From the NCBI GenBank assembly GCA_021325635.1, contig JAJPGV010000056.1, positions 1 to 64,000 of the forward strand: 64,000 nucleotides of DNA. Direction: 5' to 3'. This document shows positions 1 through 64,000 of the stretch, one piece after another. The notes beneath the pieces are model-generated. The model did not search any database. It saw nothing but the letters and a program-made list of their open reading frames with translations, and was not told the origin of the DNA. Every line of letters starts with the position of its first letter. The first letter of the stretch is position 1. The stretch comes from Chloroflexota bacterium. Its GTDB lineage: Bacteria > Chloroflexota > JAJPGV01. Made by a program: the position numbers and the translations under genes.

Positions 1-352
1 CGCGAGGCGTTAGTCGGCAGGCAGGAGGCGTCAGGCGCTGGTCGCGAGGCGTTAGTCGGCAGGCAGGAGGCGTCAGGCGCTGGTCGCGAGGCGTTAGTCG
101 GCAGGCGCGAGGCGCGAGGCGCTGGTTGTCGGGCGCCAGGCGCTGGTCGCGAGGCGTTAGTCGGCGGGCGCTGGTCGCGAGGCGTGAGGCGCAAGGCGCT
201 GGTCGTTGGTCGCAAGGTGTTAGTCGGCAGGCGCGAGGCGCGAGGCGTCAGTCGGCAGGCGCGAGTCGCGAGGCGCTGGTCGTTGCGCGTCAGTCGCTGG
301 TCGCGAGGCGTTGGGCGCAGGGGGGTGGGCGCTGCGTGCGAGGAGAACAGCA
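1..352. repeat. Degenerate GC-rich tandem array (left arm)
   Basis: No credible gene lies here. The stretch is built from short variants of GGCGCTGGTCGCGAGGCG and GTTAGTCGGCAGGC. The first 84 bases are two identical 42-bp units (1-42 and 43-84); after that the units decay. The array probably extends beyond the window start. The reverse complement of the same motif family recurs at about 774-918, on the other side of the four-helix-bundle gene, so the gene sits between inverted arrays. Open frames across the array are Arg-rich low-complexity translations and are not believed to be genes. Confidence 0.85.
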
Positions 353-718
353 TCAGGTCTTGGTGCGGGCCGTACGAAGACTTCTCATGAGGCCGGCGAG
401 CATACGGCTAACCTCCTGCGTTGCGGTGACCAGCGACTCATAACCTGCGGAGAGAAACCCGAGCTCCTTGGATAAGTACAGCAGGTATTCGACTTCGCTG
501 GCCGATCCCATCGCAATGCCGCAGAACCTCGCAAGTTCGACACCGCCGGTTCGCCCGCAGCCTTCAGCGATGTTGGTCGGGATCGAGATCGCCGCTCGTC
601 GAAGCTGGGCAGTGAGTCCGTAGCGCTCCTCGGGAGGAAAGGATTCAGTCACCTTGTAGATCCTCATCGTAAGGTCATGCGCTTTGTGCCAGACCTCTAG
701 GTCTTGGTGACCTTTCAA
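353..718 (-). CDS. Four-helix bundle protein (23S rRNA IVS / S23 family)
   Basis: A 121-residue protein with the hallmarks of the four-helix bundle family first found in intervening sequences of 23S rRNA genes. The N-terminus reads DLEVWHKAHDL, and the family signature SIPTNIAEG lies near residue 50 after a TAQLRRAA helix. The length is normal for the family. The start is TTG at 718 with a short AGGA just upstream; no ATG fits. The last codons run into the left repeat array. The family also includes the Avd accessory proteins of diversity-generating retroelements, but no reverse transcriptase is present here. The biochemical role of stand-alone members is unknown. Inverted repeat arrays flank the gene on both sides, which suggests it may belong to a repeat-associated cassette. 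Confidence 0.85.
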   Translation of the reverse strand: MKGHQDLEVWHKAHDLTMRIYKVTESFPPEERYGLTAQLRRAAISIPTNIAEGCGRTGGVELARFCGIAMGSASEVEYLLYLSKELGFLSAGYESLVTATQEVSRMLAGLMRSLRTARTKT

Positions 719-773
719 ATCCTAGAACGCCCCACGTCCCAGCTTCCTCCGTCTAGCTCCGCCGCCTACCGTC

Positions 774-918
774 CTGTGCCTAACGTCTCGAGACTCCCAC
801 CTAACTAGCGCCCAGCGCCTCCGCCTAACGCCCAGCGCCTCCGCCTGCGCCTAACGCCTTGCGACCAGCGCCTTGCGACCAGCGCCTTGCGCCTTGCGCC
901 TAGCGCCTAGCGCCTATA
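774..918. repeat. Degenerate GC-rich array (right arm, inverted)
   Basis: Runs of CGCCTAACGCC, CCTTGCGACCAGCG and CCTTGCGCCTAGCG. Its reverse complement, GGCGCTGGTCGCAAGGCG, differs by one base from the core motif of the 1-352 array, so the two arrays are inverted copies of one repeat family. The far end overlaps the last codons of the small zinc-ribbon gene at 907-1116. The bases between 719 and 773 hold nothing recognisable. Confidence 0.8.
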
Positions 919-1116
919 CGTGTGGACCGAGCCGTCGTTGATGGGCTCATTGATGAAGATCTCGCCGTTGCGGATCTTCAGGTTGAAGGTGCAGTTGGGA
1001 TTGGTGCAAACCCAGGCCTTGTACTCGATGGGCGCGCCTTGGTTCCCGAAATCCGAAAGGGGAACGAGATCGCCCACGCCACACTTCTTGCACTGTGGGA
1101 AATGAAGCTCGCCCAT
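907..1116 (-). CDS. Small zinc-ribbon-like hypothetical protein
   Basis: A 69-residue protein with two Cys pairs, CKKC near residue 9 and CTNPNC near residue 37. The spacing is compatible with a zinc ribbon or rubredoxin-like knuckle. The start is ATG at 1116. The C-terminal Tyr-Arg-Arg and stop codon fall inside the right repeat array, so the extreme C-terminus may have been supplied by repeat invasion. It is transcribed away from the gene at 1247. No function can be assigned; metal binding is inferred from the Cys spacing only. Confidence 0.6.
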   Translation of the reverse strand: MGELHFPQCKKCGVGDLVPLSDFGNQGAPIEYKAWVCTNPNCTFNLKIRNGEIFINEPINDGSVHTYRR

Positions 1117-1217
1117 CCTGCCGTCCCCTCCAACAAGCTGCCTGCGACGGAATTAGGACGCCAACAACTACGCTCCTACGTCCCCCCGGAGCCGGTCCGA
1201 AGTATACCACCGGGTGT

Positions 1218-1223
1218 TACTAT
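1218..1223 (+). promoter_or_regulatory. Candidate -10 element
   Basis: TACTAT lies 24 bases before the ATG at 1247 and could serve as the -10 box of that gene. No convincing -35 hexamer is visible at the usual spacing, so this is a weak prediction. Confidence 0.25.
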
Positions 1224-1246
1224 GAACATCCTTAGGCGGTATCGAG

Positions 1247-1867
1247 ATGTATCCTCAGCCACCGACCTCTCACCGGCCAACCAACTATTTCTGGGTGCTC
1301 GGCGTCTGCGTGGCCTTCATGCTGGTGGTCGTCTTCGCCGGGCTGCGTCAGGTGGCCAATCGTTTGAGCGATGCCGTGGCGAGCGGGGCCACGAACAACG
1401 CGGCAGCCGCTCCTGCGGCGGCTGTTCCCACGCCCGCTATCCAGGCGGAGCCGACGTCAGTGGCGGAAGCGGCCGCCATCAGCGTTTCGCCAACCCCGGT
1501 CGCCAACGGACCGTTGGACGTCGACCCCCGCTCCCTCCAGGAGTCGCCGGCCAATTACCGTTCGCGCCTCATTCGTGTGAGCGGGACGGTGTTCTACGTG
1601 GGCAAGATGGCTGACGGGCAGACATGGATTCAGATTCGGTCAGGCAGCTATTACATCAACGGCCAGAGCGCCGATCCGCTGCCCGGTGGGGTGGCTGTGG
1701 GCAGCGCGGTCGACCTGGTCGGCATCGGGGCGGGTCTCACGACCATCACCGCTCAGGATGGCAAGGACTACGACGAGCCATTGATCGATCCTGTTCAGCG
1801 CGTCGAAGCCGCGGGCTCGTCTGGCGATGCCGGATCCCAGGGGGCTTCGGCAGCCAGGACACCCTAG
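1247..1867 (+). CDS. Single-pass membrane protein, hypothetical
   Basis: A 206-residue protein. A short cytoplasmic tail is followed by one hydrophobic segment at about residues 14-34 (FWVLGVCVAFMLVVVFAGL). An Ala/Pro/Thr-rich linker then runs to about residue 95. The compact extracellular C-terminal domain at about 100-190 contains RLIRVSGTVFYVGKM and TWIQIRSG; this beta-rich pattern recalls small OB-fold domains of exported proteins, but that is an inference. The start is ATG at 1247, with a modest purine stretch before it. It is not obviously linked to its neighbours. Function unknown. Confidence 0.7.
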   Translation: MYPQPPTSHRPTNYFWVLGVCVAFMLVVVFAGLRQVANRLSDAVASGATNNAAAAPAAAVPTPAIQAEPTSVAEAAAISVSPTPVANGPLDVDPRSLQESPANYRSRLIRVSGTVFYVGKMADGQTWIQIRSGSYYINGQSADPLPGGVAVGSAVDLVGIGAGLTTITAQDGKDYDEPLIDPVQRVEAAGSSGDAGSQGASAARTP

Positions 1868-1906
1868 CCGGTCCGAAGCGTTCCGCGGCACGGCCTAAGG
1901 ACGAGA

Positions 1907-3085
1907 TCAGGCTGCCGAGGGGACTTCCAGCAGGCGCTCGTACAGGCGGGCGGTATGCTCGGCGATCGTGTTCCAGTTGTATTCGGTCGTGGCCTTGACA
2001 TACGCGCGCTGGGCCCGCTGCTTGGAGAGCTCAGGCTGCTCCAGCACGTGGACCACGCCCCAGGCCAGCGCGTCCGGGCTGCCGGCTTCCACGACCACGC
2101 CCGTCTCTTCCCGATCGACCACTTCGGCCAACCCGCCGCTGTTGGACACGACCACGGGCACGCCCGCCGCCATGGCCTCCAGCGCAACGATGCCGAACGG
2201 CTCGTACAGGCTGGGGAACATGGCCGCGTCGGCCACCTGGTAGAGCCGGTTGCGGACTTCATCGCTGACGAAACCCGTGAAGATGATGTGCTCTGCCCAG
2301 CTTTCCTGCGCTGCGCGGGTCCGGCTGCTGTCGAGCGCCGGGCCGCTGCCCACAATCACTACCTTGACGTTAGGCGCGAGCTCCAGGAGCTTCGGCATTG
2401 CGTCGAGCACGACGTCGATGCCCTTCTCGGCTACCAGCCGGCCAACGTGCAGGATGATGTGCTCGTGCTCAGCGGCGAATTGGCGGCGAAACTCGGCGCG
2501 GTCGAAGTCATCCTGAAAGTGCTGCGCGTCGACGCCGTTGGGGATGATCTCCAGCTTGGTAGGCAGCACGGCAAAGACGTCCCGAATCTGCTGCGCCATG
2601 AAGCGGCTGCAGGCGATGATGCGATCGGCGGCGTTCGCCAGACGGAGCTCCTGCTCGTGGATGCGCTGCTGAAGCTCATTGTGAATGCCGCGGTTGCGGC
2701 CGTACTCGGTGGCGTGGATCGTTGCCAGCAGGGGCAGCCGAAGCTCGTCGTGCAGCCGGATCGCCGCATCGCCAACCAGCCAGTCGTGGGCGTGCAGCAG
2801 CCATGGGCTCCCCTCCGTACGGATGGCGACCATGGCCTGCTCGAATAGGCCTCGGTTGACGAGCAGGGCATAGTCCACGAAGTCGCCGGCGGGTTCTGGG
2901 ACCTCGACCCGGGAAATCGAGAGACCATCGCTCTTCGCCTCGGGCTCTCCGCCCTTCAGCCGCGGCGTCACCACGTGCACGTGGTCGCCTCTGGAGGCAA
3001 TGATGGGGGCGAGGTGAGCGACGTGCGCACCGAGACCGCCGACGACGTTAGGCGGGTATTCCCACGAAAGCATCAGGACATTCAT
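1907..3085 (-). CDS. Glycosyltransferase family 4 (GT-B fold)
   Basis: A 392-residue retaining glycosyltransferase. The N-terminal Rossmann half begins MNVLMLSWEYPPNVVGGLG, with the acceptor-side Gly-Gly-Leu-Gly loop typical of GT4 and glycogen-synthase-like enzymes. The C-terminal half binds the sugar nucleotide: GRLVAEKGIDVVL supplies the conserved Arg and Lys, and EPFGIVALE is the EX7E motif. The donor and acceptor cannot be told from sequence; alpha-glucan, trehalose or glycolipid synthesis are all possible. It is divergent from the carboxylase gene at 3108, with only 22 bases between the start codons, so the two promoters must overlap each other or the coding starts. Confidence 0.9.
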   Translation of the reverse strand: MNVLMLSWEYPPNVVGGLGAHVAHLAPIIASRGDHVHVVTPRLKGGEPEAKSDGLSISRVEVPEPAGDFVDYALLVNRGLFEQAMVAIRTEGSPWLLHAHDWLVGDAAIRLHDELRLPLLATIHATEYGRNRGIHNELQQRIHEQELRLANAADRIIACSRFMAQQIRDVFAVLPTKLEIIPNGVDAQHFQDDFDRAEFRRQFAAEHEHIILHVGRLVAEKGIDVVLDAMPKLLELAPNVKVVIVGSGPALDSSRTRAAQESWAEHIIFTGFVSDEVRNRLYQVADAAMFPSLYEPFGIVALEAMAAGVPVVVSNSGGLAEVVDREETGVVVEAGSPDALAWGVVHVLEQPELSKQRAQRAYVKATTEYNWNTIAEHTARLYERLLEVPSAA

Positions 3086-3107
3086 AATGTGAAGTGCTGG
3101 GACCTCT

Positions 3108-4937
3108 GTGAAATCGCTGGCTGACTTTCTCTATTCCATTGTGCCGCACCGGCAGCCGGATACGGTTCCGGCGGCTCCGGCCAGCTGTCCGAGCTGCAAG
3201 GCGGATTTTTCGAGTGGATCGTGGCCGGTCCTCCAGCGCTATCGAGTGTGCGACGTTTGCGGGCATCACCTGCACGTGCGCGCTCGCGACCGCATTCAGC
3301 AGCTGGTGGACGCGGGTACCTTCCGCGAGGTGAATCGCTCGCTGGAATCCGTCGATCCACTGTCATTCACCGATCGGCTGCCGTATAAGCAACGGCTGAG
3401 CGAGGCGCGGAAGCGGACCGGGGCTACGGAAGCAGTGGTTACCGGCAGCTGCCGCATCGGCGGCACGCAGACCGTGCTGGCCGTGCTCGATTTCGAGTTC
3501 CTCGGTGGCAGCATGGGATCGGTGGTGGGTGAGAAGGTGACCATGGCCTTTGAGCTGGCCATTCGGCGCAAGCTGCCTATCGTCACCGTGGCCACCAGCG
3601 GCGGAGCGCGGATGCAGGAAGGCATGTTGTCCCTGGTGCAGATGGCCAAGACGGCGGCGGCCGCCCGCCGCCTTCATGAAGCCCGACTACCGTTCATTTC
3701 CATCCTCGGCGATCCCACGACCGGCGGCATCTATGCCAGCTTTGCCAGCCTCGGCGACGTGGTGATCGCCGAACCCAGGGCGCTCATAGGCTTTGCCGGT
3801 CCGCGTGTGGTCGAACAGACGATGCATCAGCAAGTTCCGGACGAGGTGCACCGGGCCGAGTACCTGCAGCGGCACGGGATGATCGATCAAATCGTCGAGC
3901 GGCCGCTCTTGCGCGAGAAGCTGGTGGCGCTGCTTTCGGTGCTGCGTCCGCGCGGGCAAGCCATTCCGGCGGTCGATCCCGGCCCAGCCCCACAGCAGGC
4001 CGCGGCTCAACCTTCCCGCCCGGCCTGGGACATCGTGCAGCTGGCACGGCGGCCCGACCGCCCGACCTCTATGGTGCACCTGCGAGCCATAACCAGCGAC
4101 CTGTGCGAGCTGCATGGCGACAAGCAGGGCGCCGACGACGCAGCCGTGGTCATTGGCCTCGCCAAGCTGGGCGACCTGCCCATCGCCTTTGTCGCGCAGG
4201 AGCGGGGCTCCGGCGCGGAGGGCGATCCCACTCGCGGCGGGCGAGCGCTGCCGGAAGGCTATCGCAAGGCCCTGCGCATGATGTCGCTGGCCAACAAGTT
4301 CGGATTGCCGCTGGTAACCATGATCGACACGCCGGGCGCCTATGCCGGGGTCGAGGCCGAAGAGCGCGGGCTGGCGCGTGCACTGGCGGAATGTCTGTCC
4401 TACATGTCCGGGATCGTCGCTCCCACTGTGGCGGTGGTCGTCGGCGAAGGTGGCTCCGGCGGGGCGCTCGCCCTGGGGGTGGCGGATCGGGTGCTGATGA
4501 TGGAAAACGCCATCTATTCCGTGATCTCACCCGAAGGCGCGGCCGCCATCCTGTATCACGACGCCGGCAAGGCCGAGGAGCTGGCGGCTTCACTGCGGCT
4601 CACCGCGCACGACCTCGAGGAGCTGAGCATCGTGGACGAGATCGTCCCCGAGCCGGAAGGTGGCGCGCACCGCGATCCGGTGCATGCCTCGCATCTCCTC
4701 AAGTTGGCGGTCACGCATGCGCTGGCCGAGCTGCTGAAGGTCCCGCCCCGTAAGACCGTGCACGCCCGTTATCAGAAGTTCCGCCGAATGGGCCAGTACA
4801 ACCGCCATTTCAACGCGGCGGCCTCTCGTGAGGTGGCCCAGCTGCAGGAGTACATGCAGAACCGCATGCGTACTCTGCGCGGCATCTTCCCTTCGCCCTC
4901 GGCCGGCAAGCAGGGCGTCGCCGGCCACGATGACTGA
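3108..4937 (+). CDS. accDA: Fused acetyl-CoA carboxylase carboxyltransferase (AccD-AccA)
   Basis: A 609-residue fusion of the beta and alpha carboxyltransferase subunits, which in E. coli are separate. It transfers CO2 from carboxybiotin to acetyl-CoA to give malonyl-CoA. The beta half has a four-Cys zinc ribbon (C27, C30, C48, C51, spacing as in E. coli AccD), then SGGARMQEGMLSL and GDPTTGGIYAS. The alpha half starts near residue 308 and contains ELHGDKQGADD, TMIDTPGAYAG and GEGGSGGALALG. The start is GTG at 3108, with GGGA upstream; it preserves the full zinc ribbon. The stop overlaps the CoA-transferase start by 8 bases. Biotin carboxylase and carrier subunits are encoded at the far end of the same cluster. 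Confidence 0.93.
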   Translation: MKSLADFLYSIVPHRQPDTVPAAPASCPSCKADFSSGSWPVLQRYRVCDVCGHHLHVRARDRIQQLVDAGTFREVNRSLESVDPLSFTDRLPYKQRLSEARKRTGATEAVVTGSCRIGGTQTVLAVLDFEFLGGSMGSVVGEKVTMAFELAIRRKLPIVTVATSGGARMQEGMLSLVQMAKTAAAARRLHEARLPFISILGDPTTGGIYASFASLGDVVIAEPRALIGFAGPRVVEQTMHQQVPDEVHRAEYLQRHGMIDQIVERPLLREKLVALLSVLRPRGQAIPAVDPGPAPQQAAAQPSRPAWDIVQLARRPDRPTSMVHLRAITSDLCELHGDKQGADDAAVVIGLAKLGDLPIAFVAQERGSGAEGDPTRGGRALPEGYRKALRMMSLANKFGLPLVTMIDTPGAYAGVEAEERGLARALAECLSYMSGIVAPTVAVVVGEGGSGGALALGVADRVLMMENAIYSVISPEGAAAILYHDAGKAEELAASLRLTAHDLEELSIVDEIVPEPEGGAHRDPVHASHLLKLAVTHALAELLKVPPRKTVHARYQKFRRMGQYNRHFNAAASREVAQLQEYMQNRMRTLRGIFPSPSAGKQGVAGHDD

Positions 4938-6108
4938 GTCCGCGCTCAGCGGTCTTCGCGTCGTCGACTTCAGCCGGGCTCTGGCCGGGCCCTTCTGCAC
5001 GCAGATGCTGGGCGACATGGGCGCGGACGTGGTTAAAGTGGAGGCGCGCGAGACTGGCGACGATTCACGTGGCTGGGGGCCGCCGTTCATGGGCGAGGAG
5101 AGCGTCTACTTCTTCGCCATGAACCGCAACAAGCGCTCCATCACGCTGGACCTGAAGAAGGGCAAGGAGATCGCCCGGCGGCTGCTGGCCGGCGCCGACG
5201 TGGTGGTCGAGAATTTCTCGCCTGGAACTATGGCCCGGCTGGGCCTGGGCTACGCCGACGTCAGCGCGTACAACCCGGCGGTCGTCTACTGCTCCATTTC
5301 CGGCTACGGCCAGGATGGGCCCGACAGCCAGCTGCCCGGCTACGACATGACCGCGCAGGGCGCCGGAGGGCTCATGAGCGTCACCGGCAACGATCGCCCG
5401 ACCCGTGTAGGCGTGTCCATCGCCGACATCACCGCCGGCATGTTCGCCGCCTACTCCGTCGTCACCGCCCTGTACCATCGCCGTTTGACCGGGCAGGGAC
5501 AGTACGTGGAGACGTCGCTGCTGGCGGGGATGGTTGCGCTGCTGACGCATCACGCCTCGGCGTATCTCAACACGGGCAAGGTGGCCGGGCTGCAGGGCAA
5601 CACCCACTCCACCATCGCGCCATACGAGACCTTCCGGACGAGCGACGGGTTCATCAACATAGGCGTGGCCAACGAGCGGCTGTGGCAGCGCTTCTGCGAG
5701 GTCATGGCTATGCCCGAGCTGCTCGGCGACGAGCGCTTTGGCACGAACGGGGACCGCGTCCGTCACCGAGCCGAGCTGGCGGACATCATTGGCCGGCGGT
5801 TCGAACGGCACAGCACGGCTGAGCTGTTGGCGAAGCTGAGGGAGGTGGCCATCCCGGCCGACGCCATCAAGAATGTGGCTGAGGTATTCGCCGACCCACA
5901 GGTCCAGCACCTGGGATTGCGCCTGGGCATGGAGCACGCGACGTGCGGGCATATTGAGGTGGCGGGCATGCCGTATCGCCTGTCCGAGACGCCCTCGACG
6001 GTGCGCATGGCTCCTCCGGTTCTGGGACAGCACACCGACGAGGTGCTGCGCGAGCTGGGCTACGAGCAGTCCGACGTCGATGGCTTCCGAGCCATGGACG
6101 TTATTTAG
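4930..6108 (+). CDS. CaiB/BaiF-type (class III) CoA transferase
   Basis: A 392-residue family III CoA transferase, which moves CoA between acyl-CoA and a free carboxylic acid through an aspartyl-CoA thioester. The opening LSGLRVVDFSRALAGPFC and MGADVVKVE are family hallmarks. The catalytic Asp is expected in LPGYDMTAQGAGG, near residue 141. The ATG at 4930 overlaps the end of accDA by 8 bases, and the stop lies 8 bases before the mutase gene, which argues for one operon with coupled translation. The substrate pair cannot be read from sequence; a role in activating or recycling a branched or dicarboxylic acid for the mutase is an inference from position. Confidence 0.9.
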   Translation: MTESALSGLRVVDFSRALAGPFCTQMLGDMGADVVKVEARETGDDSRGWGPPFMGEESVYFFAMNRNKRSITLDLKKGKEIARRLLAGADVVVENFSPGTMARLGLGYADVSAYNPAVVYCSISGYGQDGPDSQLPGYDMTAQGAGGLMSVTGNDRPTRVGVSIADITAGMFAAYSVVTALYHRRLTGQGQYVETSLLAGMVALLTHHASAYLNTGKVAGLQGNTHSTIAPYETFRTSDGFINIGVANERLWQRFCEVMAMPELLGDERFGTNGDRVRHRAELADIIGRRFERHSTAELLAKLREVAIPADAIKNVAEVFADPQVQHLGLRLGMEHATCGHIEVAGMPYRLSETPSTVRMAPPVLGQHTDEVLRELGYEQSDVDGFRAMDVI

Positions 6109-6116
6109 GCTGGCTG

Positions 6117-7730
6117 ATGGCGTCCGCGGGTCAAGGCCCATCCGAGCGCAAGCCCGCCTTCACCAACAGCTCTGGCTTTGAGATCAAGCGCCTCTATTCA
6201 GGCGACGACGTGGCCAGCCTGGACTACCTGCGTGATCTGGGCTTTCCCGGCGAATTCCCGTACACGCGCGGGCCGCAGGCAACGATGTATCGCGGCCGTC
6301 CGTGGACCATCCGCATGTTCTCGGGCTTTGGCTCGGCGGCGGATACGAACCGCCGCTACCGTTATCTGCTCGACCAGGGCCAGACCGGTCTGAGCGTGGC
6401 CTTCCACCTGCCGACGCTGCTCGGTTATGACTCCGACCATCCGCGGGCTCGGGGCGAGGTTGGCAAGTGCGGTGTGGCCATCGACTCGTTGGCCGATATG
6501 GAGACGCTGCTGGACGGTATTCGGCTGGACGAGGTCAGCACGTCGATGACCATCAACGCCACGGCTATCGTGGCGCTGTGCCTGTACGTGGCGGTGGCCG
6601 AGAAGCAGGGCATTCCCGCCCACAAACTGCGGGGAACGATTCAGAACGACATCCTCAAGGAGTACATCGCCCAGAAGGAGTGGGCCTTCCCGGTTCGGCC
6701 TTCGCTCCGGCTGGTGGTCGACACGTTCGAGTGGTGCGCCAGCAACATGCCCGAGTGGAACACTATCAGCGTTTCGGGCTATCACATCCGGGAGGCCGGC
6801 GCGACGGCGGCCCAGGAGCTGGCTTTCACGCTCATCGATGGCCTGACCTATGTCCAAGAAGGGGTGAATCGAGGCCTGAAGGTCGACGAGTTCGTGCCGC
6901 GGCTCTCCTTCTTCTGGGACCTGCACAACGACTTCTTCGAGGAGATCGCCAAGATGCGGGCGGCGCGGAGGATCTGGGCGCGTGAAATGAAGCGGCGCTA
7001 CGATCCCCGCGATCCGCGATCGTGCACCCTGCGGGCGCACATGCAGACGGCGGGCGTGACGCTGACCGCGCAGCAGCCCTTGAACAATGTCGTCCGGGTT
7101 GCGCTGCAAGCCCTGGCTGGGGTGATCGGTGGCGGCCAGTCGATGCACACCAACTCGTACGACGAGACCTACGCGCTCCCGACAGAGCAAGCGGTGACGG
7201 TGGCCCTGCGCACGCAGCAGATCCTGCAATCGGAGACGGGACTCACGGACACGATCGATCCGTTCGCGGGCTCGTATTACGTCGAAGCGCTGACCAACCA
7301 GATGGAGGAGGCCTTCTCCCGCTATCTGGAGCGGATCGATGCCATGGGCGGGATGGTCAAGGCGATCGAGGCCGGCTTTCCACAGATGGAGATCGCCGAC
7401 GCGGCCATGCGTTATCAGGCGGCAATCGACAATCGCGAGCAGCTCATCGTGGGCGTCAATGCCTACCAGGCCGAGGGGGCGGATGCGATCCCCATCCTGG
7501 AGATCGACGACTCGCTAGAGGCCGAGCAGGTAGCTCGCCTGGAGCAGCTTCGGGCACGGAGGGCTCCAGGCTGGCGTCACGCCCTGGAGGCTGTGCGCAA
7601 GGCCGCCTTCGGCGGCGCCAACCTGGTCCCACCCATCCTCGAAGCGGTGCATGCCTACGCCACCGTCGGTGAAATCATGGACACTCTGCGCGACGTTTTC
7701 GGTGAATACCACGACCCGGGGTACTACTGA
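6117..7730 (+). CDS. B12-dependent acyl-CoA mutase, large subunit (isobutyryl-CoA mutase-like pocket)
   Basis: A 537-residue catalytic TIM-barrel subunit of the methylmalonyl-CoA mutase family, without a fused B12 domain. Family motifs include RPWTIR, GLSVAFHLPT, GTIQNDILKEY, SGYHIREAGAT (active-site His223) and HTNSYDETYALPT. The two residues that hold the methylmalonyl carboxylate in true MCM (Tyr89 and Arg207 of the Propionibacterium enzyme) align with Phe68 and Gln186 here. Those are the residues reported for isobutyryl-CoA mutase. The predicted reaction is therefore carbon-skeleton isomerisation of an uncharged acyl-CoA such as isobutyryl/n-butyryl-CoA, not succinyl-CoA formation. The separate small subunit at 8004 completes the enzyme. 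Automated annotation would call this MCM. Confidence 0.9.
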   Translation: MASAGQGPSERKPAFTNSSGFEIKRLYSGDDVASLDYLRDLGFPGEFPYTRGPQATMYRGRPWTIRMFSGFGSAADTNRRYRYLLDQGQTGLSVAFHLPTLLGYDSDHPRARGEVGKCGVAIDSLADMETLLDGIRLDEVSTSMTINATAIVALCLYVAVAEKQGIPAHKLRGTIQNDILKEYIAQKEWAFPVRPSLRLVVDTFEWCASNMPEWNTISVSGYHIREAGATAAQELAFTLIDGLTYVQEGVNRGLKVDEFVPRLSFFWDLHNDFFEEIAKMRAARRIWAREMKRRYDPRDPRSCTLRAHMQTAGVTLTAQQPLNNVVRVALQALAGVIGGGQSMHTNSYDETYALPTEQAVTVALRTQQILQSETGLTDTIDPFAGSYYVEALTNQMEEAFSRYLERIDAMGGMVKAIEAGFPQMEIADAAMRYQAAIDNREQLIVGVNAYQAEGADAIPILEIDDSLEAEQVARLEQLRARRAPGWRHALEAVRKAAFGGANLVPPILEAVHAYATVGEIMDTLRDVFGEYHDPGYY

Positions 7731-7842
7731 AGTGCCGAGTGCCGAGTGCCGAGTGCCGATGCCGAGCGCCGGGTGCCGAGTGCCGACTGCCGACTGCCGA
7801 GTGCGAGTGTCGGGGGAGTGCCGCGCCGAGCGCGGAGTGCCG
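7731..7842. repeat. GAGTGCC heptamer array (left arm)
   Basis: The array starts at the base after the mutase stop codon. It contains perfect and mutated tandem copies of GAGTGCC (also GACTGCC and GAGCGCC). A facing array of the reverse complement, GGCACTC, lies at 7915-7994, about 70 bases away. Together they separate the two mutase subunit genes. Confidence 0.85.
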
Positions 7843-7914
7843 CACGCGTGGTATTTGAGGATCGTCATGTTTGAGAAGCGAACTGTGGGGGAGTTGGGAT
7901 TGCTCGAGGTTTAT

Positions 7915-7994
7915 CACTCGGCACCAGGCACTCGGCACTCGGCACTCGGCACTCGGCACTCGGCACTTCGCCGGCACTCGGCACTCCGCCGGCA
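7915..7994. repeat. GGCACTC heptamer array (right arm, inverted)
   Basis: Tandem GGCACTC copies, inverted relative to 7731-7842, end about 10 bases before the ATG of the B12-binding subunit. The arrays could form a large stem in mRNA. The 70-base spacer between them (about 7843-7914) has no convincing gene. Confidence 0.85.
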
Positions 7995-8003
7995 CGTCCA
8001 CCG

Positions 8004-8420
8004 ATGAGGCCTATTCGTGTGGTCATTGCCAAGGCGGGAATGGACGGGCACGACAGGGGGGCCAAGGTCGTCGCCAGGGTGCTGCGCGATGCGGGCTTCG
8101 AGGTGATCTACACCGGGCTGTATCAGACACCGGAGTCGATCGTGGCCACGGCGCTGCAGGAAGACGCGGATGCTGTGGGTATCAGCGTGCTGTCGGCCGC
8201 GCACAAGCACGTCTTTTCCGAAACGGCGCGGGAGATGCGCCAGCAGGGGCTGGACGACGTCATCCTGTTCGGCGGCGGCATCATCCCGCCGGGCGATGTC
8301 GAATGGCTGGAGCAGCAGGGCGTACGGAGGCTGTTCCTGCCGGGCACGTCCGGCCCGGAGATCGTGGCCTGGCTGCAGCAAGCGGTCTCAGCGCAGCGCG
8401 CCTCCGGGTCCGGCGGCTAG
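8004..8420 (+). CDS. B12-binding small subunit of acyl-CoA mutase
   Basis: A 138-residue stand-alone cobalamin-binding domain that partners the large subunit at 6117. The base-off/His-on motif is DGHDRG, with His16 as the lower axial ligand. GISVLSAAH and FGGGIIPPGD supply the remaining parts of the nucleotide-tail pocket. The length matches IcmB/HcmB-type subunits (about 136 residues). The ATG at 8004 lies just after the inverted heptamer array, and no good Shine-Dalgarno is visible there. The stop is 2 bases before meaB. Confidence 0.93.
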   Translation: MRPIRVVIAKAGMDGHDRGAKVVARVLRDAGFEVIYTGLYQTPESIVATALQEDADAVGISVLSAAHKHVFSETAREMRQQGLDDVILFGGGIIPPGDVEWLEQQGVRRLFLPGTSGPEIVAWLQQAVSAQRASGSGG

Positions 8421-8422
8421 CC

Positions 8423-9400
8423 ATGGAAGGCCCCGAGGAGCATTCCTCGCTGGCCGCTCTGCTGGACCGAGCGCTGGCCGGCGACGGCCGCTCCGCGGCG
8501 AGACTCATGACGCTGCTGGAGAGCGACGTTGACGCGACGCCGGCCATCATGTCGCGCATCTACCCGCTGGCCGGGCATGCCCAGGTCATTGGTGTGACCG
8601 GTCCACCGGGAGCGGGGAAGAGCAGTCTTGTGGACAAGCTGGCGGCGGCCTTCCGGGCTCAGGGCAAGACGGTTGGCATCGTAGCCGTCGATCCTTCAAG
8701 TCCGTTTACCGGCGGAGCCCTCCTGGGGGACCGCATCCGCATGCAGGGGCGCTTCTCCGATCCCGGCGTATTCATTCGTAGCATGGCCAGCCGGGGCCAG
8801 CCGGGCGGCCTGGCGAAAGCCAGCCAGAACGTGGTGGCGCTGATGGCAGCCACAGGCAAGGACACGGTCATCATCGAAACCGTTGGCGTCGGCCAAGAGG
8901 AGATCGACGTCGTGCGGGTGGCGGATACCACCGTGGTCGTGCTCGTTCCGGGGCTGGGTGACGCCGTGCAGACGATGAAAGCGGGCTTGCTGGAGGCAGC
9001 CGACGTATTCGCCGTGAACAAGGCCGATTACGAGGGCGCGGAGCGGCTGGTGAAGGATCTCGAGCTGATGCTGCACCTGGGCTCTTCGGGCAGCGCCTGG
9101 TCGCCGCCAATCGTGAAGACGATCGCTACCGAGGGCAGTGGCGTAGACCAGCTGGTAGGGTCGCTGGCAGGGCATTTCGACTACCTGCAGGGCAGCGGGG
9201 AATACCTCAAACGGCGCCGCCGTGCAGCTGTGGCCGAGATCGATGGCGTGCTGCGCGGCCAGCTGATGAGCGCGATTGCGCGACGCGTTCCTGCCTTCGA
9301 CGTCTATGCCTCCCAGGTTGCCGAACGGAAATGCGACCCATACACCGCGGCGGACCGCATCCTCCGCGAGAGTGGTCTTACGGCAGAGGGTCTTGGGTGA
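8423..9400 (+). CDS. meaB: MeaB/ArgK-type GTPase, B12 mutase chaperone
   Basis: A 325-residue G3E-family GTPase that gates delivery of adenosylcobalamin to the mutase and protects it from inactivation. It has Walker A GVTGPPGAGKSSL near residue 54, the switch region AVDPSSPFTGGALLGDR, ETVGVGQEEIDVV, and the NKAD guanine-specificity motif. The C-terminal dimerisation arm follows. The start ATG at 8423 lies 2 bases after the small-subunit stop; an upstream extension in the same frame would run back through the small-subunit gene and the repeat array, so it was rejected. Its position matches other mutase operons. Confidence 0.94.
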   Translation: MEGPEEHSSLAALLDRALAGDGRSAARLMTLLESDVDATPAIMSRIYPLAGHAQVIGVTGPPGAGKSSLVDKLAAAFRAQGKTVGIVAVDPSSPFTGGALLGDRIRMQGRFSDPGVFIRSMASRGQPGGLAKASQNVVALMAATGKDTVIIETVGVGQEEIDVVRVADTTVVVLVPGLGDAVQTMKAGLLEAADVFAVNKADYEGAERLVKDLELMLHLGSSGSAWSPPIVKTIATEGSGVDQLVGSLAGHFDYLQGSGEYLKRRRRAAVAEIDGVLRGQLMSAIARRVPAFDVYASQVAERKCDPYTAADRILRESGLTAEGLG

Positions 9401-9413
9401 AGGGCCGCTCGAA

Positions 9414-9875
9414 ATGGTGCTGTGCGATGCTTGCCTCGTGACCGCAGACCTTGAAGTTCGGGAGATCACGCGTGTCGCTGCGCAGGATTTCCTGGAGGAG
9501 GAGTGGCGGCTGGCCAACCAGGCGCTCTTCGGCAAGCCGTTCTTGTGGACCTACCAGGGTGAGTTTCACCTTGCAGCCTTCCAGAGCGATGACCAGCTGC
9601 TGGGCGTGGCCCGGTTCAACATCGCCGAAGGCGTCGGCAAGCTGCTGGAGCTGGTCGTCAGGGCGGACCGCCGCGGCGAAGGCATCGGTGGGCGCTTGTT
9701 GAGCAGCTTCGAGCGCAGCTGCAAAGAGCGAGGCTGCCACAAGCTGTACCTCGACGTGGCCTCCGTCAACGTCGGTGCCAAGCGCTTCTATCAGCAGCAC
9801 GGCTGGGAATTCGAGGGGGTAATGCGGCGTCACTGGCGAAAGGTGGATTTCGAGAACTGGTGCAAATGGCTCTGA
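9414..9875 (+). CDS. GNAT-family N-acetyltransferase
   Basis: A protein of about 153 residues with the GNAT fold. The acetyl-CoA pyrophosphate loop is [11 protein letters not shown], preceded by the beta-4 strand [10 protein letters not shown]. The C-terminal part, [20 protein letters not shown], is typical of motif B. The substrate is unknown. The start is uncertain: ATG at 9414 was chosen because it follows the meaB stop by 13 bases, but GTG at 9438 is also possible. The end overlaps the next gene by 10 bases. An acetyltransferase inside an acyl-CoA operon could regulate these enzymes by lysine acetylation, but this is speculation from context. Confidence 0.85.
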
Positions 9876-11497
9876 AGGAGCCTCGGGCCGGCCATCGGCC
9901 GCCCGCCGCCAGACCGCGCGAGGACGGCCATGAAGAGCCGGCCGCCCCCGAAACGGAGCCGCGTCTTCCTGTGCGGGAGGATCTCGAGCGGCTGCGGGCG
10001 CGAGCGCTGCTGGGCGGTGGCCAGCGCCGTATCGACGATCAGCACGCCAAGGGCAAGCTCACGGCCCGCGAGCGCATCGAGCTGCTGCTCGACACCGGCA
10101 GCTTCCAGGAAACGGGGATGTTCGTCACCAGTCGCGGGCTGAAGCCGGATGAGCCCATTCTGGGCGACGGCGTGGTGACTGGCTACGGCACCGTTCATGG
10201 GCGGCTGGTGTACGTGTTCTCGCAGGACTTTACGGTGTTCGGCGGTTCGCTGGGCGAAGCCCACGCCGAGAAGATCTGCCGTCTGATGGACCTGGCCATG
10301 AGGAACGGCGCGCCGATCGTGGGCCTCAACGATTCGGGCGGGGCGCGCATCCAGGAAGGTGTGCTGAGCCTGGCCGGCTACGCTGACATCTTCTATCGCA
10401 ATACCCAGGCATCGGGTGTCATCCCTCAGATTTCGGCCATCCTGGGCCCCTGCGCCGGCGGCGCCGTGTACTCACCGGCCATCACCGACTTCATCTTCAT
10501 GGTGCGTGGCACCAGCCATATGTTCGTCACCGGGCCAAACGTGGTGAAGCAGGTCACTCGTGAAGACGTCTCGTTCGAGGACCTGGGCGGAGCGGAAACG
10601 CATGCCGCCATCAGCGGGGTGGCCCACTTTGCCGTGGACAGCGAGCAGGCATGCTTGGAGCTGGTGCGCGAGCTTTTGAGCTTCCTGCCCCAGAACAACC
10701 TCGACGATCCGCCTCGGGGACCGCTCGACGATGCCGTAGATCGGATGGACGAGGCGCTGGATGTCATCGTGCCGGACAGCCCGAACAAGCCCTACGACAT
10801 GCTGGAGGTCATCGGACGAGTGGTTGACCATGGCCACTTCGTGGAGGTCCACCAGTCGTATGCGCGTAACCTCATCGTTGGCTTCGCGCGACTCAACGGC
10901 CGCTCCGTTGGGATCGTGGCTCAGCAGCCCGCGGCGCTGGCCGGGACGCTCGACATCAACTCATCCGACAAGGGCGCCCGCTTCGTGCGCTTCTGCGACG
11001 CGTTCAACCTGCCGCTGGTTACGTTCGTGGACGTGCCCGGCTTCCTGCCCGGCAAGGACCAGGAGCACGGTGGCATCATCCGCCACGGCGCCAAGCTCCT
11101 GTTCGCCTACTGCGAGGCAACCGTTCCCAAGATCGCGGTCATTACCCGCAAGGCCTACGGAGGGGCGTACGACGTCATGTCGAGCAAGCACGTGGGGGCC
11201 GACGTCAACTTGGCCTGGCCGTCGGCGGAGATCGCCGTGATGGGCCCCGAGGGCGCGGTGGAGATTGTGAACCGACGCGACCTGGCGGCGGCGGGCGATC
11301 CGGCGGCGGAAAAGGCTCGGCTGGTGGCGGAATACCGCGCGCGTTACGCCAATCCGCTGCTCGCGGCGAGCCGCGGGTTCCTAGACGACATCATCGAGCC
11401 TCGTGAGACTCGACCCAAGCTCATCGCCGCGCTGGAGATGCTGCAGAACAAGCGTCAATCCCTGCCGGCGAAGAAGCACGGCAACATTCCCCTCTAA
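9866..11497 (+). CDS. pccB: Acyl-CoA carboxylase carboxyltransferase (propionyl-CoA type)
   Basis: A carboxyltransferase of about 543 residues that moves CO2 from biotin to an acyl-CoA. Motifs are [49 protein letters not shown] and [17 protein letters not shown]. In the acyl-pocket motif [11 protein letters not shown] the Asp (residue 436) is the residue that favours propionyl-CoA in Streptomyces PccB (D422), where acetyl-type enzymes have Ile. The N-terminus carries a charged 30-residue extension. ATG at 9866 was preferred over a GTG two codons earlier. The product would be methylmalonyl-CoA. It overlaps the GNAT gene and is followed 2 bases later by the biotin carboxylase. Confidence 0.92.
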
Positions 11498-11499
11498 CC

Positions 11500-13014
11500 A
11501 TGCAAGCCGGCAGTCCGAGGTCGTTCCGCAAGATCCTGGTCGCGAACCGCGGCGAGATCGCGGTTCGGGTGATTCGCACCTGCCGCGAAATGGGCATACC
11601 CACCGTGGCCGTGTACTCTGACGTCGATCGAGCCGCGCTCCACGTGCGACTGGCCGACGAGGCGTATTCCATCGGCCCTGCGCCTGCCGATCAGAGCTAC
11701 CTGCGCGGCGAGGCGATCCTGGAAGTTGCCGAGCGGAGCGGCGCCGAGGCGCTTCATCCTGGATACGGCTTCCTGTCGGAGAACGCGGGGTTCGCGCGAG
11801 CCTGTCGTGATGCAGGACTGGCGTTCATCGGACCGGCCCCCGAGGCCATGGCCCTCCTGGGCGACAAGCTCGAGGCCAAGCGCGCGGTGGCCCGCCGCGG
11901 GGTGCCCCTGGTTCCAGGCACCGACGAGCCGGTGGAAGACGAAGCCCAGCTGCGCAAGGACGCGGCCAGGATCGGCTACCCGCTGCTGATCAAGGCGGCA
12001 GCAGGCGGTGGCGGCAAGGGGATTCACGCAGTGGAGCGGCCGGAAGACCTCGAAGCCGCACTGCGTCTGGCGCAGGGAGAAGCGCAGGCGGCATTTGGTG
12101 ACAGGCGCGTGTTTCTCGAGCGGCTGCTGCACCATCCCCGGCACGTCGAGGTCCAGCTGCTGGCGGACCAGCATGGCAACTACGTCCACCTGGGTGAGCG
12201 CGAATGCTCGGTGCAGCGGCGGCATCAGAAGTTGATCGAGGAGTCGCCGTCGCCCGTCGTGACCGCTGACTTGCGGCAGCGCATGGGGGAAGCGGCCATC
12301 CTTGCGGCGCGTGAAGCGGGCTACACCAATGCCGGCACAGTGGAGTTTCTGCTCGACGAAGCCGGCCAGTTCTATTTCCTGGAGGTGAATACGCGGCTGC
12401 AGGTGGAGCACCCGGTGACCGAGTGGGTGACCGGCCGCGACCTGGTACGCGATCAAATCCGCATCGCGGCGGGAGAGGAGCTGGGCTTCGGCCAGGCCGA
12501 CGTGACCTGGCGTGGAGCGGCAATCGAGTGCCGCATCACAGCCGAGGATCCCGACCTGAACTTCCTCCCGTTCACGGGCAGGGTGCAGGAGCTTGTTGAG
12601 CCATCGGGGCCGGGAGTGCGCTTCGATCACATGCTGTACCCCGGAGCCGAGGTGACGCGTTACTACGACTCGCTGCTCGGCAAGCTCGTCGTCTGGGCAG
12701 GCGATCGCGCGGCCGTGCTGCGGCGAATGGAACGGGCCCTCGGCGAGCTGCATGTGATTGGTCTCAAGACCACTATCCCGTTCCATGCCTGGGCGATGTC
12801 GCATCCGGCTTTCCGGGCTGGTGAGCTCCACACGAGCTTCATCGACGAGAACTGGCAGCCGGGTGCCGGCTCGGCCGATCTTTCGGACGTCGCGGCCATA
12901 GCCGCTGCGGTGCTCGAATTCCACCGCGGCGCCCGGCCGAGCCGGAATGGGACGCAAGAAGATCCGCCAAGTCGGTGGAAGCTTGCCGCCCGCGCCCGGA
13001 TCCATTCCTCATGA
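11500..13014 (+). CDS. accC: Biotin carboxylase subunit
   Basis: A 504-residue ATP-grasp enzyme that carboxylates biotin with bicarbonate and ATP. The pre-ATP-grasp domain opens ILVANRGEIAVRVIRTC. The ATP-grasp core has KAAAGGGGKGIHAV near residue 164 and the active-site stretch NTRLQVEHPVTE near 296. The C-terminal biotin carboxylase domain ends around 440, followed by a tail of about 60 residues. Unlike actinobacterial AccA/PccA, the carrier domain is not fused but encoded by the next gene through an ATGA overlap at 13011. One biotin carboxylase may therefore serve both the AccDA fusion and the PccB-type subunit. Confidence 0.94.
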   Translation: MQAGSPRSFRKILVANRGEIAVRVIRTCREMGIPTVAVYSDVDRAALHVRLADEAYSIGPAPADQSYLRGEAILEVAERSGAEALHPGYGFLSENAGFARACRDAGLAFIGPAPEAMALLGDKLEAKRAVARRGVPLVPGTDEPVEDEAQLRKDAARIGYPLLIKAAAGGGGKGIHAVERPEDLEAALRLAQGEAQAAFGDRRVFLERLLHHPRHVEVQLLADQHGNYVHLGERECSVQRRHQKLIEESPSPVVTADLRQRMGEAAILAAREAGYTNAGTVEFLLDEAGQFYFLEVNTRLQVEHPVTEWVTGRDLVRDQIRIAAGEELGFGQADVTWRGAAIECRITAEDPDLNFLPFTGRVQELVEPSGPGVRFDHMLYPGAEVTRYYDSLLGKLVVWAGDRAAVLRRMERALGELHVIGLKTTIPFHAWAMSHPAFRAGELHTSFIDENWQPGAGSADLSDVAAIAAAVLEFHRGARPSRNGTQEDPPSRWKLAARARIHSS

Positions 13015-13508
13015 GATACCTGGCGACGATCGCAGACCGGCAATTCGTGGTGGAGGTTCAGGCTGGCGCGCGGCCGGGCAGCTATGCCGTCGTCATGAAC
13101 GGATCCAGCCAGATGGTCGATATCGAGCCGGCCTCTGGTGACTGGCTGTATTCGATGCTCATCGACGGGCGCTCGTTCACCGTCGCCGCTACGCCTGACG
13201 GCGTGCAGCTCGATGGCAAGGACTTCGCCGCTCGGGTGCAGCGCAGCTTGGGGCCGGCCTTGCAGGCCCCCGGCGTATCTTCCGAACCGGCGCGGCTGCA
13301 GGCGCCGATTCCCGGACTCGTCGTGGCCATCCATGTGACCGCTGGCCAGGAGGTCCTCGAAGGCGAACCGCTGCTTGTCGTGGAAGCCATGAAGATGCAG
13401 ATGGATCTGAAGAGCCCTCGTTCGGGCAAAGTGACGCAAATCGCCGTTGCCGCCGGCCAGGAAGTCGCCCACGGCCAGCTCCTCGTCGTCGTGGACGAGT
13501 CGAAGTAA
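13011..13508 (+). CDS. Biotin carboxyl carrier protein
   Basis: A 165-residue biotinyl carrier. The C-terminal lipoyl/biotinyl domain carries EAMKMQM, with Lys128 as the biotinylation site, followed by the usual GQEVAHGQLL hairpin. The N-terminal half (MRYLATIADRQFVVEV) resembles the linker domain that follows biotin carboxylase in fused alpha subunits rather than classical AccB. This suggests fission of an ancestral alpha chain. The start ATG overlaps the accC stop by 4 bases, and it is the last gene of the cluster. Confidence 0.92.
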   Translation: MRYLATIADRQFVVEVQAGARPGSYAVVMNGSSQMVDIEPASGDWLYSMLIDGRSFTVAATPDGVQLDGKDFAARVQRSLGPALQAPGVSSEPARLQAPIPGLVVAIHVTAGQEVLEGEPLLVVEAMKMQMDLKSPRSGKVTQIAVAAGQEVAHGQLLVVVDESK

Positions 13509-13610
13509 GCAATCCGCGGCGCCTGAATCTGGCGGCGCTTCACCGGGAACAGTCACATTACGGCTTCGCTGCCGTTGTAGAGCTCGACATCTCACCACGC
13601 GAGGCGCGCT

Positions 13611-13811
13611 TTGGAGCCAAAACTACGGATCGTTCGTGGCGGCTGGGAGGCGGTGGGAGACGGACTCGAAGTATTTGCCGCGTCGGGCCAGGAGGCCATG
13701 CTGCGCTACTTCGTCGAGATCAACGCTCGGAGCCAGGTCGCGCCTGACGAGGAGAGCCGGCACCTGGAGCCGGTAATCGCCCCCTTCGGTTCACAGCTGT
13801 CGCCACGTTAG
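13611..13811 (+). CDS. Small hypothetical protein
   Basis: A possible 66-residue protein starting at TTG 13611 with GAGG six bases upstream. The composition (VRGGWEAVGDGLEVFAASGQEA) is that of a soluble protein, but no family is recognised. The surrounding 13509-13952 interval holds no other gene, only weak hairpins and the two palindromes listed separately. It could equally be a chance frame in high-GC DNA. Confidence 0.35.
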   Translation: MEPKLRIVRGGWEAVGDGLEVFAASGQEAMLRYFVEINARSQVAPDEESRHLEPVIAPFGSQLSPR

Positions 13812-13872
13812 CCTGCCGCTGACTCCTTGGGCCGTGCGGCCGGTCGATCGTCCGCGCCATCGCGCAGGCAGG

Positions 13873-13884
13873 GTTTCGCGAAAC
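13873..13884. promoter_or_regulatory. 12-bp perfect palindrome upstream of binding-protein gene
   Basis: GTTTCGCGAAAC is a perfect palindrome 69 bases before the GTG start at 13953. Together with the second palindrome at 13911 it could be an operator for a dimeric regulator. No regulator gene is nearby. Confidence 0.4.
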
Positions 13885-13910
13885 GTGGTTGAATATGTGC
13901 CACTCAATCC

Positions 13911-13930
13911 CTCGAACGACGGCGTTCGAG
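13911..13930. promoter_or_regulatory. Inverted repeat (8 bp arms, 4 bp spacer)
   Basis: CTCGAACG and CGTTCGAG flank ACGG as perfect arms. The element ends 22 bases before the start codon of the substrate-binding protein and 12 bases before its GGAG ribosome binding site. It could be an operator or a leader hairpin that masks initiation. Confidence 0.45.
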
Positions 13931-13952
13931 AGAACGCGAAACGGAGAAGGCT

Positions 13953-15071
13953 GTGAAGAGCATGACCCGGCTCGTGCCGCTGGTAGCGGCGATCAGCGCG
14001 TTGACCATGGCCGCGTGCGGTTCTGGCGCCGCTCCCGGGCCGGCCAGTACGGCGCCATCAGTGGCGCCGGCGACTGCATCGGCTAAGCCGGCGGGGTCCG
14101 CTGGCGCCGCCAGCGGTGCAGCTTCGGCCAAGCCCGCGGCATCCGCGGCAGCGAATGTCCCGGCATCGGCCAAGCCGGCCGCCAGCGGTTTGACCAAGGT
14201 CAAAGCCGCCTATTCCCAGACCAGCGCGGTCCAGGGCGAGATGTACGTGGCCGTCGACCTCGGCATCTTTGCCAAGCACGGCATCGACATCGACCTGACG
14301 CAAGTTGCCGGGACTGCCCAGGTGCCGGCCATGGTCGCGGGCGAGCTGCAGTTCGGTACGCCGGGCGGCAATGAGCTGGTGAATTCCATCCTGGGCGGCG
14401 CCCCCATCGTGGCCATCGGCGTCAACTCCAACTACCCCATGCTGTCTCTCTACGGCGGCAAAGGGGTCACCGACCTGAAGGACGTGGTTGGCAAGTCCGT
14501 GGCCGTGACCAGCGCCGGCTCGACCACGGACGCCGGCGCCCACGTCTTCCTCAAGCACTTTGGGCTCGACAAGCAGGTCAAGTACCAGGCCGCTCAGACC
14601 AACGAAGGCGTGCTGGCCGTGCTGCAGCGTGGCGACGCCGCCGCGGGAGTATTCTCGCCGCCGACGACCATCATTGCCTCGAACGCCGGGCTCAAGGAGC
14701 TGGTCAACGGTCCGGAGCTTGGCGATCCCTTCGTCCATGCGGCCATCAGCGTGACCAGGGACTATCTCAAGGCCAACCCGGACACCGTGAAGCGCTTCAT
14801 GGAGGCCTATCTGGAGGGCTGGGCCTATGCCATCAACCCCGCTAACGCCGACCAGATGACCAAGACGATCGCCAAGTGGACCAAGAGCGACGAAGCCACT
14901 GCCAAGGCCAGCTATGACTACGTCCTCAAGGGTTGGTCCAAGGACAAGGTGCCCGCGGTGAGCGAGAAGGGTATGGAGACCGTGATGTCGATCGTCGACA
15001 ACCCCAAGGTCGCCAGCGCCAAGCCCAGCGACTTCTACGACAACTCGCTCATCAACTCTCTGGCAAAGTAA
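13953..15071 (+). CDS. NitT/TauT-type ABC transporter substrate-binding lipoprotein
   Basis: A 372-residue lipoprotein. The signal peptide ends in the lipobox MAAC, with lipidated Cys22. A linker of about 55 residues rich in SAKPA repeats precedes the binding domain, which begins TKVKAAYSQTSAVQGEMYVAVDLGIF, a common opening of SsuA/ThiY-type proteins. The ligand (sulfonate, nitrate or pyrimidine-like) is not predictable. The start is GTG 13953 with GGAG six bases before it; an in-frame ATG lies three codons on. No permease or ATPase is adjacent, so it is an orphan in this window. Its 3' end overlaps the convergent gene by 20 bases. Confidence 0.88.
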   Translation: MKSMTRLVPLVAAISALTMAACGSGAAPGPASTAPSVAPATASAKPAGSAGAASGAASAKPAASAAANVPASAKPAASGLTKVKAAYSQTSAVQGEMYVAVDLGIFAKHGIDIDLTQVAGTAQVPAMVAGELQFGTPGGNELVNSILGGAPIVAIGVNSNYPMLSLYGGKGVTDLKDVVGKSVAVTSAGSTTDAGAHVFLKHFGLDKQVKYQAAQTNEGVLAVLQRGDAAAGVFSPPTTIIASNAGLKELVNGPELGDPFVHAAISVTRDYLKANPDTVKRFMEAYLEGWAYAINPANADQMTKTIAKWTKSDEATAKASYDYVLKGWSKDKVPAVSEKGMETVMSIVDNPKVASAKPSDFYDNSLINSLAK

Positions 15072-16029
15072 GGCAAGACGCGGCTGCGCCGGGTGGCGAG
15101 AGTCGCCTTCCGGCCGCCGCTTTCAGCCGAACCAGCAGCCGGGGCGTGAGCCACGCTGCGCCCAGCAGCAGCGCTAGCTCAGCCGGCCAGAGGTAACGGC
15201 TGGGCACGTAGAAACCCAACGGCCCGCCAACGTCGATTGACTGGCGGGCATATTCGATCCGCCGGCCGGCAAGCATCACCAGCAGGTAGAACGGCCCGCC
15301 GCCGTACCACGCAGGAGGAGTCACCAAAACCCAGACGGCGCCAGCGATGAGCAGGTCGAGAAGTCGTCGAACCGGCGACCGGTTCGCGGGCCGGCCGAGC
15401 AGCACCAGGGGCCACAGCGCCAGGGCAGTCAGCTTGAAGCTCGCGGCGACCCCTGCCGCGGCGCTAAACCAACGCGTGCCATACGATGCGACCGCCAGTC
15501 CAAGGCCGAGCAGCAGGGGGCCCTCGGCCCAGGCGCGGGCGAAATCGCTTCGAGCTTGCGGTATGGCCAGCATGGCCGCAGCGATGGCCAAGCCCGCCCA
15601 TCCGAGTCGCAGCGATATGAGGGCGAAGCCGATCGCGGCGCACGCAATGGCCGCCAGCCGAGTGTCTGCCAGCGTCATTGGGGAGGCCACTTCATCGGCA
15701 GTCGAGAGGTCCGGGCTGTAGTGGCGACGGGCAGCGGGCGCCGGGGCGCCGCCAACCGCCATGGCGATGGCGTAGATGGCTCGACTGCCCAGCGGCTGGG
15801 TGATGTTCCAGTACTCGTCGGGGGCCCATCCGGGATCCGAAATCGAGTCGGTGGACGTTGGAGTGAAGTCGAGGTGCGCGATCTTGCTGCCGAAGTAGCT
15901 TGCCGACCATAGATATTGGGCCTCGTCGCCATGCTGCGGCTGGCTCAGGGCCAGCGGCAGCAGGAACAGCAGCGCGAGCACGAACGAGCATGCCGTGGGG
16001 CCTAGCTGCCGAGCTGGCCCGCCGCTCAT
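15052..16029 (-). CDS. Polytopic membrane protein, GT-C glycosyltransferase-like
   Basis: A 325-residue membrane protein. The first hydrophobic helix is followed by QHGDEAQYLWSASYF, and an acidic Asp-Glu in the first loop is the hallmark of GT-C (lipid-linked sugar) transferases. Several further hydrophobic segments follow (about 120-310). It starts at ATG 16029, overlapping the end of the upstream membrane gene by 4 bases, so the two are cotranscribed. The tail overlaps the convergent binding-protein gene by 20 bases. It is shorter than most GT39/GT83 enzymes, so the activity is tentative. Confidence 0.7.
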   Translation of the reverse strand: MSGGPARQLGPTACSFVLALLFLLPLALSQPQHGDEAQYLWSASYFGSKIAHLDFTPTSTDSISDPGWAPDEYWNITQPLGSRAIYAIAMAVGGAPAPAARRHYSPDLSTADEVASPMTLADTRLAAIACAAIGFALISLRLGWAGLAIAAAMLAIPQARSDFARAWAEGPLLLGLGLAVASYGTRWFSAAAGVAASFKLTALALWPLVLLGRPANRSPVRRLLDLLIAGAVWVLVTPPAWYGGGPFYLLVMLAGRRIEYARQSIDVGGPLGFYVPSRYLWPAELALLLGAAWLTPRLLVRLKAAAGRRLSPPGAAASCLTLPES

Positions 16030-17492
16030 GCTGCTTCCGCGCCTCGACTGAACACGGCCGCCACGTCGTCTTCATAGAGCTGCTGCCAGCCGTCGATGAG
16101 GCGAAGCTCGTTGGCCAGCGGCGAGTGCGGCTTGAGCAGCGCCAGCCGGATGTGATACTCCCCGAACAGCGTTCCGGCCGGCTCCTCGCCGGTTTCGACG
16201 GCGAGGTAACGGCGGAGAAATTCGTCGCCATACATCTCCGTCCGGCCGTCGACGAACACGGGCAGGCGGGGCAGCGCCGAGATCAGGTAGGAGCCCCAGT
16301 CGAACTCGTTGAACATCGGACCCTGCAGCTGGCGCTGCTCGATGAAGCCCACCGCGTCGACGGGAAACTGAGCGCGCATCGACTTCTGGTAAGCCTCGGG
16401 CCGGAGGTTGATGAACGCGCTCCCTGCGAGCATGGTCAGCAGACCGACCGCGGCGGCGAGGGCGGGCAGCGCCAGACGGGATTCGAGTCGCTCGCTCAAA
16501 CGGGGCAGCAGCTGGGCGATGATGGGAGCCCCGGCCACGGCGTAGAACGGAATGAACTGGTTGCTGGAAAGCACCGCCAGGGTGCTGCCGGCCAGCAGCA
16601 GGACTTCCGGCCCGCCGAGCTTCCATCCCCGGTTGAGCAACGGAAGCACCATGGCCAGCAGGAGGCTGAGCAGCAGCGGAAAGTGCGCCGCGGAGTGGAA
16701 GTTCGGGGCAAGCCACTCTCCGTTGTGGTCTCGATTGAAGCCGAGGTTGGACGCACCGAGGGTGAACCTGAGCAGTCCGGCGCCCAAGGGGTTGGCGAAC
16801 GAAGCTGCTACCAGGCTGCCGGCCAGGCCGAGGTACACGGTGGCTGGCCGCCACTCGCGACGTTCGAGAAGCAATCCAATGCCGAAGGTGGCGCACAGCA
16901 GCGGACCCTGGATGTACGAGCCGTGGACGTTGGCCCAGAGCACCTGAACGGGAAGCAGGACTGCCAGCGGAAGCCAGCTGCCGGATCGCCGTGCCCGCTC
17001 GATGAGCCACAAGTAAAGCGCACAGAAGAAGGCCCCGCTGAGCCCCGGACGGACGTTGGCATAGGCGAGCAGATTGCCCAGCATCAGCAGCGTCGCCAGC
17101 GAGGCCGTCAGCGCGCCGCACTGCCTCTGGCGCAGGCAGCCGTAGACCAACAGGGTCGCGGCTGCTAGCAGCGCAGCCTGGGCCGCGATGACCATGCCCA
17201 TCCCGCCGCTTCGGTGCAGCGCGGCCAGACCGGCTTCCCAGAGCCACTCGAAATCGGCCCAGGACGCGCCCGCCAGGGAAAAGGAGAACGAGTCATGAGT
17301 CAGTGGCCCGCCGCCGGCCAGGACCTCCTGGCCCGCGCGAAGATGCCAGCCCAGATCGGGGTCGAGTGCGGGCCGGAGCAGCAGCAGACCGCCCAGCGTC
17401 GTCACGAACGCCGGAGCAAGCAGCTCCTTGCCGCCGAACCGTGGACGCACGCCGGAACGCGGCAGGGTATACGCCGTGACGATGGCGCTCAT
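16026..17492 (-). CDS. Polytopic membrane protein, hypothetical
   Basis: A protein of about 488 residues with ten or more hydrophobic segments. Near the start it has DPDLGWHLRAGQEVL and THDSFSFSLAG, a pattern seen in large families of uncharacterised membrane proteins related to sugar transferases. The hydrophilic C-terminal region (about 380-488) contains FNEFDWGSYLI and VFVDGRTEMYGDEF, suggesting an extracytoplasmic domain. ATG at 17492 was chosen because AAGGG precedes it by five bases; a TTG ten codons upstream is possible. It forms a two-gene unit with the GT-C-like protein. Envelope glycan assembly is inferred from similarity of architecture only. Confidence 0.75.
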   Translation of the reverse strand: MSAIVTAYTLPRSGVRPRFGGKELLAPAFVTTLGGLLLLRPALDPDLGWHLRAGQEVLAGGGPLTHDSFSFSLAGASWADFEWLWEAGLAALHRSGGMGMVIAAQAALLAAATLLVYGCLRQRQCGALTASLATLLMLGNLLAYANVRPGLSGAFFCALYLWLIERARRSGSWLPLAVLLPVQVLWANVHGSYIQGPLLCATFGIGLLLERREWRPATVYLGLAGSLVAASFANPLGAGLLRFTLGASNLGFNRDHNGEWLAPNFHSAAHFPLLLSLLLAMVLPLLNRGWKLGGPEVLLLAGSTLAVLSSNQFIPFYAVAGAPIIAQLLPRLSERLESRLALPALAAAVGLLTMLAGSAFINLRPEAYQKSMRAQFPVDAVGFIEQRQLQGPMFNEFDWGSYLISALPRLPVFVDGRTEMYGDEFLRRYLAVETGEEPAGTLFGEYHIRLALLKPHSPLANELRLIDGWQQLYEDDVAAVFSRGAEAA

Positions 17493-17760
17493 GTGGCCCT
17501 TCGAACGTCGAGCTTCAGGCAAAGGTGACGCTCCTAGGCTGAAGGTTCACTTTGGGCGTGAGCGCACGGAACGCGCGCGGTAACGGGCGCTGGCGGCGTC
17601 AGGTGACGCCTCGGCGAGCGACCTGTACTTTCGTCTCATCCTCGTCTTGGAACGCAGAAGAGCCATCACCTCTTCGCTGCCGCGGCGTTTGATTGGCCGT
17701 ACCCGAGGACACGGGGGAGTCAACCGCCAGACAGGGCGGAGGAAGGAGGGTCAAGTCCGG

Positions 17761-17961
17761 ATGACGGGAATGCTGATAGACGAAGAAGCACGGACGATAG
17801 TGTGCCCCCGCTGTGAGGAAGCACAGCCCATGCGTGACTTTGCGACGTTGGGCATGAGCCCTCGCTATGCGTGGCTCCTCAGCCCAATCTACCGCTGCAA
17901 GCAGTGCAACCATCTCTTCGCGCCGCGCGTGCAGCAGCATCCAGTGTCAGCGTTGGCGTAG
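17761..17961 (+). CDS. Small zinc-ribbon hypothetical protein
   Basis: A protein of about 66 residues with CPRCEE and YRCKQCNHLF, four Cys forming a likely zinc ribbon. ATG at 17761 was chosen; AGGAGGG ends about ten bases upstream, and ATG at 17770 is an alternative. A strong intrinsic terminator follows at 18009. The gene precedes the Tad pilus operon, but the terminator suggests it is a separate unit. The preceding interval 17493-17760 shows no other gene. Function unknown. Confidence 0.6.
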   Translation: MTGMLIDEEARTIVCPRCEEAQPMRDFATLGMSPRYAWLLSPIYRCKQCNHLFAPRVQQHPVSALA

Positions 17962-17970
17962 CCATTATCC

Positions 17971-17989
17971 GCCCCGAAAAAAGAGGGGC
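17971..17989 (+). other. Short hairpin with A-rich loop
   Basis: GCCCC and GGGGC arms flank GAAAAAAGA. It lies between the zinc-ribbon gene and the terminator at 18009 and may be part of the same 3' untranslated structure. Confidence 0.4.
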
Positions 17990-18008
17990 AGGTTGATATT
18001 CAGGGGAT

Positions 18009-18055
18009 AGCCCTCAGGGAAGGCCGGTTGAGCGGCCTGCTGAGGGCTCTTTATT
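18009..18055 (+). terminator. Intrinsic terminator before the Tad operon
   Basis: AGCCCTCAG (18009-18017) pairs perfectly with CTGAGGGCT (18040-18048). Inside it, AGGCC pairs with GGCCT. The stem is followed by CTTTATTT. This would end transcription from the zinc-ribbon gene, or act as an attenuator if the pilus promoter lies upstream. Confidence 0.75.
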
Positions 18056-18069
18056 TGGACAAGCAGGAG

Positions 18070-18102
18070 GTGTGACAGGCTCGAAACGAACAGTGTGTGA
18101 CA
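18070..18102. promoter_or_regulatory. Direct repeat GTGTGACA upstream of flp
   Basis: GTGTGACA occurs at 18070-18077 and again at 18095-18102, a 25-base period, within the 140-base leader of the pilin gene. Direct repeats at this spacing may be regulator sites for the pilus operon. No clear promoter hexamers are visible beside them. Confidence 0.35.
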
Positions 18103-18190
18103 TCAGCGGAAGCTCGAGCGTCCCACCGCGACGTTCGGGTCAGACCTCAGTTCGAGTAACGCCAATCACATTCAAAAAGGAGCATTTGAA

Positions 18191-18394
18191 ATGGAGCTGA
18201 TCAAGCGATTCATCGTCGAGGAAGAGGGAGCCGACGCAACCGAGTACGCGTTGGTGATCGGCCTTATCGCCCTGGGCATCGTGGCCGGAGCCACCGCCCT
18301 GAAGACTGGCATCGCCAATGGCCTGCAGACCATCGGCAGTCGGGTGACGAACTGCGCCAACGTGACGCAGCCCACCAACGCGCAGGCCTGCTAG
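18191..18394 (+). CDS. flp: Flp/Fap-type class IVb pilin
   Basis: A 67-residue prepilin, the major subunit of the Tad pilus. Cleavage is expected after the Gly in EEEG/ADATEYALVIG, leaving Glu at +5 and Tyr at +6, exactly the Flp motif. The hydrophobic helix ALVIGLIALGIVAGATAL follows. The C-terminus carries two Cys (NCANVT and the final AC), which could form a disulfide. A good ribosome site, AAAGGAG, precedes the ATG. It is first in the operon and followed by a long hairpin. Confidence 0.93.
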   Translation: MELIKRFIVEEEGADATEYALVIGLIALGIVAGATALKTGIANGLQTIGSRVTNCANVTQPTNAQAC

Positions 18395-18415
18395 GAGCCA
18401 GCGCGCAGTGAATAC

Positions 18416-18459
18416 GGGCAGGGGTCGCCGCCGAATGTCGATCGTGGCGATCCCTGCCC
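18416..18459 (+). other. 14-bp intercistronic hairpin after flp
   Basis: GGGCAGGGGTCGCC (18416-18429) pairs with GGCGATCCCTGCCC (18446-18459) with a single G-U wobble; the loop is 16 bases. No U-run follows, so it is not a normal terminator. It lies between the pilin stop (18394) and the peptidase start (18485). It probably stabilises the pilin message or reduces read-through, giving an excess of pilin over assembly proteins. Confidence 0.75.
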
Positions 18460-18484
18460 CTGCGCATTCGGAGATGCCACAAGC

Positions 18485-18982
18485 ATGAACGTTGCGCTCA
18501 CGACCATCTTGGCGCTGGCGGCGGCCGGTGCGATATACACCGACGTCACCAAGCGTCGCATTTCCAACAAGCTGACATTCGGCGCCGCCGCGGCCGCCCT
18601 CATCGTACGGGCGGGATTCGGTGGCCCCCAAACCCTGCTCATGGGCGCCGAAGGCTGGGCCTGGGGCGTCGGCTTGTTCTTGATTCCCTTCGTCCTGGGC
18701 TGGATGGGCGCCGGCGACGTCAAGCTGCTGGCGGCCTTCGGCGCGATTGGCGGCCCGGAGTTTGTCATGGAGACGGCCGTTCTGGGGTGCGTTGCCGGCG
18801 GGCTGCTGGCGGTCGGGTGTCTCATCCGCGAGGGCAAGCTGTGGTTCACGCTGCGCTACCTCATCATCCTCATGCGGCATCCCTTCGGCACGTTCACGGA
18901 GACCAAACGCCGAATGCCGTTTGGCCCCGCTCTGGCGGCCGGAGCCGGCGCGAGCCTGGTGCTGTACAGGGCGCTTGTATGA
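18485..18982 (+). CDS. cpaA: Prepilin peptidase (CpaA/TadV)
   Basis: A 165-residue A24-family aspartic membrane protease that matures Flp and the pseudopilins. The two catalytic Asp are Asp20 in YTDVTKRRISN and the Asp in the GAGDVKLLAAFG motif near residue 78. Hydrophobic segments match the short CpaA form, which lacks the N-methylation domain of PilD. The C-terminal PFGPALAAG is typical. It starts at ATG 18485 and overlaps the next gene by 4 bases (ATGA). Confidence 0.92.
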   Translation: MNVALTTILALAAAGAIYTDVTKRRISNKLTFGAAAAALIVRAGFGGPQTLLMGAEGWAWGVGLFLIPFVLGWMGAGDVKLLAAFGAIGGPEFVMETAVLGCVAGGLLAVGCLIREGKLWFTLRYLIILMRHPFGTFTETKRRMPFGPALAAGAGASLVLYRALV

Positions 18983-19425
18983 CGCGGCTGATCTCGGAAG
19001 ACGACGCCAATTCGGTGGCGGAGTTCGCGCTGGTCGTGCCGATCTTCCTGTTCATCGTGCTGGCCAGCATGCAGCTGGCGCTGATCGGCATCGTGCGCTA
19101 CGACGTCAAGCACGTCACGCGGGAAACGGCGCGCTGGCTGGCCGTGAATCCGGACGCGACCGACGCAGGCCTGTCGGCGCACGTTGCCGGAGACGTGCTG
19201 CCGGGCATGGTCGCCGGCAACATCCTCAGCGCCAGCGCCACGCCGGCCTGCCCCTCACTATCCGCTGGCCATTGCGCGGCCCGGAGCTCCGGCACGGTGC
19301 TGACCGTGTCGGTGCTGTACGACGCCTCGAACGTCTATTTCCTACCCGTTGGCCTGGGGCCCGGCCCCGGCCTGTCGCTTCCTCCTCTGCGAGTGAACAG
19401 CCAGGTCTCGATGGTTGAAGAATGA
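18979..19425 (+). CDS. TadE-like pseudopilin
   Basis: A 148-residue protein with a single N-terminal hydrophobic helix, EFALVVPIFLFIVLASMQLAL, and an extracytoplasmic domain with a Cys pair (CPSL and HCAARS). The peptidase site is atypical: NSVAEF is preceded by Ala rather than Gly, while Glu is still at +5. TadE-type minor pseudopilins help initiate or anchor Flp fibres. ATGA overlaps on both sides show tight coupling. Confidence 0.85.
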   Translation: MTRLISEDDANSVAEFALVVPIFLFIVLASMQLALIGIVRYDVKHVTRETARWLAVNPDATDAGLSAHVAGDVLPGMVAGNILSASATPACPSLSAGHCAARSSGTVLTVSVLYDASNVYFLPVGLGPGPGLSLPPLRVNSQVSMVEE

Positions 19426-19883
19426 CCTTGCAGCGCGTCAAGACGGAAGAGGGGTCGGCCTCCGTCGAGCTCATCCTCATCGCGCCGGTGTTCGTGTTCA
19501 TCGCCTTCGTGTGCATGCAGTTCGCGGTGCTGCTCTTTGCCGAGCTGAGCCTGCTGGCTACCGCACGCGACGTCACCCGCTGGATCACCGTGAACCCCCA
19601 CACCCTGGACTCGACGGCCATTGCCGCGGTCAAGACTCGTCTTCCCTCTGACGTCGACCCGTCCAACCTGTCGATCTCCGTGGCCCCGACCTGCACGGCA
19701 TTGACGCAGGGCAAGTGCCCGAACCGCTCGGTCGGCAGCGATCTGGCAGTCACGGTCTCGTACGACATCTCGTCGCTTTACTTCCTGCCGCAGCGCTTCT
19801 CGCTTGGGAGCGGACTGGTGATCCAGCTGCCCGCGTCATTGCCCCCCTACACGATGCACATGGAAGTGGAGCCCAGCTCATGA
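19422..19883 (+). CDS. TadE-like pseudopilin
   Basis: A 153-residue paralogue of the preceding protein. Here the processing site is canonical: EEG/SASVELILIAPVF, with Glu at +5. The C-terminal domain has one Cys pair (PTCTAL and GKCPNR) and SYDISSLYFLPQ, matching the VLYDASNVYFLPV stretch of its neighbour, so the two arose by duplication. It overlaps both neighbours by 4 bases. Confidence 0.87.
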   Translation: MTLQRVKTEEGSASVELILIAPVFVFIAFVCMQFAVLLFAELSLLATARDVTRWITVNPHTLDSTAIAAVKTRLPSDVDPSNLSISVAPTCTALTQGKCPNRSVGSDLAVTVSYDISSLYFLPQRFSLGSGLVIQLPASLPPYTMHMEVEPSS

Positions 19884-21346
19884 TGGTCTTTCGGAGAGTC
19901 GCTGCGCGACTGCTGTCGGGAGAGCGCGGAAGCATCGCGGCGATGGCGATCGTCCTCCTGGCGGTCTTCGTGGCAGTCATGGGCACGGCCGTTGACCTCG
20001 GGATGATGCTGTTCGAGCGCGCGAACATGCAGAATGCCGTCGACGCTGCCAGCCTGGCTGGCTCGCGGGCCCTGGTGATCGGCGCTAATCCTGGCCCTGC
20101 GGCGGCGGCCGCGGCCGCCACGCAGTACATGGCTCGCTATGGCTTTCAGTCCAACGCCACGACCACTGTGAGCTTCACGTATCCGCCCTCGAGCAGTGGC
20201 GCCGTTGACCAGATGCACGTATCGGTCGTGCACCAGATGCCCACCTACTTTCTGGGATTGGTGGGAGTTCCCAGCTTCACGCTTGCCGCCTCCGCGACTG
20301 CTGAGACCTACGCCAGCCTGCTGGATATCGGTCTGACGCTCGATCTGACGGGCAGCATGACGCTCTCCGGCACGAACGATCTGGGGCAGCTGCGCCGCGC
20401 CGTGGTTCAGTTCATCAACCAGGTGAACCCCAGCATATCGAACCCGTACGGCCCGAAGATCGCCATGGCTCGCTGGGCCGGGATCATGTGCGGCTGGGCT
20501 CGCAGCAGCTCGACCGAGCGCTACATCTCGCTGGGCCCGACCAGCGAATACGTGGCCCCCTGCGGCGACGACCAGACGGTCCTCACAGGCCTCACCGCCG
20601 ACAAAGCGATGCTGATTCGGCTGGCGGACAACAGCGGCTCCGGAACGTGCCCGCCGGGCATGTCGCAGTACGCCTGCCCGCTGGTTTCGTGGACCTACAC
20701 GGCGCCGGCGCTCGACGGATCGGGCACGGTCCCTCAGGGCATGAGCATCAACGGCTCGCCGTTCACCTCGCTCAATCCCACCTATACCGGCACCAAGCTG
20801 CCCAACGCCATCTCGGCCTTCAGCAACGTGGGCTATTACGCCTGGAGCACGGCAAACGGTGGCCGCAATGATGTGGCTGGTGGCGGCAACGCCCACAAGG
20901 TCCTGGTCATGATCACCGACGGCAACGACGAGCTGTGGCCGTCCCAGGGCATGCCGGCAGGGGTCAGCACCAGCGCCTGGGACACGGAGGTGGTCAACCG
21001 CGCTAACGCGCTCAAGCTCGGTCCCGATGGCATAGCCGGAACCCCGGACGACGTCGAGATCTACACCGTTGGCTTCTACTGCACGCCGTACTCATCCGCG
21101 CCATCGAGCGGAACGAGCCCCAACTGGTGCACCAGCAAGATGGCGGATACGGCCGCCCCGCATCCCTGTCCCAGCTCTACCTGGAATGCCAGTCAAGCGT
21201 CGGCCACCGATACCCTGCTGTGGAACATCTCGTCTTCGACCCCCGGCAGCTGTGACTACTACTTCCCGATCAAGAAGACCGAAGACCTGCCCTCGCTCTT
21301 TGCCCAGATCGCCGGGCAGATTGCACGCGGGCGGCTCAAACAGTAA
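19880..21346 (+). CDS. TadG-like protein with von Willebrand A domain
   Basis: A 488-residue protein. An N-terminal TadG helix, GSIAAMAIVLLAVFVAVMGTA, is followed by the usual AVDLGMMLFERANMQNAVDAASLAG stretch. The vWA domain starts near residue 150 with DLTGSM, a MIDAS motif with Thr in place of the first Ser, and continues with VMITDGNDELWP. Several Cys in the inserted loop (MCGW, PCGDD, GTCPP, YACPL) suggest disulfide bonding outside the cell. TadG-type proteins are thought to anchor the pilus at the surface. ATG 19880 overlaps the previous stop. Confidence 0.88.
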   Translation: MMVFRRVAARLLSGERGSIAAMAIVLLAVFVAVMGTAVDLGMMLFERANMQNAVDAASLAGSRALVIGANPGPAAAAAAATQYMARYGFQSNATTTVSFTYPPSSSGAVDQMHVSVVHQMPTYFLGLVGVPSFTLAASATAETYASLLDIGLTLDLTGSMTLSGTNDLGQLRRAVVQFINQVNPSISNPYGPKIAMARWAGIMCGWARSSSTERYISLGPTSEYVAPCGDDQTVLTGLTADKAMLIRLADNSGSGTCPPGMSQYACPLVSWTYTAPALDGSGTVPQGMSINGSPFTSLNPTYTGTKLPNAISAFSNVGYYAWSTANGGRNDVAGGGNAHKVLVMITDGNDELWPSQGMPAGVSTSAWDTEVVNRANALKLGPDGIAGTPDDVEIYTVGFYCTPYSSAPSSGTSPNWCTSKMADTAAPHPCPSSTWNASQASATDTLLWNISSSTPGSCDYYFPIKKTEDLPSLFAQIAGQIARGRLKQ

Positions 21347-21375
21347 GGCAGACGGAATTCAGGAGGTATCAGCGG

Positions 21376-22239
21376 ATGAAAAGCATCGGTGGCAAAGGCG
21401 TGCTCGCACTCTCCCTCATCCTTGGCATCGGCACCTCGTATTTGGTTTATCAATACGTGAGCGAGGCCGCCGACCAGCGTGTGAAGCCGGTCGAGACTGC
21501 ACGCGTGCTGACCGCGGCGGTCGACATTGCTCCGAGGACCACCATCACGCCGCAGATGCTGCGCGTGGTGGACGTGCCGGTGACCTTGAAGGTGCCTCAG
21601 GCCATGGCCTCGCCGGCCGACGCCTCCGGCAAGGTCACGAAGCTGCCGATCTCGCAGGGGGAGCAGCTGCTGGGCAGCAAGCTGTTCGGCGACCGCGAAG
21701 AGTCCGGTTTGGCATTCGTTATCCCGCCCGGCAAACGGGCTGTTTCCGTCGCGGTCAACGAGGTCCTCGGCTCCGGCGGCATGATCGTTCCGGGCGATTT
21801 CGTCGACGTCGTCGGGGTCATCGACACCAAGCCCAGCGACTCGGTGCCGCAGTTTGGCCTCAGTGCTCCCACGCCGACCAAGGGCGACATCACCGCCATG
21901 GCCCAGTACGTCCTCCAGAACGTGGAGGTGCTGGCCGTAGCGCAGCAGCTCGAAGGCGATCCGCCCCCGGCCAGTACGCAGGACCGAGCCTTGGACGGTA
22001 TCGCGCCGAATCGGGCGCAGTCCCAGCCAGTCAAGCAGCAGCCTCAGGCCCAGCCATCGGCTCGAACGGCCACGCTGGCGGTCAGTCCGCAGGAGGCCGA
22101 AAGGCTCGTGCTGGCCGAGGACAAGGCCCGGATCCGCCTGGTGCTGAGAGCTCGCGGTGATGACTCGTTGCTGCAGCTGGACAGCGGCCTGTTCGGCGAC
22201 CTGCGCGGCGCGGCGACGCTGAGGAACCAGCCGCAATGA
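21376..22239 (+). CDS. cpaB: Flp pilus assembly protein CpaB (RcpC)
   Basis: A 287-residue protein with one N-terminal hydrophobic segment (VLALSLILGIGTSYLVYQYV) and a SAF domain near residues 40-105 (VLTAAVDIAPRTTITPQMLR). The RcpC-type core then contains RAVSVAVNEVLGSGGMIVPG. A Gln/Pro-rich insertion lies at about 195-235. AGGAGG precedes the ATG by nine bases. In diderm bacteria this protein works beside the secretin CpaC, which is absent here. Confidence 0.9.
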   Translation: MKSIGGKGVLALSLILGIGTSYLVYQYVSEAADQRVKPVETARVLTAAVDIAPRTTITPQMLRVVDVPVTLKVPQAMASPADASGKVTKLPISQGEQLLGSKLFGDREESGLAFVIPPGKRAVSVAVNEVLGSGGMIVPGDFVDVVGVIDTKPSDSVPQFGLSAPTPTKGDITAMAQYVLQNVEVLAVAQQLEGDPPPASTQDRALDGIAPNRAQSQPVKQQPQAQPSARTATLAVSPQEAERLVLAEDKARIRLVLRARGDDSLLQLDSGLFGDLRGAATLRNQPQ

Positions 22240-23450
22240 GCGTCGAGGCTCTGACCCCGGAGGCCGTTTTCAGCTCCAGCATCCAGCTGCAGTTGGTCGA
22301 CGACTCGGCCGAAGAGCGATCGCTCGTGAAAAAGCTGCTGCTGGCGAGCGAGCTGAGGATCGCCGGCGACAGCGTGTTGGGCACGGAGGCCGTGGCCATG
22401 GCCCGCGAGCTCAAGCCCGACGTCATCCTGGTGTCGATCGAAGAGCCTGTGGCTCGTGCCCTGAAGACCATCGAGGCGCTCAATGTTGTCGTGCCCGACG
22501 CCCCGGTCGTAGCCATCTCGACCATGGGCGACCGAGACAGCATGCGGCGGGCGATGCTGGCTGGCGCGCGCGACTACTTGGCCAGGCCGCTCGAGGCCGA
22601 CGAGCTGGAAAAAACGGTCGTGGGCGTGTGCGAGCTGGAGCGTAAGCGAAGCGCCCTCAACGAGCACGTTGTGGAAAGCGGGCACGTTGGCGAAGTCATC
22701 ACGGTGTTCGGGGCCAAGGGCGGCATCGGGCGGACGACCATCGCCACCAACCTGGCGGTGGCCCTTGCGCTGAACTACAAGCAGCGCGTGGCGCTGGTGG
22801 ATCTGGACCTGCAGCTGGGGGACGTGGCCCTCATGCTGGACATCGTTCCCGAGCGCACCATCAGCGACCTGGTGACGGTCGTCGATCGGCTGGATCCCGA
22901 GCTGATGCGCGGCTTTCTGAGCGTGCACGCTTCGGGTCTGAAGGTGCTCCCCGCGCCGGCCCGACCGGAGGAGGGGGAGCAGGTGCAGGCGGCGCACGTT
23001 CGCAAGATCCTGGAGGTCCTGGCGCGGAGCTACGACTACGTAGTCGTCGACACGCCTCGCCAGCTTAGCGACAACGTGATTGCCACGCTGGACATGTCCT
23101 CGTTGATCTGCCTGGTGGCCAGTAACCAGCTGACCAGCCTGAAGAGCACCAAGCTGTGCCTGGGCATGCTGAAAGGCTGGCGCTACACCACCGACAAGCT
23201 CAAGCTCATCATGAACCAGGCGCACAACGGCAGCAGTCTGCCCATGACCGAAGCGGAAGTGGCCATCGACTATCCCATCTTCTGGAAGGTGCCGTACGAC
23301 GGGCACCTGGTGGCCTCCAGCCAGTGGGGCAAGCCGTTCGTGCACGCCCAGCCCGGCGCCAAGATCTCGCAGAACATCGCCAGTTTGGCCCAGGCAGTGA
23401 GCGGCGCCCGAGTGTCCGGCAAGTCCTTCTTCGCGCGGATCAAGGGCTAG
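22236..23450 (+). CDS. cpaE: Pilus assembly ATPase CpaE/TadZ
   Basis: A 404-residue protein that localises the Tad machinery at the pole. The N-terminal receiver-like domain (about 16-135) has the acidic pair Asp22-Asp23, but the phosphoacceptor position is Ser67 (ILVSIEEP), so it is a pseudoreceiver. The C-terminal ParA/MinD-like ATPase starts near residue 150. Its deviant Walker A, AKGGIGRTT, keeps the signature Lys but has Arg for the second Lys. DLDLQLGD and VVVDTPRQLSD follow. It overlaps cpaB by 4 bases. Confidence 0.92.
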   Translation: MSVEALTPEAVFSSSIQLQLVDDSAEERSLVKKLLLASELRIAGDSVLGTEAVAMARELKPDVILVSIEEPVARALKTIEALNVVVPDAPVVAISTMGDRDSMRRAMLAGARDYLARPLEADELEKTVVGVCELERKRSALNEHVVESGHVGEVITVFGAKGGIGRTTIATNLAVALALNYKQRVALVDLDLQLGDVALMLDIVPERTISDLVTVVDRLDPELMRGFLSVHASGLKVLPAPARPEEGEQVQAAHVRKILEVLARSYDYVVVDTPRQLSDNVIATLDMSSLICLVASNQLTSLKSTKLCLGMLKGWRYTTDKLKLIMNQAHNGSSLPMTEAEVAIDYPIFWKVPYDGHLVASSQWGKPFVHAQPGAKISQNIASLAQAVSGARVSGKSFFARIKG

Positions 23451-23459
23451 GCGAAGCCG

Positions 23460-24830
23460 ATGTCGATCCTGCTGCAGCGCTCGGGCTATCTGCTCCGGGA
23501 AAAGGAGGAACGGCTCGATCAGGCGGTGCAAAGCCTGCCCGAAGAGGACGTCTACGCGCCGGCCGATCCCTTTCTGGACCTCAAGGCCAGGGTGCACGAG
23601 CGCCTGATCCACGAGCTCGACGTGGCCAGGCTGGCCGAGCAGGACCCCGTGACCGTGCGCGCCAACGTGGAGGAAGCGAGCCGCACCCTGCTGGCTGCTG
23701 AGGACGTTCCGATGGCACGTCAGGAGCGGCTGCGCATCATCGGCGAGATCGCCGACGAGGTGCTGGGCTTTGGCCCCATCCAGCCGCTGCTGGACGACCC
23801 GACGGTCAGTGAAGTAATGGTCAATGCCCCGGACCGGGTGTACTTCGAACGAGCGGGCGTGCTGCACCTGAGCGACCGAGTCTTCAAGGACGCCGCCCAT
23901 GTCATGCGCGTGATCGAGAAGATCGTCGCGCCGCTGAACCGCCGCATCGATGAGCGCTCGCCCATGGTGGACGCTCGCCTCCCCGATGGCTCCAGAGTCA
24001 ACGCCATCATCCCACCATTGGCCATCGACGGGCCTACGCTGACCGTGCGTAAGTTCGCTCGCGAGCCCTATCAGACCGAGGATCTGATTCGCTTCCAGAC
24101 GCTCACGCCGGAGATCGTGGAAGTGCTGCGAGCGTGCATAGCGATGCGCCTCAACGTCATGGTCTGCGGTGGCACTGGCACCGGCAAGACCACGCTGCTG
24201 AACGTCGTCTCGTCCTTCATTCCGCCCACCGAGCGCATCATCACCATCGAAGATCCGGCCGAGCTCCAGCTGCGGCAGCGGCACGTCATCCGCCTCGAAA
24301 CCCGACCGGCCAACATCGAAGGCGAGGGGCAGATCACGCAGCGGGATCTTGTTCGCAACGCCCTGCGCATGCGGCCCGACCGCATCATCGTCGGCGAGGT
24401 CCGCGGCGGCGAGGCGTTCGACATGCTGCAGGCCATGAACACGGGCCATGATGGCTCGCTGACCACAGTCCACGCCAACTCGCCCCGCGACGCGCTGGCA
24501 CGCGTCGAGAACATGGTGCTGATGGCCGGGCTGGACCTGCCTGCGCGGGCCATTCGCGAGCAGATCTCCTCCGCGATCAACCTGGTCGTCCATCTCAACC
24601 GCATGCGCGACGGTTCGCGCCGCGTTACGCACGTGACGGAGATCGTCGGCATGGAGGGGCAGGTGGTCACGATGCAGGACATTTTCGTGTTCCAGGGTCG
24701 CGGTCTTGACGATCAGGGCCGCGTTCTGGGCAGCGTGCATCCAACGGGCCTCCGCCCGAAGTTCTCGGAGCGGTTCGATGAATACGGCATTCACCTGCCG
24801 GCCAGCCTATTCGAAGGCGCCGCGGCATGA
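23460..24830 (+). CDS. cpaF: Pilus secretion ATPase CpaF/TadA
   Basis: A 456-residue hexameric ATPase of the type II/IV secretion superfamily that powers pilus extension. The N-terminal domain is followed by [15 protein letters not shown]. Walker A is [12 protein letters not shown] near residue 238, Walker B is [16 protein letters not shown], and the His box is [13 protein letters not shown]. It starts 9 bases after the cpaE stop and overlaps tadB by 4 bases. All catalytic motifs are intact. Confidence 0.95.
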
Positions 24831-25846
24831 GCGTCAGTCTGGACTCGTACGCTCTGATCTTCGATCGCTATGTGGGGTTCATTGCCCCTGCCTGCGCCTT
24901 CGTCGCCGTTGCCCTGTTCTTCGTGGGGCTGTACCGCACCCTCAACCACGGCGGGCTTCTGGCTCGCCGCCGGATCGCGGCCTTCGCCCCTGGCGGCGTG
25001 AGCGGCACGGTGGGGATGGCGCAGCTGGATGGCCCGGCGCTGCTGGCGCAAAAGCGCTTCAGCTCCATTCGGGTGCTGGACCGCATGCTGCAGCGCAAGG
25101 ACTTCGGCCTCAAGCTCGCCCGCAAGCTGGCCCTGGCCGGGCTTCCGCTCAAGGTCGGCGAATACCTCCTGCTGCGCTTCGCGCTTGGGGCCTTTCTCGC
25201 TTTCATGGGCTGGCTCCTTGGGCTGGCCGCGGTCATCGTCCTGGGCCTGGGCTGCGCCGGCTACGCCGCGCCGGCGCTGTACGTGCAGCGCCGGCGTCAG
25301 GCGCGGCTGCGCCAGTTCGAGGATCAGCTGGTCGATGCTCTCACGCTCATCGCCAACGCTCTCAAATCCGGCTACTCCTTCTTGCAGGGCATCGAGGCTG
25401 TGGCGCGCGAGATGCCGCCGCCGCTCGGCGCCGAGTTCGAGCAGGTCGTGCGTGAGATTCGCGTGGGCGGCTCGGCCGAGGAGGCGCTGCTCAAGCTTTG
25501 CGAACGTGTGCCCAGCCAGGATTTGGAGCTGGTGGTCACGGCCATGATCATCCAGCGCCAAGTTGGTGGCAACCTCGCCGACATCCTGTCCAACATCGCC
25601 TACACCGTGCGCGAGCGCCACCGCATCCTCAGGGAGATCCGCGTCCTCACGGCCCAGGAGCGGATGTCAGGCAACGTCGTGGCCGGCATCCCGCTGGCGT
25701 TGGTGCTGCTCATGTCCATCACTACGCCGACCTACTTGAGCGGGATGTGGGCTACCAACGCCGGGAAAGCGATGCTCGGTGCGGGGTTCGTCATGGAGCT
25801 CATCGGTCTGCTGGTCATTCGCCGCATGGTGGAGCTAGAGGTGTGA
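24827..25846 (+). CDS. tadB: Tad inner-membrane platform protein TadB
   Basis: A 339-residue T2SSF-domain protein. An N-terminal transmembrane helix and a paired helix region (about 105-150) precede the cytoplasmic GspF-like domain (QFEDQLVDALTLIANALKSG). Two C-terminal helices follow. With TadC it forms the membrane platform rotated or moved by CpaF. ATGA overlap with cpaF and GTGA overlap with tadC indicate translational coupling. Confidence 0.92.
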   Translation: MSVSLDSYALIFDRYVGFIAPACAFVAVALFFVGLYRTLNHGGLLARRRIAAFAPGGVSGTVGMAQLDGPALLAQKRFSSIRVLDRMLQRKDFGLKLARKLALAGLPLKVGEYLLLRFALGAFLAFMGWLLGLAAVIVLGLGCAGYAAPALYVQRRRQARLRQFEDQLVDALTLIANALKSGYSFLQGIEAVAREMPPPLGAEFEQVVREIRVGGSAEEALLKLCERVPSQDLELVVTAMIIQRQVGGNLADILSNIAYTVRERHRILREIRVLTAQERMSGNVVAGIPLALVLLMSITTPTYLSGMWATNAGKAMLGAGFVMELIGLLVIRRMVELEV

Positions 25847-26769
25847 CTCTCGCTCTGCCTGTGGCCGTCGTCGCTCCCGGCGCGGCATTCCTCACGGTGG
25901 TGCTGCTGATGAACGCCGTCTTCAGTCCTCGGCGAAACGAGCTGGTGGATAAGCTCCGGCCGTACGCTTACCGCTCCGAGGAGTCGAGCGATCTCAGCCG
26001 GCCATTCTTGAAGCGAGTGCTCCTGCCGGTGATCGAGCAGTGCGGCCGGTTTGCCGGCTCGGCTGCGCCGGAGCAGCTGCAGAAGAGCCTGCGGGAGTCC
26101 CTGCAGCAGGCGGGGAACCCGATCACGTTGAATGCTTACCTGGCCGTCAGTGGTGGCTTGCTGGGCGCGCTGGTGCTCGGGTTTGGGGTTTTGCTGGTGG
26201 TCAGTGGCCGGGCCGTGACAACCGGCTCTCTCCTGCCTCTGGCGTTCCTGGTGCTTCTGGGTCTCTACGCTCCCAAACGCTGGCTCAGCGGCAAGGTCAA
26301 AAGCCGCCAGCAGGCTATCCAGCGCAAGCTGCCGGACGCACTCGACATCATCGTCGTCTCCATGGAGGCAGGCCTGGCTCTGGACAGCGCCATGGCCAAG
26401 GTCTTGGAGAAGATGCAGGGTCCGCTGAGCGAGGAGATCCAGCGCACCCTGCGCGAGATTCACCTGGGCAATTCCCGACGCGAGGCGCTGCGCGAGCTGG
26501 GGGCCCGTACCGGCGTCAAGGACCTGATCGCGGTCATGGCGTCGGTCATCCAGGCCGACCAGATGGGCGTCAGCATGGCCCAGACGATGAGGACCCAGGC
26601 GGACGAGGCGCGGCTGCGCCGCCGCCAGCGGGCGGAAGAGCGGGCTCACCAGGCCGCGGTCAAGATGCTCTTCCCGCTGGTGCTGTTCATCCTGCCGAGC
26701 GTGATGATCGTCACCATCGGCCCGGCGGCGCTGACGATCTATCACCAATTCACGTCGGGGCTGTTCTAG
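25843..26769 (+). CDS. tadC: Tad inner-membrane platform protein TadC
   Basis: A 308-residue T2SSF-domain protein, paralogous to TadB. The core reads KLPDALDIIVVSMEAGLALDSA, with KDLIAVMASVIQADQMG further on. Hydrophobic segments lie at about 8-22, 105-150 and 275-300. The start is GTG 25843, overlapping the TadB stop (GTGA). The open frame continues upstream inside tadB, but no start there would fit the family. Confidence 0.92.
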   Translation: MTLALPVAVVAPGAAFLTVVLLMNAVFSPRRNELVDKLRPYAYRSEESSDLSRPFLKRVLLPVIEQCGRFAGSAAPEQLQKSLRESLQQAGNPITLNAYLAVSGGLLGALVLGFGVLLVVSGRAVTTGSLLPLAFLVLLGLYAPKRWLSGKVKSRQQAIQRKLPDALDIIVVSMEAGLALDSAMAKVLEKMQGPLSEEIQRTLREIHLGNSRREALRELGARTGVKDLIAVMASVIQADQMGVSMAQTMRTQADEARLRRRQRAEERAHQAAVKMLFPLVLFILPSVMIVTIGPAALTIYHQFTSGLF

Positions 26770-26771
26770 AG

Positions 26772-28538
26772 ATGCTGCTGTTTGTCAGCGCGCTTGCCGC
26801 GTTCCTGCTGCTGCTGCTGGCCCTGAAGCTGTCCGAGCGCCTGACGCTGCGCCTGAAGGTCTTGGCCGGGGTTACGGTTGGGAAGCAGCAGAAGTCCTGT
26901 CCGCACCTCGGCCTGGCCGAGGACCCGTTTACGCACGCGCCCAAGCCGTCGGAAGACCACCGCTGCTACCTGTGGATGCAGCGTGACCGGATCGACCTGG
27001 TGCACCAGAAGGGTTTCTGCCTGACCGCGGCGCATCACAAGTGCCCATGGCTGACGGTGCGCCGTCCCGGAGTCACGCCGCCGTTGTGGCAGAGGCTGCC
27101 GTCGAGCGGCGCGCTGATCGCGGGCCAATCCTGGGCTCTGCTCGTCAGCGGCGCCGGCACAGCCTGGCGCCTCGTCTCGGCCGCGTGCACGCGGATCCCG
27201 GGGCTCGGCCGGCGAGCCGGCGGAGGCCTTCAGCGCTGCCTGGAGCGTGCCTCCGTGCTGGCTCGGTCGCGAGGCATCGTCGCCCGGCGAGTCCTGGTCA
27301 GGGCCGCGGTCTGGCTGCTGGTGCAGGGGGCGCAGCTCCAACGAGCGCTGTTTCGGGCGCTGCTGATCGGGGGCCGAGCAGCAGGCAGAGGGTTAGCCCG
27401 AGTGTGCTCCTCCGTCGCCTGCTCCCTCGGTCAGGCCTGGGCCAAGCGAGAAGCGCGGCCGGCCGCGAGCGACCTCACACCCCGCAAGCTGGTCGAGATG
27501 GACGTGCAGGTAGTTCCGGCGCGGGTCGCGATCGTCGAGCCGGCGAACGACATGGCCATCTCGAGTGTCGCGGCGGCTCCGGCGCCGGGGCCCGTGCCGG
27601 CGTCCACTCCGGCAGTCCACTCGCTGGAGCAGCTGGAGGAGCTGCTCCGCGAGGGCGTGGCTGCGTTGGACGGCGCGGAAGAAGCGCTGGCCTATCACCT
27701 ATTCTGCAAGGCCAGCGCCTGCCGTCCGCCGGCACAGGCCGGTGCGATGGCCGCTCAGTACACCGAGCTGCTGACCCGCGCCTGGTTCTGGCGGGCCAAG
27801 ACGGCCGAAACCGTGGAAGACGTGGTGCATTCGCTGCAGCAGGGCCTGATCTTGGCGCCGGATAACCTCCAGATGCAGGCGCATCTTGCTTGGGCTCAAC
27901 AGCGCCTGAATCGCGAGCGAAGGCTGCAGTCCACGCCGTCCGGCCAGCCCTGGACCTCACAACCCACTTCACCGCTGACCCTCTCGACGTCGGCCGTCTA
28001 TCGTGCGCCGGTGACGCGGCCCGGAGGTGGGCCGGTGGTTCTCGATCTGATCCGAATGGCGGGCGGCTTTGCCGCGCTGGCCCTGGCGGCCCTGTGGATG
28101 ACGGCGGGCGTCTTCCCGGCGCTCCGTACGATCGCTTCGAGCTTGCCGGCGGCCGATCAGGCGCTGCTTCAGCGGCTGATTCTGAGCATCAATCCGGCGG
28201 CGCTGCCCGGCAAGGGGCACCTGCCATTGCCACTGCTCAACTACGACCTTGGCCTGTCCCTGCCCTTCGTGCTGGCCTTCCTGTTCGTGTTCACTGCGCG
28301 TGGCCTGATGGACGGAGACGCCTGGGCGCGTGGGGGTTCCCTGCTGCTGGCCGGTCTCGGCGGCTGGCTGTGCACCGCGGCGGTGACGAACGCCGACGCT
28401 GGGCGGCTGGGCGTTGGCTTGTGCGCGGGAATGATCGTGGCGGCCATGCTGGGCCGTTTCCAGCAGCATGCGGTCCCCGGATCTTCACCGGAAGTACTAC
28501 TGCCGAGTCCTACGTTTGGCAGAGGAGTGGGTCGATGA
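26772..28538 (+). CDS. Membrane protein with Cys-rich module, Tad-operon associated
   Basis: A 588-residue protein with no assigned function, starting 2 bases after tadC. A hydrophobic N-terminal helix (MLLFVSALAAFLLLLLALKL) leads into a four-Cys module at about 43-93: CPHLGLAEDPFTHAP, HRCYLW, HQKGFCL, then KCPW. A very similar spacing is, to my knowledge, seen in other Chloroflexota proteins, where it often precedes LysM or repeat domains. The middle part has a helical stretch at about 280-380 resembling TPR-type repeats (EEALAYHLFCKASACRPP). Four hydrophobic segments form the C-terminus. The Cys may bind metal or an Fe-S cluster. A role in controlling pilus output is inferred from position only. 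Confidence 0.75.
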   Translation: MLLFVSALAAFLLLLLALKLSERLTLRLKVLAGVTVGKQQKSCPHLGLAEDPFTHAPKPSEDHRCYLWMQRDRIDLVHQKGFCLTAAHHKCPWLTVRRPGVTPPLWQRLPSSGALIAGQSWALLVSGAGTAWRLVSAACTRIPGLGRRAGGGLQRCLERASVLARSRGIVARRVLVRAAVWLLVQGAQLQRALFRALLIGGRAAGRGLARVCSSVACSLGQAWAKREARPAASDLTPRKLVEMDVQVVPARVAIVEPANDMAISSVAAAPAPGPVPASTPAVHSLEQLEELLREGVAALDGAEEALAYHLFCKASACRPPAQAGAMAAQYTELLTRAWFWRAKTAETVEDVVHSLQQGLILAPDNLQMQAHLAWAQQRLNRERRLQSTPSGQPWTSQPTSPLTLSTSAVYRAPVTRPGGGPVVLDLIRMAGGFAALALAALWMTAGVFPALRTIASSLPAADQALLQRLILSINPAALPGKGHLPLPLLNYDLGLSLPFVLAFLFVFTARGLMDGDAWARGGSLLLAGLGGWLCTAAVTNADAGRLGVGLCAGMIVAAMLGRFQQHAVPGSSPEVLLPSPTFGRGVGR

Positions 28539-28718
28539 GGTGCCATTTCGTCCTAGGTTGTCCCCTACCCATAACCCCTTGCCGTTATATGCCACAAGTA
28601 GGTGGTTCACTCCGGCGCATTTCATGCGATCGGGGTGAATCCAGAAACACGGGACGGTCGCAAGAGGCACGGACATCAAACGACAGGCAGGTTTGGTCTG
28701 GCTTCCGGTGGTGGAGTG

Positions 28719-29261
28719 GTGTCGGATATTCAGGTTCTAGTTCAGCGGGCGCAAGCCAACGATCGTGCAGCTTTTGGCGAGCTGTACGAGCTGTTCTGCC
28801 CGAAGATTTACAGCTACATGTCGTATCACCTGAACGGCCGATCGGAGGCGGCTGAGGATCTGACTGAAGAGGTGTTCATGAAGGCGTTGCAGAGCCTGGG
28901 CAGCTTTCAGTTTCGAGACGTTCCGTTCTCGTCCTGGTTGTATCGGATAGCGCACAACCACCTAATCGATCACATTCGAGCGACCAAGAAGCAGCAGTCC
29001 GTAGCTCTTGAAGACGCCGAGCACCTGCTCTTCGCTCGGGATCGCTTGGATGGCCGTTTGGACCGGCAGACGCTGACCACCGCGCTCAGCAAGATCACCG
29101 GCGAGCAGCGGCAGATCGTCATCATGCGCATCATTCAGGGCCTCAGCATCACCGAGACGGCCAAAGCTGTGGGCAAGAGTGAGGACTCCGTCAAGCAGCT
29201 GCAGAGCCGCGGTTTGAAGGCTCTCAAGCGGGTCCTGGAAAGCGAGCCAGCAGCAAGATGA
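28719..29261 (+). CDS. RNA polymerase ECF-type sigma factor
   Basis: A protein of about 180 residues with sigma region 2 (FGELYELFCPKIYSYMSYHL, then FSSWLYRIAHNHLIDHIR) and region 4 (ALSKITGEQRQIVIMRIIQGLSITETAKAVG). The start is uncertain. GTG 28719 or 28716 fits the usual beginning of the family just before VLVQRAQANDRAAF, while the frame stays open back to a GTG at 28602. The end overlaps the next gene by 4 bases (ATGA), the classical arrangement of a sigma factor with its membrane-bound regulator. The target regulon is unknown; the Tad operon lies just upstream. The gap 28539-28718 shows nothing else clear. Confidence 0.88.
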   Translation: MSDIQVLVQRAQANDRAAFGELYELFCPKIYSYMSYHLNGRSEAAEDLTEEVFMKALQSLGSFQFRDVPFSSWLYRIAHNHLIDHIRATKKQQSVALEDAEHLLFARDRLDGRLDRQTLTTALSKITGEQRQIVIMRIIQGLSITETAKAVGKSEDSVKQLQSRGLKALKRVLESEPAAR

Positions 29262-30982
29262 TCGATCCGTTCGAAAAGGCCCTGTCGGACTTCATTGACA
29301 CTTTGCCGGAGGACCCGGCGGATGCCCAAGGGCTGCTGGACAGGTCGGCGCCTTTCCAGGGCAAGGGAGACCTGCCCGAGCTGGCGGAGTTCGCGACCCT
29401 GCTGCGCGCCGTCCCGGCTCCGGCGCCTTCGCCGGAATGGCTGGCGGCATCCAAGGCCAGGCTGATGGCGGCGCCGATCCTGCCGCCTGAGAAGCGCAGC
29501 GGCTTCACCTGGTTGGGCACCATGTTCCTGCCACTCGCTCAACTCAGCTTCCCTTCGCTGCGGGCGCTGGCCGCTCCTTCGTCGCCCTTGGCCCGAGCGG
29601 CGGTGGCGATGGTCGTGCTGGTGGCCATGCTTTCAGCTGCGTATTCACAATCCGGCGTCAGCCCCCTGCTGCAGGTGACCGGACAGCAGCGGGCGGCAGA
29701 TTCGCAGGTGGACGCCGAACGAGCCATCAGCCTGGCCCAGCTCGAGGTGACCCAGCTTACCGAGCAGCGAGAGAACAACGTGGCCGGTGCCTACATCAAA
29801 GGCACTCCTCGCGACGTGGTTCTGCTCGCGCAGTACTTTTCGGCGGCGGACGCGGCTATCCAGAATGCGCCGGCCGACCAGCAGGCCCGCCTGCGCTCCC
29901 AGCTGCAGGGTGTGACCCGGTCCATACGTTTCGACGGCGTGGTCGATTCCGTGTCCGGGAGCTCGGCCAGCGTCAGCGGCGTGCCGGTGGTGCTCGACCA
30001 GCAAACGGCCGATCGTGTGAAGGCCGGTCGGGCCGTAAGCATGGTGGTATCCGTAGGGGCCGATGGGCAGCTGCATGCAGTCGACGTCAATCCCTCGCCT
30101 GCTGCCCAGTCTCGTCATGCCTCGACCAGCAGTGCGAATCCATCGCCCGCATCGGTGTCGCGGGCGTCCGCGGCCGCACCCTCCAGCGCGGCGCCGAGCG
30201 GCGCCCCGGCTTCACCTGCGCCGTTGCCATCATCGCCCGCCACGGGGACTTCCGGAGCGGTGACTCCCGTCACCACGTCACCTTCCACCAGCGGCGTCAT
30301 CGTTTCGAGCGGCGATCAAGCGCCGAGCAGCGGCAGTGGAGGCGATGCCGGCCGGAAGTCCGACCGGTCGAAGCCAGGCGCGAACAACACTGGGGACGGT
30401 GACAGTAGCGGGACTGGCGTGGCAGCGACCTACGTCAACGTCCCGCTTCCAAGCGCCGTGCCCACCGTGGCGAGCGCTCGGGGAAGCGACGCCGACGGCG
30501 GCAACGCTTCCAGCCAGAGCGGGTCTGCTGTCACGAACAGCCGTGCGCTGCTGCTGACGGTCTTCGCTTCGCCACCGCCGGTTCCGGCGCCGCCGCCCGC
30601 TTCGGGCAGCCCAGCGGATGGCGCACCGGCGGGGGGCATCACGCTGCCCCCGCTCCCGCCCGCGGCACAGCTCGCTTCACTGGCCGCGTCCGACGATGGA
30701 GGCAGCTCCAAAGGTCAGGGACAGATCGCCAACGTTCAGGCCCTGCTTGCTCAGGACCAGCCCAAGCACGACCAGTCGAGCCCACCCGCTCCGCCGCTGC
30801 CGCCGGCCGCCGCGGCGAGGCTGCAGGACAGCGGCCACAACGTTGCTGCGCCCCCCATGGCGGCGGTTCCTCCTCCCTCGTCGAGCCAGGCCCATCCGGC
30901 GCCTCCGGCCGCGCCTTCCCATCCTGCGCCACCGAGCCACGCTGGGCCTCGAAACGACGGAGGCGGCAAGGGGAAGAAGTAG
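29258..30982 (+). CDS. Membrane-anchored putative anti-sigma factor with Pro/Ser-rich tail
   Basis: A 574-residue protein. The N-terminal cytoplasmic part (1-105) begins IDPFEKALSDFIDTLPEDP. One transmembrane helix lies at about 109-128 (AAVAMVVLVAMLSAAYS). Outside, a helical domain (about 145-220, AERAISLAQLEVTQLTEQ) resembles DUF5667. A small beta domain with DGVVDSVSGSSASVSGVPV then resembles DUF5666. The rest, about 280 residues, is Ser/Pro/Ala/Gly-rich and probably spans the cell wall. Overlap with the sigma gene supports an anti-sigma role, but a standard ZAS zinc motif is absent, so this is inference. Confidence 0.75.
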   Translation: MIDPFEKALSDFIDTLPEDPADAQGLLDRSAPFQGKGDLPELAEFATLLRAVPAPAPSPEWLAASKARLMAAPILPPEKRSGFTWLGTMFLPLAQLSFPSLRALAAPSSPLARAAVAMVVLVAMLSAAYSQSGVSPLLQVTGQQRAADSQVDAERAISLAQLEVTQLTEQRENNVAGAYIKGTPRDVVLLAQYFSAADAAIQNAPADQQARLRSQLQGVTRSIRFDGVVDSVSGSSASVSGVPVVLDQQTADRVKAGRAVSMVVSVGADGQLHAVDVNPSPAAQSRHASTSSANPSPASVSRASAAAPSSAAPSGAPASPAPLPSSPATGTSGAVTPVTTSPSTSGVIVSSGDQAPSSGSGGDAGRKSDRSKPGANNTGDGDSSGTGVAATYVNVPLPSAVPTVASARGSDADGGNASSQSGSAVTNSRALLLTVFASPPPVPAPPPASGSPADGAPAGGITLPPLPPAAQLASLAASDDGGSSKGQGQIANVQALLAQDQPKHDQSSPPAPPLPPAAAARLQDSGHNVAAPPMAAVPPPSSSQAHPAPPAAPSHPAPPSHAGPRNDGGGKGKK

Positions 30983-31108
30983 GCCTGCGAGCGGGCGGCA
31001 GCCGTCCGGTCAGGCGCCCTGTTCATTCGGTCAATAACGAGGCTGGAAGTAGTGCGTTAGCCTTGAGGGAGTGAGCTTTTCCGGCCGGTTGGGCCCGGGT
31101 GCCGGGCC

Positions 31109-31912
31109 TTGGCAGTGCTAGAGCTGACCAGCTCTTTTCCGTTTCGCATCGTCGACCATCACCTGCACACGCGCTGGTCGGATGGCAGTCTGAACCCCGC
31201 CGACCTGGTGGAGATCGCCCGGCAGAAGGGCTATCGCATCGGTGTCTCCGATCATGCGGGGCCGCGCCAGACCGGTATCCAGGAACACAACTTCGACGCC
31301 TACCTGGCCGATCTCGGGCGCTATCCGGTGTATCGAGGGGTCGAGTTCGACGTGGCGTATGGCTTGACCTTCGACAGCGGCCGGGCGGCAGAGCTCGACT
31401 ACGTCATCGGCTCGCTGCATGGGGTCATGCGCGAAGGCCAGTACCGGCCGCTCGATGGCATGTTTGCCTGGCAGCAGCGTGGCGCGACGTACGTCCCGGA
31501 CGTCGACCTATCCGATCCCGAGGTGTGGATCGGCGAGTGGCTGAGCATCCTGGACCTGTGCTTTCGGACGACGCCGGTCGATATCCTCGGCCATCCCACC
31601 TTGACGCCGATCCTGCCGCTCGATCCGGACCCTGAAAAGGCCTACCGCGTGGAGTGGGAGGAGCGCTTGTGCGAGCTGGTGGTCGAGCATCAGGTGGCCC
31701 TGGAAATCAGCGGCCGCTACAGGCTGCCCCACGAGCGCCTGCTGCGCATGGCTAAAGATATGGGCGCGATCTTTGCGGTGGGGAGCGATGGCCACCACAG
31801 TAAGCAGATCTGCGACCTTGACTATCCGCTGGAGATGATCGACCGGCTGGGCATTCCGCCGGAGCAGATATTCAATGTGGAGCACAGACCGAGACGCGCG
31901 GCGGCCGCATAA
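31109..31912 (+). CDS. PHP-domain metal-dependent hydrolase
   Basis: A 267-residue polymerase-and-histidinol-phosphatase domain protein. The metal ligands are all visible: HLH in DHHLHTRWSDG, SDHAG, GVEFD, GSLHG, LGHPTLTP and GSDGHHSKQI. The reaction is likely hydrolysis of a phosphoester, as in HisK-type histidinol phosphatase, but the substrate cannot be fixed. The start is TTG 31109; GTG 31115 is an alternative, and neither has a strong ribosome site. It stands alone between the sigma/anti-sigma pair and hppA. Confidence 0.87.
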   Translation: MAVLELTSSFPFRIVDHHLHTRWSDGSLNPADLVEIARQKGYRIGVSDHAGPRQTGIQEHNFDAYLADLGRYPVYRGVEFDVAYGLTFDSGRAAELDYVIGSLHGVMREGQYRPLDGMFAWQQRGATYVPDVDLSDPEVWIGEWLSILDLCFRTTPVDILGHPTLTPILPLDPDPEKAYRVEWEERLCELVVEHQVALEISGRYRLPHERLLRMAKDMGAIFAVGSDGHHSKQICDLDYPLEMIDRLGIPPEQIFNVEHRPRRAAAA

Positions 31913-31940
31913 CATCCCTGCCGGGAGGCCGTTTTGCAGG

Positions 31941-31949
31941 TGGTAGAAT
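31941..31949 (+). promoter_or_regulatory. Extended -10 promoter for hppA
   Basis: TGGTAGAAT matches an extended -10 element (TGnTAnAAT). No good -35 is seen, which is normal for extended -10 promoters. The predicted start near 31956 gives a leader of about 73 bases containing the hairpin at 31962. Confidence 0.5.
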
Positions 31950-31961
31950 TCCTCGGCTCTA

Positions 31962-31986
31962 GAGTGCGTCCTGTCGCGACGCACTC
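31962..31986 (+). promoter_or_regulatory. Leader hairpin upstream of hppA
   Basis: GAGTGCGTC and GACGCACTC form a perfect 9-bp stem with a 7-base loop, followed by GTTTCTTGTT. It could be a weak terminator for the PHP gene or a 5'-leader stabiliser or attenuator for hppA, whose AAAGGAG ribosome site begins about 25 bases further on. Confidence 0.5.
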
Positions 31987-32028
31987 GTTTCTTGTTCGCG
32001 ACTTTTAACTTCAAAGGAGTCTTAGCGC

Positions 32029-34212
32029 ATGGGGATTGTTTGGCTCGTACCTATCGCCGGGCTGGGGGCGATCTTGTTCGCCATCTACCTGGCCAGGGAC
32101 GTGCTCAGCCGAGACCCGGGAACGCCTGCGATGCAGCAGGTGGCCGGTATGATCTTCGAGGGGGCCATGGCCTTCCTCAGCCGGCAGTACCGCACCATCG
32201 CGACGCTGGCCCTGGTGACCGCGGTGGTTATCGGTGTCCTCGTTGGAGCGTTTGACAAGAACACCACCGAGGGAGTGCTGACGGGTATCGCCTTCCTCCT
32301 GGGGGCGTTCTGCTCGTCCATTTCCGGGTACATAGGGATGTACATCTCGGTCCGTTCGAACCTGCGTACGGCGGCCGCTGCACAGCGATCGCTCAAAGAT
32401 GCCATCACCGTGGCGCTACGTGGCGGAGCGGTCTCGGGCTTCCTGGTCACAGCCCTGAGCCTGCTGGGAGTTGCCGGCATTTTCGGGCTGTACAGCAACA
32501 TTCTGGGCAACCCGCCTGAGCAAACGCCCTTCCTGATCGTGGGTTACGGCTTTGGCGCCAGCTTCGTAGCCCTGTTCGCCCAGCTCGGCGGCGGCATCTA
32601 CACCAAGGCTGCCGACGTCGGCGCCGACCTGGTCGGCAAGGTGGAGGCCGGCATCCCGGAAGACGACCCGCGGAACGCGGCCGTGGTGGCGGACCTGGTG
32701 GGCGACAACGTGGGCGACTGCGCCGGCCGTGGCGCCGACCTGTTCGAATCCATGTCTGCCGAGAATATCGGCGCCATGATCCTGGGCGTGGCCATCTTCG
32801 CCGCTACGAAGAACATCGCCTGGATCTTCTTTCCGCTGGTCCTGCGATCGTTCGGCATCATCGCCACGATCGTCGGGCTGCTGACTGTGCCGGTCTTTGC
32901 CCGACCGGGCAAGGACGCCATGTCAGCCCTCAACGGCGGCTATTACGTCGTATCGGCGCTGTCCATAGTGGGCCTGGGCATCACCACCAACGTCATGATG
33001 GGCTCGGCCTGGGCGTGGTTCTTCATCTGCGGTTTGATTGGCATCGGCGTCGGCATCTGCTTCGTGTACATCACGCAGTACTACACGGCCGGTTCATGGA
33101 GGCCGGTGCAGGAAATCGCCCGGGCCTGTATGACCGGCCCAGCCACGACCATCATCACCGGTACGGCGGTTGGCTACGAGACCACGGCGGCCACGGCGGT
33201 CGTGATTGGCTCCGCACTGGTCGGCGCCTACTTCGTCGGCTCGGCCTCGGGCCTGCCCAATGCAGGCATCTACGGCACCGCTGTGGCCACCATGGGCATG
33301 CTCATGTCGGCCGCGTACGTGCTCGCCATGGATACGTTCGGCCCTATCACCGATAACGCGGGCGGCATCACCGAGTTCTCGCAGGCTCCCAAAGAAGCTC
33401 GTGAGATCACCGATGCGCTCGATGCCGTTGGCAACACCACCAAGGCGCTGACCAAGGGCTACGCGGTCGCGTCGGCCGGCCTGGCGGCGTTCCTGCTGTT
33501 CAGCGCCTACCTCGACCGGGTCAAGGAGCTCCTAGGCTGTCTTACGCCACAGTCTCCGCTGCCGGCCCGCCTGAATGGGGTCATCCCCAACTGCGGCGCG
33601 GCCCTGCCGGTCAACCTGTCGTTCGTCGAAGTCTTCGTGGGCGCGTTGCTGGGCGCGATGCTGGTGTACCTGTTCAGCTCGCTGGCCATTCGCGCCGTGG
33701 GCACCGCGGCGGCGAAGATCATCGAAGAAGTGCGCCGCCAATTCCGCGATGACCCGGGCATCATGCAGGGCACGTCCAAGCCGGACTACGGCCGCGCAGT
33801 GGATATCACCGCCCGCGCCGCGCTGCGGGAGATGGTTGCCCCCGGCCTGCTGGCCGTGCTCATGCCGGTGGTCGTGGGTCTCATCTTCCGAGCGACCGGC
33901 GGTGAGAACGGCAATGCCGGCTGGGAGTCGGTCGCCGGCCTGCTGATGGTGGGCACGATCGCCGGCGTCATCCTGGCGACGTTCCTCAACAACAGCGGCG
34001 GCGCCTGGGACAACGCCAAGAAGTTCATTGAATCCGGCCACCTGCGAGACGCCTCCGGGCAGGTGCTCGGGAAGGGCTCCAGCGCGCACGCGGCCGGCGT
34101 TGTGGGCGATACCGTGGGCGATCCCTACAAGGACACCGCGGGCCCCTCGCTGCACGTGTTGGTCAAGCTGCTCAGCACCATCACGCTGGTGCTTGCGCCG
34201 CTCTTCGTCTAG
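32029..34212 (+). CDS. hppA: Membrane-bound proton-translocating pyrophosphatase
   Basis: A 727-residue pump with about 16 transmembrane helices that couples PPi hydrolysis to proton export. The signature DVGADLVGKVE and the Asp-rich loops PEDDPRNAAVVADLVGDNVGD hold Mg-PPi. The second acidic loop near the C-terminus is VGDTVGDPYKDTAGP. Lys472 in GNTTKALTKG is at the position (460 in the Carboxydothermus enzyme) where Lys marks K+-independent enzymes and Ala marks K+-dependent ones, so this is predicted to be K+-independent and H+-pumping. AAAGGAG precedes the ATG. A perfect terminator follows. Confidence 0.95.
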   Translation: MGIVWLVPIAGLGAILFAIYLARDVLSRDPGTPAMQQVAGMIFEGAMAFLSRQYRTIATLALVTAVVIGVLVGAFDKNTTEGVLTGIAFLLGAFCSSISGYIGMYISVRSNLRTAAAAQRSLKDAITVALRGGAVSGFLVTALSLLGVAGIFGLYSNILGNPPEQTPFLIVGYGFGASFVALFAQLGGGIYTKAADVGADLVGKVEAGIPEDDPRNAAVVADLVGDNVGDCAGRGADLFESMSAENIGAMILGVAIFAATKNIAWIFFPLVLRSFGIIATIVGLLTVPVFARPGKDAMSALNGGYYVVSALSIVGLGITTNVMMGSAWAWFFICGLIGIGVGICFVYITQYYTAGSWRPVQEIARACMTGPATTIITGTAVGYETTAATAVVIGSALVGAYFVGSASGLPNAGIYGTAVATMGMLMSAAYVLAMDTFGPITDNAGGITEFSQAPKEAREITDALDAVGNTTKALTKGYAVASAGLAAFLLFSAYLDRVKELLGCLTPQSPLPARLNGVIPNCGAALPVNLSFVEVFVGALLGAMLVYLFSSLAIRAVGTAAAKIIEEVRRQFRDDPGIMQGTSKPDYGRAVDITARAALREMVAPGLLAVLMPVVVGLIFRATGGENGNAGWESVAGLLMVGTIAGVILATFLNNSGGAWDNAKKFIESGHLRDASGQVLGKGSSAHAAGVVGDTVGDPYKDTAGPSLHVLVKLLSTITLVLAPLFV

Positions 34213-34225
34213 AGACGCCAAAGCA

Positions 34226-34257
34226 AAAGGGGGCGGGCCACTCGGCCCGCCCCCTTT
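34226..34257 (+). terminator. Intrinsic terminator after hppA
   Basis: An 11-bp GC stem (GGGGGCGGGCC with GGCCCGCCCCC) has a 4-base ACTC loop and is extended by three A-T pairs. The run of T is short, but the stem is perfect and starts 14 bases after the hppA stop. Confidence 0.85.
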
Positions 34258-34284
34258 CGCATCTCCAGCCGTTAGACTGGCAAG

Positions 34285-35376
34285 GTGTCCAATGAGTCCG
34301 CGGCCGAGGTGGTGAGATCAGCGGACGAGCCGCTTACGGCCCGTCTCTATGCGGAGCTGGAGCTCGACCCGGCAGCTCCGCTGCAGATCCTGCAGGCTAA
34401 AGCGCTGCTGGAACCTGGCCAGCTCGGCATGACGCCAATCCATCTGCTGAACCCCAGCTCAGCGCTGCTGCTCGTTGGAGTGGCTGGCGAAGACCAGGAG
34501 GCGCTGCGGCGGGCGCTGGCGCAGGTGTATCCGGAAAGCCATCCCATGCACGAGACCAGCTCGGGCTGGCTGGTGCCGCCGCTGCCTCCTCTGCAGCACG
34601 GCTCCTATCTCAATGCGATCGAGTATGTGACGGAGCGGCTGCGCGCGCCCAACGGCTGTCCCTGGGATCGCGAGCAGGACCACAAGAGTATTCGCAGCTA
34701 CCTCCTCGAAGAGTGCTATGAGACCCTCGAGGCGCTGGATAGCGGCGACAGCGCCAAGCTGGCAGAAGAGCTGGGCGATCTGTTGATGCAGGTGCTGCTG
34801 CACTCCGAGATAGCCCGCCAGCGGGGCGAGTTCGACCTGCGCGACGTGGTGTTGGGCATCACCTCCAAGCTCGTGCGGCGCCACCCGCACGTCTTTGGAG
34901 ACGTCAAGGCCGATACGCCGGGCCAGGTGCTGGCCAACTGGGACGAGATCAAGAAGAGCGAGCGGCCCAAGCACCAGTCCATCCTGGCCAGCGTGACGCC
35001 CGCCATGCCGGCCTTGGCCTATGCCCAGGAAGTGTCCGAGCGGGCCGCGCGGCAGGGGTTCGAGTGGCCCGATATCGAAGGTGTCATCGCCAAGATCCAT
35101 GAAGAGATCGGTGAGCTGGCTGCCGCTGAGAGCGCGGCCGAAGTGGTCGATGAATTCGGCGATCTGCTGTTCAGCCTGGTCCAGGTGGCGCGCTGGCGGG
35201 GCTTCGAAGCCGAGGATGCCCTGCGCGAGGCCAACCGGAAGTTCCGCTCACGCTATCAGACGATGGAGCGGCTCCTATCCGAGCGCGGTAGCTCGATGAA
35301 GGACATGGACATCGGCCAGATCGAAGAGCTATGGGAGGAAGCCAAGCACATCGTTCGGGCTGCGCCCGCCCATTAG
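34285..35376 (+). CDS. mazG: Nucleoside triphosphate pyrophosphohydrolase MazG
   Basis: A 363-residue protein with tandem MazG domains that hydrolyses NTPs to NMP and PPi, clearing aberrant nucleotides. Domain one (about 108-220) has LRAPNGCPWDREQDHKSIR and the metal site LLEECYETLEALD...LAEELGDLLMQ. Domain two (about 240-350) has IHEEIGELAAAE...VVDEFGDLLFS. The first 100 residues resemble the tail of the tetrapyrrole methylase domain that is fused to MazG in YabN-like proteins, but the SAM-binding part is missing. The start is GTG 34285. The next gene begins 6 bases later. Confidence 0.92.
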   Translation: MSNESAAEVVRSADEPLTARLYAELELDPAAPLQILQAKALLEPGQLGMTPIHLLNPSSALLLVGVAGEDQEALRRALAQVYPESHPMHETSSGWLVPPLPPLQHGSYLNAIEYVTERLRAPNGCPWDREQDHKSIRSYLLEECYETLEALDSGDSAKLAEELGDLLMQVLLHSEIARQRGEFDLRDVVLGITSKLVRRHPHVFGDVKADTPGQVLANWDEIKKSERPKHQSILASVTPAMPALAYAQEVSERAARQGFEWPDIEGVIAKIHEEIGELAAAESAAEVVDEFGDLLFSLVQVARWRGFEAEDALREANRKFRSRYQTMERLLSERGSSMKDMDIGQIEELWEEAKHIVRAAPAH

Positions 35377-35382
35377 CGATCG

Positions 35383-36213
35383 ATGATCGTCGATGCCCAC
35401 GTCCACCTGTTTCCACCGCGGGTAGCCGCGGAGCGCGCGCAGTACGTGGCGCAAGACGCCTGGTTCAATCAGCTGTACGCGCGGCCGGGTGTGCGCCTGG
35501 CAACGATGGAAGAGCTGCTGCCCAGCATGGATGCCGCCCGGATCGACTGCTCGGTCGTGGCGGCTTTTCCCTGGGCCGACCAAGCGCTGTGCGAGGAGCA
35601 CAACGCCTACTACCGTACGCTCAAGTCCGAGCGCCTGGCCAGGCTGGCCGTGGTGCAGCCGCGGGCCAGGCAGCGAGCGTTGGACGAGTTGCGGCGCTGT
35701 CTCGACAGCGGTTTCGCGGGGTTGGGCGAGATGAACGTCGATGCCCAGGGCGTGGAGCTAGCCGACGACGACGCCTGGGGTCCGCTGGTGGAATGCCTGG
35801 TCGAGGCCGGAGGCACGTTGCTGCTGCACGCCAGCGAGCCGGTGGGCCACGACTACCCCGGGAAGGGCAGGAACACGCCGGACAAGATCTACGCCTTTGC
35901 CCTGAAATACCCGGAGCTCAGGATCGTGGCCGCGCATTGGGGTGGCGGCCTGCCCTTCTATTACCTCATGCCCGAGCTGGGCCCGACCTTGCCCAACCTG
36001 TACTTCGACTCGGCGGCCACCGAGTACCTGTACGACGTACGGGTATTCCCAACGGCGATTGCCGCCGCTGGTCCTGAAAGGGCGATCTTCGGCAGCGATT
36101 TCCCGCTGCTCGGTCAGGATCGGAGCCTGAAGCACGTCCGCTCGGCAGGCTTGCCGGCCGAGACGCTTGCGGCGCTGCTTGGCGACAACGCGGCATCGGC
36201 CTACCGTTTGTGA
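35383..36213 (+). CDS. Amidohydrolase 2 family metal-dependent hydrolase
   Basis: A 276-residue TIM-barrel hydrolase or decarboxylase of the ACMSD/amidohydrolase-2 type. The metal ligands are DAHVHLFPP (HxH), LLLHASEP, VAAHWGGG and the Asp in FGSDFPLLG. The substrate is unknown; family members act on aromatic acids, lactones or amides. It lies between mazG (6-base gap) and the O-antigen-ligase-like gene (stop directly followed by GTG), so the three are cotranscribed. Confidence 0.88.
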   Translation: MIVDAHVHLFPPRVAAERAQYVAQDAWFNQLYARPGVRLATMEELLPSMDAARIDCSVVAAFPWADQALCEEHNAYYRTLKSERLARLAVVQPRARQRALDELRRCLDSGFAGLGEMNVDAQGVELADDDAWGPLVECLVEAGGTLLLHASEPVGHDYPGKGRNTPDKIYAFALKYPELRIVAAHWGGGLPFYYLMPELGPTLPNLYFDSAATEYLYDVRVFPTAIAAAGPERAIFGSDFPLLGQDRSLKHVRSAGLPAETLAALLGDNAASAYRL

Positions 36214-38490
36214 GTGAGCGGGCCTGCTCGATCCACTGAGCGCTTGGTGGCGGCGAGCGATTCCGCTGGGCATCGAGCGACGTCTCTGGCCGCGCTCGCC
36301 GGCTTCGGGCTCCTGCTCGCCGGTGGATTCACAGGGCTGTGGGTTTCCGCGGATCGTTCCAGCAGCTCGCTCAAATTGGCGGCGTTCGGGCTGGCTGCCG
36401 CGCTCTACTTCGGTCTGGCGCGGCTGCACGGGCGCGCTCTCCGAGCCGCCTGCTGGCTGGCCGTAGGTTGTGCATTGCTGGCTGCGCTCCTTGGGGACGT
36501 GCTGGTGGACCGCAACGCCTGGAAGCTCAATACGCTCAATCGAACGGTGTATGGATGGTTCGCCGGCATCCCCCGCTTCACCGATCTGGCGCTCAACCAG
36601 AACGCGGTCGCGGCCGTGCTGATCCTCGCCGTGCCGCTGGCACTTGCGCTGGCGGCCAGTCCGTTGCGCTTTCGCTGGCGGCTGCTGGGGGGCGCAGCCA
36701 CGGCATTGCTGACCTTCGAGCTGCTGTTGACGGAGTCACGGGCGGCGCTGCTCAGCCTTGGCCTGGCGCTTTGCCTACTGGTGTTTGGCCTGCGCGGGCG
36801 CTGGCGTTGGTTGTGCCTGCTGGCGCCGGTGGTCGCCCTCCTGATCGTCAGCAGCGGCGCGCTGGGCGTATCCTTCCGCTTGGGCCTGCTGCCGACCGGC
36901 GAAAGCAGCGCAGAGCGCCTGGCCATCTGGCGCAGCACGCTCAGCATGATTCGCGACGCTCCCTTGACCGGGATTGGGTTAGGCCTGTTCCAGCAGGTCT
37001 ATCCGCTTTACATCGAGCCCGCCTACCACACCATCCATCCGCATGCCCACAACCTGCTCCTGCAGACGTACGTGGATGCCGGGCTCGCCGGCTTTGTCGG
37101 CATGGTGGTGCTGATAGCCGTGTCTGGCCGGCAGCTGCTGCGCGTCGTGAGAAGTGCCGAAGGGCCCGACCGCTGGCTGGCATTGGGCGCAGCCACGAGC
37201 AGCGTGGCGATGCTGATCCACGCGCAAGTGGACAGCTATTTCGCCGGTGATGCTCGGACCTACTATCTCATGTTCGTGCCGCTCGGACTGCTGGCCGCGG
37301 CCTGCCCCCGTAGCGCGCCGGCGCGCATCAGTTGGGGGTTCGAGCGGCACGCCTGGCGTTGGGCAGGCGCCGGGCTGGCCGCCGTGCCGCTGCTGTCGTT
37401 CGGCTGGATGGATCGCCTGCCGGGGCTGGTGTGGACGAATGCCGGGACCGTTCAGCGCATCAAGTCCGAGCTGGTCCGCAGTGGCGACGAGGCCAGGGCC
37501 GCCCGTTTGGATTTCGAGCGCGCCTCGGAGCTGGGCCGCGGAGGATGGGCAGCCGAGCGCGGACTCGGTCTGCTGGCGCTGGATGAAGGCGATTATGCGA
37601 TGGCCGCCAAGCATCTCGCGGCTGCCGCCGCCAGCTCCTCCGATCCGCGGCTGCTGTTCGATCTGGGCTTAGCTCGTTTGCGATCCGGCGATCGGGCCGG
37701 CGCCATCGACTCGTGGAGGCTTGCCGGGGCGGTGCCCCGATTGGTGCGGGATGCCGAGCGCGCGCAGGACGGTTCACAGCGGGAGGCGCAGCTTCGCCTC
37801 GCCCTGGACGTGTCGCCCCAGGACCCCGATGCCCTGGATGCGCTGTCGCAGTTCTATCTGGAGCAGGGACGCTGGCCGGACGCCGAGCCGCTGTTGGAGC
37901 GAGAGGCCCGCGGCGCCAGGCCGGACAAGCGAATGTTCGCCGACGTCCTGCTGGGCCTGGGCGCCTTTCGGCGGCGGTCCAACGTGGACGAGGCCAGGGA
38001 CCGGCTGCTCTCAGCAGCGGCGGACGATCCCGAGAGTGAGGCCCCGTACCGCGTGCTGGCCTGGGCACTGCTGGCGGATGGCCAGCTGGCCGAGGCTGAG
38101 AATTGGCAGGCTCGGGCCGACGGGGTGCTGGCTCGGACCCAGCAGCCGTCCGACCTGGCCGGTCAGGCATATGAGCTGCTGGGCATGCCCGAGGAGGCCG
38201 CCGCGGAGTATCAGCGCGTCGCCACTGGGCCGTATCCCGACCCCATCGGCCATTACCGGCTGGGCCGCTTGTATGAACGCCAGGGACAGCTGGATACCGC
38301 CATCGCCGAGCTGACGGCGGCCAGCCGGGCCATCCCTAACCAGGAGGACTTCCGTCAGTCGTTGGCCGAGGCTTACGACGCTCGGGGCGACGCATTGCTG
38401 GCGCGCCACGAATGGCAGGCGGTCCTGGATCTCGACCCTGGCAACCCCGCTGCCAGGATGGCCCTCGGAAAGGTGGTAGTCCAGCGGTAA
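36214..38490 (+). CDS. O-antigen ligase/polymerase-like membrane protein with TPR tail
   Basis: A 758-residue protein. The N-terminal half (to about residue 400) has ten or more membrane helices and the Wzy_C hallmark: ERLAIWRSTLSMIRDAPLTGIGLG, followed by HPHAHNLLLQTY. This family joins or polymerises lipid-linked glycans on the outer face of the membrane. The C-terminal half consists of TPR-like helical repeats (ALDALSQFYLEQGRWPDAEPLL, PIGHYRLGRLYERQGQLDTAI). The start GTG directly follows the amidohydrolase stop. In a monoderm cell the likely substrate is a wall or surface polysaccharide. Confidence 0.85.
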   Translation: MSGPARSTERLVAASDSAGHRATSLAALAGFGLLLAGGFTGLWVSADRSSSSLKLAAFGLAAALYFGLARLHGRALRAACWLAVGCALLAALLGDVLVDRNAWKLNTLNRTVYGWFAGIPRFTDLALNQNAVAAVLILAVPLALALAASPLRFRWRLLGGAATALLTFELLLTESRAALLSLGLALCLLVFGLRGRWRWLCLLAPVVALLIVSSGALGVSFRLGLLPTGESSAERLAIWRSTLSMIRDAPLTGIGLGLFQQVYPLYIEPAYHTIHPHAHNLLLQTYVDAGLAGFVGMVVLIAVSGRQLLRVVRSAEGPDRWLALGAATSSVAMLIHAQVDSYFAGDARTYYLMFVPLGLLAAACPRSAPARISWGFERHAWRWAGAGLAAVPLLSFGWMDRLPGLVWTNAGTVQRIKSELVRSGDEARAARLDFERASELGRGGWAAERGLGLLALDEGDYAMAAKHLAAAAASSSDPRLLFDLGLARLRSGDRAGAIDSWRLAGAVPRLVRDAERAQDGSQREAQLRLALDVSPQDPDALDALSQFYLEQGRWPDAEPLLEREARGARPDKRMFADVLLGLGAFRRRSNVDEARDRLLSAAADDPESEAPYRVLAWALLADGQLAEAENWQARADGVLARTQQPSDLAGQAYELLGMPEEAAAEYQRVATGPYPDPIGHYRLGRLYERQGQLDTAIAELTAASRAIPNQEDFRQSLAEAYDARGDALLARHEWQAVLDLDPGNPAARMALGKVVVQR

Positions 38491-38517
38491 GCTCGCCCGG
38501 TGCGGTGCAGCCTGGTC

Positions 38518-39522
38518 CTACACCCCCAGCAGGCTGTCGCGCATGATGTCGAAGTTCTCCATCGCCCGGCCCGTGCCGATGGCAACGCAGTTGAGGGCGT
38601 GCTCCGCCACATGGCAGGGAACGCCGGTGACAGACGTAAGCAGCTTGTCGACGTTGCGCAGCAGCGAGCCACCTCCGGTCATGACCATGCCCTTGTCCAT
38701 GACGTCCGACGAAAGCTCGGGCGGGGTCTGCTCCAGCACGGTCTTCACTGCTTCCGTCACGGCTGCGACCGGATCGCTGATGGCGTCGACGATCTCGTTG
38801 GTTCGGACGGTGACTGTCCGTGGCAAGCCCAGCAGCTGATCGCGGCCGCGCACCTCCATTTCCAGCTCGTCCTCCAGCCGTGTGGCGCTGCCGATGTTGA
38901 TTTTGATCTCCTCGGCCGTTCGCTCTCCGATCATCAGGTTGTAGCGGCGCTTGATGTACGCGGCGATGACGTCGTCGAAGCGGTTGCCGCCGACGCGTAC
39001 TGAATGCGAGGTGACGATGCCGTTGAGCGAGATCACGGCCACCTCGGTCGTCCCGCCGCCGATGTCGATGATCAGGTTGCCGCTGGCCGCGGAGATGGGC
39101 ACGCTGGCCCCGAGCGCCGCCGCCAGCGGTTCCGGGATGAGGTAGGCCACACGCGCGCCCGCGGCCATGGCCGCGTCGTGAACGGCGCGACCCTCCACGT
39201 TGGTCACTCCCGAGGGGATGCAGATCATGACCTCCGGCTTGACCAGGCGGAAGCGCCCGCACACCTTGCCGATGAAATAGCGCAGCATAGCCTCGGTGAT
39301 GACGTAGTCGGCGATCACGCCGTCGCGCATCGGCCGGGTCACGGTGATGTTGCCCGGTGTACGGCCGAGCATCATCCTGGCTTCGTTGCCCACCGCGACG
39401 ATCCGGTTCTCGGAGTTGGAGATGGCTACTACCGAGGGCTCATTGAGGACGATGCCCTTGCCCTTTACGTAGACCAGGACGTTGGCCGTGCCGAGATCGA
39501 TGCCAATCTGCTTTTCGAACAT
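38518..39522 (-). CDS. mreB: Rod-shape determining protein MreB
   Basis: A 334-residue bacterial actin that directs lateral wall synthesis. Phosphate-1 loop [17 protein letters not shown], phosphate-2 loop [15 protein letters not shown] and adenosine motif [13 protein letters not shown] are all present. The length and motifs fit MreB/Mbl. It lies 12 bases downstream of murA; mreC and mreD are not in the window. Position at the end of the ATP synthase-murA unit links energy and envelope genes in one direction of transcription. Confidence 0.95.
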
Positions 39523-39534
39523 GCTTCCTTCGGA

Positions 39535-40794
39535 TTACTGGTCTGAGATGCTGGCGCCGAGCTGCGAGATCTTGCTCACGATGTCGGTGTAGCCGCGCTC
39601 GATGTGCTGGGTGTCAGTGATGACAGTCTGCCCTCCGCCTACCAGGGCAGCAATGATCAGCGCAGCGCCCGAGCGGATGTCCAGCGCCTGGACCTCCGCT
39701 CCATGAAGCCGTGAGGGGCCGTAAATGGTGGCGAACTGGCCCTCGACTTTCGAATGTGCCCCCATCTTGGACATCTCGTTCAGGTACAGCAGCCGGTCAT
39801 TGTAGAGGATCTCATGGATCAAGCTTTCGCCACAAGCCTGCGTGAGCAGCGCTCCGAACGGTGCCTGCAGGTCTGTAGGGAAGCCTGGATAGGGGAAGGT
39901 CGTAAGGACCGTTGGCTGGACGGGTCCCTTCGAGCGGATCAGCAGGCTGTCCCAGCGCTGGGTCACGTCCACGCCGACCTCCTGGAGCTTCTCGCACACC
40001 GCTTCCAAGTGATCGCAGAACACCCGCTCCAGGGTGACTTCTCCCCCGGTCGCTGCCGCCGCGATGGCCAGCGTCCCCGCCTCGATGCGATCCGGAATAA
40101 CCCGGTAGCGGCAGCCGTGCAGCTGCTTGACGCCTTCGATCTCCAGCTGGTTGGCGCCGACCCGCTGGATCTTGGCTCCCATGAAGTTCAGACAATCGAT
40201 CAGGTCGATGACTTCCGGCTCGGGCGCCGCGTTCTTGATGGTGGTGTGGCCCTCGGCCAGGCAGGCGGCCATGACCACGTTCTCAGTGCCCGTCACGCTG
40301 GGATAGTCGAGGAAGATCTTGGTTCCCCGGAGGTGGGCGGCCGTGCACGAATAGGTGCCCTCGGATTGGCTGATGGCCGCGCCCAGCGCCTGGAAGCCCT
40401 TGATGTGCATGTCGATGGGCCGGTAGCCCAGCACGTCGCCGCCCGGCGCCGGGGAATGGCCCTCACCGAATCTCGCCAGGAGGGGTCCCATGACCGTGAA
40501 GGACGCGCGCAGCTTGCGCACGTGCTCGTCGGGCGCGCGATAGTTGGTAACGCCGCTCGCTTCGATGGTAAGCCGCGGCGGAGTGGCCGAGCGATCCATC
40601 TCCACACGTGCTCCCAGGCCGCGCAGCACGTCCGACATCGTGTGCACGTCCTCGATGTCCGGCACGTTCTCGAGGACGATCTCCTCGCCGGTGAGCAGCG
40701 CCGCCGCCATGATGGGCAGCGCCGCGTTCTTCGAGCCGCTGATGGTGACGTCACCCCTGAGTCGGGTGCCGCCTTCAATGTGAATGGCGCTCAT
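39535..40794 (-). CDS. murA: UDP-N-acetylglucosamine 1-carboxyvinyltransferase (Asp-type MurA)
   Basis: A 419-residue EPSP-synthase-fold enzyme for the first committed step of peptidoglycan synthesis. SGSKNAALPIMAA contains the conserved Lys-Asn pair. In the active-site loop PGGDVLGYRPID, residue 120 is Asp (codon GAC at 40435-40437) where most bacteria have the PEP-binding Cys115. Cys-to-Asp enzymes, as in Mycobacterium and Chlamydia, are active and fosfomycin-resistant. The gap to atpC is 130 bases and contains CATAAT (minus strand, 40861-40866), a possible separate promoter. Confidence 0.95.
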   Translation of the reverse strand: MSAIHIEGGTRLRGDVTISGSKNAALPIMAAALLTGEEIVLENVPDIEDVHTMSDVLRGLGARVEMDRSATPPRLTIEASGVTNYRAPDEHVRKLRASFTVMGPLLARFGEGHSPAPGGDVLGYRPIDMHIKGFQALGAAISQSEGTYSCTAAHLRGTKIFLDYPSVTGTENVVMAACLAEGHTTIKNAAPEPEVIDLIDCLNFMGAKIQRVGANQLEIEGVKQLHGCRYRVIPDRIEAGTLAIAAAATGGEVTLERVFCDHLEAVCEKLQEVGVDVTQRWDSLLIRSKGPVQPTVLTTFPYPGFPTDLQAPFGALLTQACGESLIHEILYNDRLLYLNEMSKMGAHSKVEGQFATIYGPSRLHGAEVQALDIRSGAALIIAALVGGGQTVITDTQHIERGYTDIVSKISQLGASISDQ

Positions 40795-40924
40795 CGGCAG
40801 GAGTCAGCCCCGGAAGGGTGGGTGGGGGGCGAGTAGGCAGGCTTCAAGGCTTCGCCGACCATTATGACCGAGGCGGGCCACCCAACGACCACGTCTCCGT
40901 TTCGCCTGCCGCCTGCCGCAGTCG

Positions 40925-41356
40925 CTACGGGCTTGTTTCGGGGACGGGTCGCGTCCGTCGCCGGCGTTCGGCGACGCGCAGCCGAACGGTTGCGCGCTCG
41001 ATAGCGGCCTGCACGGCCGCCTGAGCCTGATGGTCCTTCAGCTCGGCCATGTGCCGTCGCGCGCGTTCCAGCGCTTCGCGCGCCCGGGTCACGTCGACTT
41101 CTTCGGCGCGTTCGGCGGCGTCAGCCAGGACGGTCACGTGGTCTGACTCGACCTGCAGCACCCCGCCCGAAACCGCCAGCGCCACCTCCTCGGGCCCTCT
41201 CTTGAGGCGCAGCTCGCCGGGTTTGAGGAGGGCAATCATGCGCGCATGATGCGGCAGGATGCCCACCGTCCCATCCACGCTGGGTGCGACCACCATGTCG
41301 GCAGTGTCGGACAGGACGCTGCGCTCCGCGGTGACGACGTCGACGAGGAGTGGCAC
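40925..41356 (-). CDS. atpC: ATP synthase F1 epsilon subunit
   Basis: A 143-residue subunit of the central stalk. The beta-sandwich domain is intact (SDTADMVVAPSVDGTVGILPHHARMI), with the conserved GVLQV strand. A C-terminal two-helix domain rich in Arg/Ala (EEVDVTRAREALERARRHMAEL) can inhibit ATP hydrolysis in related enzymes. It ends the synthase genes; murA follows after 130 bases. Confidence 0.94.
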   Translation of the reverse strand: MPLLVDVVTAERSVLSDTADMVVAPSVDGTVGILPHHARMIALLKPGELRLKRGPEEVALAVSGGVLQVESDHVTVLADAAERAEEVDVTRAREALERARRHMAELKDHQAQAAVQAAIERATVRLRVAERRRRTRPVPETSP

Positions 41357-41358
41357 GG

Positions 41359-42840
<1,482 letters not shown>

Positions 42841-42890
42841 CTACGCGCGGAACGCCGCGAGCGCAAATTTGGTCGTTGGTGCTGTGCTTC

Positions 42891-43757
42891 TCATGACTTG
42901 GCCATCGCTTCGGCTCCGGCGGCGATCTCCGCAACCTCTTTGGTGATAACCGCTTGCCGGACTTTGTTGTAGGTCAGGGTGAGGTTATCGATGACCTCAT
43001 GAGCGTTGTCTGTGGCGTTGCGCATGGCCACCATCTGAGCGGCGAAGAAGCTGGCGGTGGATTCGAGCTGCGCCTGGTAGATGATCGTCTCGACATAACG
43101 CGGCAGGAGCTGCTCCAGCACGCCCGCCGGGCTTGGCTCGAAGATGAAATCGCGCGCGGCCGCTTTCGCTTCGTGGCTGGGCGGCTCAACGGGCAGCAGC
43201 TGCTTGACGACGGGCTGCTGGCTGACAACGGAGACGAACTGGGTGTAGATCAGCGTTACCCGGTCGAACTCCTGGGCGGCGTAGCCGCTGGTGACGATCT
43301 GGGCGATGGGGCGAATGTCGCCCAGCGCAGGCCGGTCGGGTAAGGTGGTGAACTCGGCCAGCAGCTGCTGACGGCGGCGGAGCATGAAGTCTCGGCCTTT
43401 CTTCCCTACGGCAATGATCTGCACCGGGGAGCCGGCTTCGTGCAGCACGTATTGGGCCGCGCGCCTGGTGATATTGCCCGGCAGAGGTCCAGCCAGGCCG
43501 CGATTGGGTGAGACCAGGATCACCGCCGTGTTCTTCACTGGCCTGACCTGCAGCAGCGCCGGCGTCTCGCCATCGGTACTGACGCCGGCGAGGTCGGCGA
43601 GGATGCTTTCCATGCTGTGCACGAACGGCCGGCTAGCCATGACCTGCTCTTGCGCTCGGCGAAGCCGGGACGCGGCCACCGTCTCCATGGCCTTGGTGAT
43701 CTGCGCGACGTTGCGGACGGAGCGAATCCGCCGCCGAATATCTCTCAGTGACGCCAT
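42891..43757 (-). CDS. atpG: ATP synthase F1 gamma subunit
   Basis: A 288-residue rotor shaft. The N-terminal helix MASLRDIRRRIRSVRNVAQI and the C-terminal helix (NATDNAHEVIDNLTLTYNKVRQ) are the conserved coiled coil. The length is normal. It lies 124 bases after atpA, an interval with an 8-bp hairpin, and 80 bases before atpD. Confidence 0.96.
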   Translation of the reverse strand: MASLRDIRRRIRSVRNVAQITKAMETVAASRLRRAQEQVMASRPFVHSMESILADLAGVSTDGETPALLQVRPVKNTAVILVSPNRGLAGPLPGNITRRAAQYVLHEAGSPVQIIAVGKKGRDFMLRRRQQLLAEFTTLPDRPALGDIRPIAQIVTSGYAAQEFDRVTLIYTQFVSVVSQQPVVKQLLPVEPPSHEAKAAARDFIFEPSPAGVLEQLLPRYVETIIYQAQLESTASFFAAQMVAMRNATDNAHEVIDNLTLTYNKVRQAVITKEVAEIAAGAEAMAKS

Positions 43758-43767
43758 GGCAGCTTAT

Positions 43768-43790
43768 GCCAGCGCCGGCGACGCGCTGGC
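43768..43790 (-). other. 8-bp hairpin between atpA and atpG
   Basis: GCCAGCGC and GCGCTGGC are perfect arms around a 7-base loop, just before the atpG start on the minus-strand transcript. No U-tract follows. Its role is unclear; it may tune atpG translation. Confidence 0.4.
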
Positions 43791-43881
43791 GCGTCCGCTG
43801 GCAGTCATCGTCATCTCGCCGCGCATGGTGCGCGATTGTGGTCTAGCGTTCACGCTTTCTGGCCTGGCTCTCCCGCCGTTC

Positions 43882-45393
<1,512 letters not shown>

Positions 45394-45444
45394 TGGATTC
45401 TCCAGAAATGCGATATCGGTAAGCCGGACATACCGGCGACGATG

Positions 45445-45987
45445 TCATGTGTGGGCCAGCAGCTCGCGTCGCATGCTGGCAAGCCGTGTCGTCAGGCTCG
45501 CATCGATGAGGACGTCGCCTACGCGGGCGATGAAGCCGCCCAGGATGGACTTGTCAATTCGGGGCTCGATGCGAATGGTCTTAGCGGTCAGGACTTCGAG
45601 CCGCTGTTTCAGCACGTCGAGCTGCTGGCGATCGAGCTCGACCGCCGTGGTCACCTCAGCGACGGCGATGTTGCGGTGCTCGTTGACCATGGCCTGCATG
45701 TCGCGCTCGATGTCGACGATGAGTCCTGCCACCTGGCGTTGGATCAGCAGGCGAGCGAGATTGAGCGCCAATGGCTCGACCTTCCCTCGCAGCAGCCGTT
45801 CGGCAACGGCCTCCTTTTCGCGCAGGCCAGGCTTGGGATCGGCCAGCAGTCTGGCCATGTCCGGATTGGTGAAGACAGCTCGGATTGTCGCCAGGTCTTC
45901 GAGCCAGCGGTCGAACGTGTTCTGATCCCTGGCAATGGCAAACACGCTTTCGGCGTAGCGCCGGGCGGTTGCACCTCGTAGCGCCAT
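45445..45987 (-). CDS. atpH: ATP synthase F1 delta subunit
   Basis: A 180-residue peripheral-stalk subunit joining F1 to the b dimer. The N-terminal six-helix domain begins RGATARRYAESVFAIARDQN. The conserved C-terminal segment is DRQQLDVLKQRLEVLTAKTIRIEPRIDKSILGGFIARVGD. The start ATG directly adjoins the atpF stop, so translation is coupled. Confidence 0.94.
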   Translation of the reverse strand: MALRGATARRYAESVFAIARDQNTFDRWLEDLATIRAVFTNPDMARLLADPKPGLREKEAVAERLLRGKVEPLALNLARLLIQRQVAGLIVDIERDMQAMVNEHRNIAVAEVTTAVELDRQQLDVLKQRLEVLTAKTIRIEPRIDKSILGGFIARVGDVLIDASLTTRLASMRRELLAHT

Positions 45988-46506
45988 CTAGTTAGGGCTC
46001 ACCATGGATCCGCTCTCGCCCTGGCCGGCCTTTTCCAGGAAGTCGCGGACGATCTGATAGTGCTGCGGGCCGGTCAAGCTCTGCTCCAGAACCTTGCCTG
46101 CCGCCAGGATAGCCAGATCGACTGCCTGGTGGCGAACGTCGGCTATGGCCCGGTCGCGCTCCAGTCGGATTTCGTCGCGCATGCGGGCCATGATTCGCTC
46201 GGCCTCGGCGCGCGCGTCCTCTCGGGCTTTCTCGGTGATTTGGTTGGCGGCGTGGGTAGCGGCATTGATGAGGTCGTTCGCCTCCTTCTTCGCCGCTTCG
46301 AGGGCCGCCGCGTTGGCTGCTCGGAGCTCTTCGGCCATCTTCCGCATGCGCTCCGCTTCGTCGACGCTCTCGCGGATCTTCGTGGCCCGCTGATCCATCA
46401 GCCGCAGGATCGGCTTGAACAGCAGCCGCTGCAGCAGGAACAGCAGGATGAGGAAGTTGACCATCTGGAAGATGAGCCGCGGCAGGTCGATTCCTAGTGC
46501 ATCCAC
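45988..46506 (-). CDS. atpF: ATP synthase F0 b subunit
   Basis: A 172-residue stator subunit. One N-terminal membrane helix (FQMVNFLILLFLLQRLLFKPIL) is followed by a long Ala/Glu/Arg-rich coiled coil (AERMRKMAEELRAANAAALEA). Only one b-type gene is seen, so a homodimer is likely. It is preceded by a 90-base interval holding the perfect hairpin at 46541. Confidence 0.94.
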   Translation of the reverse strand: MDALGIDLPRLIFQMVNFLILLFLLQRLLFKPILRLMDQRATKIRESVDEAERMRKMAEELRAANAAALEAAKKEANDLINAATHAANQITEKAREDARAEAERIMARMRDEIRLERDRAIADVRHQAVDLAILAAGKVLEQSLTGPQHYQIVRDFLEKAGQGESGSMVSPN

Positions 46507-46540
46507 GCGGGTCTCCTTCTTGATTTCACGAGGCAGGCAC

Positions 46541-46574
46541 CAAGTAGGGGCGACACACCGGTCGCCCCTACTTG
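46541..46574 (-). other. Perfect 14-bp hairpin between atpE and atpF
   Basis: CAAGTAGGGGCGAC and GTCGCCCCTACTTG are exact inverted arms around ACACCG. On the minus-strand transcript it follows the c-subunit gene by about 20 bases, and no U-run follows. The core GTAGGGGCGAC resembles a dispersed palindrome seen in several bacterial genomes (recollection, not checked). It probably protects the atpE message end or lowers downstream expression, helping supply about ten c subunits per complex. Confidence 0.75.
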
Positions 46575-46596
46575 CATTGCTGCGTTAAGTGCTAGT

Positions 46597-46911
<315 letters not shown>

Positions 46912-46949
46912 TCAGCCCCCTCAGGCCCTCTGACAACGCAAGGGTGAAG

Positions 46950-47786
46950 TCAAGCGGCCGCCGCGTGGGCCGGGCTGTGGGCCTCTTCATGCTCAGCGTG
47001 GTGCGAGGTTGTGTTCAAGGTGAAGTAGGCCAAACACAAGACGGTGAAAACCGTGGCTTGGATGAAGCCGAACAGCGTCTCCAGGAGCAGGAACACCGCC
47101 GGAACGACGACCGGGATGAGCCCTGTCATGACGGTGACGAGCACTTCTCCGGCGAACAGGTTGCCGAAGAGTCGGACGGACAGCGACAGCACGCGCACGA
47201 ATTCGCTCACGAGCTCGATCTGCCCAACGCCAAGCGGCAGGATGAAGTGCAGCAGGTGCTCCTTGGCCCGCATGCGCAGGCCCCAGAACTCGGTTACCGC
47301 GAACGTGATGAGCGCCAGGGCCAGGGTGGTGCTCCAGTCGGCGTTGACCGAGCGGAACAGATCGATCTTCTCGCCGCCCTCCTTCAGCACATAGAAGGGG
47401 CCGACCAGAGGAAAGAGCCCCAGCCAGTTGGCGGTGAGGATGAAGATGAACAGCGTGCCCATGAGCGGGAAGATCTTGCGGGCTCGCTCGCGCCCCACCG
47501 AGCCCTCGGCCAGGTTCAGGAGCGTGCCGATGACGACCTCGGCAAAGGTCTGCCAGCTGCGGTTGGCAGGCACGAGCTTGAGGTTGCGGGTGCAGATAAT
47601 GGCCAGCGCGACCAGCACCACCATGACCAGATAGGTGAACAGGATGGTGTTGGTGATGCCCAGCGGACCGATCTGGAACAGGACGTCGGGCGCGAGATGG
47701 GGGATCTCGAACCCAGCTCCGCCGCTGGCCGGCTCGGCCGCGGCAGCGCCGGTAGTGGCGGCCTGTGCAAGCTCTTGGAATGGCAT
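46950..47786 (-). CDS. atpB: ATP synthase F0 a subunit
   Basis: A 278-residue membrane subunit forming the proton half-channels. The essential stator Arg is in LSVRLFGNLFAGEVL, and the last helices contain ATVFTVLCLAYFTL. The N-terminus carries an Ala/Gly-rich extension before IPHLAPDVLFQIGPLGITN. The C-terminus is His/Ala-rich (HHAEHEEAHSPAHAAAA). It starts 6 bases after the atpZ stop. Confidence 0.94.
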   Translation of the reverse strand: MPFQELAQAATTGAAAAEPASGGAGFEIPHLAPDVLFQIGPLGITNTILFTYLVMVVLVALAIICTRNLKLVPANRSWQTFAEVVIGTLLNLAEGSVGRERARKIFPLMGTLFIFILTANWLGLFPLVGPFYVLKEGGEKIDLFRSVNADWSTTLALALITFAVTEFWGLRMRAKEHLLHFILPLGVGQIELVSEFVRVLSLSVRLFGNLFAGEVLVTVMTGLIPVVVPAVFLLLETLFGFIQATVFTVLCLAYFTLNTTSHHAEHEEAHSPAHAAAA

Positions 47787-47792
47787 CCGCTC

Positions 47793-48014
47793 TTAGCTCG
47801 TCGCGTCCTTCAACATTCGATATAGGGTGTAGAAAGCGGTGAGCGCACCAATTGCCATGCCCACGAGCAGCAGCACCGGCCCGGTGCCCAGCTTCTGGTC
47901 ACCGAAGTAGCCGAGATACGTAAACAGCCCCAGAGGAATGGCAACCGATATGCCCAGCTGGCTGAACAGCGCCAGCGCCTGCATCAGCGAGCGCTCGTTG
48001 TTCTTCTCGGACAC
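47793..48014 (-). CDS. atpZ: AtpZ/AtpI-family protein
   Basis: A protein of about 73 residues with two hydrophobic helices (LALFSQLGISVAIPLGLFTYLG and VLLLVGMAIGALTAFYTLY) joined by GDQKLGTGP. This family heads many atp operons and is linked to c-ring assembly or Mg/Ca transport. GTG at 48014 was chosen because GGGGAGG lies five bases before it; the TTG seven codons upstream would put that site inside the coding region. It is first in the ATP synthase operon. Confidence 0.88.
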   Translation of the reverse strand: MSEKNNERSLMQALALFSQLGISVAIPLGLFTYLGYFGDQKLGTGPVLLLVGMAIGALTAFYTLYRMLKDATS

Positions 48015-48083
48015 GCGGTCCTCCCCAGCCCGCAAAAGTTTACCATCGTGCCCTCTGGCCGGCGTATAGGGTGAAGGCTCTAT

Positions 48084-48139
48084 GAGTGCCGAGTGCCGAG
48101 TGCCGAGTGCCGAGTGCCGAGTGCCGAGTGCCGAGTGCC
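48084..48139. repeat. Eight perfect GAGTGCC heptamers
   Basis: Exactly eight tandem copies of GAGTGCC, then a degenerate GC-rich stretch to about 48180. It lies between the start of the ATP synthase operon and the end of the ABC permease gene. The heptamer is the same as at 7731-7842. No facing inverted arm is present here. Confidence 0.9.
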
Positions 48140-48197
48140 GAGGCGCGCGGAGCGCGCAGGGGCCAGGGGCTGGGGGACGGGGCCGAGAGGCGCGGGT

Positions 48198-49133
48198 TCA
48201 GGTGCGCTCTTCGCGCCAGTAGGGCTGGCCCAGAGCAGTGGGAACACCGAGCCGTTTCTGCACGCGCTCCCCGCTGGCTATCGCAACCACAACGATGGTG
48301 AAGATGTACGGAAGCATGTTCAGGAAGAACTGCGGGATGCCGCTGCCCAGCGCTTGGGCGCGCAGCTGGAAGCCGTCCACGAAGCCAAACAGATACGCGC
48401 CGGCCATAGCTCTCCATGGATCCCACACGCCGAAGACCACCAGCCCCACGGCAATCCAGCCGCGGCCGGCGGTCATGCCGTCGATCCAGGTGGGGGTGTA
48501 GAACAGCGACAGGTACGCTCCGCCCACACCGGCCAGAGCGCCGCCGGCCAGCGTGTACAGGTAGCGCCTGGAAATGACGCTCAAGCCCATGGCATCGGCC
48601 GTGGCCGGGCTCTCGCCGACCGCTCGCAGACTCAGCCCGGGCCGGGTACGGTAGATGAAATAGGCCATCAGCGGCACGAGGACGAAGGAGCCGTAGACGA
48701 TCGGGTCCTGGGTGAACAGCACCTGTCCCAGGACCGGAATGCCAGCTAGGCCGGGGAGCGGAATGCGCTCCAGCTGGGCGGGGGCCACCGAGCCCACGAA
48801 CGGCTTGCCGATGAACGCCGTGAAGCCGCCTCCGAACAGGCTGATGGCGAGGCCGCTCACGATCTGGTTAGCGCGCAGGGTGATGGTGACGAAGGCGTGG
48901 ATCAGCGCCAACAGCGCGCCGGCAAGGATGGCCACGGCCAGGGCCAGGCCCAGGTTCCCGGTCTCGACGTCGGCGATGTAACCGAACAGCGCGCCCATCA
49001 GCATCATGCCTTCGACGCCCAGGTTCAAGACGCCCGAGCGCTCGGCCAGGATCTCTCCCAGGGCAGGAAGGAGGATGGAGGTGCCCGAGGCGATCGCGGC
49101 GACGCAGATGGAGATGAGCAGCTCGCCGTTCAT
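48198..49133 (-). CDS. ABC transporter permease (BMP/nucleoside type)
   Basis: A 311-residue inner-membrane permease of the BPD_transp_2 family, paired with the permease at 49130. The opening LPALGEILAERSGVLNLGVEGMM is the family signature, and VGESPATADAMGLSV marks the coupling-helix region. About eight to ten hydrophobic segments are present. It is last in the importer operon, overlapping the first permease by 4 bases. The likely substrate is a nucleoside or related compound, by family. Confidence 0.92.
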   Translation of the reverse strand: MNGELLISICVAAIASGTSILLPALGEILAERSGVLNLGVEGMMLMGALFGYIADVETGNLGLALAVAILAGALLALIHAFVTITLRANQIVSGLAISLFGGGFTAFIGKPFVGSVAPAQLERIPLPGLAGIPVLGQVLFTQDPIVYGSFVLVPLMAYFIYRTRPGLSLRAVGESPATADAMGLSVISRRYLYTLAGGALAGVGGAYLSLFYTPTWIDGMTAGRGWIAVGLVVFGVWDPWRAMAGAYLFGFVDGFQLRAQALGSGIPQFFLNMLPYIFTIVVVAIASGERVQKRLGVPTALGQPYWREERT

Positions 49134-50254
49134 GGCTGGGCGCTCAGCGCGGATCGATCATCCGGCAGCAGCGGAGCGCGCTTCTTGCCGGGAGCTTGGC
49201 CGAGGACCAGCCGGTAGCGGCTGAACAGGTCGCCCGCTCCTAGGGCGAAGAGCAGGATGACGCCCTGCAGCAGCACGCCCAGCGCCTGCGGGATGCCTGC
49301 CTGGCTGACGGCGAATCCGCCGTTCACCAGGGCCCCGAACAGCATGCTGACGACCAGGATGGCCATGGGATGCAGCTGCCCCAGCCAGGCGACGATGATG
49401 GCGGTGTAGCCGTAGTTCGTGGAGATCTGGCCGCTGAGGACGTGGACGATGCCCGAGACCTGCACCATTCCGGCGATTCCGGCCATTCCGCCGCTGACCA
49501 GCATGGCCAGCATGACGTTGCGGCGAATGCTGATGCCGGCGTAGGCCGCCGCGCTCGGGTTCTCGCCGAGTATGCGCAGCTCGTAACCCCACTGAGTGCG
49601 GGACAGCAGCAGCAGGAAAACGATCGCCGCGACGATCGGAATGACGATGCCGGCGTGGAGCTGGCCCAGGCCTAGGGGTCGCAGCGTCGCATTGTCGGGG
49701 AAGCGGGGACTGAAGGGGAAGTTGTGACCCTGCGGATCCTTCCAGGGGCCGTAGACCAGGTAGTTGACCCACAGGATGGCGATGTAGTTCATCATCAGCG
49801 TGGTGATGATCTCGTTGACCCCAAGATAGGCGCGCAGCGCGCCGGGCAGCGCAGCCCAGGCGGCGCCGGCGGCGAAACCTGCGGCGACCATCGCCGGGAT
49901 CAGCACCTGAGACGGCCAGCCGGCGGGCCCGCCCACGAGCTCGATTCCGGTGGCGCCGAACGCTCCCATGTAGAATTGCCCTTCGCCACCGATGTTCCAC
50001 ACCCGTACGCGGAAGGCCACCGCCGTGCCCAGCGCGATCGTCGCCAGCGGAATCGAGGCGGCAAGCATCTGGCCGAGGGCGTAGCCGCTCCCGAACGAGC
50101 CGCCGATAATCTCGCCGTAAGCCTTGACTGGGTCGTAGCCCGAGAGCCAGACGATCAACCCGCCAAACAGTGCGCCCGCAATCACAGACCCGGCCTGAAT
50201 GCCAATCCGCCGGGTCAGCGTCAGATTGGCGCGTCGTTCGAGGCTGACGATCAA
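49130..50254 (-). CDS. ABC transporter permease (BMP/nucleoside type)
   Basis: A protein of about 374 residues. RVWNIGGEGQFYMGAFGATG and GVNEIITTLMMNYIAI are hallmarks of the NupP/YufP-like first permease, and ILGENPSAAAYAGISI is the ATPase-coupling motif. The start TTG at 50254 overlaps the ATPase stop (TTGA on the minus strand). The open frame runs further upstream only as a shadow of the ATPase. It pairs with the permease at 48198 to form the channel. Confidence 0.92.
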   Translation of the reverse strand: MIVSLERRANLTLTRRIGIQAGSVIAGALFGGLIVWLSGYDPVKAYGEIIGGSFGSGYALGQMLAASIPLATIALGTAVAFRVRVWNIGGEGQFYMGAFGATGIELVGGPAGWPSQVLIPAMVAAGFAAGAAWAALPGALRAYLGVNEIITTLMMNYIAILWVNYLVYGPWKDPQGHNFPFSPRFPDNATLRPLGLGQLHAGIVIPIVAAIVFLLLLSRTQWGYELRILGENPSAAAYAGISIRRNVMLAMLVSGGMAGIAGMVQVSGIVHVLSGQISTNYGYTAIIVAWLGQLHPMAILVVSMLFGALVNGGFAVSQAGIPQALGVLLQGVILLFALGAGDLFSRYRLVLGQAPGKKRAPLLPDDRSALSAQP

Positions 50255-51831
50255 ACGGCGACCTGATCGGGCTGGTACGAGCCGATCATCATGAGCCCAA
50301 TACGCTCGCGGTCGGCCTCTTCGCGGTCGACCGCGGCCACGATGCTGCCCTCGTACAGCACGGCAACCCGATCGCTCAGCTGCAGCAGCTCGTCGAGGTC
50401 TTCGGAGATCAGCAGAAGGGCACAGCCTTCGCCGCTGCAGCTCATCAGCCATTCCTGCACGGTATGGGTCGCGGCGACGTCCAGGCCGCGGGTGGGGTGC
50501 ACGGCAACGATGGCCCGGGGCTGCATCGACATCTCACGCGCGAGCAGAAAACGCTGCAGCTGGCCGCCGCTCAACAGGCGGGCAATGGTCCGCGGCGTGG
50601 CTCCGGCCACGTTGAAGCGGGCGATGAGGCCGCGCGTGAACTGCACCGCGCTCTTGAGGTTGAGGAAAGGACCGCTGGAAATGGGCGGCTGGTAGTACGA
50701 CTTCATGAGGGCGCTGTCCAGCAGCGGCAGGTTGCCTACCAGCCCTTCCCCCAGCCTGTCCTCCGGAATATGGGCCACCCCGGCGAGCGCCATCTGGCGG
50801 GCGCCCGCGCCCGTCACGTCGATGTCGTCCAGGAAAACCTGTCCGCTGGCTGGCTTGCGCATGCCGGTGAGCACCTGGGCGAGCTCGCGCTGACCGTTCC
50901 CCGCCACGCCGGCTACGCCCACGATCTCGCCGGCGTGGATGGTCAGGTCGACGGACCGCAGCGCCTGGAGGCCTCGATCGTCGAGTGCGCACAACCGTCG
51001 CAGGGTCAGGCGGGGCGCTCCCGAGGCACGAGGCCGCGGCCGGATCCGGCCTGGCAGGTCGGTCCCAACCATCAGTCGGGCCAGGTCTCGGGCCGACATC
51101 TCCGCCATGTCGAGGCCGGAGCCTACGAGCCTGCCAGCGCGCAGCACGGTGACGCGATCGGCCACGCTGCGCACCTCTTCCAGCTTGTGGCTGATGAAGA
51201 TCACGGTGCGGCCTTCCGACGCGATGTGGCGGATGGTTCGCATGAGCGCGTCGGCTTCCTGCGGCGTCAGCACCGCGGTGGGCTCGTCCAGGATCAAGAT
51301 GCGGGCTCCGCGATGGAGCGCTTTGAGGATCTCCACCCGCTGCTGCTCGCCGACCGACAGCTGCCACACCGGCCGGTAGGGATCCACGCGCAGCTGGTAG
51401 CGTTCGCTCAGCTCCTCGATGTCGCGCGCAGCGCGTCTCGTGTCCAGCCGCAGGGGAGCGCCGGGCAGTCCCAGGAGCATGTTCTCGGTCACCGTTTGGC
51501 TGGGCACCAGCCGGTAATGCTGGTAGACCATGCCAATCCCGTGCTTGATTGCGTCCTTGGGGGAATGCAGCACAACCGGCTGCCCGTCCACGAGCAGCTG
51601 GCCGTTATCCGGCCGGTAGAGTCCGGCCAGAATGCTCATGAGGGTGGACTTGCCGGCTCCGTTCTCTCCGAGGAGCGCGTGCACTTCGCCCCAGCGGGCG
51701 GAGAAGTCGACGCTGGCATTGGCGAGGACTTCGCCGAAATGCTTGTCGATGCCCACCATGGCCAGCGCGGTGCCGGGGAGGTGGCCGGTCGCCGGGTGCG
51801 GGCTCATGCCTTCATCTGACGCGGCCGCCAT
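50251..51831 (-). CDS. ABC transporter ATPase with two nucleotide-binding domains
   Basis: A protein of about 526 residues with tandem ATPase domains, as in NupO and sugar importers. Domain one has Walker A LLGENGAGKSTLM, signature LSVGEQQRVEI and Walker B ILILDEPTAVLTP. Domain two is degenerate: GVAGVAGNGQREL for Walker A, LLSGGQLQRFLLAREM for the signature and AIVAVHPTRGLD for Walker B. It therefore probably hydrolyses at one site only, as in relatives. The start is uncertain (ATG 51831 chosen; ATG 51807 or GTG 51861 possible), since none has a clear ribosome site. Confidence 0.92.
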   Translation of the reverse strand: MAAASDEGMSPHPATGHLPGTALAMVGIDKHFGEVLANASVDFSARWGEVHALLGENGAGKSTLMSILAGLYRPDNGQLLVDGQPVVLHSPKDAIKHGIGMVYQHYRLVPSQTVTENMLLGLPGAPLRLDTRRAARDIEELSERYQLRVDPYRPVWQLSVGEQQRVEILKALHRGARILILDEPTAVLTPQEADALMRTIRHIASEGRTVIFISHKLEEVRSVADRVTVLRAGRLVGSGLDMAEMSARDLARLMVGTDLPGRIRPRPRASGAPRLTLRRLCALDDRGLQALRSVDLTIHAGEIVGVAGVAGNGQRELAQVLTGMRKPASGQVFLDDIDVTGAGARQMALAGVAHIPEDRLGEGLVGNLPLLDSALMKSYYQPPISSGPFLNLKSAVQFTRGLIARFNVAGATPRTIARLLSGGQLQRFLLAREMSMQPRAIVAVHPTRGLDVAATHTVQEWLMSCSGEGCALLLISEDLDELLQLSDRVAVLYEGSIVAAVDREEADRERIGLMMIGSYQPDQVAV

Positions 51832-51939
51832 CCCGGACGCGCCCAGCGCTCGGCCCCTCACCTCTACAGCGTACTGTCAGGATGCCGGCACCGGCGAGCG
51901 GAGCGGAACGACACGCTCGCGCAGCGCCATGCGACGACG

Positions 51940-53256
51940 CTATGGCTTGGGAACGGCGTCTACGATGTTGTCCAGCGCCCAGTTCATCTGCTCGGACTGC
52001 ACGTAACCGTCGGCTGCCGACTGGCCGGGCAGGGGCGTTCCCTTGAACGCGTCGCCGATGGACTTGCCATCGGGCACGATGACGTTGCCCTTGTTGTCCT
52101 TGAGCGGCCCCTTCCAGATGTCCAGAGTGCCTGCCTTGAGGCCGGCGATGGCGTCCTCAGCCAGCTTGGCCACGTCGGCCGGGACGATCTTGTTGGGCGC
52201 CGTGATGGAGGAGACCCCATCCTTCATGTGGTAATAGACCTGGCTGTTCTTCCAGGTGCCGTCGATGACCGACTGCACGCTCTTGACGTAATGAATGCCC
52301 CACACCCAGAAGGGACAGATCAGCATGTAGTCGGGCGCGTAGCTGGTCTGGTCCGAATCCGAGCCCACCGAATAGCGTTTTTTGGCCGCGGCCGCCTGAG
52401 CCATGGCTGGGGAGTCGGTAACGCTCGCCAAGACGTCGGCATTGAGGTCGAGCAGCGAGTTGGCTGCTGTGGTCTCCTTCGGGGGGTCGAACCAGGAGTT
52501 GATCCAGACGGTGTGGATCTTCGCCTGGGGGTTTGCGATCTGGACGCCCCTGGCCCAGCCGTTCATGTCGCGGATGACCTCCGGGATGGGGAACGAGCCG
52601 ATGAATCCCAGGACGTTGCTCTTGGTCATCTTGCCTGAGATCAGCCCGGCCACGTAGCGAGCGTCTTCCTGCGCGGCGCCATAGGTTCCGAGGTTGGGTA
52701 GGGTCTTGAACCCGGTGTTGTGCTCGAACTTCACGTCGGGGTACTTCTGGGCCGCGGCAAGCATGAAGTCCATGTAGCCGAAGCTCGTGCCGTAAACGAC
52801 GCTCGCGCCCTTCTGGGCGAAGTCTTCGAACACGCGCTGTGATTCGGCGCCTTCGGGAACGTTCTCGGCGAAGACGGTCTCAACCTGCCCTTTCAGCTGC
52901 TGCTCGAGGTACTTGCGCCCGTCGTCGTGGGCGTTGGTCCAGCCCTTATCGTTGGTGGTTCCGAGATAGACGAACGCGGCTCTCACGAGCTTGCCATTCG
53001 TGCTCGATGGCTTGGCTGCCGCGGCCGGAGAGGCCGCGGCAGACCCGGCGGGCTTGGCCGAGGCCGGGGCAGCGGAAGCAGGTGACGGCTTGGCCGAGGC
53101 CGGTGTAGAGGGCGCCGGCGGCGCAGCGGGACTTCCGCAAGCGGCCAGCAGCGCGCCTGCCGCTCCTCCCACCGCGACCAGGCCACCCAGCTTGAGAAGC
53201 GTTCTGCGGCCCAGTCGAGCGGTCACGTCTTGGCCATTGTCTGTGGCTCTGTTCAT
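51940..53256 (-). CDS. BMP/PnrA-family substrate-binding lipoprotein
   Basis: A protein of about 438 residues. The N-terminus has a twin-arginine motif (GRRTLLKLGG) and a lipobox (LLAACGS), so it may be exported folded by Tat and then lipidated. An Ala/Ser/Pro/Lys linker of about 45 residues follows. The Bmp domain begins VRAAFVYLGTTNDKGWTNAHDDG. Family members bind nucleosides; the ligand here is not provable. ATG 53256 was chosen because AGGA lies four bases before it. It heads an operon with the ATPase and two permeases. Confidence 0.9.
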   Translation of the reverse strand: MNRATDNGQDVTARLGRRTLLKLGGLVAVGGAAGALLAACGSPAAPPAPSTPASAKPSPASAAPASAKPAGSAAASPAAAAKPSSTNGKLVRAAFVYLGTTNDKGWTNAHDDGRKYLEQQLKGQVETVFAENVPEGAESQRVFEDFAQKGASVVYGTSFGYMDFMLAAAQKYPDVKFEHNTGFKTLPNLGTYGAAQEDARYVAGLISGKMTKSNVLGFIGSFPIPEVIRDMNGWARGVQIANPQAKIHTVWINSWFDPPKETTAANSLLDLNADVLASVTDSPAMAQAAAAKKRYSVGSDSDQTSYAPDYMLICPFWVWGIHYVKSVQSVIDGTWKNSQVYYHMKDGVSSITAPNKIVPADVAKLAEDAIAGLKAGTLDIWKGPLKDNKGNVIVPDGKSIGDAFKGTPLPGQSAADGYVQSEQMNWALDNIVDAVPKP

Positions 53257-53520
53257 CGCTTCCTGTGCTGATCCTCCCACTCGATTTTTCGTGCCGTGCC
53301 GCCATACGTGGCCGGCTCGAGACGCTCACGGCCGGTCGGGGTTGCGGCGAGGGATCGCCTGCCGCGCAGGATGCGACAACCGGCCGTACCCCCAGACCAT
53401 ACACGATGCTAAGGGTTGGGGCTGCTCGACGCAACGGACGTCTGCTACAAATCCTGCCGGTTTCGCTTAGGCAGGATGCACAAGTCGTCCGCCCCGGATC
53501 AGAAGGTCCGCGTTTCCTTG

Positions 53521-53976
53521 TTACGCGTCCCTGAGCATGGCGACAAGCGCCCGCAGCGCAAGCTCATATCCGCGCCAGCCCAACCCCACGATCGATCCGG
53601 CCGCCGCAGACGACACGACCGAATGCTGCCGCCACGCTTCTCGCCTGTGGATGTTGCTGATGTGCACCTCCACAAATGGATAGCCCACGGCTTCCATGGC
53701 GTCGTGCAATGTGTAGCTGGTGTGGCTCAGCGCCCCAGGATTGATGATGCATCCGGCCAGGCCTTGCGCTCGACCCTCGTGGAGGCGGTCGGCAATCGCG
53801 CCTTCGTGGTTGCTCTGAAAAAACTCGAGCTCCACGTTTCCGAGCTGGCCGGCCAGATCCCTCAATCGCCCGTTGATGTCGTCCAGGGTGAGCGTGCCGT
53901 AGATGTGAGGCTCTCGTGTACCCAGCAGGTTCAGGTTAGGACCGTTGACCACCAGGATCTTGAGGCTGGCGGGCAT
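53521..53976 (-). CDS. aroQ: 3-dehydroquinate dehydratase, type II
   Basis: A 151-residue dodecameric shikimate-pathway enzyme that dehydrates 3-dehydroquinate. ILVVNGPNLNLLGTREP holds the catalytic Arg, and Tyr follows in HIYG. ALSHTSYTLHDAM, EVHISNIHRREAWRQHS and SAAAGSIVGLG complete the active site. The start is ATG 53976, 4 bases after the secF stop; a longer frame would overlap secF. No ribosome site is seen, so translation may be coupled to secF. The interval 53257-53520 towards the transporter operon shows no gene. Confidence 0.95.
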   Translation of the reverse strand: MPASLKILVVNGPNLNLLGTREPHIYGTLTLDDINGRLRDLAGQLGNVELEFFQSNHEGAIADRLHEGRAQGLAGCIINPGALSHTSYTLHDAMEAVGYPFVEVHISNIHRREAWRQHSVVSSAAAGSIVGLGWRGYELALRALVAMLRDA

Positions 53977-53980
53977 GGAA

Positions 53981-54913
53981 TCAGGCGGTCGCCAGCCGTC
54001 CCGCTGGCCGGCCCGCAGCTCGCCTCCGCTCGTCCCACTTCTCCCACACCACCAGCAGCGCGCTGGCGTTGAAGATGGACGAATACGTGCCGCTGGCGAT
54101 GCCAATCAGCAGGACCAGCACGAAGCCGCGGATGCTGACGCCGCCGAACAGCAGGAGCGCCAGCAGTGTGAACAGCACGGTCAGCGAGGTGTTGAGCGAC
54201 CTGGCCAGGGTCTGCACCAGGCTGTTGTTGACGGTCGTCTCGAAGTTTGCCCCGGCGCGCTTGATGAGGTTCTCCCGAATGCGATCGAACACCACGACAG
54301 TGTCATGCACGGAGAAGCCCACCACTGTCAGCACGCCGGTGACGAACAGCGCGTCGACTTCGAGGCCAAACACCTTGCCGAAGATGGACCACAGCCCAAC
54401 GACCACCAGCACGTCGTGCAGCAGCGCGATGATCGCGCAGGTACCGTAGCGCCAGGCCTTGTCGAGCCGGCGGAAGGCCCAGGAGAGATAGAGCAGGATG
54501 ATGGCGGCCGCGGCCGCCACGGCCACCACGGCGTTGCGGGTCGTCTGCTGGCCGATCAGGGGACCGACGGTGTCGGCCGACTCCCTCGTTACGCTGCCGT
54601 ACTTGGCCTGAAGGGCGCTCTCGACCGTCTCGATCTGGTTGACGTCGAGCGTCGGGGCGCGCACGATGGCTGTCTGCGAGCCCTGATCGGGAATCGTGGT
54701 CTGGACTTCGACGTCTTGGATGCCGGCAGCGCTGAAGACAGACTGCACGTCTGCCGACTGGATGGTCTGGTTGAAGCGGTACTGCAGGCGCGATCCGCCC
54801 GTGAAGTCGATGCCCAGCCGCAGGTGGAAGATGAGCAGCGAGATGATGCCAGGCACGATGATCAGGGCGGACAGCGCGAAGAACCAGTTGCGCTTGCCCA
54901 TCAGGTCTGCCAT
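53981..54913 (-). CDS. secF: Protein translocase subunit SecF
   Basis: A 310-residue membrane protein that, with SecD, uses the proton gradient to aid export through SecYEG. It has six helices, the first-loop motif GIDFTGGSRLQYRF, and the conserved VGFSVHDTVVVFDRIRENL. The C-terminal tail is Arg-rich. It lies 31 bases downstream of secD. Confidence 0.95.
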   Translation of the reverse strand: MADLMGKRNWFFALSALIIVPGIISLLIFHLRLGIDFTGGSRLQYRFNQTIQSADVQSVFSAAGIQDVEVQTTIPDQGSQTAIVRAPTLDVNQIETVESALQAKYGSVTRESADTVGPLIGQQTTRNAVVAVAAAAAIILLYLSWAFRRLDKAWRYGTCAIIALLHDVLVVVGLWSIFGKVFGLEVDALFVTGVLTVVGFSVHDTVVVFDRIRENLIKRAGANFETTVNNSLVQTLARSLNTSLTVLFTLLALLLFGGVSIRGFVLVLLIGIASGTYSSIFNASALLVVWEKWDERRRAAGRPAGRLATA

Positions 54914-54944
54914 TAGTCGGCTCCTCCCTGAGAATTGACCCGAA

Positions 54945-56330
54945 TCATGCTCGTGCCTCTGCCGTCCGCTGGCCGAAGGCCGGTCGTTCGAGCGGCTTGG
55001 CTTCCAACCCGAACAGCCAGCGTAAGCGGCTGCCGTGCATGGCGTGCAGGCGGTGAGGAATAAAGGCGATCAGCGTGCGCAAGAACACGCGCGAGCAGAA
55101 GTACGCCGTCAGAAAGCTGACCACCACGCCGGTCAACAGGGTGATCGCGAAGCCCTGAATGATGCTCGCCCCAAAGTTGCTGCCGAAGTAGTACAGCACG
55201 ATGCAGATGATGACCGTGCACATATTGGAGTCCCGAATGGAGGGCAGCGCCCTGGAGAAGCCTGCTTCGAGGGCTGCTCCCAGTGTCTTGCCGCTGCGCA
55301 GCTCCTCCTTCATCCGTTCGAAGATCAGCACGTTGGCGTCGACGGCCATACCGATGCTGAGAATGAAGCCGGCGATGCCGGCCAGCGTCAGGACAACCGG
55401 CCACATGCGGAAGACGGCGTACGTCCACACCCCGTAGCTGCCGAGCGCCACTGCCGCGATTGTGCCGGGCAGGCGGTAGTACAGCACCATGAAGGCCACC
55501 ACGATGCCCAGCCCGATCTCGCCGGCCACGAAGCTGCGGGTCACCGAGTCCTGCCCCAGCGTCGGGCCCACCGACTGTGTGGCCTCGATGGACAGCGGCA
55601 CAGGGAGCGACCCGTACTTCAGTTGAATGACGATGCTGCGGGCTTCGTCGATCGAGAACTTCCCGGTGATTCGGCCGCTGTCGGTGATCTTCGACTGAAT
55701 GGTGGCGACCTCGATCAGCGTCTTATCGAGCGCGATGCCCAGCGGCTGTCCAACGTGGGTGCCGGTGAAGTCACCGAAGGCCTTGGCGCCGTCGCTGTTG
55801 AACTGAAAGTCGATTTCCGGACCGGTGCCGCCGCCACTCGTGCCCGGCTGGCTGAAGCCAACGGAGGCATTGGTCAGATCCTTGCCGCTGACCACGACCG
55901 GTTGGTCTGTGACCGGGTCGCCAACTTTGGCATTGGGCGTGCCGCTGAGATCAATCCACTCCAACAGCCCGGTGCTGCCGATGGTCTTCTCGGCCAGGTC
56001 CGGATCCTGGATACCGGGAAGCTCGACCAGCAGGTGGTCCGAGCCCTGCTGCTGGATCTGCGGCTCGGACACGCCGAAGGCATTGACGCGCTGCGTGACG
56101 ATCGTTTGAACCGCGTCCATGTCGTCGGACGTGATAGTCGTCCTGCCCGCCGGTGGGGACGCCTTGAGGAGGATGGCAATGCCGCCCTGGAGGTCGAGGC
56201 CGCGGTGGGTGGAGATCTGCTTGTCGATGCCCAGGAACTTGATCTCGCGGGCGCCGGGGAGGTCGATGTACATGCCTGCTCCGAGCAGGATTAGGATGAA
56301 GATGAGACTATACAGAGTCCGGCGATTCAC
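54945..56330 (-). CDS. secD: Protein translocase subunit SecD
   Basis: A protein of about 461 residues with six membrane helices and a large extracytoplasmic P1 domain after helix 1. Motifs are HRGLDLQGGIAILLKA, FNSDGAKAFGDFTGTHVG and VDANVLIFERMKEELRSG. GTG 56330 was chosen because it places the start directly before helix 1 (RTLYSLIFILILLG) and 26 bases after the upstream gene; a longer frame starting at 56429 would overlap that gene. It is the partner of secF. Confidence 0.94.
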   Translation of the reverse strand: MNRRTLYSLIFILILLGAGMYIDLPGAREIKFLGIDKQISTHRGLDLQGGIAILLKASPPAGRTTITSDDMDAVQTIVTQRVNAFGVSEPQIQQQGSDHLLVELPGIQDPDLAEKTIGSTGLLEWIDLSGTPNAKVGDPVTDQPVVVSGKDLTNASVGFSQPGTSGGGTGPEIDFQFNSDGAKAFGDFTGTHVGQPLGIALDKTLIEVATIQSKITDSGRITGKFSIDEARSIVIQLKYGSLPVPLSIEATQSVGPTLGQDSVTRSFVAGEIGLGIVVAFMVLYYRLPGTIAAVALGSYGVWTYAVFRMWPVVLTLAGIAGFILSIGMAVDANVLIFERMKEELRSGKTLGAALEAGFSRALPSIRDSNMCTVIICIVLYYFGSNFGASIIQGFAITLLTGVVVSFLTAYFCSRVFLRTLIAFIPHRLHAMHGSRLRWLFGLEAKPLERPAFGQRTAEARA

Positions 56331-56356
56331 GCCCGGAACTATAGCGTCAAAGGCCT

Positions 56357-56677
56357 CTACCGAGCGACTGCTCGCTGGGCTGCCTCTAGCGGATCCGAGC
56401 AGTCTTCCAAGGGCAGTTCGTGGTCCCACAGCGCTGGGTAGCGCCGACTGAATTGGGCCAGGAGGCGCCTCGGCGCCGCGACGATCAGCGGCAGCCGCGG
56501 GTATTGCGTGCGAAGGCCGACGGCGGCCGCCGCGAGATCCTTCAACGAGGGCGGCACAAGGTGCACGAGCAGGCCGGCGGCGGGAGGAGCCTCTGCCAGC
56601 GCCCGCGTGGCTGCGAGCAGGAGGCCGCGAACGGGGTCTTCGGCAAGGCCCTCGACTTCGCTCAGATCCAACGGCAT
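56357..56677 (-). CDS. Hypothetical protein upstream of secD
   Basis: A protein of about 106 residues beginning PLDLSEVEGLAEDPVRGLL, with mixed alpha/beta character (GLLVHLVPPSLKDLAAAAVGL, LPLIVAAPRRLL). No family is recognised. ATG 56677 was chosen; ATG 56740 gives a longer form. Its 26-base spacing to secD suggests cotranscription. It is probably real because of operon position and even composition, but no function can be offered. Confidence 0.55.
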   Translation of the reverse strand: MPLDLSEVEGLAEDPVRGLLLAATRALAEAPPAAGLLVHLVPPSLKDLAAAAVGLRTQYPRLPLIVAAPRRLLAQFSRRYPALWDHELPLEDCSDPLEAAQRAVAR

Positions 56678-56858
56678 GACCGATTGACGCCGGGGGAAGG
56701 CGAACGGACAGGGCGGGGTGAGCCTTGGAAGGCGGTACATTCGGGGGAGAAGCGGGCGGTAAGCCGGTCCCAGCCGGGCCCTCGGGCGCCAGACAGTTTC
56801 CTGAAATGGGGGGTTTTCCCGGTGGTCAGCATGGACCTGGGGGGCCTACTATGATGGT

Positions 56859-56950
56859 GCGAGATGGTGATAGATCCGGAGCACATCCGGTAGAACGTGG
56901 GGGGAGAGGCCCTGGGCAAGGACGTTGAATCCAAGCCCAGGGCCTTTTTT
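56859..56950 (+). ncRNA. Candidate small RNA, about 92 nt
   Basis: The 56678-57033 interval has no believable gene. On the plus strand it contains TGGTCA (56823-56828), an 18-base spacer and TACTAT (56847-56852), a plausible promoter. A strong intrinsic terminator ends at 56950. The transcript would start near 56859. It includes two CCGG segments that can pair, and AACGT (56894-56898) that can pair with ACGTT in the terminator loop (56922-56926), giving a possible pseudoknot. It does not carry the conserved SRP, tmRNA or 6S motifs. Both flanking genes are on the other strand, so it is not an obvious mRNA leader. Confidence 0.45.
56907..56950 (+). terminator. Strong intrinsic terminator
   Basis: AGGCCCTGGGC (56907-56917) pairs perfectly with GCCCAGGGCCT (56935-56945) and is followed by a run of T to 56950. 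It acts only on plus-strand transcripts, since no T-run lies on the other side. No plus-strand gene lies upstream, which is the main reason to suspect a small RNA here. Confidence 0.85.
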
Positions 56951-57033
56951 AGCGTTGTGAACTCGACGCCCCGGCCCACGTTGCGTCGCTGGTAATCATA
57001 TACCGAAAATCAGCCAGACAGGAATATCGACGT

Positions 57034-59235
57034 CTACTCGCCGTCTTCGAGCACCTCAACCGCATGATTGACCATGACTTCGCGGGTGCGGCTGTTGCCC
57101 TCCGGCGGGCCCACCACTCCTTCGTCCTCCAGCAGCTCGATGAGTCGCGCGGCGCGGTTGTAGCCAATCCTCAGCTTGCGCTGCAGCAGGGATGTTGACG
57201 CGCGATCGACCGACATCACGACCTCTCGAGCGTCGTCCAGCAGCTCGTCAGAGTCGTCTTCTTCCTGCGCCGTGACTTCCAGCTCCTCCAGGCTGACGTC
57301 CTCCTTCATCCCGGTTGGGACCTGGTGCCGCCAGAAGCCGACGACGTTGCCGATCTCCTTGTCCGACACGAATGTGCCCTGCACTCGGATCTGCTTGGCG
57401 GAGTCGGAGGGGGCGTACAGCATGTCACCGCGGCCCAGCAGCTTCTCGGCGCCCACCGAATCGAGGATCGTGCGCGAGTCGACCTGCGACGATACGGCGA
57501 AGGCGATGCGCGAAGGCAGGTTGGCCTTGATCAGACCGGTCACCACGTCGACCGATGGGCGCTGCGTGGCCACCACGAGATGGATGCCCGTGGCTCTCGC
57601 CAGCTGGGCCAGGCGGCAGATGATGCGCTCCACCTCGTCCGGCGCGGTCATCATCAGGTCGGCCAGCTCATCGATGATGACCACCATGTAGGGCATCTGC
57701 TCGCGCGCCTTGGCGTTGTGCCCCTCAATATTGCGCACCCCTTCTTCGGCGAAGAGCTCGTAGCGCCGCTCCATCTCGCGAGTCAGCCACTTGAGCGCGT
57801 TCAGCACCATGTCCACCTTGGTGATGACCGGCATCTGCAGGTGTGGGATGCCGCGGTAGGCGGTCATCTCGACCATCTTGGGGTCGATGAGGATGAGCTT
57901 CAGCTCGTCGGGCGTGGCCTGGAAGAGCAGGCTGGCGATGAGCGTGTTGATGCACACGCTCTTGCCCGAGCCGGTGGATCCGGCTATGAGCAGGTGGGGG
58001 CACTTGTTCAGCTCGGCCACAATCGGCTTGCCGGCCACGTCCCGACCCAGCGCCACGCGCAGCTTGCCTTTGGCCTTGGACCATTCGTCCGACTTGAGGA
58101 TCGAGCGCAGGTTCACCACGGACGTGGTGTCGTTGGGAATCTCGATGCCGACCATGCCATAGCCGGGCACCGGAGCCTGCACCCGAATGCTGGCGGCGGC
58201 CAGACGCAGGGCGATGTCGTCGGCCAGGCCGGTGATGCGCGAGACCTTCACTCCCTCGGCCGGCAGCAGCCCGAAGCGGGTGATCGCCGGCCCGGACTTG
58301 ATCTCCTTGACCTGCGCATCGACCCCGAATGAGCCGAGGGTCTCGATGATGATCTGGCCCTTGCGCTCCAGGTCGTCTGGCGTGGCTGAATACTGAGCGG
58401 TCCCTTCCAGCAGATCCAGCGGCGGCAGTGCCCATTCGCGGTCCGGCTTGGTGACGATGGTCGCCACCGCGGGTTCCTCGTCCTGCGTATCCGCGACCAC
58501 GATCTCGGCCCTATCCTCGCGAGCTGCAAGAGGCCGCTTGGGGAACTTGATGATGCGTGCATCGGAGGGCTCTTCCACGCCGGTGTTGATCTCGATCACC
58601 GGCTTGGGCGCAACCGCGGCGGCAGCGTGCTTCTCGCGCAGACCCTCCACGGTCACCCTTGCCCGAACTTGCGCCCGGCCGGCGAAATACAGGACGTTGC
58701 CATACAGCCAGGCCAGCGAGATCTGGAAGGTCATGATGACGGCGATGCCGAGGGCGCCGGTCAGCACCAGGACCGTGCCGGCCTGCCCTACCACGTAGCT
58801 CGTAGCCCGCAGGACCAGGGCGCCGAACAGCCCGCCCTGCTGGGCGATGAGCTGGCTGAAGGCGGCGCACACCGTCAGCAGCAGCAGGTAACCGAGGGTC
58901 CGCTCCCAGTTGAGTCGCTCCTGTTCGGACACGCCCTGCCAGAAGAAGCCGATGCCGAGGGCAGCCATGCCCAGCGAAAGCAGCACGCCACTCGGTGCGC
59001 CGAACGCGGCCAGGATGGCCGGTCCCACGGTGTGGGCCAGCAGCGAATCCGCCGGAAAGATGCTGAGCAAGCACAGCGCGGCTGCCACCAGGATGGCGAT
59101 GCCGCCGATCTCCTGGGCGAGCGGCTCGGTCAGCCGCGAGCCAGGCTCCGGAACCTCGTGCAGCGGACGGCGGGATGCAGGCTGTCGCGCTGGCATTGGC
59201 TGGCGGGGCGTGGCCTTGAGCTGGGCCCTAGCCAC
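57034..59235 (-). CDS. ftsK: DNA translocase FtsK/SpoIIIE
   Basis: A 733-residue septal DNA pump. The N-terminal part has about four to five helices (residues 45-175). A linker follows, and the motor domain has Walker A AGSTGSGKSVCINTLIASLL and Walker B VVIIDELADLMM. The C-terminal gamma winged helix (STSLLQRKLRIGYNRAARLIELLEDEGVV) recognises oriented chromosome sequences. The start GTG immediately follows the RNase J stop, showing an operon. The long Pro/Gln linker of E. coli FtsK is absent, as in most non-proteobacteria. Confidence 0.95.
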   Translation of the reverse strand: MARAQLKATPRQPMPARQPASRRPLHEVPEPGSRLTEPLAQEIGGIAILVAAALCLLSIFPADSLLAHTVGPAILAAFGAPSGVLLSLGMAALGIGFFWQGVSEQERLNWERTLGYLLLLTVCAAFSQLIAQQGGLFGALVLRATSYVVGQAGTVLVLTGALGIAVIMTFQISLAWLYGNVLYFAGRAQVRARVTVEGLREKHAAAAVAPKPVIEINTGVEEPSDARIIKFPKRPLAAREDRAEIVVADTQDEEPAVATIVTKPDREWALPPLDLLEGTAQYSATPDDLERKGQIIIETLGSFGVDAQVKEIKSGPAITRFGLLPAEGVKVSRITGLADDIALRLAAASIRVQAPVPGYGMVGIEIPNDTTSVVNLRSILKSDEWSKAKGKLRVALGRDVAGKPIVAELNKCPHLLIAGSTGSGKSVCINTLIASLLFQATPDELKLILIDPKMVEMTAYRGIPHLQMPVITKVDMVLNALKWLTREMERRYELFAEEGVRNIEGHNAKAREQMPYMVVIIDELADLMMTAPDEVERIICRLAQLARATGIHLVVATQRPSVDVVTGLIKANLPSRIAFAVSSQVDSRTILDSVGAEKLLGRGDMLYAPSDSAKQIRVQGTFVSDKEIGNVVGFWRHQVPTGMKEDVSLEELEVTAQEEDDSDELLDDAREVVMSVDRASTSLLQRKLRIGYNRAARLIELLEDEGVVGPPEGNSRTREVMVNHAVEVLEDGE

Positions 59236-60897
59236 TCACACTTCCACCACGACCGGCAGAATCATCGGATGTCGCTTCGTTCGTTCATAGAGATACTTAG
59301 ATAACGTGTCGCGGACCTTGTTTTTTACGAAGCCGTAGTCGGCCATGTGCGGCGTGGCGTTTTCCAGCGCCTCCAGCGCCCGCTGTCGGGCATTCTCCAG
59401 GAGCTCTTCGGACTCCGGTTGGTACACAAATCCCCGCGATATCAGGTCGGGAGATCCCGTGGGCCTGCCGGTCTGGCGGTCGACGGAGATCACCGCCACC
59501 AGGATGCCGTCCTGGGCCAAATGCTTGCGGTCGCGCAGCACAGCCGTTCCCACGTCGCCCACGCCCAGGCCGTCGACGAATACGTAGCCGGACTGCACCC
59601 GGCCGCTCTTACGGCAGCTCGTGGGCGAGAACTCCAGGACGTCGCCGTCCTCGGCGACGAACACATTTGCGGAGGCCCAGCCCAGCGACTCGGCGAGCCG
59701 GCCGTGCAGCACCAGGTGGTGGTACTCGCCATGGATAGGGACGAAGAAGCGCGGCTTGACCAGGTTCAGCATGAGCTTCTGCTCTTCCTGGCTGGCGTGC
59801 CCCGACACGTGGACCGGGAGCAAGCGGTGGTAGAGCACGGTTGCGCCCTGCTTGTACAGGTTGTCGATAGTGCGGGCCACCAGCTCTTCATTGCCGGGAA
59901 TTGGAGAAGAGGACAGGATGACCGTGTCCCCCTTGACGATGCTGATCTCGCGGTGGTCGCCGTTGGCCATGCGGCTGAGCGCCGACGTCGGCTCACCCTG
60001 TGCGCCGGTGGTGATGATGACGATCTCTTCCAGCGGGAACCTGGCCAGTGCGTCGATCGGCTGCAGGATGCCCTCCGGCACGTGGAGGTAGCCAAGCTCC
60101 TGCGCCATGGCCACGTTGTTGACCATGCTGCGGCCGACCACGCCGACCTTGCGCCCGTGCTTGACGGCCATGTCGATAACCTGCTGGACGCGTGAGATCA
60201 GCGAGGCGAACGTGGCCAGGATGATGCGGCCTGAGGCGTTGGCAAACACGGTGTCCAGGGTGTCGGACACGATCTTCTCCGAAGGCGTGTACCCGGGAGC
60301 CTCGACGCGTGTGCTGTCCGAGAACAGCGCCAACACGCCTTCAGCGCTGAGCTGGGCGAGCTTGGCAAAATCCGTGAGCTTACCGTCCACGGGCGTGTGG
60401 TCCAGCTTGAAGTCGCCGGTATGGACGATGGTGCCGACCGGAGTATGCACGGCCACTCCCACCGAGTCGGGGATGCTGTGACATACCTGGAACACCTCGA
60501 CGCTGAATACGCCGAGTTGGAGGCAGTCCCCAGCCTGCACCACGTGGCGCTCCGTCTGGTCGAGGAGATGGTGCTCGTCGAGCTTGACGCGAATCAAGCC
60601 CTGGGTGAGGCCGGTGCCGTACAGCGGTGGAAAGTTGAGCTGGGGCAGCAGGTACGGCAGGCCGCCGGTGTGGTCTTCGTGCCCGTGCGTAATCACCCAG
60701 CCGCGGATGCGGTCGGTCTTGTCCAGCAGGTAGGTCACGTCCGGGATGACCAGGTCGATGCCGAGCATCTCGTTCTCGGGGAACATGAGGCCGCCGTCGA
60801 TCAGGATGATGTCACCGCCGTACTCGATGGCCATCATGTTCTTGCCGATCTCGCCGAGGCCGCCGAGCGGAATGACGCGAAGTCTGGTTTTGGGCAT
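59236..60897 (-). CDS. rnj: Ribonuclease J
   Basis: A 553-residue metallo-beta-lactamase/beta-CASP RNase with 5'-exonuclease and endonuclease activity in mRNA decay and rRNA maturation. The zinc site is THGHEDHTGGLPYL. Further elements are VHTGDFKLDHTP and PIHGEYHHLVLHGRLAES. The C-terminal domain ends RTKRHPMILPVVVEV. It begins GGLGEIGKNMMAIEYG, as in RnjA. It is upstream of ftsK with no gap. The 60898-61127 interval upstream shows no gene. Confidence 0.95.
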   Translation of the reverse strand: MPKTRLRVIPLGGLGEIGKNMMAIEYGGDIILIDGGLMFPENEMLGIDLVIPDVTYLLDKTDRIRGWVITHGHEDHTGGLPYLLPQLNFPPLYGTGLTQGLIRVKLDEHHLLDQTERHVVQAGDCLQLGVFSVEVFQVCHSIPDSVGVAVHTPVGTIVHTGDFKLDHTPVDGKLTDFAKLAQLSAEGVLALFSDSTRVEAPGYTPSEKIVSDTLDTVFANASGRIILATFASLISRVQQVIDMAVKHGRKVGVVGRSMVNNVAMAQELGYLHVPEGILQPIDALARFPLEEIVIITTGAQGEPTSALSRMANGDHREISIVKGDTVILSSSPIPGNEELVARTIDNLYKQGATVLYHRLLPVHVSGHASQEEQKLMLNLVKPRFFVPIHGEYHHLVLHGRLAESLGWASANVFVAEDGDVLEFSPTSCRKSGRVQSGYVFVDGLGVGDVGTAVLRDRKHLAQDGILVAVISVDRQTGRPTGSPDLISRGFVYQPESEELLENARQRALEALENATPHMADYGFVKNKVRDTLSKYLYERTKRHPMILPVVVEV

Positions 60898-61127
60898 GTG
60901 GAATGTCAGTCCTGGCGCTCTGGTCGCTTTTCTAGATGAGGTACGTCCAATGGGTGATGGTGGGTCCCCCCGATGGGAGCATTGATATCAGATAGTAGTT
61001 CTTCTTAGCCAGGCCGGGGTCCGAAAAGGTCGAGACAGCAGGCGCGCATCCCGTGCAGCGCGAGCCTCGCGCCCGCCGCACCCGTTCGCCGATCGGGTCG
61101 TCGGCACGTTGGCGAAGAGGAACGCGG

Positions 61128-61745
61128 CTAGAACAGGGAGAGCTGCTCGAGGGGCTGCGCTTCCGGCTCGGGCGCCGCGGTTGGAGCTGCCATTGCAATG
61201 TACTGGGGAATCTTCAGGAAATCGGCCTCGATGAGCGACCGGAAGCGATCCTGGTGCAGCGCCGCCGCCGGGTGGAAGCACGGAAACACCCACAGATTGC
61301 CGAACTTGCGGGCTTGCCCATGGATGCGGCTGATGGATTCGCCCTGGAACCACCGTGCCATAGAGAACCGGCCGAGGGTCACGACCACCTTGGGATTCAC
61401 CAGGGCAATCTGCTCGTCCAGAAATGAGGCGCAAGCGGCGATCTCGTCAGGCATGGGGTCGCGGTTGCTCGGCGGGCGGCACTTGACCACGTTGGTGATG
61501 TAGACGTCGGATCTCGCGAGACCGATGGAGCCCAGCAGCTGCTCGAGGAACTTCCCGGCCGCACCCACGAATGGCCGGCCCTGCTCGTTCTCATGGAAGC
61601 CTGGTCCTTCGCCGATGAACATCAGGTCGCATGCCGCTGGGCCCTCTCCGGGGACGGCCAGCTTCCGTCCCCGTGCCAGGCCGCAGCTCTGACATCCGCG
61701 GATTGCCGCCGCAACTTCCGCAATTGACCGCTGGATCGTGATCAT
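61128..61745 (-). CDS. Family 4 uracil-DNA glycosylase with clamp-binding tail
   Basis: A protein of about 205 residues that excises uracil from DNA. Iron-sulfur cluster Cys are in GCQSCGLA and in KCRPPSNRDPMPDEIAAC. Motif A is GEGPGFHENEQGRPFVG, and the second active-site loop is PCFHPAAALH. The last five residues are QLSLF, a perfect match to the bacterial sliding-clamp-binding consensus. ATG 61745 was chosen; an in-frame TTG at 61760 adds five residues. It is divergent from the binding protein at 61884. Confidence 0.93.
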   Translation of the reverse strand: MITIQRSIAEVAAAIRGCQSCGLARGRKLAVPGEGPAACDLMFIGEGPGFHENEQGRPFVGAAGKFLEQLLGSIGLARSDVYITNVVKCRPPSNRDPMPDEIAACASFLDEQIALVNPKVVVTLGRFSMARWFQGESISRIHGQARKFGNLWVFPCFHPAAALHQDRFRSLIEADFLKIPQYIAMAAPTAAPEPEAQPLEQLSLF

Positions 61746-61869
61746 ATGGGCAATGTACAACGAGGGGGAGCCGCTTGGCTAGTCGCGAGCAGTGCGCCCG
61801 GACACGTCTTGTATCGCGCTGACAACCCGGACCCGGCGTGGCTGTCTGGTGACCACTGCCCAGGCGGCG

Positions 61870-61875
61870 TACAAT
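61870..61875 (+). promoter_or_regulatory. -10 box suggesting a leaderless transcript
   Basis: TACAAT ends only eight bases before the ATG at 61884, so transcription would start at or next to the start codon. No ribosome site precedes the ATG, which fits leaderless initiation. The -35 region is weak (TGGTGA at 61847). Confidence 0.45.
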
Positions 61876-61883
61876 CGCGCCCG

Positions 61884-62966
61884 ATGCACACGTTCCTTGC
61901 TCGCCATACGTCTCCCACTCTGCTGGTCGCCGCCGCCCTGACGCTGCTTACGGCCGCCTGCGGAGGATCGTCCGCTTCGTCCGGATCCCCCGCCGCGAAC
62001 GGCAGCGTCTCGACACGGGCTTCGTCGGCCGCGGCTTCGCCTTCGTCCGCCCCCTCGGCCGTGACCAAGCTGACGGTTTCGATCAACAACAACATCCCCA
62101 GCAGCTGGCCGCAATATGTGGCGAGCTCCGGCGGGATCTTCGCGGCCAATGGTTTGTCGGTCGATCTGCAGGTGATCAACGGAGGGCCTGCCCAGCTCGC
62201 GGGCCTCATCTCGAGCCAATTCCAGATCATCCAGCAGGGCGGCATCGAGGCGGCCAACGCTGCAGCCAACGGCTCGGAGCTGTCAATGGTGGCGACCATC
62301 GTGCCGGTGGGGACGTGGGTGTTCATGGTCCCGCCGAGCGTTCACAGCGCCGCCGATCTGAAGGGCCAGAAGGTCGGCATCCCGGCCCTAGGCGGAGGCG
62401 GCGAGTCTGCTGCTCGCTTCGGCCTGCCCAAAATTGGGATCGACCCGGATAAAGACGTCACCCTGGTCGCCGCCGGCAGCGTTCCCAACCTGCGGGCGGC
62501 GCTCATTTCGGGAGCGGTGGTGGGCGCGACCGTCCAGCCACTGGATATGGTCCCGCTGGAGCAGCAGGGCTTCCATGCCCTGTTCGACCTGGCCGCGCTG
62601 AAGATCGCCTCGCCTGATACCGGCATCGTGGTCAGTCGCTCGTATGCTGCTAGCCAGCGTCCGGTGCTGCAGAAGTACGTCGACTCGCTGGTGCAGAGCG
62701 TTGCCCGGATGAAGCAGGATCGTGCGCTGGCCGTGAACGTGTTGAAGACGCAGCTCAAATCGGACGACGACCAGCTGGTCAACCGCCTGTACGACTTCTA
62801 CATGCAGCAGGTGTTCCCGCCGCTGCCCTACCCTCGGGTGGAGCAGTTCACGGAGGTGCTGCCGCAGCTGGTCAAGGCCAATCCGGCCGTCGCCAACCTG
62901 GACCTGAACTCGCTCGTCGACCCGTCGTTCGTGCAGAGCGCCGCCGACCGCGGCCTAGGGCGCTAG
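61884..62966 (+). CDS. ABC transporter substrate-binding lipoprotein (NMT1/THI5-like)
   Basis: A protein of about 360 residues. The signal peptide ends with the lipobox LTAAC, with lipidated Cys26. A Ser/Ala-rich linker leads to the binding domain starting KLTVSINNNIPSSWPQYVASSGG. Phrases such as LKGQKVGIPALGGGGESAAR are typical of sulfonate, nitrate or pyrimidine-precursor binding proteins. It is unrelated in operon terms to any permease in the window. ATG 61884 was chosen because it gives a proper signal peptide; an upstream in-frame extension would spoil it. Confidence 0.88.
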   Translation: MHTFLARHTSPTLLVAAALTLLTAACGGSSASSGSPAANGSVSTRASSAAASPSSAPSAVTKLTVSINNNIPSSWPQYVASSGGIFAANGLSVDLQVINGGPAQLAGLISSQFQIIQQGGIEAANAAANGSELSMVATIVPVGTWVFMVPPSVHSAADLKGQKVGIPALGGGGESAARFGLPKIGIDPDKDVTLVAAGSVPNLRAALISGAVVGATVQPLDMVPLEQQGFHALFDLAALKIASPDTGIVVSRSYAASQRPVLQKYVDSLVQSVARMKQDRALAVNVLKTQLKSDDDQLVNRLYDFYMQQVFPPLPYPRVEQFTEVLPQLVKANPAVANLDLNSLVDPSFVQSAADRGLGR

Positions 62967-63013
62967 AGCGCCCGACGTACAAATCCCGGCGATGTTTCGC
63001 TCGGATGCAATAG

Positions 63014-63057
63014 CGTCATCCTGAGCGTCGAGCCCCGGATCCTCTCAGGCGGAGAGG
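63014..63057. repeat. Dispersed-repeat-like intergenic sequence with hairpin
   Basis: GTCATCCTGAGCG followed by GGATCCTCTC resembles an intergenic repeat that I recall from many environmental bacterial genomes (not checked). CCTCTC (63041-63046) and GAGAGG (63052-63057) form a 6-bp stem. It lies between convergent genes. Confidence 0.35.
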
Positions 63058-63078
63058 GGAACCTCCGCTAGCTTTGGA

Positions 63079-64000
63079 TCACTTCAGTGCGTCGGTGGCG
63101 ATCTTGAGCACCTGCGTGCGAAGGGCCAGGAGCTCTTCCGTCTGGTGCGGCACGTACTGGTCCATCTTCTTCGGGTCCGGCAGCTCGTCGGGGGCTCCGG
63201 GAGGCACGTCGGTGCGGCGGCTGTCCTGCTGGACGGCCTTGGTCAGGCTTTCCTGCACTTTGGCTGAAAGGAGCCAGTTCATGAACAGCTGCGTCGCCTT
63301 AGGGTGAGGCGCCTTGTTGAGCAGCTGAATGCCGCCGGAGCCAATTGACAGCGGCTCGGCTTTCACTCCCTCAGCCGGCAGCACGTTCTTGCCAAGGCCT
63401 TCCTGCTGGAATACGAGCAGGTCGTAGTTGCGCAGGCCGATGGCTGCCGGATAGTTGCCGCGGACCAGCCACTCCGCTATCTGGCGATTGTCGGATGAGA
63501 TGATCGGCTGCTGAGCGAGCAGCTGGCGCACGAAGTCCTCGCCATCTACCTTCAGGAACGTCGTGAGGAAGCCGAGTCCTGCCCCGCCGCGCGGATCCTG
63601 GAGGACGATCTTGCCCTTGAAGGACGGATCGAGGAGGTCGCGTTCGGTATTCAGCTTCGACGTGGGCACCAGGTCGCGGTTGACGTAGAGGGGGTGCGAA
63701 ACGTCAGCCAGGAAGCCGGGTAGGTATTGCTTCGACTTGTCGGCGTAGAAGGCCTGCCAGCCGCCCAGCCATTTCGACTCGTCGATAACTTCCGGCAGGA
63801 TCAGCAGCGGCTCGACGGGGTCAAGGACGCCACGGCTCATGGCGTCGAAAACCTGAGGATCGGGGCCGCCGATTCGCAGATCGGTCAGGTACTGTCCAGC
63901 CTTCCGCTCCTGGTCGATCTTTGGCCAGAAATCCCGGGAGTCGCCGCCGTTGTACTCCACGGAGATGTCGGGATAGTCCTTCTGGAAGGCGGTGAGGGCG
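63079..64000 (-). CDS. Extracellular solute-binding protein, iron/spermidine type (partial)
   Basis: The reading frame continues through the window edge, so the N-terminus and signal peptide are missing; about 307 residues are visible. The frame upstream of a GTG at 63960 still codes (FQKDYPDISVEYNGGDS), so that GTG is not the start. Phrases such as FKGKIVLQDPRGGAGLGFLTTFL and GIQLLNKAPHPKATQLFMNWLLS are typical of AfuA/FbpA-like family 1 binding proteins. The ligand is uncertain: ferric ion, polyamine or other. Transporter partners would lie outside the window. Confidence 0.85.
   Translation of the reverse strand, partial: ALTAFQKDYPDISVEYNGGDSRDFWPKIDQERKAGQYLTDLRIGGPDPQVFDAMSRGVLDPVEPLLILPEVIDESKWLGGWQAFYADKSKQYLPGFLADVSHPLYVNRDLVPTSKLNTERDLLDPSFKGKIVLQDPRGGAGLGFLTTFLKVDGEDFVRQLLAQQPIISSDNRQIAEWLVRGNYPAAIGLRNYDLLVFQQEGLGKNVLPAEGVKAEPLSIGSGGIQLLNKAPHPKATQLFMNWLLSAKVQESLTKAVQQDSRRTDVPPGAPDELPDPKKMDQYVPHQTEELLALRTQVLKIATDALK

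Follow-up and report, generated by a model that had tools for sequence, protein, structure and literature searches.

Gene organization of the mutase locus

The window, meaning the whole 64,000-nt stretch that was analysed, carries an operon of co-directional genes in the order AccDA, CaiB-type CoA-transferase, acyl-CoA mutase, B12 subunit, MeaB, GNAT-like open reading frame (ORF), carboxyltransferase of the propionyl-CoA carboxylase (PCC) type, biotin carboxylase, and biotin carboxyl carrier protein (BCCP). The features are as follows.

3108..4937, + strand: fused AccD-AccA acetyl-CoA carboxylase carboxyltransferase, 609 aa
4930..6108, + strand: CaiB-type (class III) CoA-transferase, 8 nt upstream of the mutase gene
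6117..7730, + strand: large catalytic subunit of an AdoCbl-dependent acyl-CoA mutase, Phe/Gln (isobutyryl-CoA mutase) type
7731..8003, + strand: gap between the subunit genes, with opposed heptamer arrays; one long hairpin possible
8004..8420, + strand: B12-binding small subunit, 138 aa, DGHDRG motif; the genome encodes just one other
8417..9400, + strand: MeaB-type GTPase chaperone for AdoCbl loading (TIGR00750, 328 bits, cut-off 240.75)
9860..11497, + strand: acyl-CoA carboxylase carboxyltransferase, PCC type
11500..13014, + strand: biotin carboxylase subunit
12975..13508, + strand: BCCP

Short gaps or overlaps join these genes (MeaB overlaps the small-subunit gene by 4 nt), save for 273 nt between the genes for the large and small subunits. 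The best model for the CoA-transferase is succinate--glutarate CoA-transferase, at 371 bits and below the cut-off of 750. No epimerase gene was found in the operon. The operon could be taken for one of propionate metabolism, but the large subunit suited to a methylmalonyl-CoA mutase (MCM) is encoded on another contig of the genome, C36. The operon's carboxylase is only distantly similar to the pair on contig C50 (AccC plus a carboxyltransferase).

Within the 273-nt gap, a GAGTGCC array (7731-7809) faces an array of the reverse complement (7915-7995), and the hairpin that they could form has a minimum free energy of -175 kcal/mol over 273 nt. The heptamer recurs in eight perfect copies at 48084-48142 and is absent from 66 kb of the genome's other loci. 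The window has no Rfam match; G+C-rich repeats are present at 1-282 and 805-916.

Substrate-binding residues of the mutase

The mutase ORF encodes 537 aa and is free of internal stops. The original prediction had aligned the Tyr89 and Arg207 of MCM with Phe68 and Gln186 of this protein, and both the residues and their codons proved correct in a MAFFT alignment with Propionibacterium MutB as the reference and in pairwise alignments with PDB chains, which give the same register. At Tyr89, the register reads RQYAG in 1req, RQFAG in the Y89F mutant (5req), and RMFSG in the window. The MutB sequence that sets the numbering matches the PDB chain in the stretches compared. The diagnostic codons are these.

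6318..6320, + strand: Phe68, at the place of MCM Tyr89 (6117 + 67 x 3 = 6318)
6399..6401, + strand: Ala95, at the place of an Asp (Asp117) in 2-hydroxyisobutyryl-CoA mutase (HCM) and of an Ala in MCM and isobutyryl-CoA mutase (ICM)
6672..6674, + strand: Gln186, at the place of MCM Arg207 (6117 + 185 x 3 = 6672)

At MutB positions 89/116/207, the window enzyme thus has Phe/Ala/Gln, compared with Tyr/Ala/Arg in MCM, Ile/Asp/Gln in HCM (4r3u), and Leu/Leu/Asn in Xaut_5043. That Phe/Gln is the ICM pair, as had been claimed, is borne out by crystallised IcmF (4xc6), which has PTRMFAG and KEDQGQN at the two sites, corresponding to Phe598 and Gln742 when the numbering is corrected for a 20-residue tag. 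The IcmA sequence also has a Phe/Ala/Gln pocket; it serves only as a secondary reference, and the PDB IcmF carries the pocket argument. Gln at position 207 had also been ascribed to HCM. This is true of 4r3u, but Gln alone is no sign of an HCM, and the HCM Asp117 is Ala here. In PMC7238569, the same two sites are used, after Jost et al. 2015, to tell MCM from ICM.

The window enzyme is the same as MCM at MutB His244, Tyr243, Gln197, Gln330, Arg82, and Arg87 and is also MCM-like at Ser114, Ser162, Ser164, and Thr195; of the positions examined for contact with substrate or CoA, two differ, 75 (Gln) and 139 (Cys). It departs slightly from most of its relatives at Met67 and His97 (in AFHLPT). Phe68 and Gln186 do not vary among 22 aligned family members, and the pair occurs in 79 of the 80 nearest relatives, which span many phyla (genome contigs searched; the exception, L071, has Tyr/Arg), so the pair is not a chance feature of this gene. 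Members of the family come from Acidobacteriota, Chloroflexota, Gemmatimonadota, Myxococcota, Nitrospirota, and others.

The window mutase does not pass the NCBIfam MCM model NF006944 (658 bits; cut-off, 876), which is weak evidence because that model includes a fused B12 domain. The predicted structure has a mean pLDDT of 75, with values below 50 at residues 45 to 68, Phe68 included, and a fold search with it confirms the mutase family only.

Phylogenetic placement

Trees were built without the trait columns 89/116/207. A tree of 92 rows requires a single change between Tyr/Arg and Phe/Gln. In a tree of 38 rows, the split of Tyr/Arg from Phe/Gln plus HCM has UFBoot 100 and SH-aLRT 97, and the window enzyme falls on the Phe/Gln side, outside an HCM clade (100/100) that includes Methylibium, Xanthobacter, and Shinella sequences. 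The IcmA sequence and the window enzyme are both on the Phe/Gln side (100/97), with weak inner nodes; a plasmid search for the Streptomyces IcmA gave no match above 60% identity. Forcing the window enzyme to group with MCMs, with HCMs, or with the Tyr/Arg mutase of its own genome costs 12 to 28 log units, and AU tests reject none of these placements (P = 0.18 to 0.23, 0.17, and 0.08, respectively). The phylogenetic check proposed with the original prediction therefore favors the expected side and leaves the forced placements standing; placement among the Phe/Gln mutases is supported by these sequence comparisons, short of proof.

Other mutases in the same genome

The 4.64-Mb genome encodes three mutase large subunits: that of the window (Phe/Gln) and those on contigs C36 and C50 (both Tyr/Arg). 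The C36 gene is followed directly by the only methylmalonyl-CoA epimerase gene in the genome that scores over the cut-off. With a canonical MCM on C36, the methylmalonyl-CoA step does not depend on the window enzyme. The MMSDH of the classical valine route is below the cut-off in this genome (354 versus 448.5 bits); its absence is not general, since 19 of 42 relatives have it.

The C50 mutase (L005 9523-11217, - strand) keeps Tyr89 and Arg207 and carries the changes R82Q, R87G, S162R, S164R, T195L, S285W, and H328F (MutB numbering) at residues that are conserved in nearly all other mutases examined. Its gene adjoins those for a small subunit, a thiolase, a CaiB CoA-transferase, and two SDRs. 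Its substrate is perhaps an unusual dicarboxylic one of the alkyl- or arylsuccinyl type. Another divergent mutase, from a member of the Dehalococcoidia (L172; G042:C28:2242-3789), has a Phe/Ser/Cys pocket unlike that of every mutase type compared, Asn at His244, and its own small subunit alongside.

Gene neighborhoods and co-occurrence in relatives

A Tyr/Arg mutase is also present in 32 of the 42 genomes that have the Phe/Gln mutase. An epimerase was found in 29 of those 32, versus 4 of the 10 without a Tyr/Arg mutase (Fisher P = 0.0025), absences being limited as evidence by genes missing from MAGs. The genomes with only the Phe/Gln mutase and no epimerase are those of two Nitrospira, a Scalindua, a Thermogemmatispora, a member of the Thermoplasmatota, and a Heimdall genome. 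Nitrospira UBC2 has a complete chromosome with a Phe/Gln mutase, no epimerase, and no Tyr/Arg mutase. An awkward case is an Ardenticatenales MAG in which the Phe/Gln gene adjoins an epimerase and no Tyr/Arg mutase is present.

Neighbors were counted within 5 kb as genes for enoyl-CoA hydratase, acyl-CoA dehydrogenase, 3-hydroxybutyryl-CoA dehydrogenase, thiolase, and 2-oxoacid dehydrogenase. Such beta-oxidation or 2-oxoacid dehydrogenase genes were present at 28 of 68 Phe/Gln loci versus none of 30 Tyr/Arg loci (P = 5e-6), with epimerase genes at 4 of 68 and 8 of 30, respectively; P values for neighborhoods are indicative, as related loci are non-independent. Two loci from Nitrospira, L028 and L037, are arranged as E1a-E1b-E2-thiolase-HBD-[Phe/Gln mutase]-B12 subunit-carboxyltransferase-ECH-HMG-CoA-lyase-MeaB, an order that resembles an operon for branched-chain amino acids. 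Representative neighbors were identified by NCBIfam, where E1 and E2 score as generic 2-oxoacid dehydrogenases; we infer their branched-chain specificity.

Proposed function and alternative substrates

Taken together, the sequence evidence suggests, with a probability of about 0.82, that the window gene encodes an isobutyryl-CoA/butyryl-CoA mutase and does not make succinyl-CoA. The pocket, the trees, the separate Tyr/Arg mutase beside an epimerase, and the neighborhoods in relatives all favor this reading, which had been put forward in the original prediction. One argument given there fails: the separate 138-aa B12 subunit is present as in two-subunit ICM but is not specific to it, since the Tyr/Arg mutase of the same genome is unfused too and most Tyr/Arg mutases here likewise lack a fused B12 domain.

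The substrate, direction, pathway, and partner subunit proposed here are inferred. The partner would be a separate B12 subunit, probably that at 8004-8420, loaded with AdoCbl by the MeaB GTPase (8417-9400). By analogy with the family, substrate binding would trigger homolysis of the Co-C bond of AdoCbl on the small subunit; the adenosyl radical would then abstract a methyl hydrogen, the CoA-thioester group would undergo 1,2-migration, and the hydrogen would be returned. Phe68 and Gln186 would form a neutral pocket that offers no positive charge or hydroxyl for the carboxylate of methylmalonyl- or succinyl-CoA and can accommodate a neutral C4 chain. The enzyme probably serves mainly to convert valine-derived isobutyryl-CoA to n-butyryl-CoA for ordinary beta-oxidation; in the reverse direction, it may provide a branched starter in the form of isobutyryl-CoA. 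For Streptomyces albus, strong induction of ICM by valine has been described, together with a proposed route from valine via isobutyryl-CoA to butyryl-CoA (PMC8176718). The window operon gives no independent pointer to butyryl-CoA, because the neighbors of the mutase are a PCC-type carboxylase and a CoA-transferase rather than beta-oxidation genes.

It is unlikely, though the best of the alternatives, that this neutral-pocket mutase acts mainly on another branched acyl-CoA (2-methylbutyryl-, isovaleryl-, or pivalyl-CoA), with ICM activity being secondary. IcmF, with the same Phe/Gln pair, converts pivalyl-CoA and isovaleryl-CoA (PMC10481361), and Met67 and His97 set the window enzyme apart from most relatives. 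The neighbors in relatives are C4 beta-oxidation genes, which argues against such a substrate, as does the distance of the window enzyme in the tree from the native pivalyl-CoA mutase, Xaut_5043 of Xanthobacter, which has Leu/Leu/Asn. A true MCM working with the adjoining PCC in a propionate operon is much less probable still. The operon does hold a PCC-type carboxylase, MeaB, and a B12 subunit; MutB Y89F has been crystallised with bound substrate (5req), so that binding may survive the Tyr-to-Phe change by itself; and the AU tests are compatible with placement among MCMs. However, Arg207 is replaced by a Gln that is invariant in the 22 aligned members, the operon has no epimerase, that of the genome being beside the Tyr/Arg mutase on C36, and the complete Nitrospira UBC2 genome has the Phe/Gln enzyme with neither epimerase nor Tyr/Arg mutase.

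An HCM is the least probable of all, with very little chance of being correct: the best PDB match by both sequence and fold is 4r3u, and Gln186 is common to both enzymes, but the HCM residues Ile90 and Asp117 correspond to Phe68 and Ala95 here, the HCM clade excludes the window enzyme, and there are no neighboring genes for an acyl-CoA synthetase or TPP enzyme, unlike at the relative's locus L103. With Ala95 in place of Asp117, HCM identity was rejected. The missing carboxylate-binding Arg argues against an ethylmalonyl-CoA mutase.

A probable shared B12 subunit

Against three large subunits, the genome encodes two B12 small subunits (window 8004-8420; C50, L005 9089-9490). The C36 mutase, with neither a fused B12 domain nor an adjacent small subunit, would therefore have to borrow one. 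Among the 32 genomes with both mutase types, 4 (G008, G025, G029, and G035) have a Tyr/Arg mutase with a fused B12 domain plus one separate subunit. The other 28 (27 without G022, whose Tyr/Arg gene is a fragment) have unfused large subunits and one TIGR00640 subunit per pair: exactly one is present in 24 of those genomes (25 with G022), and in 3 an extra one accompanies a third large subunit or lies on a fragment. The single subunit is within 2 kb of the Phe/Gln gene in 15 of 28 genomes and beside the Tyr/Arg gene in none of the 28; at least 8 genomes with both types have it in a cassette of its own with MeaB. Anaeromyxobacter, a cultivated relative, has both mutase types and one separate small subunit. 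A small-subunit tree did not separate ICM-type from MCM-type subunits; in it, the window subunit is on a long branch (2.29) and the C50 copy is more typical.

Since each of the 27 relatives with both mutases unfused and intact has just one B12 subunit available to the two, the simplest explanation of these gene inventories is that MCM and ICM probably share a single B12 subunit in many bacteria. The main alternative is that a divergent small subunit was overlooked. If there is sharing, the large subunits would compete for one cobalamin carrier, which would tie propionate and odd-chain metabolism as well as valine metabolism to the B12 supply. The limited literature searched contained no statement of subunit sharing between MCM and ICM; if confirmed, one subunit serving two enzymes would clearly exemplify the sharing of a radical-cofactor subunit.

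Consequences for annotation and comparison with known systems

The family is automatically annotated as MCM, and metabolic models may therefore assign a propionate/succinyl-CoA route that the gene would not provide; in Nitrospira, the label would give such a route with no epimerase. The mislabeling may also hide a valine/isobutyrate-to-butyryl-CoA route. The two-residue test, with a check for a second, Tyr/Arg mutase, would correct the annotation. For IcmF, the labeling of an ICM as MCM has been noted before (PMC7764203, citing Cracan 2010), and the window mutase would be a new example of such misannotation.

MCM, as in MutB, human MUT, and the C36 enzyme, resembles the window enzyme in fold, catalytic residues, and type of B12 subunit or domain; it differs in its Tyr89/Arg207 pair and its side of the tree, and the window gene has no epimerase alongside. 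HcmA (4r3u) is the closest PDB chain, at about 48% identity, and shares a separate small subunit and Gln at 207, whereas its Ile90 (Ile/Val90) and Asp117 are both missing here. IcmF (4xc6) has Phe and Gln at the same places but combines the B12 domain, GTPase, and mutase in one chain, in contrast to the three genes of the window, and its model gives the window mutase 326 bits (cut-off, 1500). Streptomyces IcmA/IcmB shares with the window system separate large and small subunits and, in IcmA, the Phe/Ala/Gln pocket and the side of the tree. IcmA is nevertheless distant (a tree path of more than 1.5 changes per column), and, unlike IcmA/IcmB, the window mutase is encoded alongside a propionyl-CoA carboxylase and a CoA-transferase in one operon.

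Follow-up and report, generated by a model that had tools for sequence, protein, structure and literature searches.

The MurA encoded in the window, as the whole analysed stretch of 64,000 nucleotides of Chloroflexota DNA is called here, most probably (probability about 0.93) is the sole housekeeping MurA of its genome, with Asp120 in the role of Cys115 and with an activity that, by analogy with characterised enzymes, fosfomycin would leave unaffected. Three features define the locus:

39535..40794, minus strand: murA, UDP-N-acetylglucosamine 1-carboxyvinyltransferase, Asp-type, 419 aa (TIGR01072, NF006873, PDB homologues)
40435..40437, minus strand: codon GAC, Asp120, counterpart of E. coli Cys115 (translation and alignment to E. 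coli MurA)
40420..40422, minus strand: codon CGG, Arg125, conserved counterpart of the phosphonate-binding Arg120 of E. coli (alignment; role from PMC4790336)

The window ORF on the minus strand (40794..39535, 419 aa, start codon ATG, containing GHSPAPGGDVLGYRPIDMH) encodes a full-length MurA. The identity proposed in the preliminary description is confirmed by the murA equivalog model TIGR01072, with a score of 519.5 bits against a cut-off of 392.7 and a match covering profile positions 1-415 of 416. The protein also scores 529.4 bits with NF006873 and 312.4 bits with PF00275, the EPSP synthase superfamily, and its best solved homologues among the PDB chains are exclusively MurA. An Rfam scan across the window gave no match.

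The assignment of Asp120 to the Cys115 position, made earlier from the letters alone, is borne out by translation and by alignment. Positions 40435-40437 read GTC on the plus strand, hence GAC (Asp) on the coding strand, at codon 120 and within the motif PGGDVLGYRPIDMH. In a pairwise alignment with the MurA of E. coli K-12 (NC_000913.3; 42.7% identity over 419 columns), this Asp falls on Cys115, and the other catalytic and ligand residues compared are identical: Lys22, Asn23, Arg96, Arg125, Asp308, Asp372 and Arg400 correspond to Lys22, Asn23, Arg91, Arg120, Asp305, Asp369 and Arg397 of E. coli. The phosphonate of fosfomycin is held in the E. coli enzyme by Lys22, Arg120 and Arg397 (PMC4790336); the window MurA thus keeps the residues that hold the drug, and the one that the drug attacks differs. 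A frame or assembly oddity is not at the origin of Asp120, as the motif PGGDxxGxRP was found again in many relatives. Moreover, a single base error would not yield it, since the step from TGY to GAY requires two base changes.

In Cys-type MurA, fosfomycin alkylates Cys115 (PMC4790336). The E. coli C115D mutant is active and uninhibited by the drug, and insensitivity is likewise found in the natural Asp-type MurAs of M. tuberculosis, C. trachomatis and B. burgdorferi; in two of these three purified natural enzymes, the reverse change reportedly restores inhibition (PMC4790336). For E. faecium C119D, the IC50 of fosfomycin is >100 uM, compared to 0.18 uM for the wild type, with kcat kept and kcat/Km for UDP-GlcNAc down by about half (PMC5652432). 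The cost of C115D in E. coli is disputed between PMC4790336 and PMC5652432 (fully active vs. >10-fold less efficient). These two studies support the earlier statement that known Asp-type MurAs are active and fosfomycin-insensitive. By the same analogy, the window MurA, as the only, housekeeping enzyme of its kind, is inferred to move enolpyruvate from PEP to UDP-GlcNAc, with Asp120 presumably taking over the general acid-base and product-release work done by Cys115 in E. coli. Fosfomycin alkylates the thiol of Cys, and the carboxylate of Asp would not be alkylated in this way, so that an active and insensitive enzyme is to be expected; its insensitivity is very likely, given the characterised Asp-type enzymes. 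Fosfomycin resistance of the whole cell is a plausible prediction.

The surroundings of murA point to a housekeeping copy. Two neighbors are placed on the same strand:

38518..39522, minus strand: mreB, directly downstream of murA (TIGR00904, 475.7 bits)
40925..41356, minus strand: ORF read as atpC, the ATP synthase epsilon subunit, upstream of murA (position after atpD and sequence inspection)

The gene order atpD-atpC-murA-mreB occupies 38518-42810 of the window on a single strand. Many relatives have homologues of AtpC, AtpD and MreB around murA in this order, at Asp-type loci (e.g., L018, L039 and L041) as well as at Cys-type loci (e.g., L036, L037, L056 and L057), so that the arrangement seems to be of old standing in the phylum. 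Because atpC-murA-mreB is common to Asp and Cys relatives, the window murA is regarded as the housekeeping copy. An acquired resistance gene was considered and rejected, as murA sits in this shared order. Further along, at 36214-38490, lies an ORF of 758 aa in which a membrane part resembling O-antigen ligase/IctB precedes TPR-like repeats; all its matches are below the curated cut-offs.

How common the Asp state is was surveyed across the phylum. When 400 genomes were scanned with a strict motif, 56 gave a match, 55 of them reading GAY and one (G127) Cys. Among these 55, the G295 match (L022) is probably due to chance, since its context is atypical (PGGDARGCRPLDEH) and it did not come up as a MurA. 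The matched codons were then read by eye, one by one, in a looser scan and in another that covered 201 more complete genomes. With two mismatches allowed, the D and C patterns overlap, GAY being two mismatches away from TGY, so the counts come from the codons and not from the scan tallies: an Asp-type site is present in at least 120 of the 201 genomes and a Cys-type site in 45, with a few carrying both. Asp is thus the majority state in the phylum, commoner than Cys. The preliminary description, which had presented Asp as a departure from the Cys norm, holds insofar as Asp replaces Cys115 here; in this phylum, however, Asp is common and not the exception. This pattern found no site in several dozen genomes, including those of one family with small genomes (f8, about 1.4-2.1 Mb); in three f8 genomes examined, the MurA model gives one weak match only, far under the cut-off. 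Such a small-genome family apparently lacking MurA, together with the range of genome sizes, would be in keeping with Chloroflexota.

Both types of MurA occur together in G021 (L048, Asp; L062, Cys), G088 and G333. Sites of note in these two-MurA genomes are L062 (G021:C29:44612-45850), G333:C6:82996 and G088:C87:10765; L062 and the G333 site show an unusual VGGC motif, and L062 lies on a long branch (1.3). Among the Asp-type sequences, L035, L038 and L042 carry RRVEQH or RRFEQH after the site, compared to the usual RPxDxH. The literature searched yielded no publication on this residue for the phylum, and a scan of genome contigs returned two distant Bacillota loci only. As the relatives drawn for the comparison share with the window genome the phylum only, the lineage appears isolated among the genomes compared.

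The history of the site was followed on an unrooted maximum-likelihood tree of 101 unevenly sampled MurAs, for which the trait residue was masked. At least five Asp/Cys changes are needed (5-6 in bootstrap trees), against about 19.5 for shuffled labels. The window MurA stands on a long branch (0.71) within a supported set of 28 sequences (100/96), 14 Asp and 14 Cys; its closest relative by identity is Cys-type (L037, 54%) and, by tree path, Asp-type (L017). We lean towards a history in which this position of an essential MurA switched at least five times in the phylum, largely in the ancestral gene place, the window lineage being one Asp branch in a mixed clade. If so, natural variation within the phylum could be used to ask what purpose the cysteine of MurA serves.

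As to origin, Asp is probably a long-standing alternative at the active site that has been inherited without any relation to fosfomycin exposure, insensitivity being a by-product. Over many families of the phylum Asp is in the majority, its carriers cluster strongly in the MurA tree, and the identical atpC-murA-mreB order in carriers of both residues indicates that the state changed in place, without import of a separate resistance gene. The number of changes, though, would also fit occasional selection, and an unrooted tree cannot separate gain from loss. Such an origin is compatible with an insensitive housekeeping MurA, which is a statement about behavior.

A different question is whether the drug reaches its target. 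In the window's own genome, antiporters of the GlpT/UhpT type, for organophosphates, gave weak matches only, none above the family cut-off, and the entry of fosfomycin is uncertain for this reason. A cell that ignores fosfomycin through failure of uptake, whatever its MurA does, is a possibility that we rate below even odds: other entry routes may exist, the assembly is incomplete, and the insensitivity of the enzyme is not contradicted in any case. If the drug were unable to enter, resistance of the whole cell would simply be over-determined.

The genome was searched for a second, Cys-type MurA, the finding that would have spoken against the earlier prediction: the own assembly (4.64 Mb, 63 contigs, completeness 96.4%, contamination 3.95%) contains one MurA in total and no second. 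A second, weak family match was rejected as MurA: it is AroA (TIGR01356, 399.5 bits), adjoining prephenate dehydrogenase. At this completeness and contamination, a further MurA in missing sequence is still conceivable, and genomes with one Asp and one Cys enzyme exist in the phylum; that a missed Cys-type MurA is the working enzyme is nevertheless highly improbable, with a single MurA in a 96.4% complete genome and the Asp copy in the conserved atpC-murA-mreB place with its other catalytic residues kept.

A lone MurA would be odd in a cell that had lost the murein pathway, but such a loss was rejected as well. MurB is present, and one contig carries RsmH, a PBP of the FtsI/SpoVD type, MurF, MraY, MurD and a MurG-like protein (247.0 bits, slightly below the cut-off of 250.25); with additional matches of the Mur-ligase type elsewhere in the genome, these indicate that the pathway is in use. 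The division and cell-wall cluster on this contig (L121, G000:C38:1-13082) consists of rsmH, the PBP gene, murF, mraY, murD, an ORF of 358 aa and the murG-like gene. The 358-aa ORF, without an NCBIfam match at 1e-20, sits at the usual place of ftsW.

The window MurA is an ordinary Asp-type MurA, and its practical weight is small, since the enzyme type and its behavior were known before. A poorly sampled lineage nonetheless joins the bacteria with a predicted fosfomycin-insensitive target, and in this phylum it would be misleading to annotate Cys as what bacteria normally have and Asp as a mutation to resistance.

The MurAs of M. tuberculosis, Chlamydia and Borrelia resemble the window's in having a natural, not acquired, Asp at the Cys115 position of an otherwise normal enzyme; they belong to other phyla and have been assayed, whereas the window MurA is known from its sequence. 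E. coli C115D and E. faecium C119D have the same substitution at the same position, and insensitivity was measured there, but these are single mutants, engineered or clinical, for which a certain drop in catalytic efficiency is reported, while the Asp of the window enzyme stands in a natural background. Within the phylum, Asp-type MurAs such as L016 and L017 share about 52-53% identity and adjoining atpC and mreB homologues with the window's; they come from separate families and carry the motif PGGDVIGQRPIDVH instead of the window's own. The L037 MurA, the closest by identity, also adjoins atpC and mreB homologues, but has Cys at this position (PGGCAIGVRP).
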